Virus record (IMG/VR): IMGVR_UViG_3300025815_000006
Coordinates: 1 to 28,671 of that record
Reading direction: 5' to 3' (one strand)
Source: a virus
DNA length: 28,671 bases
Part shown: positions 1 through 28,671 of the stretch, piece by piece
How the letters are laid out: the number at the start of each line of letters is the position of its first letter
Numbering within the stretch: position 1 is the first letter of the stretch
The notes under the pieces: generated by a model
Seen by the model: only the letters and a program-made list of their open reading frames with translations
Told to the model about the DNA's origin: nothing
Databases searched by the model: none
Program-made: the position numbers and the translations under genes

Positions 1-127
1 ATATAAGTGTCGTCCAATGAAGAATCGACTCTCAAGTGTGTTTTCGCCTCTGCCACAGTTAAAATATCATTTGCAGGGGCTGTAACTAAAGATAAGTTCT
101 GATTTATCATTTAGAACGTGGCCTTCC
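1..127. repeat. Left copy of 127-bp terminal redundancy
   Basis: Bases 1-127 are identical to 28545-28671. An exact overlap of 127 bp at contig ends is what a k=127 de Bruijn assembler leaves when a sequence closes into a circle, so I read it as an assembly overlap, not a biological terminal repeat. After removing one copy, the gene at 28004-28654 and the gene at 107-361 join with a normal ATGA stop/start overlap, which supports a closed circle. Confidence 0.95.
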
Positions 128-361
128 TCGACGTTTTTTTTCAGTTTTATAATCAATAACTTTTTTTTCATAATCAATATTCATTACTTTTTCTTCTTTA
201 ATTATAACATCATCTATTACTTCTGTGGCAACGTCGATACATATTAAATCCATTGCTGTTTTATCATCTAATACTAAAATATCATTTTTTGAGAATTGTT
301 TAGGGTATATATCACCGTCTATAACTATTTTAAACGGCTTTAGTAACTTTATTTTTTTCAT
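107..361 (-). CDS. Small basic-tailed protein, unknown function
   Basis: An 84-residue protein between the decoration-like gene and the head-tail connector in the late operon. I do not recognise the family. The N-terminal half (KKIKLLKPFKIVIDGDIYPK) looks like a small beta-rich fold. The C-terminus is very basic and ends KKRRGRPRSK, which contains the GRP core of an AT-hook minor-groove motif. The start has a good ribosome site (AAGGAG, 9 nt before ATG). Its TGA stop overlaps the ATG of the connector gene across the circular junction (ATGA). Position suggests a head-associated protein; DNA binding is inferred from the tail only. Confidence 0.8.
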   Translation of the reverse strand: MKKIKLLKPFKIVIDGDIYPKQFSKNDILVLDDKTAMDLICIDVATEVIDDVIIKEEKVMNIDYEKKVIDYKTEKKRRGRPRSK

Positions 362-386
362 AAAAAAGACTCCTTAACTTAACCCC

Positions 387-404
387 AGGGCAATTACATG
401 CCCC
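387..404 (-). other. Short GC-rich hairpin in the capsid operon
   Basis: On the leftward transcript GGGGCA and TGCCCT can pair (five Watson-Crick pairs and one G-U) around a 6-nt loop. The site lies in the 60-bp gap after the decoration-like gene, in otherwise AT-rich DNA. CCCCAGG also occurs twice here as a direct repeat. There is no U-tract, so it is at best a processing or stabilising hairpin, not a classical terminator. Confidence 0.3.
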
Positions 405-421
405 AGGATTAAATATATTAA

Positions 422-829
422 CTACTGTACAGGTGCGGTTATTGGCGAACCTTGTATAGCAATAGCACCTAAAGTACCACCGCTAGATGTAGAAGCGCTT
501 ACTAGACTAAGTCTAACATATCGCTTACTTCCGACATACCCAATTTTATTAACTGTATTATCGTCAGTCGCAGCGAAAGAAGCACTAGCCTCTGTGTTTG
601 TTAAATCAGCGTCTGCAACGGCTGTAGCGTCTGATAAATTAGACTCGTCACCATCTTCGATAAGAACAGTGTATGTTCCATCTGTCAAAGTTCCTGACTG
701 TATAACAAATAAAATACTACCGTATTCAGCAGTATCTATAATGTCACCAGCTGTCGTAGTGTCAGATGTAATTGCTTGCGTATCAAATGCGTTCGATACC
801 TTATAGCTACTATATAATTCTTTATACAT
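422..829 (-). CDS. Putative head decoration / minor capsid protein
   Basis: A 135-residue protein immediately downstream of the major capsid gene. It is rich in Thr, Ser, Ala and Gly and has a beta-strand pattern (YGSILFVIQSG, TYTVLIEDGD, KRYVRLSLVSAS). The last part, ending GTLGAIAIQGSP, resembles small proteins often found directly after HK97-type capsid genes and assumed to sit on the outside of the head. It has a strong ribosome site (AAAGGAA). The assignment rests on position and composition; no catalytic motif is visible. Confidence 0.7.
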   Translation of the reverse strand: MYKELYSSYKVSNAFDTQAITSDTTTAGDIIDTAEYGSILFVIQSGTLTDGTYTVLIEDGDESNLSDATAVADADLTNTEASASFAATDDNTVNKIGYVGSKRYVRLSLVSASTSSGGTLGAIAIQGSPITAPVQ

Positions 830-849
830 TTTAGTTATTCCTTTCTATC

Positions 850-2043
850 TTAAGATGCTAATTTTTGCAATTTAATTGCGTCAAAATCAGTTACAGCGCC
901 ACCAGTTCGTCTCTCTACTCGATAAGTCACCTGCCCAGGTGTTGAGTATGGGTCTTTTAAGATTTTAGTGCCAAGTCTATCAACGATAGTATACCCTTTA
1001 GAGAAGTCACCGTATGCGATTGATAAAGAATTCGCCCCAATTGCCGGCATATCACTTGCAAATACAACTGGTTTGCCAAGGATAGAGAAGCTAAGCCCTG
1101 CATTTTTATCTAACATTGTATTAAAGAAATAATTATCAGTACCCTTTAATTTAACTAATGCACCAAACGTTTCACGCTTCATCATAAATACAGCATTAGC
1201 TTGATACGCTTCTTTTAAAGCATTTTGTAATTCGATAATACCATCAACAGTTACAGCCCCTGATGACCCAGAGTTTACTTGTTCGATTTTATCAAATTCA
1301 TATGTACCATTTGTTGTCCAAGCAGTATAACTTAAAAATCCCTTTGGAGCTTTAGCACCGCTACCAGATACGTAAGCAGTATTAGCTCTTAATGATAAAT
1401 CTAATGACGCTTGTTCTAAAATCTCAGCTTCTAAATCGATTGATGCATCTTCAAAAACTTCTGTAGACATAGGTACTGATACAATATCTTTTAATACAGG
1501 TATTGTTATTTGTCCGAATGTTCCAGTTGTAGCATTAGTTACAGTTTCTAATTCTCCAAAAAAACCGCCACCAGTTGTTCTAGTTTTTTGAACAACTTTA
1601 ACGTATTGATTAGAAGAAATAGATTTAACGCTAGCTACTTGACGGACTGGCGAAGTCTCAAAAACTCGCTTGCCAATTTGAGTATCTCTTTCTGGAGCTA
1701 CTAAGAATCCGCCGTCTGTGTCGATTCTTTCTTGTAACGTCTTTAACTCTAAACCGTTTGTATTACCAGTTAAATAAGCTCTTGAAGCTTGTTTATATTC
1801 TAGATTTTTTTGCTCATCATTAGATTCTTTTAATTCTAAAGATTTTTTGCTTAACGCTTCTAATTTCTCTGATTTTTCTTTTAATTCTAGTAAAGCGTCT
1901 AAATTTTTATTCACTTTAGCTTCAAGCTCGCCAAACGCTTTTCCGTCCGCTTTTGCCTCAAGTCTTTCTTGGTTTGTTTTTTTGAACTCGGCTACCTCGA
2001 TTTTAAGCTGTTCGCCTAACTCTTTAATCTCTGAAATTTCCAT
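850..2043 (-). CDS. Major capsid protein, HK97 fold with N-terminal scaffold region
   Basis: A 397-residue HK97-type major capsid protein that forms the icosahedral shell. Residues 1 to about 85 are charged and coiled-coil-like (Lys/Glu/Leu-rich), as in the delta scaffolding domain normally removed by the prohead protease. The shell domain follows, starting near TDGGFLVAPERD, a typical start of the mature domain in this family. Later segments such as PVVFASDMPAIG and SIAYGDFSKGY match the family pattern. It has a clear ribosome site (AAAGGTG) and lies directly downstream of the protease gene, the usual order for HK97-like heads. Confidence 0.95.
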   Translation of the reverse strand: MEISEIKELGEQLKIEVAEFKKTNQERLEAKADGKAFGELEAKVNKNLDALLELKEKSEKLEALSKKSLELKESNDEQKNLEYKQASRAYLTGNTNGLELKTLQERIDTDGGFLVAPERDTQIGKRVFETSPVRQVASVKSISSNQYVKVVQKTRTTGGGFFGELETVTNATTGTFGQITIPVLKDIVSVPMSTEVFEDASIDLEAEILEQASLDLSLRANTAYVSGSGAKAPKGFLSYTAWTTNGTYEFDKIEQVNSGSSGAVTVDGIIELQNALKEAYQANAVFMMKRETFGALVKLKGTDNYFFNTMLDKNAGLSFSILGKPVVFASDMPAIGANSLSIAYGDFSKGYTIVDRLGTKILKDPYSTPGQVTYRVERRTGGAVTDFDAIKLQKLAS

Positions 2044-2060
2044 TTCATCACCTTTCTATT

Positions 2061-3059
2061 TTACTTAAAAGCCTGTATAAGACTCTCAAGCGTTGTTTTT
2101 ATTTCTTCGGAATTGTCAACGTCACGTTGATTGATTGATTTTATACCCCCCGATATAATTGTTTTAGCTTCTTTTTGAGAAAGACCAGCATCACGCAAAG
2201 TTCTTTCTAAAGCCCTTGGGTTTATATTACCATTTTCTTGCTTTACGTTCAAAACCTCTGCTTCATCGTTCATCGGGAACGTAACAAAGCTAACTTCTAC
2301 TAATTTAGAAAAGCTTTTTATAATCCGTATACTTTTCTTATTATCTATTTCATATTCTTTTACATAATAACCAATTGACATTGAGTCAATAGCACCGCTT
2401 TTAACTTCTTCGTACGTGTCTTTTCCGAGCGTAGTATTAATAAATTTACCTTCAACAACAAGCCCTTTTTCATCTTCATATATATTTGTGATTACCCCGA
2501 CCACTTTCTTATGATCGTGTTGATATAATAGTTTCGGCATTTTGCCTTTTTTAGCTGACTCAACAACATCATAAAAAGCACCTCTTTGAATTAAATCATT
2601 GCCGTGATCGATATTCCCAGTCGTAGCCCCATAAGCTTTAAATGTCATTTCTTCACTATCTTGCTTTACTTCAATATTTAACCCAAAATTCTTAAACTCT
2701 TTTTTCTCACTCATCCGGTTTCGTTCCTCTCTAAATTCTTTTGATTTTTTTATTGCCCAGTCGATACCGCTTGTACCACCCCATAGCAACCAGGCTATTG
2801 TTCCAGCAGTCTGACCACCGTCAACCTCTCGTTTTTCCGGTTGATAATTTTTTCTATGTCTATTAAATGATGCCATTCTTTTTATAGTTGACTCACTTAA
2901 TGACTTGCCATTTGACAAATCTCTAGCTCTTGCGACACCTACATCAGTACCTCCCCTACCCCATTTTTTACGCAATTCTAACCCACGCAAAGCATTATTC
3001 TGAGCACTTTTTGGGGGTATCGTGTCTATATCTGATAAAGCCTTTATATATTTATTCAT
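2061..3059 (-). CDS. Prohead protease (S78-like) with extra N-terminal domain
   Basis: A 332-residue capsid maturation protease. Residues from about 125 on form the HK97-type serine protease: the FKAYGATTGNIDHGNDLI segment, a histidine motif LLYQHDHKKVVG (H181/H183) and a serine motif AIDSMSIGYY (S226/S228). Residues 1-115 are a separate domain (PPKSAQNNALRGLELRKKWG, ending in AWLLWGGTSGIDWAIKK) found fused to some phage proteases. An internal ATG at residue 116 (MSEKKEF) has a plausible ribosome site (GAGGA about 10 nt upstream), so a shorter protease-only form may also be made. It overlaps the Mu F-like gene by 8 bp. Confidence 0.9.
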   Translation of the reverse strand: MNKYIKALSDIDTIPPKSAQNNALRGLELRKKWGRGGTDVGVARARDLSNGKSLSESTIKRMASFNRHRKNYQPEKREVDGGQTAGTIAWLLWGGTSGIDWAIKKSKEFREERNRMSEKKEFKNFGLNIEVKQDSEEMTFKAYGATTGNIDHGNDLIQRGAFYDVVESAKKGKMPKLLYQHDHKKVVGVITNIYEDEKGLVVEGKFINTTLGKDTYEEVKSGAIDSMSIGYYVKEYEIDNKKSIRIIKSFSKLVEVSFVTFPMNDEAEVLNVKQENGNINPRALERTLRDAGLSQKEAKTIISGGIKSINQRDVDNSEEIKTTLESLIQAFK

Positions 3060-3819
3060 ATGTTAAAAAGCACCTGCAGTTAATAACATTTGATGCACTC
3101 CCACTACTATCCCCTGGATACATTAATTTCTCATCATTTACCAAAAAACTTTCATCCATATCAACTTTTTGCCCATCAGCTTTCCGATGACTAGAACGTG
3201 TTCGCTCATCTTCTGTAGTGTTCCAAACTTTTTTAAATTCAATATTTAACTCATTTGATATTGATTGCGTACTTTCAATACTTGCCCAGTTAGCCGACGA
3301 ATGTACTTCTGTTCTGCTGATTAATTCAGCTCTACTTCTTGATATGCCAGCCTTTTCTTTAATGAATTTTGCTATTTCTTTACTTGACAAATTATCTTTA
3401 ATACCCTCAGCAATAATATTTTGAACATCTTTTCTTGTAGTATCTGTTAACTGTACACTTAAATCAGCACCTTTTTTCAGTATATAATCTATAGAAAGTT
3501 CTTCAAAATCTTGTAAAGCGTCTTTTTTTTCATATATTATATTTCTTGATTTTTTGATAGAATTGAACTGTTTTTCACTAATAGACTCAATAGAATCGCT
3601 ATATAATCTCATTAATATTTTTTGTAGTGATTTTTTATGATCTAATAAAATTGACTCACTAATGTAATTATTTAAATTATAACTATCAGCTAGTTTATTC
3701 ATTGTTTTCTGTATTTCTCGTTTAAAAGATATTGTATACTTTGTTGAAATAATATCAATTAAGCGTAAAAACCTTCTTTGCTCTAATTGCCTTTGTCGCT
3801 TACTCTTCGATATCGTCAT
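3052..3819 (-). CDS. Mu F-like minor head protein
   Basis: A 255-residue phage head morphogenesis protein (SPP1 gp7 / Mu F family), an internal head protein that acts with the portal. The C-terminal half has the family signatures: RAELISRTEVHSSANWASI, then WNTTEDERTRSSHRKADGQ, MYPGDSSGSASNVINCRC and an aromatic end. The N-terminal half is lysine-rich and helical. It overlaps the portal gene by 20 bp and the protease gene by 8 bp, consistent with coupled translation in the order portal, Mu F, protease, capsid. Confidence 0.93.
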   Translation of the reverse strand: MTISKSKRQRQLEQRRFLRLIDIISTKYTISFKREIQKTMNKLADSYNLNNYISESILLDHKKSLQKILMRLYSDSIESISEKQFNSIKKSRNIIYEKKDALQDFEELSIDYILKKGADLSVQLTDTTRKDVQNIIAEGIKDNLSSKEIAKFIKEKAGISRSRAELISRTEVHSSANWASIESTQSISNELNIEFKKVWNTTEDERTRSSHRKADGQKVDMDESFLVNDEKLMYPGDSSGSASNVINCRCFLTYE

Positions 3820-5125
3820 ATATCAAACCTGCCATTTTCTCAGCCTGTTTTTTTTCATACCCCTTTTTTTGTAGTGATAAAATATAATCTGATTTATTTT
3901 CTACGTTATTATCAATATTTAAACCAATTTCAGATAAAGGTATTTTATTTAATTCAGTTAATAATTGATCTCCCCCTTCAATGGGCTCTAAACCGATCGA
4001 TTTACGTTTTTCGTTTATCGTCATAAAGCTAACAGATTCAAGAGCAGTTATTTTTCTATTATTTTTTAACTGTATAGCTCCTACATTATTTTTGTCATAA
4101 CTAAGTAATAAATCATCCCCATACCGAGGAACTAGCCAATTATTAAGCTCGTCTAATAAGTGAATTAAATTCGGTTCGATAGCCTGATCCCATAACAATT
4201 CGTATGCTTTTTCTAAATTTTCATACTTTGCCTGATCAGTATTAACTAAATCGTAAGGAACCCCATATGCAAATGCGATCATTTGACTGCTTGCCTTAAT
4301 CCCATTAATAAAATCTAAATCACTCGGGCTAAGCCCAATTGGTGTAAATTTAACTCCACCACCTAAAATTGGTATTCCACCTGTATTATTCCCTCCTAAA
4401 ATAGAGTCCTTAAATTTTTTTAGTTGCTGGTATTGCGAGGCGCTTAATTCTTGTTCAGCTTCAAGCACTCCTGAGACTTTCCCGCCGTTTTTAATAATAT
4501 TATAATTCCATTTCTTACCCTCTGAAATTATATCAACATCAGGCGCACACGCTTTTAACGGGCTTGTTCCAAGTAGTTCATTTGTCGGTGAAAATTCTTT
4601 TAAGTGAAGAATATTCGATTTACCATTTAAATTAACATTAAATATAGTTTTATTCTCATTTAAACCGAAAATATATGAGGCCGGCAATCCGTCTTTACCT
4701 GGTTTTACAGTTACAAAATAAGGGTTGACTGAATATAAAAATAATGGTGGTTTTTCTTGATACTCATTTGAAGAGTCATTGTAAACTGATTCTATATATG
4801 CATTCCCAGTAATTAATTTCTGGGAAATAACATCCTGAATAAATTCTTTTTTTGATTGATATGGGTTTGGGTTTTTCAACAAATCTAAAATCGGGTGTTT
4901 ATCAATCAATTCACCATTTTTAAATAATTGAAAATTAATTTTAGATAGATTTTCAGCTATTAACTTAACGCATCTAAAAACAATAACGTTTTTTTCATAA
5001 CCATCTTCTTGATAATCTTTTATTTTATAATCTTTAAAATCATAATTGTTAAAACTTAAAAGACCTGAGTTTTTTATAGCTCTTGTTTTTGACTTCTTCT
5101 CAAAAGAAAATAATTTATTAAACAA
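3800..5125 (-). CDS. Portal protein, HK97 family
   Basis: A 441-residue portal, the dodecameric ring at the head vertex through which DNA enters and to which the tail attaches. Typical HK97-portal segments are visible: VIVFRCVKLIAENLSKINF near the N-terminus, NPNPYQSKKEFIQDVISQKL, TGNAYIESV, and the late EKRKSIGLEPIEGGDQLL motif. Length is normal for the family. It lies 26 bp downstream of the large terminase gene, the standard order terminase-portal-protease-capsid. Confidence 0.95.
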   Translation of the reverse strand: MFNKLFSFEKKSKTRAIKNSGLLSFNNYDFKDYKIKDYQEDGYEKNVIVFRCVKLIAENLSKINFQLFKNGELIDKHPILDLLKNPNPYQSKKEFIQDVISQKLITGNAYIESVYNDSSNEYQEKPPLFLYSVNPYFVTVKPGKDGLPASYIFGLNENKTIFNVNLNGKSNILHLKEFSPTNELLGTSPLKACAPDVDIISEGKKWNYNIIKNGGKVSGVLEAEQELSASQYQQLKKFKDSILGGNNTGGIPILGGGVKFTPIGLSPSDLDFINGIKASSQMIAFAYGVPYDLVNTDQAKYENLEKAYELLWDQAIEPNLIHLLDELNNWLVPRYGDDLLLSYDKNNVGAIQLKNNRKITALESVSFMTINEKRKSIGLEPIEGGDQLLTELNKIPLSEIGLNIDNNVENKSDYILSLQKKGYEKKQAEKMAGLIYDDIEE

Positions 5126-5151
5126 TGTATTTCTCCATATTTTTTTCTATT

Positions 5152-6420
5152 TTATAACATACTAACAAATATTTCAGTATTTTTTTCAGATAAATGTGTT
5201 AAACCCCAAACAAGAGCATCTAATCTATCCGGGCTTGATTGTTTACTATCGCCTGTAAAACTCGTCATTTGCTCTTCTAATTCTGAAAATCTAGCCATAT
5301 GAAAAACTTTATTCTGCTCATATAATGCAGAAATAGGCTCAGCCCGAATTATCTTCCCCCTTGTAGCTCTAACTTGTTTAAAATTAACATTATTGTCAAT
5401 ATTCCTGATATTCGATTCTATTAAATCGCCACCATTATTTACCTCGCCTATTATTACGTCAGCATTATATTTTCTATACAAATTAATTGCTACATTCGCC
5501 CACTCGCCCGGGCTATATGTTCCGCTTTTGTCATCTAAAATAATATAATTGTCAAGCGTGTCTTTAGCGCATACAACAATGCCCGTTTCATCACTGTTTT
5601 TATTATTTGAAACCGCTGGATCAATAGCTATAACAACTCGTTTATAATCACTAATTTTTCTATATTTTCTCGCTCGATCAAGCATTTCATACGACCATAG
5701 GGCACCTTCAATATCTTCTAAAATTTCTGCATATAACTCTTGTCTACCGATTCTTGTGTTCTCGTAACGATCAATTAATATATCTAATTGTTGTTTACTC
5801 AAATTTTCTTTATTGTCAAACGTAGACCCCTTATAGATATTTACGTCATCTCGTTTTAGAAGCTCTTTAATTAAAGATGTTGGCTGAGGCGTAGTTGTTA
5901 TATTCAACTTTGTCTGTTCACCTAAACGTAAACAAAACATTAACATATCCCACGCTTCACGCTGATAACGCCAAGTAGCTAATTCATCAATCCAAGCTCT
6001 ATGAAATTGCGCACCCCTTAATCTTGAAGGTTCATCAGCTGTAAAACCTTGAATTATTGATCCGTTTATTAACTTTATTTCTAATAGTGATTTATTATAA
6101 TACTCGATAATTTCAGGCGGACATCTAGCTATAATACCCGATTCCCCATCAAACGCTGTTTTTCTAGTATCATTAGCAGTCGCACAAACAACGCCATAAC
6201 GTATTTTTTCATTAGTCCAACAATCCCACCACAAATCTTCGACAGCCGTCCTCGTTTTTCCGAATCCTCTTCCAGCTAACCAAAGATTTACCGAATTATT
6301 GTTGTTTTTAGGTATTTGATTTTTTCGTGCAGTAGAAAGCCATTCGAGCCTAGAAAGTACCGCTATTTGATTCTCATGTGGAAGATTAGCTAAGTTTTTT
6401 TTGATTTCTTCAATATTCAT
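5152..6420 (-). CDS. terL: Terminase large subunit
   Basis: The 422-residue packaging motor. The N-terminal ATPase has a Walker A motif LAGRGFGKTRT (residues 48-58) and a Walker B motif AWIDEL (D145/E146), followed by a coupling motif around LNITTTPQP. The C-terminal RNase H-like nuclease has its acidic residues in VVIAIDPAV (D267), IIGEVNNGG (E326) and SPDRLDALVWGL (D398/D401). Both active sites look intact. The GRGFGKTR form resembles GTA- and HK97-type terminases. It starts 8 nt after the small-subunit stop with only a weak ribosome site, suggesting coupled translation. Confidence 0.96.
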   Translation of the reverse strand: MNIEEIKKNLANLPHENQIAVLSRLEWLSTARKNQIPKNNNNSVNLWLAGRGFGKTRTAVEDLWWDCWTNEKIRYGVVCATANDTRKTAFDGESGIIARCPPEIIEYYNKSLLEIKLINGSIIQGFTADEPSRLRGAQFHRAWIDELATWRYQREAWDMLMFCLRLGEQTKLNITTTPQPTSLIKELLKRDDVNIYKGSTFDNKENLSKQQLDILIDRYENTRIGRQELYAEILEDIEGALWSYEMLDRARKYRKISDYKRVVIAIDPAVSNNKNSDETGIVVCAKDTLDNYIILDDKSGTYSPGEWANVAINLYRKYNADVIIGEVNNGGDLIESNIRNIDNNVNFKQVRATRGKIIRAEPISALYEQNKVFHMARFSELEEQMTSFTGDSKQSSPDRLDALVWGLTHLSEKNTEIFVSML

Positions 6421-6428
6421 TCAGAATA

Positions 6429-6800
6429 TTATTCATCAATTAATTTCTGAGCTAAATTATTTATAGACTCATTTAATTTTGAATTTAATTCAACTTGATT
6501 AATATTAACATTACTATCTAATTCAACTTTTTCAACATATCCGCGATTTTTAGCCTTAGTTTTTAGAAAAAATATTGTTGATGTAGAATTTCCGGATTTT
6601 ATTTGTTTATGCAACTCAGTTTCAGCGAAATCAATAGCTACATTCTCGATATCTTCAACACGTTTTTTATACTCTTCATCTTCACGAATCCACTTATAAT
6701 GAGCTTGTCGTGTGATACCTATAATTTCACAAGCTTGAGTAACTACTCCTAAGGTAGTTTCTAGTGCCGCTATCATCGCATTTTTTTGAACTTGAGACAT
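6429..6800 (-). CDS. terS: Terminase small subunit
   Basis: A 123-residue DNA-recognition subunit of the packaging enzyme. Residues about 5-40 form a helix-turn-helix (ACEIIGITRQAHYKWIREDE), followed by a charged helical oligomerisation region; the pattern is common among phage small terminases. It is the first gene of the leftward late operon, directly upstream of the large terminase, and has a good ribosome site (AGAGGT, 4 nt before ATG). The late promoter lies 37 bp upstream. Confidence 0.88.
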   Translation of the reverse strand: MSQVQKNAMIAALETTLGVVTQACEIIGITRQAHYKWIREDEEYKKRVEDIENVAIDFAETELHKQIKSGNSTSTIFFLKTKAKNRGYVEKVELDSNVNINQVELNSKLNESINNLAQKLIDE

Positions 6801-6836
6801 AAAACCTCTTTTTTTAGTGTAAACATAAGTTCTTTA

Positions 6837-6865
6837 ATTATACGTACTCTAGAAATACGTATAAA
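6837..6865 (-). promoter_or_regulatory. Late promoter enclosed in a perfect inverted repeat (operator)
   Basis: On the minus strand, TTTATA at 6865-6860 is followed after exactly 17 bp by a perfect TATAAT at 6842-6837, aimed at the small terminase gene. The same bases carry a perfect inverted repeat, TTATACGTA (6838-6846) and TACGTATAA (6856-6864) with 9 bp between. Each arm covers one promoter box, so a bound dimer would directly control the whole late operon. The regulator is not identified. Confidence 0.7.
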
Positions 6866-6950
6866 CTTTCTTATAGCTACATAAACAATAACAATATTAA
6901 AAATACAATGTCAATATAAAATAAAAATACAACATAAAATATCAATGTGT

Positions 6951-6975
6951 ATAGTACCCGAAAATAGGGTATTAT
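6951..6975 (+). promoter_or_regulatory. Inverted repeat overlapping rightward -10 box
   Basis: ATAGTACCC (6951-6959) and GGGTATTAT (6967-6975) are 9-bp inverted arms with one mismatch and a 7-bp centre. The right arm ends in TATTAT, a good -10 placed about 30 bp before the leader of the 7009 gene. No convincing -35 is found 16-18 bp upstream, so this promoter may depend on an activator bound to the repeat, or be blocked by a repressor there. Confidence 0.5.
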
Positions 6976-7008
6976 ACAAACATAATAAAAAACAAGGGAG
7001 TAAATAAA

Positions 7009-7347
7009 ATGATAAACTTAAATACAATATTTCCAGCATCGCATTTATATAATCAAGAAAAATATAAATACGCTACAGAGAAAGATTTTTATACTGATAT
7101 TGCTAAAAATATAAGCGAAGATTATGAGTTAATGATTTCGAAATTAATATTAAAGAATATATTATTAGAAGAATATGAAGAAGATATATTTAAATCAGAA
7201 TTGCCTTTATCAAAGAAATTAAAATTAACTAAAATAACGAAAATGGATGTTGAGCAAATTAATAGTATTTTAGAAGATGAATTTGAATTATTTGTTTCTA
7301 ACGAAAAAGCAGATATGCAAGAAATATATTTCAATTCATACTGTTAA
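7009..7347 (+). CDS. Hypothetical acidic protein
   Basis: A 112-residue protein, first gene of the short rightward operon facing the late operon. I do not recognise it. It is rich in Glu, Lys, Leu and Ile and predicted mostly helical, with no signal peptide, membrane segment or cysteine motif. The ribosome site (AAGGGAG within AAAACAAGGGAG) is the leader found before several early genes, so it is probably expressed early. It precedes a small HTH gene, so a control role is possible but unproven. Confidence 0.8.
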   Translation: MINLNTIFPASHLYNQEKYKYATEKDFYTDIAKNISEDYELMISKLILKNILLEEYEEDIFKSELPLSKKLKLTKITKMDVEQINSILEDEFELFVSNEKADMQEIYFNSYC

Positions 7348-7363
7348 TAAAGGAGAAAGTAAA

Positions 7364-7531
7364 ATGCCAAAAATTTTAAGCGATTCACAAGTAAAAGAAA
7401 GAATAAAATTAATTATCAGGTTAAGAGCGCGAGTAAAGCCGATGAAATGGGCAGATGTAGCTAGAGAAATAGGTATCAACGAAAAAAGCCTGTATTTTTT
7501 CAGAGCTAGATATCTAAAGGAAACAATTTAA
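7364..7531 (+). CDS. Small helix-turn-helix protein, candidate regulator
   Basis: A 55-residue basic protein starting at ATG 7364 behind AGGAG. A longer reading from 7277 would overlap the previous gene and has no ribosome site. The sequence MKWADVAREIGINEKSLYFF followed by RARYLKE is a helix-turn-helix: 'ADVAREIGI' as the first helix and turn, 'NEKSLYFFRARY' as the recognition helix. It fills most of a minimal DNA-binding domain. It lies next to two inverted repeats at 6838-6864 and 6951-6975 and is the nearest candidate to bind them; that link is inference. Confidence 0.8.
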   Translation: MPKILSDSQVKERIKLIIRLRARVKPMKWADVAREIGINEKSLYFFRARYLKETI

Positions 7532-7542
7532 GGAGTAAAACA

Positions 7543-7755
7543 ATGGATAGATTTTCAGGCAGTTTTAAAGATTTTTTAAATTTATTAAAAATTGGGTCAC
7601 ATAATACTTGCGACAAAAAAAATAATAAAAACAAAGATAATGCAACAAATAAAAATATAGATAATAACTGTAACAATATTCGAAATACAAACTATATTGA
7701 AGTAAATATTGATTTTATATATGAAAATCATTCAGTTAATTTTTCACTAAATTAA
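7543..7755 (+). CDS. Hypothetical Asn/Lys-rich protein
   Basis: A 70-residue protein of unknown function, third gene of the rightward operon, 11 bp after the HTH gene with a good ribosome site (AAGGAG). The middle (residues about 24-50) is a low-complexity run of Asn, Lys and Asp, flanked by a short helical N-terminus (FSGSFKDFLNLLKIG) and a beta-like C-terminus (YIEVNIDFIYENHSVNFSLN). The composition follows the AT-rich codon bias. No motif is recognised. Confidence 0.65.
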   Translation: MDRFSGSFKDFLNLLKIGSHNTCDKKNNKNKDNATNKNIDNNCNNIRNTNYIEVNIDFIYENHSVNFSLN

Positions 7756-7770
7756 GACAATACAAATAAT

Positions 7771-8187
7771 ATGAAAAATTTATATATATATATATTATTA
7801 TTTATTTATTTATTTATTACTAGCAATATTTTATGCACCACAAAAATAAATTTAAATGTAAAAATGTATTCTGGCATAGAAATCGGTAAAATTGAAAATG
7901 GAAATGGATTTATGAACTTAAAATACTTTGATATTGCAATTAAAAACAAAAAGTTTAAATCTGAATTTACACTAAATACTGGTTTTACATCAAATAGAAA
8001 ATCATTATTAAAATACAATCATTTTATTAACACATTTAGAAACAAAACCACTTATTACATAACAAATAATTTAGGTATATTTTTCTCTACATCATTTTCA
8101 AATAAAATACAAGGTAGGAATAATTACGTATCATTTTTCACAGAAGATAACTATCAATCGATAGGCATTGATTTTATATTTATGTAA
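7771..8187 (+). CDS. Exported protein, possible small outer-membrane beta-barrel
   Basis: A 138-residue protein with an N-terminal signal peptide: Lys-3, then a hydrophobic stretch to about residue 21, then CTTKIN. The cysteine lacks a good lipobox. The rest alternates polar and hydrophobic or aromatic residues in strand-length blocks (NVKMYSGIEIGKI, SEFTLNTGFTS, LGIFFSTSFSNK) and ends in IGIDFIFM, like the terminal strand of outer-membrane barrels. Phages such as lambda encode such a protein (Lom), and others use them for superinfection exclusion. There is no clear ribosome site. Its 3' end overlaps the convergent gene at 8154 by 34 bp. Confidence 0.7.
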   Translation: MKNLYIYILLFIYLFITSNILCTTKINLNVKMYSGIEIGKIENGNGFMNLKYFDIAIKNKKFKSEFTLNTGFTSNRKSLLKYNHFINTFRNKTTYYITNNLGIFFSTSFSNKIQGRNNYVSFFTEDNYQSIGIDFIFM

Positions 8188-8387
8188 TGACGTTTTTCAA
8201 GGTATTTAATAGCGGCCTTTAACTCATAAATACAAATCTTATCTTCTAGCTCCATATCATTTATAGCATCATCTAGTTCATCAATTGCATCTTTTGCTTT
8301 TTTGTACACATCTAAAAGTTCTGGAACTGCCACAATCGCTTTTTTATCTTCATAAACTGGCGGCTCTCCACAGCAATTCGTTGTCAT
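8154..8387 (-). CDS. Hypothetical early protein, helical
   Basis: A 77-residue protein, last gene of the leftward early operon. The N-terminus MTTNCCGEPPVYED has a CC pair and precedes two helices rich in Ala, Asp and Glu (VPELLDVYKKAKDAIDELDD). The family is not recognised. Its ATG overlaps the TGA stop of the tiny upstream gene (ATGA), and its own ribosome site is poor, so translation is probably coupled. The last 34 bp overlap the end of the convergent exported-protein gene. Confidence 0.75.
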   Translation of the reverse strand: MTTNCCGEPPVYEDKKAIVAVPELLDVYKKAKDAIDELDDAINDMELEDKICIYELKAAIKYLEKRHYINIKSMPID

Positions 8388-8491
8388 GCTATCTTTAATT
8401 CCAAAGGGGTCGAATTCGACCGGTTTGGGGGATCGGGGTTATCACAAACATTGTTAATTATTAGTATTATCGCGCTCAGAAAGCATGGCAT
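8384..8491 (-). CDS. Tiny coupled gene with PPNR...STPLE motif
   Basis: A 35-codon reading frame ending NPDPPNRSNSTPLELKIA, then TGA overlapping the ATG of the next gene (ATGA). The PPNR-x-x-(S/T)TP-x-E motif resembles a short motif I recall from small early proteins of many phages. It also explains why this stretch is so GC-rich. The only in-frame ATG (8491) lies 38 bp inside the preceding gene and has a weak ribosome site (AGAG). A non-ATG start nearer 8450 is possible. Coding status is supported by the motif and overlap, not by length. Confidence 0.55.
   Translation of the reverse strand: MPCFLSAIILIINNVCDNPDPPNRSNSTPLELKIA
8401..8428. repeat. 28-bp near-perfect palindrome, GC-rich
   Basis: GGTCGAATTCGACC (8408-8421) is a perfect 14-bp palindrome. 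It is flanked by non-pairing GG on each side and then by complementary CCAAA (8401-8405) and TTTGG (8424-8428). GGGGGATCGGGG follows directly. It lies within the coding part for PPNRSNSTPL, which may be the whole explanation. A protein-binding site or a packaging cos site are alternatives. Confidence 0.5.
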
Positions 8492-8756
8492 CGGAAACTC
8501 TATACGAAGCAATTGCGTAAGCTTCTTCTGAATGAACCCTTTTCCCGTCACTAAATAACTCAGTTGCTGGATTAGAAAGCATTCCTTTTAAAGCCATACC
8601 AGCAAACCAATCTCTTAATGTCATACATTCTGAATAAAATCCTGTATCAGGACTATTTGAACTTGTAAAAGCTTGTATCTCAGTATTTTTTTTAAGCATT
8701 TCTTTGTATTCTTCGATTTGAAGTTGTTGTTTAGCTATTAGTTGATCTTTGGTCAT
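8454..8756 (-). CDS. Hypothetical early phage protein
   Basis: A 100-residue protein. The N-terminal third is a polar helix (DQLIAKQQLQIEEYKEMLKK). The C-terminal part has MTLRDWFAGMALKGML and later EEAYAIASYRVSDAMLSERD, a pattern I recognise from widespread small phage proteins of unknown function (LRDYFAG...ADAMLAER type). Its ATG overlaps the TGA of the upstream cysteine-rich gene (ATGA), indicating coupled translation. It has no membrane segment or catalytic motif. Confidence 0.8.
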   Translation of the reverse strand: MTKDQLIAKQQLQIEEYKEMLKKNTEIQAFTSSNSPDTGFYSECMTLRDWFAGMALKGMLSNPATELFSDGKRVHSEEAYAIASYRVSDAMLSERDNTNN

Positions 8757-8845
8757 CTTCTCTCACACTCTTTCTGACAAGCTATACAAATCATCTTACC
8801 TTTTTTTGTTTTTTTCGTTTTTGCATCGCAACATTTTGAACTCAT
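8753..8845 (-). CDS. Tiny cysteine-rich (zinc-ribbon-like) protein
   Basis: A 30-residue gene: M-SSKCC near the start, then KKGKMICIACQKECERR. Five cysteines (C5, C6, C20, C23, C27), including a CxxC knuckle, are about half or more of a zinc ribbon and resemble very small phage proteins of the CC...CxxC...C type. It has a good ribosome site (AAAGGT, 6 nt before ATG). Its stop overlaps the ATG of the following gene by ATGA. The function is unknown; zinc binding is inferred from the cysteine spacing. Confidence 0.7.
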   Translation of the reverse strand: MSSKCCDAKTKKTKKGKMICIACQKECERR

Positions 8846-8867
8846 TTAAATACCTTTCTTATATAAT

Positions 8868-8927
8868 TTAATTTTGACCATATCGAGCATATGTTCTAAA
8901 TGGTTTCCAATGGAATTTTAAACTCAT
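8868..8927 (-). CDS. Possible 19-residue basic peptide
   Basis: A reading frame MSLKFHWKPFRTYARYGQN with a good ribosome site (GGAG, 8 nt before ATG), filling the space between other small leftward genes. It is basic and aromatic. It is too short to call on sequence alone, but the placement and ribosome site make it worth listing. Confidence 0.3.
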   Translation of the reverse strand: MSLKFHWKPFRTYARYGQN

Positions 8928-8953
8928 TTACATAACTCCATGAAAATCTCATC

Positions 8954-9025
8954 TTAGGATTCTTTTGATAGAAATTGTGGTAAGAATTTCCTTACATCAT
9001 CAAAGTTTTTTACATAATTTCCCAT
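8954..9025 (-). CDS. Possible 23-residue peptide
   Basis: A short frame, MGNYVKNFDDVRKFLPQFLS then KES, that overlaps the end of the 45-residue gene in another frame. The ribosome site is weak. The sequence looks like an amphipathic helix. It is listed as a possible coupled gene only, because this operon is otherwise packed end to end. Confidence 0.25.
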   Translation of the reverse strand: MGNYVKNFDDVRKFLPQFLSKES

Positions 9026-9147
9026 ATTTTTTCACTAATAACATTTGCTATTTCTGGTTCTATATCTTCGGATTCCGAAACCATTTTGTTAGCTAGTTGA
9101 GTTAAAATATGTACAACTTTCAATATATTTATATTTGTTAAAATCAT
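9010..9147 (-). CDS. Small hypothetical protein (45 aa)
   Basis: A 45-residue frame that begins immediately after the TAA of the putative helicase-loader gene, with no gap. It reads as a helix (NILKVVHILTQLANKMVSES) and an acidic second part (EDIEPEIANVISEKIWEIM). No family is recognised. The absence of its own strong ribosome site and the zero-base spacing suggest coupled translation. It is likely a small accessory protein of the replication operon. Confidence 0.5.
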   Translation of the reverse strand: MILTNINILKVVHILTQLANKMVSESEDIEPEIANVISEKIWEIM

Positions 9148-9624
9148 TTAATCTAGTAATTTTATACTATTATTTTCTAGTAATTGTATATTTTTATCTT
9201 TATTATAAAACAAATAAAACTCCCATATTTTACGAACTTCTTTCAATGTAAAACTAAACTCTTTTGTAGTTTCAAAACGTAAATCACGCCCAATTTTTTT
9301 TAAAACTAAGGCAACGTCGTCATCTACAACAAAACCAGTGTATTGCTTTTTGAATCGTTCTAAAAAAGATTGAAATTTAATTTCTTTTTCGTCATCTTCA
9401 CTTAAATTATATCTATTAGCATGTTTAATGATATTACTTGGTCTTGGCATATATTGACTATCATTATTTTTAACTAAATATCTAATTGATTTTACAACAT
9501 TTTGTATTTCTTCATCAATCAAAAAATCTATATAAGATTTAAACATTTCTTTATCTTTGTTCAATGGATCTTTTTCATACGCTCTAAACATTGAATTTAA
9601 TGCTGAGATCAATTCTTTACTCAT
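9148..9624 (-). CDS. Putative replicative helicase loader
   Basis: A 158-residue protein directly after the initiator gene, where lambda P and similar helicase loaders sit. Residues about 10-70 (SMFRAYEKDPLNKDKEMFKS, then YLVKNNDSQYMPRPSNIIKH) resemble the N-terminal fold of helicase loader/inhibitor proteins such as SPP1 G39P, in which a helical domain ends with a P-x-x-x-I stretch. The C-terminal half is charged and helical. It likely brings the host DnaB-type helicase to the origin; this is inferred from position and a weak resemblance. The start lies 2 bp after the initiator stop, with GAGGG in the end of that gene. Confidence 0.6.
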   Translation of the reverse strand: MSKELISALNSMFRAYEKDPLNKDKEMFKSYIDFLIDEEIQNVVKSIRYLVKNNDSQYMPRPSNIIKHANRYNLSEDDEKEIKFQSFLERFKKQYTGFVVDDDVALVLKKIGRDLRFETTKEFSFTLKEVRKIWEFYLFYNKDKNIQLLENNSIKLLD

Positions 9625-9626
9625 AT

Positions 9627-10442
9627 TTACCCTCTTTTCTGTAATTCATTAACAAACTCATATATCTCATTCACAGATTCTGTTTCGTATTGTTCGTTAT
9701 TTTTTTTATTAACGATTTTATTGTAATTATTCTCACTGTACCTTAATAGCCAATTCCTAGAGGCCGCTACCCAGCTCTTCATTGGCTTTCCTGCAACTTT
9801 CCACCCGTTAGATTCATAATAGTTGAAAAATTGCTCTGACTGCAAAAATAAAGCCCTCTCATTAACATTTAGACTCTTAGAAAATGCATATTTAGATATT
9901 TCTTTAAAAATATCATTAATTTCAGGCTTAACAAACTTTTTCTTTTTATCGATACTTTCAAAAATATTAAATTGCTCATTTTTATCACTTTCTTTTTTAG
10001 ATATTAATTTATTAATATCTTTTTTCTTTATATTATTATCATTCTTATCATTATTGTTTGTGCGCGCTATCGTTTCACTATCGTTTCGCCATCGTTTCGC
10101 TATCGTTTCGCTATCGTTTCTTGATTCTTGATATTTATCATAATTTACGCACGAAATTAACGTTCCTTTTCCGATCGCTATCGTTTCGATCATTGAATCA
10201 TTTTGTAAAAATTTTATTGCACGTGTGATTGTCGATCTATGAATATTAATTTGCTCTGATAATTTACTAAGAGAAGTATAAAAAGACCCCCTTTTTATCA
10301 ATGTTTTTTGATTATTGATAATGATACTCTTATCTTTATGATTACATCTAAGTAAAATCTGAATAAATACTAAAAAATATGATTGATTTGTCATTAAATG
10401 ATGATCTAATAATGATCGATGAAGTTTTATATAACCCTCCAT
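9627..10442 (-). CDS. Replication initiator, lambda O-like, containing the origin
   Basis: A 271-residue initiator. The N-terminal ~85 residues form a winged-helix DNA-binding domain typical of phage O/DnaD-like proteins (YIKLHRSLLDH at the start, LSEQINIHRSTITRAIKFLQ as the helix-turn-helix). The middle is a linker that encodes the iterons (NDSETIAKRWRNDSETIAR) and an Asn/Lys-rich stretch. The C-terminal domain has FFNYYESNGWKVAGKPMKSW then VAASRNWL, a signature of replication proteins that contact the helicase or its loader. The domain order matches lambda O: DNA-binding domain, origin-coding linker, partner-binding domain. Confidence 0.88.
   Translation of the reverse strand: MEGYIKLHRSLLDHHLMTNQSYFLVFIQILLRCNHKDKSIIINNQKTLIKRGSFYTSLSKLSEQINIHRSTITRAIKFLQNDSMIETIAIGKGTLISCVNYDKYQESRNDSETIAKRWRNDSETIARTNNNDKNDNNIKKKDINKLISKKESDKNEQFNIFESIDKKKKFVKPEINDIFKEISKYAFSKSLNVNERALFLQSEQFFNYYESNGWKVAGKPMKSWVAASRNWLLRYSENNYNKIVNKKNNEQYETESVNEIYEFVNELQKRG
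9999..10187. other. Replication origin: 11-bp iterons plus AT-rich inverted repeat
   Basis: Five tandem 11-bp units of consensus GCTATCGTTTC occupy 10066-10120 (starts at 10066, 10077, 10088, 10099 and 10110; units 2 and 3 each carry one change). A sixth exact copy lies at 10177-10187. Next to them is an AT-rich tract (about 9990-10060) with a perfect inverted repeat: AGATATTAAT (9999-10008), TT, ATTAATATCT (10011-10020). The 11-bp period places every unit on one DNA face. The location in the middle of the initiator gene, with the AT-rich part on the C-terminal-coding side, mirrors lambda ori. Confidence 0.82.
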
Positions 10443-10444
10443 AT

Positions 10445-10615
10445 TTACCCCCGTTTTTTAGAATATTCTCTTAGCCAATTCATTACCGAATCTAATTCAA
10501 AAAGATTTTTTCCGCCCATTCTAAAAACTGGCATACCGAATTTTATGAATTTGTAGATTGTTGTATTCTTGTATTTTATTTTTTTCTCTAATTCTTTTAT
10601 TGTTAATAATTCCAT
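10445..10615 (-). CDS. AlpA/excisionase-like small DNA-binding protein
   Basis: A 56-residue protein, first gene of the leftward early operon. The sequence MELLTIKELEKKIKYKNTTI then YKFIKFGMPVFRMGGKNLFE is a MerR-like winged helix of the AlpA/excisionase type: 'ELEKKI' first helix, 'KNTTIYKFIKFGMPVFRMG' recognition helix and wing, then 'LDSVMNWLREYSKKRG'. It has a strong ribosome site (CAGGAG). Its stop lies 2 bp before the initiator ATG, so the pair is coupled. The likely role is control of the early region or a helper in origin activation. No integrase is present for it to serve as excisionase. Confidence 0.85.
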   Translation of the reverse strand: MELLTIKELEKKIKYKNTTIYKFIKFGMPVFRMGGKNLFELDSVMNWLREYSKKRG

Positions 10616-10646
10616 TTTTTATACTCCTGTTTTAGTTATTAACAAT

Positions 10647-10675
10647 ACTATACAATAAACAATTGTGAATTACAA
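10647..10675 (-). promoter_or_regulatory. Leftward early promoter
   Basis: On the minus strand TTGTAA (10675-10670) and TATAGT (10652-10647) are separated by exactly 17 bp, about 30 bp before the ribosome site of the AlpA-like gene. The motif ACAAT recurs around it (10642, 10652, 10659, 10672), which may be a binding site. This promoter would drive the replication operon. Confidence 0.6.
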
Positions 10676-10699
10676 TGTATTAATATAAATAAAAAACGG

Positions 10700-10728
10700 T
10701 TGACTTTTTTATTTATTACATATATTAT
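10700..10728 (+). promoter_or_regulatory. Rightward early promoter for ERF operon
   Basis: TTGACT (10700-10705), 17 bp, TATTAT (10723-10728), followed by the AAAAACAAGGGAG leader before the ERF gene. It lies back to back with the leftward promoter at 10647-10675, so both early operons start from one 85-bp divergent control region. Confidence 0.7.
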
Positions 10729-10759
10729 AAATTCATTAAAAAACAAGGGAGTAAATATA

Positions 10760-11362
10760 ATGAAAGAATTATTAAGAAAACTACAAAAGGTTCAATCAGA
10801 GTTAAAATCTAAAAAAAAGAGGTATAATTCATTTGGTGAATATAAATATAGATCATGTGAGGATATCCTAGAAGATGTCAAACCACTTCTTTTTGAAAAT
10901 GGATTATTTATCTTAATTTCAGATGATATTGAATATTATCATGGTAGGCATTATGTTAAATCAACAATTAGTGTATATGATATTTCATCAAATACAGGTA
11001 CTTTTTTAGAGGTACATGCATATGCAAGGGAGGAAGAATCAAAAAAAAAGATGGACGCAAGTCAAATAACTGGTTCAACGTCATCATATGCAAGAAAATA
11101 CGCATTAAACGGCCTTTTTGCTATCGATGATGCAAAAGACAGTGATGCGACAAATAAACATGAAAATTACAAAAAAAAAGAAAAACAACATGTAAATGAA
11201 GATAAAAAAAGAGAATATCTAGAAAAAATGCAAAAATCTAATTCTATAGAAGAGTTAAAGGAATTATGGAGTAACGATATTCCGCAAGAATATCGAATAG
11301 AATTATCATATGAAAAAAATATATTAAAAGAAAAACTTGATAAAGAAGCGAAAAGCAAATAG
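10760..11362 (+). CDS. erf: ERF-family single-strand annealing protein
   Basis: A 200-residue recombinase of the ERF family (P22 Erf), which anneals complementary single strands during phage recombination. The family core is complete: SKKKRYNSFGEYKYRSCEDI, VKPLLFENGLFI, MDASQITGSTSSYARKYALN and the end motif GLFAIDDAKDSDA. The last 60 residues are a charged helical tail. I chose ATG 10760 because AAGGGAG lies 8 nt upstream; the longer frame from 10700 starts inside the promoter. It should work with the YqaJ exonuclease (12352) and SSB (12998). Confidence 0.95.
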   Translation: MKELLRKLQKVQSELKSKKKRYNSFGEYKYRSCEDILEDVKPLLFENGLFILISDDIEYYHGRHYVKSTISVYDISSNTGTFLEVHAYAREEESKKKMDASQITGSTSSYARKYALNGLFAIDDAKDSDATNKHENYKKKEKQHVNEDKKREYLEKMQKSNSIEELKELWSNDIPQEYRIELSYEKNILKEKLDKEAKSK

Positions 11363-11372
11363 GTGAAATTTT

Positions 11373-12272
11373 ATGAAAGAATTAAACAAGTATAACTATA
11401 TTATAGAAAAAGACACATTAACTATTTTTGATGAGGGGGAATTAAGATTAGATTCTATTTTAAATAAAAAAATAAAAAAATTAAACGCTCCTAATTCTGA
11501 TGCGATTTATTGCCAAAATAACAATTTAACGGAATTAAACGCTCCTAATGCTAAAAGAATTTCTTGCTACAATAACAAATTAACAGAATTAAACGCCCCT
11601 AATGCTAAAGGAATTTTTTGTTGGAATAACAATTTAACAGAATTAAATGCCCCGAACGCTAAAGGAATTGATTGTTCTTATAACAATTTAACAGAATTAA
11701 ATGCCCCTAATGCTAAAGTAATTTATTGTTCTTATAACAATTTAACAGAATTAAATGCCCCGAACGCTAAAGAAATTTATTGCTGGAATAACAAATTAAC
11801 AGAATTAAACGCTACTAAGGCTGAGATAATTGATTGCCGTCATAACAAATTAACAGAATTAAACGCTACTAAGGCTGAGATAATTGATTGCCGTCATAAC
11901 AAATTAACAGAATTAAACGCCCCTAATGCTAAAGTAATTTATTGTTCTTATAACAATTTAACAGAATTAAACGCACCTAATGTTGAAAGAATTTATTGCT
12001 GTAATAACAAATTAACAGAATTAAACGCCCCTAATGCCAAAAGAATTTATTGTTCTTATAATAAATTAACAGAATTAAACGCCCCTAATGCTAAAATAAT
12101 TGATTGCCGTCATAACAAATTAACAGAATTAAACGCCCCTAATGCTGAAAGAATTTATTGTTACAATAACAATTTAACAGAATTAAACGTTCCGAATGCA
12201 GATTTAATTTATTGTTACAATAACAATTTAACAGAATTAAATGATACCAATACTAAGCTAGAATCTTGGTAA
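11373..12272 (+). CDS. LRR protein 1: fourteen 18-residue leucine-rich repeats
   Basis: A 299-residue protein made of a 33-residue N-terminal cap (YNYIIEKDTLTIFDEGELRL) and 14 full 18-residue repeats plus a 14-residue partial. The consensus is LTELNAPNAKxIxCxxNx. Rephased, AKxIxCxxNxL fits the LRR core LxxLxLxxNxL with Ala, Ile and Cys at hydrophobic positions. Positions 11, 13, 15, 16 and 18 vary; the rest is nearly fixed. There is no signal peptide or membrane segment, so it probably acts inside the host cell. It starts 10 bp after the ERF gene (ribosome site AGGTG) and has a paralogue at 15475. Its function is unknown; a protein-binding role is inferred from the fold. Confidence 0.9.
   Translation: MKELNKYNYIIEKDTLTIFDEGELRLDSILNKKIKKLNAPNSDAIYCQNNNLTELNAPNAKRISCYNNKLTELNAPNAKGIFCWNNNLTELNAPNAKGIDCSYNNLTELNAPNAKVIYCSYNNLTELNAPNAKEIYCWNNKLTELNATKAEIIDCRHNKLTELNATKAEIIDCRHNKLTELNAPNAKVIYCSYNNLTELNAPNVERIYCCNNKLTELNAPNAKRIYCSYNKLTELNAPNAKIIDCRHNKLTELNAPNAERIYCYNNNLTELNVPNADLIYCYNNNLTELNDTNTKLESW
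11472..12269 (+). repeat. Tandem 54-bp coding repeats of LRR gene 1
   Basis: Fourteen 54-bp units (TTAACAGAATTAAACGCC... pattern) plus a partial unit. The seventh and eighth units are identical at DNA level (ACTAAGGCTGAGATAATT with GATTGCCGTCATAACAAA), pointing to a recent one-unit duplication. Differences between other units fall mainly in the codons for variable positions. Short-read assembly could miscount such units. Confidence 0.93.
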
Positions 12273-12291
12273 CAATTTAACAATATAATGG

Positions 12292-12320
12292 TTGATAATA
12301 AATTATTATTATGTTAAATT
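12292..12320 (+). promoter_or_regulatory. Early promoter cassette before YqaJ exonuclease
   Basis: TTGATA (12292-12297), 17 bp, TAAATT (12315-12320), inside the conserved stretch GTTAAATTATATAT, followed by AAAACAAGGGAGTT just before the ATG at 12352. Promoter boxes, spacing and leader match the cassettes at 14296 and 15416. Confidence 0.65.
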
Positions 12321-12351
12321 ATATATGAATTAAAACAAGGGAGTTATAAAA

Positions 12352-12981
12352 ATGATAGTACATAAAATAGAGCAAAAAAGTGAAGAATGGAACGAGATTA
12401 GAAAAGGCAAGCTAACCGCCAGTAATTTTTCTAAAATATTAACAAAAACAGGCAAACTATCTTCACAATATATCGATGTTATCTATGAAAATTTAGCAGA
12501 GTTGCATACATGCCAAAGTGAATACCAGCCTACAAATTTTTATATGGAAAGGGGGTTAGAATTAGAAGAATACGCTATTTTAAACTATGAAAGTATATCA
12601 GGCGAAATAGTTGATAAAATTGGGTTTATTGAGTCTGAATGTGGTTTACTTGGGGTTTCACCCGACGGGTTGGTCGGTAAGGATGGTATTATTGAGGTTA
12701 AGTGTTTGATGCAAAAAAAACACATTGCTTTGTTACTTGGAGAATATAAAGAAATAGATACTTATATACCTCAGATGCAATTCCAGTTGTTTGTATCTAA
12801 AAGGAAATGGGTTGATTTTATTTCTTATAATCCCGATTTTATAGAGCCTGAAAAAAGAATATTTATAAAAAGGATATTTATTGATGAGGAATATCAGAAA
12901 TTAATTTCAAAATCTATAGATCAATACAAAGAAAAATTTATTGAATTAAGTAATTTATTGGGTAAAAATAATATATTTTAA
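12352..12981 (+). CDS. YqaJ/lambda-exonuclease-family recombination nuclease
   Basis: A 209-residue 5'-3' exonuclease of the YqaJ family (PD-(D/E)XK fold), the partner of the ERF annealing protein in a Red-like recombination pair. It begins with the family motif IRKGKLTASNFSKIL, then FYMERGLELEEYA (E67). The active site is GVSPDGLVG (D105) and GIIEVKCLM (E115, K117), followed by YIPQMQFQLFV. All key residues are present. It has its own promoter cassette and a strong ribosome site (AAGGGAG). It would resect double-strand ends to give single strands for ERF and SSB. Confidence 0.95.
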   Translation: MIVHKIEQKSEEWNEIRKGKLTASNFSKILTKTGKLSSQYIDVIYENLAELHTCQSEYQPTNFYMERGLELEEYAILNYESISGEIVDKIGFIESECGLLGVSPDGLVGKDGIIEVKCLMQKKHIALLLGEYKEIDTYIPQMQFQLFVSKRKWVDFISYNPDFIEPEKRIFIKRIFIDEEYQKLISKSIDQYKEKFIELSNLLGKNNIF

Positions 12982-12997
12982 AATAGGAGTAATAAAA

Positions 12998-13327
12998 ATG
13001 AATCAAGTAATTTTAATAGGTAATCTTACTCGCGATGTTGAGTGCAATGCTGTGAGTACAGGCGATTTAGTAGCCAAATTTTCTATAGCTGTAAATAGGG
13101 GGAAAGATCATGTTGACTTTATAAACTGCGAGGCATGGGGTAAATTAGCAGATAATCTAAATCAGTACTGTAAAAAGGGGTCAAAAATAGCGGTTATTGG
13201 ATCGATTAGAGTAGATAATTATGAAAAAGATGGAGAAAAAAGAACATATTATAAAGTTAATTGTTTCTCTATTGAATTTTTAAGTAAAAAAGAATTAACA
13301 GACAATAAGATAGAATCTGATTTCTAA
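12998..13327 (+). CDS. ssb: Single-stranded DNA-binding protein
   Basis: A 109-residue OB-fold SSB: start MNQVILIGNLTRDVE, AKFSIAVNRGKDHVDFINCE, AWGKLADNLNQYCKKGSKIA, VIGSIRVDNYEKDGEKRTYY. It is shorter than bacterial SSB because the flexible linker is missing, but it keeps a short acidic end (ESDF) similar to the partner-binding tip. It follows the exonuclease gene by 16 bp with its own ribosome site (AGGAG). It acts in replication and in the ERF/YqaJ recombination pathway. Confidence 0.95.
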   Translation: MNQVILIGNLTRDVECNAVSTGDLVAKFSIAVNRGKDHVDFINCEAWGKLADNLNQYCKKGSKIAVIGSIRVDNYEKDGEKRTYYKVNCFSIEFLSKKELTDNKIESDF

Positions 13328-13329
13328 TA

Positions 13330-13360
13330 TGTGGACGGACAAGGGGGTGAACCGTCCACA
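13330..13360 (+). other. Perfect 9-bp hairpin with Shine-Dalgarno-like loop
   Basis: TGTGGACGG (13330-13338) and CCGTCCACA (13352-13360) pair perfectly around a 13-nt loop, ACAAGGGGGTGAA. It starts 2 bp after the SSB stop. It is very GC-rich for this genome. No U-tract follows on either strand, so it does not look like a classical terminator. It may set mRNA ends or bind a protein through the exposed AAGGGGG loop. Confidence 0.65.
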
Positions 13361-13407
13361 AAAATAATTTAACATAATTATCGATAAAATAAAATAAGAG
13401 GGTAATA

Positions 13408-13716
13408 ATGGTAGTGAATAAGATAAATAAATCAATTTTATCAGAAGCTTTGAGAATAACAGATGAAAGAATATTGACTTATGGTGATCCAGTGGAAAAT
13501 TTGGAAAATATAGCTAAATTATGGAATACATATATAAAATCAAAAAAAATAAATTATGAAAATGATTTATGTATTATTACTAGCAAAGATGTGGCTATGA
13601 TGATGGTTTTATTGAAAGTAGCACGAGAATTAAACTCAACTAATAAAGATAATTTAATAGATATAGCTGGATACTGTCGTTTAGCGTCTGTAATAGAGGG
13701 GTTTGAAAATATATAA
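13408..13716 (+). CDS. Phage protein resembling DUF6378
   Basis: A 102-residue all-helical protein. The sequence ILSEALRITDERILTYGDP, then ENIAKLWNTYI, then DVAMMMVLLKVARELN and LIDIAGYCRLASVIEG match a widespread phage family I associate with DUF6378. Members usually occur near nucleotide-metabolism or recombination genes; the enzymatic role is not established. The Asp/Glu-bearing helices recall MazG/dUTPase-type helical bundles, but I cannot show a catalytic site. It has a ribosome site GAGGG. Its stop overlaps the ATG of a short frame (TAATG). Confidence 0.85.
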   Translation: MVVNKINKSILSEALRITDERILTYGDPVENLENIAKLWNTYIKSKKINYENDLCIITSKDVAMMMVLLKVARELNSTNKDNLIDIAGYCRLASVIEGFENI

Positions 13717-13889
13717 TGTTAAGTAATACACTCTTTAAATACGGTTATAATTATAGTAAAAAGAGCAAAAAAATTTCAGAGTTTCATAGCAATGTTTTTT
13801 CAGATAAAAAATGTAGTATTTATTCAATTAAGAAAATAAACTTTATCAATTTTCTGAAATTAAAAATAAATATTTTTTTTAATAAATAA
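13716..13889 (+). CDS. Possible small Lys-rich protein (57 aa)
   Basis: A 57-residue frame whose ATG shares its A with the preceding gene's TAA (TAATG). It is rich in Lys, Asn, Phe and Ile (LSNTLFKYGYNYSKKSKKIS), which also follows from AT-rich DNA, so composition alone does not prove it is coding. AGAGGGG lies 13 nt upstream, a little far for a ribosome site. If it is not a gene, this 187-bp stretch is an unexplained gap in an otherwise dense operon. Confidence 0.4.
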   Translation: MLSNTLFKYGYNYSKKSKKISEFHSNVFSDKKCSIYSIKKINFINFLKLKINIFFNK

Positions 13890-13903
13890 GTTATATTTTT
13901 CTT

Positions 13904-14299
13904 ATGAAACCGTCGAACTTTATAACTATTGATGAATTTAAAAAAATGTCCAAACAATATGATTTATCTAACCTTTTTTACGCTGAAATTAATCGTCATA
14001 AAAAAAATCTTTTATTTGGAATTGAGCGTGAATTTAGATTCCATAAAAAAAGAATGTGGCGCTTTGATTTAGCTTGGCCTGATTACAATGTGGCTGTTGA
14101 AATTGACGGTGGCCAATTTAAAAAATTTGGTGGACGGCATGCAAGAGACTCGGATAGAGAAAAGATGAATAATGCTGTGATTTTAGGTTGGGCAGTTCTA
14201 AGATTCTCTGGGGAGATGATAAAAAAAGACCCTGTTTTGTGCATAGATCAACTCAATACTTTAATTGAAAACAAAAAGTTAATGTACAAAAGTGATTGA
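13904..14299 (+). CDS. PD-(D/E)XK nuclease-like protein (DUF559/Vsr type)
   Basis: A 131-residue small nuclease-like protein common in phages. The core is GIEREFRFHKKRMWRFDLAW (E41, D55), VAVEIDGGQ (E66, D68), FGGRHARDSDREKMNNAVIL and GWAVLRFSGEMI, the Vsr/DUF559 arrangement of the PD-(D/E)XK fold. The catalytic acids appear conserved. The substrate is unknown; structure-specific or mismatch nicking during recombination is plausible given ERF, YqaJ and SSB upstream. The ribosome site is weak. The promoter for the next gene overlaps its 3' end. Confidence 0.8.
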   Translation: MKPSNFITIDEFKKMSKQYDLSNLFYAEINRHKKNLLFGIEREFRFHKKRMWRFDLAWPDYNVAVEIDGGQFKKFGGRHARDSDREKMNNAVILGWAVLRFSGEMIKKDPVLCIDQLNTLIENKKLMYKSD

Positions 14300-14324
14300 C
14301 AACGGATTGTTATTTTGTTAAATT
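14296..14324 (+). promoter_or_regulatory. Early promoter cassette (best match)
   Basis: A perfect TTGACA (14296-14301), 17 bp, TAAATT (14319-14324), within GTTAAATTATATAT, then AAAACAAGGGAGTT before the ATG at 14358. The -35 overlaps the stop codon of the nuclease gene. It shares about 30 bp of -10 and leader sequence with the cassettes at 12292 and 15416. Confidence 0.75.
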
Positions 14325-14357
14325 ATATATAAATTAAAACAAGGGAGTTTAAAAAAA

Positions 14358-14603
14358 ATGATACCAAGAATTTACAATAACGGAGAACCGTTTTTAACAG
14401 GCATAGATTACAGTAAGAATAATACAAGCCATAATGTTACGCCAAAAATTAAAAAAACTAATCACTATAGTATGAATAATTTTACGGCAAACCCTATTAT
14501 GCTAGCACGACAACACAAAGAAGCTGTAAAGACAATTATTTTATTTTTGTTGCTTGGAATTAGTTTTACATCGGGGTTTATAATCGGTAAAAAATGGAGT
14601 TAA
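14358..14603 (+). CDS. Small membrane protein, C-terminal anchor
   Basis: An 81-residue protein with a polar Asn/Lys-rich N-terminal region of about 55 residues and one C-terminal transmembrane helix (TIILFLLLGISFTSGFIIGK) ending KKWS. This is a tail-anchored topology with the N-terminus in the cytoplasm. The family is not recognised. It is directly behind its own promoter cassette, so it is expressed early. A host-takeover or exclusion role is possible, but there is no direct evidence. Confidence 0.8.
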   Translation: MIPRIYNNGEPFLTGIDYSKNNTSHNVTPKIKKTNHYSMNNFTANPIMLARQHKEAVKTIILFLLLGISFTSGFIIGKKWS

Positions 14604-14608
14604 CGCAT

Positions 14609-14989
14609 ATGTGTAATACTAAATTTATAAAAAGAAAAGAATTAGCAAAACTATTAAATATAAACGCAATGACATTATGGAAATTAATCAAACGGGATAA
14701 TGATTTCCCCGTAAATTATATAGGAAACAAAATACTATTTGATAAAAATCAAGTTTTAAATTATTTATCCAATAGATATGTTATTGAAGATTTTACAAAC
14801 ATAATAAGTTTAATAGACATAAAAGAATCGGCAAAAATATTAAGGGTCAGTGATACAGTAATGAGGCGGTTAGCAAAAGACGACATAGACCTGCAATATT
14901 TTAGAGTTGGTAGATTGTATAGGTTTTCTAAAGAAAACTTAATTAAATACGTTAATAATAAAATATACAGGAGTAGTAAAAATGGATAG
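14609..14989 (+). CDS. Tandem AlpA-like double-HTH regulator
   Basis: A 126-residue protein with two consecutive MerR/AlpA-type winged helices. The first is KFIKRKELAKLLNINAMTLW, then KLIKRDNDFPVNYIGNKILF; the second is DIKESAKILRVSDTVMRRLA, then LQYFRVGRLYRFSKENLIKY. The start is ATG 14609, behind GGAG with 9 nt spacing; an in-frame ATG at 14594 overlaps the previous gene and has no ribosome site. Two DNA-binding domains in one chain suggest recognition of a two-part or direct-repeat site. It probably regulates phage promoters. It overlaps the dUTPase gene by 8 bp. Confidence 0.85.
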   Translation: MCNTKFIKRKELAKLLNINAMTLWKLIKRDNDFPVNYIGNKILFDKNQVLNYLSNRYVIEDFTNIISLIDIKESAKILRVSDTVMRRLAKDDIDLQYFRVGRLYRFSKENLIKYVNNKIYRSSKNG

Positions 14990-15383
14990 TTTAGATAAAA
15001 TTTTTGAAGGACAAAAAGAATTAAATAAAAAATTAGTGCCTTGGATTGAAGAAGATTTAAAAAAAATAGAGGGGAAAATTGATTGGATATTTAAGTTTAA
15101 ACTTGCAATGGATCAAGAAATAGCGGAGATGTCAGATTGTTTACCTTGGAAGTGGTGGTCGAAAAACAAGCCAATCGATTACCAAAATTTAAAAGTTGAA
15201 TTAGTTGATATTTTGTTTTTTTGGACATCTATCTGTTTATCGGCTGGATTTTCAGCAAAAGAAATGAGAGAAGCTTACTTTAAAAAGTTAATATTAAATC
15301 ATAAAAGAGCTGATAACGGATACAAAGAAGGTACTTATAATAAATATGATAAAAACGGTTTAGAAGATAATCGTAGCATTTAA
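14982..15383 (+). CDS. Dimeric (all-alpha) dUTPase
   Basis: A 133-residue enzyme of the all-alpha NTP pyrophosphatase class, hydrolysing dUTP to dUMP and pyrophosphate to keep uracil out of phage DNA and supply dTMP synthesis. The metal-binding motifs are visible: AMDQEIAEMSDCLPWKWWSK (E46, E49), LKVELVDILFFW (E73, D76) and LILNHKRADNGYKEGTY (N106, R109, GY). It is slightly short for the family but complete in its motifs. It overlaps the regulator gene by 8 bp with an AGGAG ribosome site. Confidence 0.92.
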   Translation: MDSLDKIFEGQKELNKKLVPWIEEDLKKIEGKIDWIFKFKLAMDQEIAEMSDCLPWKWWSKNKPIDYQNLKVELVDILFFWTSICLSAGFSAKEMREAYFKKLILNHKRADNGYKEGTYNKYDKNGLEDNRSI

Positions 15384-15415
15384 ATCTAATATCAATAATT
15401 GATATGTTTAAGTGG

Positions 15416-15444
15416 TTTACAATGAATTGATTTTATGTTAAATT
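15416..15444 (+). promoter_or_regulatory. Early promoter cassette before LRR gene 2
   Basis: TTTACA (15416-15421), 17 bp, TAAATT (15439-15444) in GTTAAATTATATAT, followed by AAAAACAAGGAGG before the ATG at 15475. Geometry is identical to the cassettes at 12292 and 14296. It gives LRR gene 2 its own transcription start. Confidence 0.7.
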
Positions 15445-15474
15445 ATATATAATAAAAACAAGGAGGAAAATAAA

Positions 15475-16263
15475 ATGAAAGAATTAAGTCAACATAACTA
15501 TATTATAGAAAAAGATACATTAACTATTTTTGATGATGGGGCATTAATATTAGATTCTATTTTAAATAAAAAAATAAAAAAATTAAACGCTCCTAAAGCT
15601 AAAGAAATTTATTGTAGTGACAACAACTTAACAGAATTAAACGCTCCTAATGCTAAAATAATTGATTGTTACAATAACAAATTAACAGAATTAAATGCAC
15701 AGAACGCTAAAGAAATTTATTGTAGTTACAACAACTTAACAGAATTAAACGCTCATAAAGCTGAGATAATTTATTGTTACAATAACAAATTAACAGAATT
15801 AAATGCACAGAACGCTAAAGAAATTATTTGTAGTTACAACAACTTAACAGAATTAAACGCTCATAAAGCTGAGATAATTTATTGTTACAATAACAAATTA
15901 ACAGAATTAAATGCTCCTAAAGCTGAAAGAATTATTTGCTATAGTAACAATTTAACAGAATTAAATGCTCCTAAAGCTGAAAGAATTATTTGCTATAGTA
16001 ACAATTTAACAGAATTAAATGCTCCTAAAGCTGAAAGAATTAATTGTGAAAATAACAAATTAACAGAATTAAACGCTCCTAATGCTGAAAGAATTTATTT
16101 TTCTTATAACAACTTAACAGAATTAAACGCTCCTAAAGCTGAGATAATTTACTGCGCAAATAACAAATTAACAAAGTTAAATGCCCCGAATGCTAAAGAA
16201 ATTTATTGTTTAGGTAATAAACTAGAAGAATTAAATGCACCAAACGCTGAAATAATAAAATAG
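15475..16263 (+). CDS. LRR protein 2: twelve 18-residue leucine-rich repeats
   Basis: A 262-residue paralogue of the 11373 gene. The 33-residue cap is nearly the same (HNYIIEKDTLTIFDDGALIL), then 12 full repeats and a 13-residue partial. The repeat consensus is LTELNAPxAxxIxCxxNx; repeat 10 has Phe in place of the usual Cys (IYFSYNN). Repeats 3-4 and 5-6 are a duplicated pair and repeats 7 and 8 are identical. No export signal. It has its own promoter cassette and a strong AAGGAGG ribosome site, suggesting high early expression. As with LRR 1, I infer a protein-binding scaffold; the target is unknown. Confidence 0.9.
   Translation: MKELSQHNYIIEKDTLTIFDDGALILDSILNKKIKKLNAPKAKEIYCSDNNLTELNAPNAKIIDCYNNKLTELNAQNAKEIYCSYNNLTELNAHKAEIIYCYNNKLTELNAQNAKEIICSYNNLTELNAHKAEIIYCYNNKLTELNAPKAERIICYSNNLTELNAPKAERIICYSNNLTELNAPKAERINCENNKLTELNAPNAERIYFSYNNLTELNAPKAEIIYCANNKLTKLNAPNAKEIYCLGNKLEELNAPNAEIIK
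15574..16260 (+). repeat. Tandem 54-bp coding repeats of LRR gene 2
   Basis: Twelve 54-bp units plus a partial unit. Units 3-4 and 5-6 form a 108-bp duplication with only two base differences (AAATTTATTTGT-type versus AAATTATTTGT-type junction). Units 7 and 8 are identical. The N-terminal coding part and the first unit are nearly identical to LRR gene 1, so the two genes are also direct repeats of each other, about 4.1 kb apart. Confidence 0.92.
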
Positions 16264-16319
16264 TTTAAAAATAAAAAATAAAGGGTAAATATAAAATAAC
16301 AATAAAACAAGGGGTAAAA

Positions 16320-16424
16320 ATGATTATTCAAATAATAGAAATTCTAATTCTAATAACTCCATTAATTTTAATTATAAGTTTATTCGACAGCATAAAAGAT
16401 GAATTGAAAAATAAAAATATTTGA
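16320..16424 (+). CDS. Tiny membrane protein (34 aa)
   Basis: A 34-residue frame with a good ribosome site (AAGGGG, 7 nt before ATG). One hydrophobic helix (IQIIEILILITPLILIISLF) fills most of it, followed by a charged end (DSIKDELKNKNI). It is the last gene of the rightward early region. Such single-span miniproteins are common in phages; the function is unknown. Confidence 0.7.
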   Translation: MIIQIIEILILITPLILIISLFDSIKDELKNKNI

Positions 16425-16508
16425 TAGTGCTTAGCTTGTGAGAAGAAAGCTTGATATATAAAGTTAAGAAGTATTTTAGATAAATGTTAAGTGAAGGCTA
16501 AGCACTAT
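16424..16508. other. Long-range 12-bp perfect inverted repeat; candidate structured RNA or terminator
   Basis: ATAGTGCTTAGC (16424-16435) and GCTAAGCACTAT (16497-16508) are perfect complements enclosing 61 nt. The element starts at the last base of the 34-residue gene's stop and lies between the convergent ends of the early and late operons (16424 and 16533). The interior has only weak helices (AGCTT/AAGCT, ATTT/AAAT). No U-tract follows. It could be a bidirectional transcript end, an RNA with a closing stem, or a protein-binding site. Confidence 0.6.
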
Positions 16509-16532
16509 TTAGTTATAAAAACTATAACATAT

Positions 16533-16832
16533 TTATAAATTATTTAAAAAATCATTTAATATTTTTTTGATATTTTCGTTATTGTTTTGTATGTCTAAAT
16601 CTAAACGTTTTAGGTTGTCATTCATTTTATTTATAGATTCGATATAAGAATACTCATTTTCTGAGTATTTAATTGATAACTCTTCTATTCTGTCTTCTAT
16701 ATCTGATAATCTAATAGCGAATAAGTCAATAAAAACGTCTTCTTTTTTTTTAGATAATGATTGGTTATTTTTTATATCAGATACAGTATCATTGAAATAT
16801 CGAATTAATTTAATGATATCTTCGGAATTCAT
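16533..16832 (-). CDS. Hypothetical coiled-coil protein at end of late operon
   Basis: A 99-residue, highly charged helical protein with heptad-like repeats (SIKYSENEYSYIESINKMND, NLKRLDLDIQNNNENIKKIL) and no membrane segment or signal peptide. It is the last gene of the late operon, downstream of the endolysin and two membrane-anchored proteins, and overlaps the preceding gene by 4 bp (ATGA). Its place suggests a lysis accessory or late cytoplasmic protein. No family is recognised. Confidence 0.75.
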   Translation of the reverse strand: MNSEDIIKLIRYFNDTVSDIKNNQSLSKKKEDVFIDLFAIRLSDIEDRIEELSIKYSENEYSYIESINKMNDNLKRLDLDIQNNNENIKKILNDFLNNL

Positions 16833-17143
16833 TTACCAATATTTTCTATTTTTGTTTTCTGCTTCTCAACTTTTAAATTAACCTCGTTTATAGTTTCTCT
16901 CAGTTTAGAAAATTCAGAATGTATCATTTTTGTTTGATTATCTAAAGCGTTTTTGAAGCTGTTAATCATTTTATTGACAGACTCTTTTTTAACAAATTGT
17001 TCCCTCATTAATGAAATTTCGTATTTATGTTTTTCTTCTGTATTATTAATTTCATTTTTTAATTTAAAATGGCTAACAGCAAATAACAAAGTTATCGTTG
17101 TTAAAGCTGGGTTTTGCGATACATAACTAATTAAAAAATCCAT
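16829..17143 (-). CDS. Membrane-anchored coiled-coil protein, holin or spanin-like candidate
   Basis: A 104-residue protein. Residues about 10-26 form a hydrophobic anchor (NPALTTITLLFAVSHFKL), followed by a long charged coiled coil (KHKYEISLMREQFVKKESVN, SEFSKLRETINEVNLKVEKQ). This outline is like inner-membrane spanin subunits (Rz-type) or anchored lysis accessories. It sits two genes after the endolysin. No outer-membrane lipoprotein partner (o-spanin) is seen, so the spanin call is tentative. Confidence 0.6.
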   Translation of the reverse strand: MDFLISYVSQNPALTTITLLFAVSHFKLKNEINNTEEKHKYEISLMREQFVKKESVNKMINSFKNALDNQTKMIHSEFSKLRETINEVNLKVEKQKTKIENIGK

Positions 17144-17144
17144 A

Positions 17145-17447
17145 TTAATCTCTTATTTTTTCAATTAATTGATCTATTTTTATTTTTCTCTGCTCTAAAA
17201 CGATAATTATTTTTTTTTGTAAATCTTGCTTAATTTTCACTGGTAAAAATTTATCTATAAATCTATTGTCTATTTCTAATATTGCTTCATCGCACAGGGA
17301 ATATAATTTTAAAATATATTGATCTGGCTTTGCTTTTGCGTAAACAATCTTATAAATTTGATAAAAAATAATACCTGCGCTAGCTCCAACAACACCGTTT
17401 AATGGATTTGTTAAAAATTCCATAATATTAATACCAAAAAATTCCAT
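17145..17447 (-). CDS. Small membrane protein, holin candidate
   Basis: A 100-residue protein directly downstream of the endolysin gene. It has one hydrophobic segment near residues 12-33 (NPLNGVVGASAGIIFYQIYK) and a charged helical C-terminal half ending QRKIKIDQLIEKIRD. Holins usually lie next to the endolysin, are short, and have a charged C-terminus, which fits. Only one clear membrane helix is visible, so it would be a class III-like holin or an antiholin. Confidence 0.55.
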   Translation of the reverse strand: MEFFGINIMEFLTNPLNGVVGASAGIIFYQIYKIVYAKAKPDQYILKLYSLCDEAILEIDNRFIDKFLPVKIKQDLQKKIIIVLEQRKIKIDQLIEKIRD

Positions 17448-17452
17448 TTTTC

Positions 17453-17848
17453 TTACTCCTCAATTAATTCGATATGTGGAAGGTCTTCAAAATTATTCCA
17501 AAAACCTCCCCAATCAATTCTTATATCCAATTCCCTTGACGCTTTTAAAAATGCAAAAGCAACTTCTAGCATATATATTCGCTCATACGTCACCTTATCC
17601 TTATATGCAAAAAAATCTAATGCTTTTCCGTATTGATGTTTACTTTTTTTAATCGTGCCGTCGCACTGGCTTTTATCTTTTAAAAAAAGTTGATATTGCA
17701 TATCTTCATCACGCAGACCTCCAGTATTCGGAATACCAAAATCAACTCTAGTATATTTTAACGCTAAATGAGCTAGTTTAACTAATCTATCATCTACACC
17801 TTCCATGTTTTTCAATGAATTTTTACTAAAATTAAAATTACTATGCAC
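17453..17848 (-). CDS. Endolysin, M15 L-alanyl-D-glutamate peptidase type
   Basis: A 131-residue zinc peptidase that cuts the peptide side chain of peptidoglycan (T5 endolysin / VanY-like M15C family). The zinc and catalytic motifs are SKHQYGKALDFFAY (H71, D78) and FEDLPHIEL (D122, H125, E127). RVDFGIPNTGGLRDEDMQYQ is the usual substrate-side segment. The start is GTG at 17848, with GGGAGG 9 nt upstream, lying inside the end of the fibre gene (8-bp overlap). It has no signal peptide, so it depends on a holin. This class is common in phages of Gram-negative hosts. Confidence 0.95.
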   Translation of the reverse strand: MHSNFNFSKNSLKNMEGVDDRLVKLAHLALKYTRVDFGIPNTGGLRDEDMQYQLFLKDKSQCDGTIKKSKHQYGKALDFFAYKDKVTYERIYMLEVAFAFLKASRELDIRIDWGGFWNNFEDLPHIELIEE

Positions 17849-18752
17849 TAGTTATTGCCTCCCAACTACCTGTATAAACGTTTAATTTATTTGTAGTTGT
17901 ATTATATATAACAATTCCTAAAGATGGGCTTGATATAGCGTTTCTTTGTGTAGTTGTCATATTCGGAAATCTAATACCTTTAGTAGTTGACTGTACATCT
18001 AATATAGCTGTTGATACTGGTGAATTAGTGCCGATCCCAACGTTAGAAGACGAGGCATTAACCCGCATAATTTCAGTTGGTGTTACAACTGCGTCTTTTG
18101 TTCTAGCTGAAGCTGAATTCCCTGAAAAAATAATGTCACCCGCAGAACTCCCAAAAGCAACCATCTCTATTGTAGCTATACCAATTGTACCCGTGTACGA
18201 TGCTAAAATTTGCCCTGCTGTTTTATCCCCTTTAACGCCAGCCCCTAAAAACAGACTTCCGCTACCATATTCTGACCAAACAGTAGTATAGTGGTTCGTA
18301 CCGGTTGGACCTCCCCAACAAATACCATACCCACCAGATGCATTGCCTAAATCAAGACGATCTTGTGGCGATGTCGAACTAACTCCAAAATTCCCCGAGC
18401 TATCAAATACAGCTTTTTGAGACCCACCCAGAGATATACCTAAGCTATCTGTACCTGCTCTATAAATACCTGTATTTGTATCACTAGAAAATGATAAACC
18501 AGGCGCACTTGCTGATCCGTCATCACATAGATGCTTTCCATCGGTAGTTAACCAAGATATCCAGTCTGAATCAGCTGTATTTCTAAACTTAAATAATGAG
18601 TTTGAAGTATCTGCCCATATCATATAAGGTGAAGTAGTTGACGGGGCAGAGGACCCGGAATTACTAGACAATATAGCGCTAAAAACATTATTTAGGTCAG
18701 TTCTTGTGTTAGGAAATGTTTGGTTTGCAATGTTATAATCGTGTTGAGTCAT
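17841..18752 (-). CDS. Tail fibre / receptor-binding protein
   Basis: A 303-residue fibre-like protein. The first ~70 residues are an attachment region (MTQHDYNIANQTFPNTRTDL; then SPYMIWADTSNSLFKFRN), followed by beta-rich repeats typical of trimeric fibres: DTNTGIYRAGTDSLGISLGG, FDSSGNFGVSSTSP, MRVNASSSNVGIGTNSPVST. The end, RFPNMTTTQRNAISSPSLGI then NTTTNKLNVYTGSWEAI, is a common C-terminal module of marine and environmental fibres. It likely binds the host surface. Its ATG overlaps the upstream stop by one base. Confidence 0.85.
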   Translation of the reverse strand: MTQHDYNIANQTFPNTRTDLNNVFSAILSSNSGSSAPSTTSPYMIWADTSNSLFKFRNTADSDWISWLTTDGKHLCDDGSASAPGLSFSSDTNTGIYRAGTDSLGISLGGSQKAVFDSSGNFGVSSTSPQDRLDLGNASGGYGICWGGPTGTNHYTTVWSEYGSGSLFLGAGVKGDKTAGQILASYTGTIGIATIEMVAFGSSAGDIIFSGNSASARTKDAVVTPTEIMRVNASSSNVGIGTNSPVSTAILDVQSTTKGIRFPNMTTTQRNAISSPSLGIVIYNTTTNKLNVYTGSWEAITSA

Positions 18753-19162
18753 TACTGAATGCCTTTCTTAGATAAAAAATTATTAAATTTATTATTTATA
18801 TTATTAAACTTTATTTTATCTGAATCAAATTTTTCATTATCATTTAATATATTATTTAATTCATTAATAATAATATTTATATCATTATAATTATAGTTTG
18901 ATATCTCATTTTTTAGTATAGACAATATTTGTTGTTTAGCATTATCACTAATAGACTTATGATCTCTAATAAAAGCCGATATTCCATTATTATTTATTTT
19001 TTTGTCTATATCTTTTAAAAACTTCATCTCTTTATGGATGTTATCCATTAATTGCCCTTTTTTAAGCTTCCACAACAAGAAGCTTTCATCAAATTCAACG
19101 GATACTTCAGGAATTGTTGGTAATTCTGTATCTAAATTATTATTGTCTATAATGTATTTCAT
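18752..19162 (-). CDS. Hypothetical tail-fibre-associated protein
   Basis: A 136-residue protein between the tail-tip protein and the fibre. The N-terminal part (PTIPEVSVEFDESFLLWKLK, KGQLMDNIHKEMKFLKDIDK) suggests a short beta segment followed by helices; the C-terminal part is a Asn/Lys/Asp-rich helical region. No family is recognised. Position suggests fibre attachment or assembly. It has a good ribosome site (AAAGGG). Confidence 0.75.
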   Translation of the reverse strand: MKYIIDNNNLDTELPTIPEVSVEFDESFLLWKLKKGQLMDNIHKEMKFLKDIDKKINNNGISAFIRDHKSISDNAKQQILSILKNEISNYNYNDINIIINELNNILNDNEKFDSDKIKFNNINNKFNNFLSKKGIQ

Positions 19163-19176
19163 AAATAACCCTTTCT

Positions 19177-22100
19177 TTAATAGCCTTTAGCAAACCAACT
19201 GACATTTTTAGCAGAATAACCAGCCCCACGTTCTACACCAATATCAAAGCTTGTTTTAGTTATGTTTTCAATCACGAGATAATCACTAGCAGTAGTTCCA
19301 TCTAATATGGTACCACCAACTGAGGGTATCGCCTGGAATGTTTTATTAAAATTAACAGTTGTCAAACCAGAACCAGAAGTTGTCAAATCGCCAGTATCTA
19401 CGACATCCGGCATATCGACAGTTACACTTAAATTGCTGATCAAAATATTAAAATTGCTCTTTTCTGATTCGCAAACTATTTTAAATTTAAATGCTCTGGC
19501 ATTATAATCACCAGTAAAGAATTTCCTATAACTAGACCAAGTTGGACTACCGCTTGGGTCATCATCTGTTGTTGATATATATGGTGTTACTTTTATGGGG
19601 TCATTATCATCACCATCAAATTTACCACTAGCATCATCAAACAAACCTTGATAATCGTCAAAGTAATTACCCGGTTCATCAATAGTAAATTTTATTGATA
19701 AATAAATTCTTGATGTAGACATTACACCCGTATCAATATAATCACTAAATTCATATTCACCGCTAGTTACAAAACCTGACCCACCACCGCCATCAAAACT
19801 GCCAACTGCGTCATCAAAATTACCAGATAAGCTATCAAATAAAGACACACTATCAAAAGATAAATTAGAGCTGCTTACGTTCATATCTGTTTTTGTTCCT
19901 GTAAAAGTTGGGTTTTCTGTTAAAGTTTCAACGACATTCATTTTAATAAGAGTAGGGCTATTTGTTACAATAGTTGTTGCACTATCAGATACATTCCCCT
20001 GGCTATCTCTAGCCTTTATTAAATATGTTCCGCTCAACAAAGGTGCTATTGCATGAGTATCTTTCCCACTAATTTCAGGTATCAATAAATTTGAGTTAGA
20101 CCATGTCGCCCCAGTTGTCAAAGGAGAATGTTTTAATATGATAGAACCACCGAAACGAACATCAATATCACTAACTAAATCCCAACTTAAATACGCATTG
20201 TTATTTACTGCGTTTAATGAAAAATTAGAGATATTAGAAGGCACTGCATTTAATCCATAAATTTCTTGTGCTTTCTCAACAAAATTACTATATGAATTTG
20301 TTTCTGATATCGCCTTAACTCGAAATAAATAAGTTTCCGCCTTTATATCATTAATTTCAAATGAGTTAGATTGTGTTCTACCTAATATTATGAATTCAGG
20401 TTCATTAATTTGCTTATACTCTAATTGATATGATCTTGTAAATGCGCTTGGTGATGGGGCAAAACTAATAATCGCCCTTGTCTTTACGCTCGCCCCATTA
20501 TTTGTAACATAATTCTCCTCTGTTATCTGTAAGTTTGAAGGTGGCCAAACTTTTTGCTTATCAGGTAATTGTAAGTTTGATCCGATGTCAGGGATTGAGT
20601 AATCATCTGAATTAAAATCATATAATGTACTTGGCTCATATTTTAATGTTATATTAAATAGTCCACTTTCAATTCTTTCTACATTAATAACTCTGTAAGG
20701 CCTACTTGAATAACTAAATCTTGGTAAATCAACATAAACCATATCATTTGGGGTTATCTCTATTGCCATCATTTTGCAAGTGATATTAATAACCTCATTT
20801 GATCTATTTAAGTTTAAAAATATAGCAGCGAGACGTTGAGCCCTTTCTATATTTGTCTGTGATTGCAAATCAATTTCTTTTACTATCTCAAAATTATTAT
20901 CATTACTTTTATAAGTCTCATTTACAAAAGTAGGTATATTTGTCGGCGAGTAATCATTCTCAGCATTTAAATATATGCCTGTAATACTATTAAATTTCTC
21001 ATCTATATTTTGGCTAGTATTTAAATTAACAGAATCAACAACCCAGCTCTCATCTATTGTTATAGTCGGTGTGCTGTAAGCCCCTGCCATTATTCTATAT
21101 TTACCATCAACATAAATTAACGAACCCAGCATACTAAATAGTATTTTATTAATATTATCAATAATTGGGTCTTCTGTTGATAATAATAAATCACACGTAT
21201 ATCTTTTTTGTGTGCCGTCTGTTACATTTACTAACTCATCACATATATTAGCCGATGCAATAACATAATCATCATCAATATCTGACTCTGATATATGATT
21301 TCCTGCACCATATCCAGATATTAAATAATCACGTAAAATTAAAGCTGGATTTCTAGTATAAACAGTAGTAGAAGTTCTTGGATCGTAGCATTTTTTACCC
21401 TGAACAACACAATTTATATTCGGTATATTCGAAAAACTTTCTGGGTGATATCTTAATCTCACATATATAAAAGATATGCCATTCATAAAACTATCTATAT
21501 TACCGAATTCGCTATCAGCTATAACTCTAGTTCGAACAGGTAATGGGGTATTATCCGTTGCTTCATATCTGTAATATTCTTCAAATCCTGCTTTAGCTAA
21601 TAAATTAAGCTCAACTTGATCTTCTGAATTTAATGTATTAAATTGTGGGTTTAACCCTTTTTTTATTAAGAAAAATACATTTGATGTTATATCTATTTTT
21701 TTATTTGTAGTTATTTTTCTATTTATATCAGTACTAAATATATAACCACCCAACGATGCTCTTGTACCTGCCCGATTTCTGAATTCTGGTGTAAATTGAA
21801 GCGTTCCAACTCCATCACTATTTGAATTTAAGGATGCTGTAAGCGTAAACTCTTGAAGTATAGTATATGAATTCCCAGTACGATTACGCCCCTGGGTTAT
21901 ACCTGCAATAGTAAATGTATCACCTATCTCCATCAAGCTAGTAGAGTCTGGTGTTAAGTTGTATACAGTTAATGAATTTGTGTATGTATCACTAGTAGTT
22001 GCATTATATTCATTTATATACGCCTCTCTACTGTTAATTGATCCATCTATATTTATTTTATTATATTTATCGTCTGTAACTTGAAATATATTTATATATG

Positions 22101-22527
22101 AACTAAATGAGCTATATGTTAATTCTTCATCATTAAAATAAATATTAGAAACATCATTTATTTCATGTCCTGATAAGGCAATAATTGTATGGTAATATAA
22201 ATTTTCATTTGGTTTAATCGTTTCTATAATTTCTGTACCAGGTATATAACCTTCGTCTGTTAAATTTCTGTAAACAACTGCTCCGCCTATTCTTCGTTTC
22301 CCATAAATTATTTTATGTGGTGTTATTGATCCGTCTGTATTAGACTTAATTCCTGTTATTAACTCTGAGCTAATGTTTTCAAGTGGTTTTTGGAAGGCTT
22401 GCGATAGAGCATAGTTTATACCTGCTAAAAACATTGCACCGTATATAGAAGCCAGAATACCGCCCCCAGCGGCAGCTACTCCAGCTGACACAACTATAGC
22501 CGCAACTGCCGCTGCTACCTCTGGCAT
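19177..22527 (-). CDS. Tail-tip host-specificity protein (J-like / GTA hub type)
   Basis: The largest gene, 1116 residues, encoding the central tail-tip protein that contacts the host. The N-terminus has a hydrophobic Ala/Gly segment (residues about 3-45) and then HKIIYGKRRIGGAVVYRNL, a known feature of J/GTA gp15-like tail tips. A middle region contains the hub fold (TCDLLLSTEDPIIDNINKIL, MVYVDLPRFSYSSRPYRVIN), followed by fibronectin type III-like domains (VKTRAIISFAPSPSAFTRSY, AVNNNAYLSWDLVSDIDVRF). The end (VNFNKTFQAIPSVGGTILDG, VSWFAKGY) resembles a small lectin-like receptor module. It overlaps the upstream gene by 13 bp. Confidence 0.92.
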   Translation of the reverse strand: MPEVAAAVAAIVVSAGVAAAGGGILASIYGAMFLAGINYALSQAFQKPLENISSELITGIKSNTDGSITPHKIIYGKRRIGGAVVYRNLTDEGYIPGTEIIETIKPNENLYYHTIIALSGHEINDVSNIYFNDEELTYSSFSSYINIFQVTDDKYNKINIDGSINSREAYINEYNATTSDTYTNSLTVYNLTPDSTSLMEIGDTFTIAGITQGRNRTGNSYTILQEFTLTASLNSNSDGVGTLQFTPEFRNRAGTRASLGGYIFSTDINRKITTNKKIDITSNVFFLIKKGLNPQFNTLNSEDQVELNLLAKAGFEEYYRYEATDNTPLPVRTRVIADSEFGNIDSFMNGISFIYVRLRYHPESFSNIPNINCVVQGKKCYDPRTSTTVYTRNPALILRDYLISGYGAGNHISESDIDDDYVIASANICDELVNVTDGTQKRYTCDLLLSTEDPIIDNINKILFSMLGSLIYVDGKYRIMAGAYSTPTITIDESWVVDSVNLNTSQNIDEKFNSITGIYLNAENDYSPTNIPTFVNETYKSNDNNFEIVKEIDLQSQTNIERAQRLAAIFLNLNRSNEVINITCKMMAIEITPNDMVYVDLPRFSYSSRPYRVINVERIESGLFNITLKYEPSTLYDFNSDDYSIPDIGSNLQLPDKQKVWPPSNLQITEENYVTNNGASVKTRAIISFAPSPSAFTRSYQLEYKQINEPEFIILGRTQSNSFEINDIKAETYLFRVKAISETNSYSNFVEKAQEIYGLNAVPSNISNFSLNAVNNNAYLSWDLVSDIDVRFGGSIILKHSPLTTGATWSNSNLLIPEISGKDTHAIAPLLSGTYLIKARDSQGNVSDSATTIVTNSPTLIKMNVVETLTENPTFTGTKTDMNVSSSNLSFDSVSLFDSLSGNFDDAVGSFDGGGGSGFVTSGEYEFSDYIDTGVMSTSRIYLSIKFTIDEPGNYFDDYQGLFDDASGKFDGDDNDPIKVTPYISTTDDDPSGSPTWSSYRKFFTGDYNARAFKFKIVCESEKSNFNILISNLSVTVDMPDVVDTGDLTTSGSGLTTVNFNKTFQAIPSVGGTILDGTTASDYLVIENITKTSFDIGVERGAGYSAKNVSWFAKGY

Positions 22528-22892
22528 CTATACACCCTTTTGACATTTTTTGTTTTGATAAAATTATACCCTTTTTTACCTAGAAAAATACTATTTATAC
22601 CATCACATAAACCTAGACCACCATTGTATAAAACAATATCGCCACGCTGTGCGTTTTTATTATCAATCTTAATTAAATTATCATCACAATAACTCATGAT
22701 ACTATTGTATCCTAACTGATTAAGCTTTTCTATGTAGTCTAATTTTCTTGTGTAATTCCCTATAAACTCATTACCTATACTTGTTTTATGTAATCCTTTA
22801 ACGAATAAAAAGCAGTCAAATTCCCCATATTTAAATTTTTTATTCTTATTTTCGTTTAAATATTTATAAAATAAAGAATTAAATTCTGACAA
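22515..22892 (-). CDS. NlpC/P60-like tail protein (DUF6950 type)
   Basis: A tail-tip peptidase-like protein in the slot that GTA-type tails use for an NlpC/P60 cell-wall hydrolase. FKYGEFDCFLFVKGLHK carries the cysteine motif, and NAQRGDIVLYNGGLGLCDGI carries the RGDIV segment of the fold. The usual catalytic His is not obvious, so it may be structural. The frame is open to 22961, but that start is TTG inside the previous gene; I prefer TTG 22892 because GGGGGAG lies 11 nt upstream and the protein then matches the family length. Confidence 0.8.
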   Translation of the reverse strand: MSEFNSLFYKYLNENKNKKFKYGEFDCFLFVKGLHKTSIGNEFIGNYTRKLDYIEKLNQLGYNSIMSYCDDNLIKIDNKNAQRGDIVLYNGGLGLCDGINSIFLGKKGYNFIKTKNVKRVYRCQR

Positions 22893-23451
22893 CGTTAAAC
22901 CCACTCCCCCAAACGATATTTTGATTAGATAATTGATCAACATATTTAAAAGCACTGTCAAATGGATGTCTTGTTATTTGGTCAGGTAAGTTATATCTTC
23001 TAATATTTGGCTTTGTAAGTAAAAATAATTTATTGACGGCTGTTAATAATATCTCACTTTCTTTTCCGCTTGATATAGTCATATTATCCAATAAACCGCT
23101 AAAAATCTTAACTGGTGTGTTTATCTGGTATGTTGATAAATTTAAATTAGTTATATATATATTAATTTCTTTGTATTGGTAATTTGTACCTAAAGCTTGT
23201 GATATTATTGAATTATTAATACCGCTTAAACTCATAGTTATTTTTTCTACGTTTAAATCTTGACCTGAAATAATTGAACTTATTTTGCCAAAATCACCAA
23301 GACCAGTATATGTATTTGAATCATATTCAATATCACCAACATAATTATGCAAATATAATGGGGTATCCATATCTATATGAACCAAAACAACTTCTATTAA
23401 TTTATCTTGCTCAAAAGCTGTTAGAGTTGTCGAATTAACGTCTCTAGTCAT
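22879..23451 (-). CDS. Baseplate hub / minor tail protein (DUF2163-like)
   Basis: A 190-residue tail protein. The pattern of the GTA-type hub N-terminal family is clear: LIEVVLVHIDMDTPLYLHNY, YDSNTYTGLGDFGKISSIIS, VEKITMSLSGINNSIISQAL, FSGLLDNMTISSGKESEILL, then IRRYNLPDQITRHPFDSAFK and QNIVWGSGF. It is shorter than cellular GTA versions, which include a further C-terminal domain. It sits between distal tail and NlpC-like genes as expected. It shares one base with the upstream gene's stop. Confidence 0.85.
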   Translation of the reverse strand: MTRDVNSTTLTAFEQDKLIEVVLVHIDMDTPLYLHNYVGDIEYDSNTYTGLGDFGKISSIISGQDLNVEKITMSLSGINNSIISQALGTNYQYKEINIYITNLNLSTYQINTPVKIFSGLLDNMTISSGKESEILLTAVNKLFLLTKPNIRRYNLPDQITRHPFDSAFKYVDQLSNQNIVWGSGFNVVRI

Positions 23452-24050
23452 TAAGAAAAAACCTCTGTAGCTTGTATAATTATTGGTGAGCTAACAAAAC
23501 TTCTATTCAATGAAAAATTTACTGCGTCAGTTAATAATACCATCTCGCACTTAGCATCATTAACAGTAATTGAAGCATTATCGCTAGGCGAATTTCTCAA
23601 TGGCGGTTCGAACTCTAAAGTCGCATTGCCACTTCCGTCACTATCAATATCATTTGTAATAATTTTTAATTCATTATTAACTGAGAAATAATCACCTTTT
23701 TTCAATATACCAGTTTGTGAACTTGTCCAACCGTCAGTGACTAATGTATTCCCAGTTTGACTACCCCCATTTACTAGAGGGGTGCCTGTTCCAATTCCCC
23801 TCGGTGAAGTAGCGTTTGGGTCATAAGCATAAAAAGTATTTAACCGTCCATTTAGATTAGCAAAAAATGCTTGCCATTCTGCATATCCTTCCCGTTTTAA
23901 TGGGGGTAATTCATATTGAGCAACCCACCTCGCACCAGTAGTTGCTTTCCTTTGGATCTGACTTGTTAATGCGTTGCCATAAACTTGTGTATTCCAACTC
24001 AGTAAAAAACTTGATGATGTAAAATTAGAATTAGGCATATTAATTGGCAT
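23451..24050 (-). CDS. Distal tail protein (GTA/DUF2460-like position)
   Basis: A 199-residue tail protein next to the tape measure gene. It has WVAQYELPPLKREGYAEWQA and FFANLNGRLNTFYAYDPNAT near the middle, then PRGIGTGTPLVNGGSQTGNT, ILKKGDYFSVNNELKIITND and NATLEFEPPLRNSPSDNASI, a family I recognise from many siphovirus tails that links the tail tube to the hub. A beta-sandwich adaptor role in the distal tail ring is likely. It lies 5 bp after the tape measure stop. Confidence 0.82.
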   Translation of the reverse strand: MPINMPNSNFTSSSFLLSWNTQVYGNALTSQIQRKATTGARWVAQYELPPLKREGYAEWQAFFANLNGRLNTFYAYDPNATSPRGIGTGTPLVNGGSQTGNTLVTDGWTSSQTGILKKGDYFSVNNELKIITNDIDSDGSGNATLEFEPPLRNSPSDNASITVNDAKCEMVLLTDAVNFSLNRSFVSSPIIIQATEVFS

Positions 24051-24055
24051 TTTTA

Positions 24056-25723
24056 TTATACTCCTTTTATTACCTGTCTAGCCCTACCACCTCTTGATAT
24101 TGCGTCAAGTGTAGAGATTTTTGCTTGTTCTGCAATAGCAGGTGCTTGACTAGCAACTACTGCCCGAACTTGGCTATCATCTATTCCGGTTAATGGTTGT
24201 ATTGTTTGATTGATTGTAATACTTTGAGACCCAGCTGTAGAGAAAGCCCTAGCGGTTGGTTGTACTACTGGCGCACCTGTATTAGTTGGTATTGTAGGGG
24301 CAGAGTTGTTATTATTTCTATTTGTAAATATATCAGTAGCAGATTTAACAATGGGGCTAGCAATTTGAGATTGAACGACTTGAGAGGCTATATCTCTTAA
24401 TACATTATTAGCAAAATCAGCTAAACTTTGAAAACCCCCTTTACTATCAATAATAGCGTCTGATAAATTACGACTCCAGCTTTCTGTAGAGTCATTCATT
24501 GACTTTTTGATACTTTCAGCCGTTTTATTCGATACCCCTCTTAAGGATTCTATTTCCTCTTTATTCATCCCAAGATTTGGACCGAATTCTGGCCTATTAT
24601 CATCTTTAAGAAAAGTTTTTAATTCAGCTTTTAATTTATTCAATCTAGTTATTTGGCTATCTAATGCGGAATTTAACCCTTCTGTATTTGATATATATTT
24701 TTCTTGTGATGGGATTCCGCCCTGTAAAGCTATAAAAGTTCCTCTAAAAGCTTCTGATAGCACATGGATAGATTTACCTAGTTTATCACTTGTGCTATCT
24801 TCATTGAGTTTTTTTATCTGTTCCCTTAAAGTATTTATTCTAATCTCAGTATTTTTTATATCATTTAAAAGCTCATCTTTTCTACCTATGTTAATCTGAG
24901 CAAAATCCTCTAGCATTTCTTTGAATTTCAAAGCGACTTTAGTCGCTGTTGGCAATAATTTATTCCCTAAATTAATCGATATTATGTTAATAGCATCTTT
25001 AATATTAGACAAAACACCAATGTATGTAGTTGATTGTCTTCTCATTAAATCTCCAAACCTACCAGAACCACTACTTAGACTCATAATAGCCTTCTCAACT
25101 TCTTTAAACCCAATTTTCCCCTCACTAACCATTTTTTTTATATCTGATTCTGTTACGTTTAATTGTTCAGCTAAAACCTCTATCAAAGGAACACTAGACT
25201 CAGTGAATTGTCTCAGCTCTTGACCAGCTAGCTTTGTTTGAGTTTTTACTTGACCAAACGCAAGTATTAGATTAGGTAATCTGTCACGACCTACAACGCT
25301 GGCTATATTCCCTAATGCCTCTAAAGTTGGGATAACTTTTTCTGCTTCAATATTATATGCTAATAAACGTTTAGCTCCTAATACAGTATCCTGTAATTGG
25401 AATGGTGTATTTTTGGTTAATTTAATAATGTCTTTTAATAAATTTTCCCCTTTACTTAAAGACCCTAACATAACCTCAAACGCCATTGCATTTTGCTCAA
25501 ATTCACCAGCAGATGAGAGCATTGACTTACCCATTAAACCAAATGATGCAGATAATGCTACAGCAGAAATATTTATTTTATTTAGAGATTTATTTATTTC
25601 ATTACTCGATCTATCAATACTAGATGCACTATTTTTGACAATTTTCTCGGAATTAATAAATGCATTTTTTAATTCTTTTGTGTCTGCTGATATTTTTACA
25701 ACTAATTCATCTATTGTTGCCAT
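24056..25723 (-). CDS. Tail tape measure protein
   Basis: A 555-residue tape measure protein that sets tail length. It starts with IDELVVKISADTKELKNAF, a typical opening, then coiled coil to about residue 60, then the tape-measure core (FEQNAMAFEVMLGSLSKGEN, GQVKTQTKLAGQELRQFTES, VSEGKIGFKEVEKAIMSL). The C-terminus includes VLRDIASQVVQSQIASPIVK, usual for this class. At 555 residues it is short, predicting a tail near 80 nm if the usual 0.15 nm per residue holds. Its ATG overlaps the chaperone T-frame stop (TAATG). Confidence 0.93.
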   Translation of the reverse strand: MATIDELVVKISADTKELKNAFINSEKIVKNSASSIDRSSNEINKSLNKINISAVALSASFGLMGKSMLSSAGEFEQNAMAFEVMLGSLSKGENLLKDIIKLTKNTPFQLQDTVLGAKRLLAYNIEAEKVIPTLEALGNIASVVGRDRLPNLILAFGQVKTQTKLAGQELRQFTESSVPLIEVLAEQLNVTESDIKKMVSEGKIGFKEVEKAIMSLSSGSGRFGDLMRRQSTTYIGVLSNIKDAINIISINLGNKLLPTATKVALKFKEMLEDFAQINIGRKDELLNDIKNTEIRINTLREQIKKLNEDSTSDKLGKSIHVLSEAFRGTFIALQGGIPSQEKYISNTEGLNSALDSQITRLNKLKAELKTFLKDDNRPEFGPNLGMNKEEIESLRGVSNKTAESIKKSMNDSTESWSRNLSDAIIDSKGGFQSLADFANNVLRDIASQVVQSQIASPIVKSATDIFTNRNNNNSAPTIPTNTGAPVVQPTARAFSTAGSQSITINQTIQPLTGIDDSQVRAVVASQAPAIAEQAKISTLDAISRGGRARQVIKGV

Positions 25724-26228
25724 TAGTCAGGAAATCTCCTTTTTAACTCTTCGTATCTCTCCCTTGTAAATGGCTCATAATCTTCATTTATATTATTTTT
25801 AATACAAAACCCTTTATAAGCCATTTCTAAATCCTCCACAGTCGATGAATAAAATTCTTTCCTACTCCATTTTAATATTGAATAGCAAAATATTTTCCAT
25901 CCTTTTATATCAAAAAATAAATTATTGTCTAATTTATTACTTTTTCTTTTTTTTTATCTTTTGATATTAATGTTAACAATAATTCTAAACATAACTTCAC
26001 TGCGTCTTCATAATTATTTCTGATAAACTCTTTTATTTCTTTTTCGTTAATATCGTTCTTTGCACAAAAAAACAAAATACTTGATATATCAGTAAATTTT
26101 AAAGTAGCAGATTCTTGTAATAAAACAAAAATTCCTTTATCTAAATAAGACTCAATTCTTTCTATTGCTTCAATATCAAGAATAAAGTCAATTTTGTTTT
26201 TATTAATATCCCTTATTATCCTATCCAT
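25723..26228 (-). CDS. Tail assembly chaperone G-T fusion made by -1 frameshift
   Basis: A predicted 168-residue frameshift product. The first 94 codons come from the 25929-26228 frame; then a -1 slip in a run of nine A (25955-25947) enters an open frame that gives 74 more residues and ends at 25723. This extension has no usable in-frame ATG before its second half. It contains GWKIFCYSILKWSRKEFYSS, then VEDLEMAYKG, which fits the GTA tail chaperone motif (LGWSPxxFWxxT). The fused protein would bridge tape measure and tube protein, as lambda gpGT does. Confidence 0.82.
25929..26228 (-). CDS. Tail assembly chaperone, G-type (GTA gp10-like)
   Basis: A 99-residue helical protein just downstream of the tube gene, the unshifted form of the chaperone pair. 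IDFILDIEAIERIESYLDKG then IFVLLQESATLKFTDISSIL match the GTA-gp10/TAC family. It ends in a lysine-rich tail (KDKKKEKVIN) encoded by the slippery A-run. It is expected to coat the tape measure protein before tube polymerisation. It is separated from the tube gene by one base. Confidence 0.85.
   Translation of the reverse strand: MDRIIRDINKNKIDFILDIEAIERIESYLDKGIFVLLQESATLKFTDISSILFFCAKNDINEKEIKEFIRNNYEDAVKLCLELLLTLISKDKKKEKVIN
25946..25955 (-). promoter_or_regulatory. Programmed -1 frameshift slippery run
   Basis: In the minus-strand message, GAT is followed by AAA AAA AAA GAA. The heptamer A-AAA-AAA (25953-25947) is a standard -1 slippery site for bacteria and their phages. The zero frame stops 15 bases later at TAG (25931-25929), while the -1 frame stays open for 74 codons. 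No strong downstream pseudoknot was identified by eye. Confidence 0.8.
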
Positions 26229-26229
26229 A

Positions 26230-26637
26230 TTACGCCGTTGTATAAGTTATTGCACCGCTTGATTCTAATGTCATTGAAAATTCTTCTGCACCGTTATATT
26301 CAGCACTTCTACTATAATTTGATATTGCAAAACTAGCTTCTAATGTGTCACCGTTCGGAAAATATAAAGAGAATGTATTTATGGAATTAGCAAATGCATA
26401 TCCTCTAACTGTCTCCTCGATTGTCTCATCTTCAAAAACTCCGCTCATATCTATAGAAATAGATTGAACGCCTGCATCAGCTAGTAAAGTTCTAGCGTTA
26501 GCAGAGCTTTGAGTTGTGACGTCTACTTGCTCGTTATTTACTGTCATAGATACGGTACGACCACCAGCTATCGTTGTCGGGGTACCTGATACTGCCCCTT
26601 CTTTTAATAAAAATAAAATTCCTTTTTGTGCTGCCAT
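26230..26637 (-). CDS. Major tail tube protein
   Basis: A 135-residue tube protein that stacks as hexameric rings. MAAQKGILFLLKEGAVSGTP, RTVSMTVNNEQVDVTTQSSA, RTLLADAGVQSISIDMSGVF, and EEFSMTLESSGAITYT are typical of the TP901-1/GTA-type tail tube family. It is compact, without an Ig-like C-terminal extension. It has a strong ribosome site (AAGGAG), as expected for an abundant structural protein. Confidence 0.93.
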   Translation of the reverse strand: MAAQKGILFLLKEGAVSGTPTTIAGGRTVSMTVNNEQVDVTTQSSANARTLLADAGVQSISIDMSGVFEDETIEETVRGYAFANSINTFSLYFPNGDTLEASFAISNYSRSAEYNGAEEFSMTLESSGAITYTTA

Positions 26638-26640
26638 TTT

Positions 26641-27069
26641 TTATACTCCTTGAGTTATAATCATAAACCTTATTACCCCTTGTGTTATTCTACCCTCTTT
26701 ATTATCATCAATAAAGACTTCGCTTAAACCATCCCATCGACATAATACAAAATTATTATTACTAACTGATAAATCCTGATTATGTAATAACGTATATATT
26801 CTACTTAAAATATTAGTTGCCTCTAGCCTATCGCCTGAATTAGAGAAAACAGATAAAGTAACGTAACACTCTGCCCCATTTGTTGTCTGAGTATCCCACT
26901 CTTGAGAATTAACAGATGAGTAGACTATGTAGGGAAACCCTAATTCATTAGCTTGTATTGGGTTATCTAATATACTATTTACACCATTGTTTAATAAATT
27001 TAATAACGTTGAATCACTAGTTAATACATCATCAACAGATTTTTGTACATCTAATATAGAATAACTCAT
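26641..27069 (-). CDS. Tail completion / terminator protein (DUF3168-like)
   Basis: A 142-residue tail terminator of the DUF3168 type, capping the tube and joining it to the head. ILDVQKSVDDVLTSDSTLLN, LGFPYIVYSSVNSQEWDTQT, YVTLSVFSNSGDRLEATNIL and LVLCRWDGLSE-like segment FVLCRWDGLSEVFIDDNKEG match the family. Its ATG overlaps the upstream stop by ATGA. The length is normal. Confidence 0.88.
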   Translation of the reverse strand: MSYSILDVQKSVDDVLTSDSTLLNLLNNGVNSILDNPIQANELGFPYIVYSSVNSQEWDTQTTNGAECYVTLSVFSNSGDRLEATNILSRIYTLLHNQDLSVSNNNFVLCRWDGLSEVFIDDNKEGRITQGVIRFMIITQGV

Positions 27070-27503
27070 TTAATACTCTTTCTTAATGCTTTTTTAACTG
27101 ATTTATTTATGTTTTTAGTTATATCTTTTTTGTTTTTTAAAAATGTAGGTTGCAACCAAGGTCTAGCCAGCATTTTATAAGTTCCAAACTCTAAAAAACC
27201 TCCATCTCGAACATTTGTTCCAACTAGATATTCAAACCCATAATTGAATTTAGTTTTGTTAATGCTAGAAACAAGTCTACCCGTGTCAGTTTTCGGAGGT
27301 TCACCAGGTGCAGAACGTCTAGATGTTACCCCCCCACGTGAATAAATAACTCCAGAACGAGAACCCGTAGCTATCAATTTTTTTGTATCGTTCTCTATTT
27401 TTAAAGCAGATTTAAAAACAGTTTGTTTGACAGGTAATTGACTAGCGTCACTAAGATTTTTTAGTCGTGAAATTAATCTATTTTTATTTTTTATTTTTAT
27501 CAT
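27066..27503 (-). CDS. Tail/neck protein, HK97 gp10 family
   Basis: A 145-residue protein of the HK97 gp10 family, a neck or tail-joining component. The conserved block near the end, GGFLEFGTYKMLARPWLQPT, is diagnostic (LEFGT...ARPF-like). Upstream segments TKKLIATGSRSGVIYSRGGV and RRSAPGEPPKTDTGRLVSSI also match. It is strongly basic. It overlaps the small preceding gene by 20 bp, and its own ribosome site is weak, so translation is likely coupled. Confidence 0.92.
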   Translation of the reverse strand: MIKIKNKNRLISRLKNLSDASQLPVKQTVFKSALKIENDTKKLIATGSRSGVIYSRGGVTSRRSAPGEPPKTDTGRLVSSINKTKFNYGFEYLVGTNVRDGGFLEFGTYKMLARPWLQPTFLKNKKDITKNINKSVKKALRKSIK

Positions 27504-27639
27504 TATCTTTTTTATCTAATGCATTTAACGCTTGTATAATTGGTTTCATAAATCTAAAAGGTACAGGCTGATTTTCGCAATATTGTTCAATCTCTAATAT
27601 CTGTTTTTTTGTTATTATAAATATTTCTTTTTCATCCAT
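27484..27639 (-). CDS. Small hypothetical neck-region protein (51 aa)
   Basis: A 51-residue helical protein between head closure and gp10-like genes. I place the start at ATG 27639 (MDEKEIFIITKKQILEIEQY) because AAGGGAG lies 8 nt upstream. A longer frame to 27699 would overlap the previous gene and has no ribosome site. The end is Lys/Asp-rich (LDKKDNDKNKK). No family is recognised; position suggests an assembly helper. Confidence 0.75.
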   Translation of the reverse strand: MDEKEIFIITKKQILEIEQYCENQPVPFRFMKPIIQALNALDKKDNDKNKK

Positions 27640-27659
27640 TTTTAAAACTCCCTTGTTAT

Positions 27660-28004
27660 TTAAGATACTGATATTGTAGCATTTTTTGACTGCTCGCATA
27701 TAGCTAAAATAAATCTCCCTCGCTCATCTAATTTATAAAAGTCTTTTATATCAAAAAAACGGCTATCGAAACGCAACTTCTTTTTTTCATCTAAATATGA
27801 ATTATCACGAAAAATAAATTCATATTTTATATAATTTACTTTATCGTCATTTTGCAATGAATAGTTAGCTGACTTCGCTTTAACGTTAGCCCATAAAATA
27901 GCTTCAACAGTCCATGTCTCAGTCATACCCCCAATATCATTACGAACTAATGATTTTTGTAAGATATCTACTCTATGTCTCATTTTTCCAATATTATTTT
28001 TCAT
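27660..28004 (-). CDS. Head closure / head-tail joining protein
   Basis: A 114-residue head-tail adaptor of the phage_H_T_join type (SPP1 gp16 class stopper). MRHRVDILQKSLVRNDIGGM then TETWTVEAILWANVKAKSAN is the classic N-terminal pattern, and a later KYEFIFRDNSYLDEKKKLRF segment fits the fold. The protein caps the connector to hold DNA in the head. Its ATG shares its A with the upstream TAA stop (TAATG). An in-frame ATG at residue 8 could also serve as start. Confidence 0.9.
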   Translation of the reverse strand: MKNNIGKMRHRVDILQKSLVRNDIGGMTETWTVEAILWANVKAKSANYSLQNDDKVNYIKYEFIFRDNSYLDEKKKLRFDSRFFDIKDFYKLDERGRFILAICEQSKNATISVS

Positions 28005-28654
28005 TAGAATATTTTGAACTGTGATAATAAACCTTGTGATATGTCGCTATTTATTTTTTGTTGGTCAAGTCTATCACCTCTGTGTTCATATCGAAAAGCA
28101 ATTTCTTCTAAAACACCTTGCTTTATTTGCAAAGGCACGTCACTAGCGTTATCGCCGTATCCACAAACAAATTGTATCTCAATGCCATCAATTGGCTTAG
28201 TATATGTAGGCCATGAGTTCCCATTTTTTAAACTAATCCGACCTCTATTGGCAAAATCGCCGGAATAACTAGACACGCTGTAATTATCGCTACTAAATGT
28301 AGTAGCATTATCATCCTCGTCATAAGTTTTAAAATGAGTGACACTTTGAAGTGGAGCAAAAGGTAACTCAATATATTTTTTCATTACAAAACTACCTATA
28401 TGCCCTTGTACTATACCATTCCACCATACGTTATCTAAGTTGTTATCGTAGTAATTGTCAAAGAATATTTTATATGTCTGTGTTATGAATGCTCTGCTTG
28501 TGTAATTTTCAGCGCATTTAGTACATAACTTAATTAAATTCGTTATATAAGTGTCGTCCAATGAAGAATCGACTCTCAAGTGTGTTTTCGCCTCTGCCAC
28601 AGTTAAAATATCATTTGCAGGGGCTGTAACTAAAGATAAGTTCTGATTTATCAT
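28004..28654 (-). CDS. Head-tail connector (HK97 gp6-like adaptor)
   Basis: A 216-residue connector of the HK97 gp6 / SPP1 gp15 type that forms a ring below the portal. LTVAEAKTHLRVDSSLDDTY then ITNLIKLCTKCAENYTSRAF is the diagnostic N-terminal helix pair. The middle has KYIELPFAPLQSVTHFKTYD and GIEIQFVCGYGDNASDVPLQ, then IKQGVLEEIAFRYEHRGD, all conserved in the family. The first 110 bases of its gene are also present at positions 1-110 because of the circular overlap. It is coupled by ATGA to the 107-361 gene. Confidence 0.93.
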   Translation of the reverse strand: MINQNLSLVTAPANDILTVAEAKTHLRVDSSLDDTYITNLIKLCTKCAENYTSRAFITQTYKIFFDNYYDNNLDNVWWNGIVQGHIGSFVMKKYIELPFAPLQSVTHFKTYDEDDNATTFSSDNYSVSSYSGDFANRGRISLKNGNSWPTYTKPIDGIEIQFVCGYGDNASDVPLQIKQGVLEEIAFRYEHRGDRLDQQKINSDISQGLLSQFKIF

Positions 28655-28671
28655 TTAGAACGTGGCCTTCC
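28545..28671. repeat. Right copy of 127-bp terminal redundancy
   Basis: Exact second copy of bases 1-127; see the left copy. Removing one copy gives the 28,544-bp circle. The duplicated segment is the 5' end of the connector gene and the last codons of the small basic gene, so no extra gene content is created. Confidence 0.95.

What the first reader, a model, noticed from the sequence alone, without database searches (positions are those of the whole stretch)
11373..16263. Two early paralogous proteins made of hypervariable 18-residue LRRs
The genes at 11373 and 15475 each encode a 33-residue cap and 14 or 12 uninterrupted 18-residue repeats. The core AKxIxCxxNxL fits the LRR consensus but the unit is shorter than the usual 20-29 residues, and a Cys recurs in nearly every unit. 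Only positions 11, 13, 15, 16 and 18 vary, as expected if a fixed scaffold displays a variable face. The genes are in the early region, without export signals, so they are unlikely to be virion adhesins. A cytoplasmic binder of host proteins (for example an anti-defence inhibitor or decoy) is a reasonable hypothesis. I know of no described phage system with this pair.
Basis: partly seen in the sequence, partly recalled or inferred. Interest (0 to 1): 0.78.

Follow-up and report, generated by a model that had tools for sequence, protein, structure and literature searches.

The report
Swappable phage proteins of 18-residue LRRs
A small phage carries two genes for rod-like repeat proteins with a very short repeat and a variable, tyrosine-rich face; they sit in two cargo slots where related phages carry a predicted anti-phage system or a DNA methyltransferase, so they are probably proteins that bind a host or rival-virus target inside the cell.

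Summary
Genes 11373-12272 (LRR-A, 14 units) and 15475-16263 (LRR-B, 12 units) share a cap and exact 18-residue units. AlphaFold2 predicts leucine-rich-repeat (LRR) solenoids with high confidence. The unit is a shortened form of the Cys subtype of "IRREKO" LRRs (normally 21 residues). "Only five positions vary" is overstated: three more vary moderately.

New here: both genes lie in cargo slots between conserved early genes. In relatives slot A (ERF/YqaJ) holds an ABC-3C-like system and slot B (dUTPase_2/34-aa gene) a DNA methyltransferase. LRR-A is DNA-identical over 738 nt in a phage whose genes downstream are about 85% identical; the first 93 nt of LRR-B follow unrelated DNA in another. LRR-A occurs with a methyltransferase in slot B, so the pair is not obligate. 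One LRR-B allele lacks exactly two units. Three further viral contigs, probably two phages, carry 18-residue Cys-LRRs, one upstream of ERF-YqaJ-SSB.

Best reading: early, cytoplasmic, mobile binding proteins, most likely for counter-defence or host takeover. Predicted fold and cargo status are well supported; the target is unknown.

The parts
11373..12272 (+). LRR-A, 299 aa: 33-36 residue cap, 14 full 18-residue Cys-LRR units, partial last unit
   Evidence: AlphaFold2 pLDDT 93.7, pTM 0.88
15475..16263 (+). LRR-B, 262 aa: same cap, 12 full 18-residue units, partial last unit
   Evidence: AlphaFold2 pLDDT 94.5, pTM 0.87
11373..11480 (+). N-terminal cap of LRR-A (99 of 108 nt identical to the cap of LRR-B)
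   Evidence: a 54-aa query (cap plus first unit) found only two matches at E 8 in 50,697 phage records
15475..15582 (+). N-terminal cap of LRR-B
10757..11362 (+). ERF-family annealing protein, upstream border of slot A; its stop lies 10 nt before LRR-A, so LRR-A is probably in its transcript (inferred)
   Evidence: Pfam ERF E 8e-39; sequence
12352..12981 (+). YqaJ-family exonuclease, downstream border of slot A
   Evidence: Pfam YqaJ E 7.9e-18
14982..15383 (+). dUTPase_2 family protein, upstream border of slot B
   Evidence: Pfam E 2.5e-17
15416..15466 (+). Putative promoter and ribosome-binding site of LRR-B: TTTACA-17-TAAATT with TG before the -10, and AAGGAGG; its TTATGTTAAATTATATA (15433-15449) recurs before YqaJ (exact) and before 14358 (1 mismatch)
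   Evidence: the generic promoter scan as a whole shows no excess over shuffles
16320..16424 (+). 34-aa hydrophobic small ORF, downstream border of slot B; identical in L037 where slot B holds a methyltransferase
   Evidence: a similar reading frame in L035 is seen by eye and by DNA (72.8% over 184 columns between L037 and L035), but L035 is not in the tblastn listing
16423..16509 (.). Long hairpin between the convergent early and late gene blocks (probable terminator, inferred)
   Evidence: fold of 16410-16540: -30.3 kcal/mol, z -4.6; a similar inverted repeat is visible in L035

Best explanation
LRR-A and LRR-B are cytoplasmic, single-domain LRR solenoids of a shortened Cys subtype, made early in infection as mobile cargo of a small tailed phage. 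A fixed scaffold (Leu, Ile, Cys, Asn) presents a Tyr/Asn/Lys/Arg/Ser-rich face that binds a macromolecule in the infected cell. The most likely use is counter-defence or host takeover: binding and blocking, or sequestering, a host or rival-element protein. Unit number and face are altered by unequal exchange between units, and whole genes move between related phages by recombination into two slots. Shown: repeats, predicted fold, slots and their different contents, identical genes in diverged surroundings. Inferred: early timing, location in the cytoplasm, which face binds, unequal exchange. Hypothesis: the counter-defence role and the target.
For: Fold; PDB matches YopM, SspH2, InlJ (VIA Z 23.1, 21.1 and 22.7 over 291, 268 and 293 residues). 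Scaffold under constraint: in A x B unit pairs the 13 other positions have pN 0.075 and pS 0.380, against pN 0.395 and pS 0.428 at the five face positions. Face composition: 30 Tyr, 26 Asn, 13 Lys, 11 Arg and 11 Ser of 130. Slot A in L035 holds MC6 (E 2.3e-11) plus DUF2326 (E 1e-36), the latter also PADLOC PDC-M68B (E 1.2e-191). Slot B in L037 holds an N6/N4 DNA methyltransferase (E 3.5e-33). LRR-A is identical over 738 of 738 nt in L020, whose aligned pieces at 12980-15182 are 86.5% and 84.9% identical to the window. LRR-B in L029 is identical over the 93 nt held but follows unrelated upstream DNA. Exact loss of two units in L028. LRR-B shares a promoter motif with early genes. Independent phages with 18-residue Cys-LRRs, one upstream of ERF-YqaJ-SSB.
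Against: No PADLOC model matches either protein (E <= 0.01), and no tool here tests binding or anti-defence. LRR-A shows almost no allelic diversity: 11 of 15 full-length copies are DNA-identical to the window and the other four carry one or two changed codons, which does not look like an arms race in these samples. Face pN/pS is near 1, so relaxed constraint explains it as well as diversification. LRRs serve many roles. Target and host are undetermined.
Confidence: 0.45

Rival explanations
1. Accessory factor of the phage's own recombination or replication: the LRR binds ERF, YqaJ, SSB or a host nuclease such as RecBCD/AddAB, as lambda Gam does beside Bet and Exo (lambda comparison recalled).
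For: LRR-A lies between ERF and YqaJ. Another phage has its 18-residue LRR upstream of ERF-YqaJ-SSB, about 2.9 kb and two ORFs away. 21-residue Cys-LRRs follow YqaJ-SSB in L250 and lie 1.8 kb after YqaJ in L236, and beside a DnaB-like helicase in a Vibrio phage.
Against: L035 keeps ERF, YqaJ and an SSB-like ORF but has an ABC-3C-like system in that slot. LRR-B lies far from ERF/YqaJ. Only 2 of 80 held loci of the 21-residue scan have a YqaJ hit, and no background rate was measured.
Confidence: 0.22
2. Inter-phage competition: the protein protects the infected cell from other phages or satellites (exclusion), like the defence genes found in phage hotspots.
For: The same slots hold a predicted defence system and a methyltransferase. 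Phage hotspots of antiviral genes are described (PMC9122126; only the start of the abstract seen, in the listing).
Against: No effector domain found in either LRR protein. No lysogeny gene was recognised among the window proteins scanned (several late-block ORFs were not scanned), so lasting protection of a lysogen is less likely.
Confidence: 0.15
3. A virion or cell-surface adhesin.
For: Internalin-annotated proteins are among the sequence matches in the plasmid collection (4 of 8 records), and LRR-B is next to the late block.
Against: No evident signal peptide or anchor (inspection). Both genes are on the + strand with the replication genes; recognised structural genes are on the - strand.
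Confidence: 0.05
4. Degenerate, nearly neutral repeat genes carried along by hitch-hiking.
For: Face pN/pS near 1; exact unit duplications; near-identical alleles across lineages.
Against: Strong conservation of the scaffold despite synonymous change, a putative own promoter and ribosome-binding site for LRR-B, and presence in 16 contigs with 16 different metagenome numbers.
Confidence: 0.1

Closest known systems
IRREKO LRR, second (Cys) subtype, LxxLxCxxNxLxxLDLxx(N/L/x)xx (Matsushima et al. 2010, PMC2946307; outline, abstract and passages seen)
   Same: AKxIxCxxNxLTELNAPN fits positions 1-16 under the paper's wording (L may be Ala, D may be Asn). The models have short strands on two sides of each unit, as the paper predicts for this class.
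   Different: 18 residues rather than 21 (the paper's one viral case, Q9YVJ1 of an entomopoxvirus, has 19; it is also a structure match, E 6.9e-5); no 10+11 nested period; in a phage rather than a bacterium.
InlJ of Listeria (PDB 3bz5, 'includes a cysteine ladder')
   Same: Cys-bearing LRR stack; VIA Z 22.7 over 293 residues, rmsd 5.6.
   Different: InlJ is a cell-surface protein (recalled); the phage proteins have no evident export signal.
YopM / SspH LRR effectors
   Same: Short bacterial LRRs that act inside a cell on host proteins (recalled); best structure matches.
   Different: 20-residue LPx-type units, secreted into eukaryotic cells (recalled); no catalytic domain here.
21-residue Cys-LRR proteins of phages and phage contigs (Vibrio phage VB_VaC_TDDLMA; a 735-kb uncultured phage record; L236, L244, L250)
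   Same: Cys-LRR arrays in phage genomes, some beside replication or recombination genes.
   Different: Units of 21 (some 20-22) residues; a different N-terminal part.
18-residue Cys-LRR proteins of L210/L203 and L214 (found here)
   Same: Same 18-residue unit LTxLxxPxAxx(I/V)xCxxNx as the prevailing residues, in phage contigs.
   Different: Different N-terminus (L210) or a C-terminal region weakly like DUF6745 (L214, E 0.0013, below the Pfam cut-off).

Membership tests
Leucine-rich repeat proteins | tandem LxxLxLxxNxL units forming a solenoid | tested here: met
   (predicted models); Pfam LRRNT 69.1 bits for A and 45.4 for B against cut-off 25.8, while LRR_4 stays below its cut-off
IRREKO LRR (Cys subtype) | LxxLxCxxNxL core followed by xxLDL (D = Asp/Asn, L incl. 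Ala) | tested here: met
   unit AKxIxCxxNxLTELNAPN against the definition in PMC2946307 section 6
IRREKO LRR (Cys subtype) | 21-residue unit | tested here: not met
   18 residues in all 26 full units
IRREKO LRR (Cys subtype) | nested 10- and 11-residue periodicity | tested here: not met
   after the 11-residue core the unit has only 7 residues
IRREKO LRR (Cys subtype) | short strands on both concave and convex sides | tested here: inconclusive
   two short strands per unit in DSSP of the models; their sides could not be measured without coordinates
Internalin (InlJ-like) | signal peptide and cell-wall anchor | tested here: not met
   N-terminus MKELNKYN..., C-terminus without anchor, by inspection; no signal-peptide program was available
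Known anti-phage defence protein (PADLOC-DB 2.0.0) | match to a model at E <= 0.01 | tested here: not met
   0 families for both proteins
Known PHROG family | convincing full-length match | tested here: not met
   only partial matches, best E 0.075 for A and 4.2e-06 (residues 41-140) for B
Anti-defence proteins | rescues phage growth against a defence system | not testable with these tools
   needs an experiment

The most novel reading that the evidence does not exclude
Phages carry a previously undescribed class of very short (18-residue) Cys-LRR binding proteins, used like interchangeable antibodies: one scaffold whose units are duplicated and lost, slotted as mobile cargo into the early recombination operon, and serving to neutralise host nucleases or defence proteins, for example as a Gam-like inhibitor made between the annealing protein and the exonuclease.
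Probability: 0.25. Interest if true: 0.75.

Novelty: new variant of a known kind. Interest (0 to 1): 0.5.

Why it matters
LRR scaffolds are standard binding modules of plant and animal immunity and of bacterial effectors. A compact cytoplasmic LRR that phages swap in the same slots as defence and methyltransferase genes would point to an understudied group of phage proteins that bind host or rival targets, and the slots themselves give a simple way to find more accessory genes of this kind.

Tried and rejected
Host: capsid, YqaJ, portal and endolysin searches and a capsid search of 249 genomes in the phylum of G003 (35 with a match at E <= 1e-20, best identity 38%) gave only distant relatives. 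A lambda J-like tail protein and the endolysin hits hint at a Gram-negative host; the host stays undetermined.

Cellular origin: a genome scan with LRR-B found 15 pattern matches and no relative (its exact peptide patterns reach close relatives only). LRR-A searched in 249, 247 and 249 genomes of three phyla gave 0, 15 and 4 genomes at E <= 1e-12; the tool warns that the empty answer shows nothing by itself. In the 15 loci looked at (L170-L184) motif spacing, where at least three motifs were found, was mostly 20-21 or multiples and never 18. Four were fetched with flanks (L185-L188); by eye all lie beside phoU-like reading frames among chromosomal genes (no family search was run on them). No cellular source of the 18-residue form was found in these searches.

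Dropped rows: of the 27 contigs of the 18-residue scan, 18 are this phage group, three (L203, L210, L214) are real 18-residue LRRs, and six (L199, L205, L208, L211, L212, L215) are not LRRs in the matched frame. Vibrio phage phiKT1024 and the Lak phage records match by tblastn, but the piece read of each showed no array of three Cys motifs.

Repeat-number change in L028 (exactly 108 nt, at adjacent blocks that are 106/108 identical) may be an assembly collapse rather than a real allele.

Literature: five searches listed no paper whose title or abstract start concerns phage LRR proteins as anti-defence factors or an 18-residue phage LRR; none of the listed papers was opened. Subscription papers and preprints are not held.

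The 'Listeria phage' LRR hits resemble internalin-type sequence (one, H93, is annotated so; the others have no annotation) and were not used.
Full report
What is there. LRR-A (11373-12272, 299 aa) and LRR-B (15475-16263, 262 aa) are intact ORFs. After a shared cap they consist of 14 and 12 full units of exactly 18 residues plus a partial unit; spacing between Cys motifs is 18 throughout, apart from one 36 in B where Cys is replaced by Phe. A three-unit pattern matches 19 times in the window and never in 100 shuffles.

Fold. AlphaFold2 with three-row alignments gives pLDDT 93.7 and pTM 0.88 for A, 94.5 and 0.87 for B, with two short strands per unit. Foldseek and VIA-align place A (B was not searched) among LRR proteins: YopM, SspH2 and InlJ, whose entry title names a cysteine ladder; viral matches are mainly giant-virus and entomopoxvirus LRR proteins. 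I had no coordinates, so the placing of variable positions on one face is inferred: in the LRR consensus LxxLxLxxNxL they are x3, x5, x7, x8 and x10, and the strand in the models begins at unit positions 8-10. Pfam LRRNT passes its cut-off, PHROGs gives no convincing match and PADLOC none.

Repeat evolution. Over A x B unit pairs the 13 other positions have pN 0.075 and pS 0.380 and the five face positions pN 0.395 and pS 0.428; within A the face has pN 0.366 and pS 0.221, within B 0.420 and 0.510. So the scaffold is strongly constrained and the face is not, which neither proves nor excludes diversifying selection; no correction for saturation was made. Units are duplicated exactly (A units at residues 145 and 163, B units at 145 and 163), and B has two adjacent two-unit blocks that match at 106 of 108 nt. 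In L028 LRR-B lacks exactly 108 nt there with near-identical flanks, which is either unequal exchange or assembly collapse.

The genome. The window ends in an exact 127-bp direct repeat, so it is probably a complete genome; GC is 30%. Recognised structural genes are on the - strand. The + strand early block holds ERF, LRR-A, YqaJ, SSB, DUF6378, DUF559, an unknown 81-aa gene, HTH, dUTPase_2 and LRR-B. LRR-A starts 10 nt after ERF. LRR-B has a good ribosome-binding site and a TTATGTTAAATTATATA element that recurs exactly before YqaJ and with one mismatch before 14358 (8 matches with up to 3 mismatches in the window against 2.34 expected). The generic promoter scan as a whole finds no excess over shuffles (32 against 43.8).

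Two cargo slots. Slot A lies between ERF and YqaJ. It holds LRR-A in the window and, as far as held, in L020. In L035 it holds small ORFs, an ABC-3C middle component (MC6) and a DUF2326 protein, the latter a full-length match to PADLOC PDC-M68B. L036 shows the same ORFs before YqaJ, but its held stretch starts after ERF and its proteins were not scanned. Slot B lies between dUTPase_2 and a 34-aa gene next to a strong hairpin. It holds LRR-B in the window; LRR-B with 10 units in L028; a DNA methyltransferase in L037; a 112-aa and a 103-aa gene in L035; and a 112-aa gene plus LRR-B in L029, whose contig ends inside LRR-B. L020 and L037 are 99.84% identical over 3,146 nt and so are probably one phage, which has LRR-A with a methyltransferase in slot B: the two LRR genes are not an obligate pair.

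Gene transfer. In L020 the held 738 nt of LRR-A and the DNA up to about 12600 are (nearly) identical to the window, while the aligned pieces at 12980-15182 are 86.5% and 84.9% identical. In L029 the held 93 nt of LRR-B are identical although the DNA before the gene is unrelated. In 15 full-length copies LRR-A is unchanged in 11; one codon differs in L016, L017 and L018 each and two in L019, one of them the start codon. So an allele is shared between lineages without diverging; this argues against fast diversification in the sampled populations.

Other phages. A scan of viral contigs for three consecutive 18-residue Cys-LRR units found 27 contigs: 18 of this group, six false matches, and three real ones. 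L210 and L203, from one metagenome number, share 119 nt at their ends inside the array and are probably one phage; its LRR protein has another N-terminal part, and ERF (E 4.7e-21), YqaJ (3.3e-22) and SSB (3.2e-30) follow about 2.9 kb downstream, after two ORFs. L214 has an 18-residue array followed by a weak DUF6745-like region (below the Pfam cut-off), next to a NinG-like gene, in a contig with a terminase. The prevailing residues in all are LTxLxxPxAxx(I/V)xCxxNx. Of 80 held loci of that scan two have YqaJ near the LRR gene, and L244 has two LRR genes in one contig. No background rate was measured, so the association with recombination genes is suggestive only.

Interpretation. Shown: repeats, predicted LRR fold, two slots with different contents, identical genes in diverged surroundings, other phages with the same unit. 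Inferred: early expression and cytoplasmic location. Hypothesis: a binder used against host or rival systems (about 0.45), a recombination or replication accessory (about 0.22), inter-phage exclusion (about 0.15). The unit resembles the Cys subtype of IRREKO LRRs (PMC2946307; outline, abstract and passages seen) but fails its 21-residue and nested-period criteria, so I call it a shortened variant, not a member. Five literature searches listed no paper evidently on this subject; none of those papers was opened.

Noticed in passing
L035:1376-3348 (similar ORFs in L036:495-2467): A related phage carries an ABC-3C-like pair (MC6 plus DUF2326, PADLOC PDC-M68B) between ERF and YqaJ.
   Followed up: partly
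L037:3413-4153: An N6/N4 DNA methyltransferase lies where LRR-B lies in the window, in a phage that otherwise keeps similar early genes.
   Followed up: partly
window 16320-16424 and 16423-16509: A 34-aa hydrophobic gene and a strong hairpin close the early block; the small gene is identical in L037.
   Followed up: partly
window 7200-8000: In L011, otherwise mostly identical to the window over the stretch compared, this part drops to 74-84% identity: a third variable region with genes of unknown function.
   Followed up: no
window 10065-10120: About five copies of an 11-bp tandem repeat inside the DnaD-like helicase loader gene.
   Followed up: no
L020:1464-1733 and L037:526-795: An 89-aa ORF between YqaJ and SSB, not at that place in the window, with an internal repeat about 66 bp apart.
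   Followed up: no
L244, about 3-580 and 2442-3220: Another viral contig with two separate 21-22-residue Cys-LRR genes, with capsid- and portal-like genes.
   Followed up: no
L185, L186, L187, L188: Cys-LRR genes with units of about 20-21 residues beside phoU-like reading frames (by eye) in four genomes of one phylum.
   Followed up: partly
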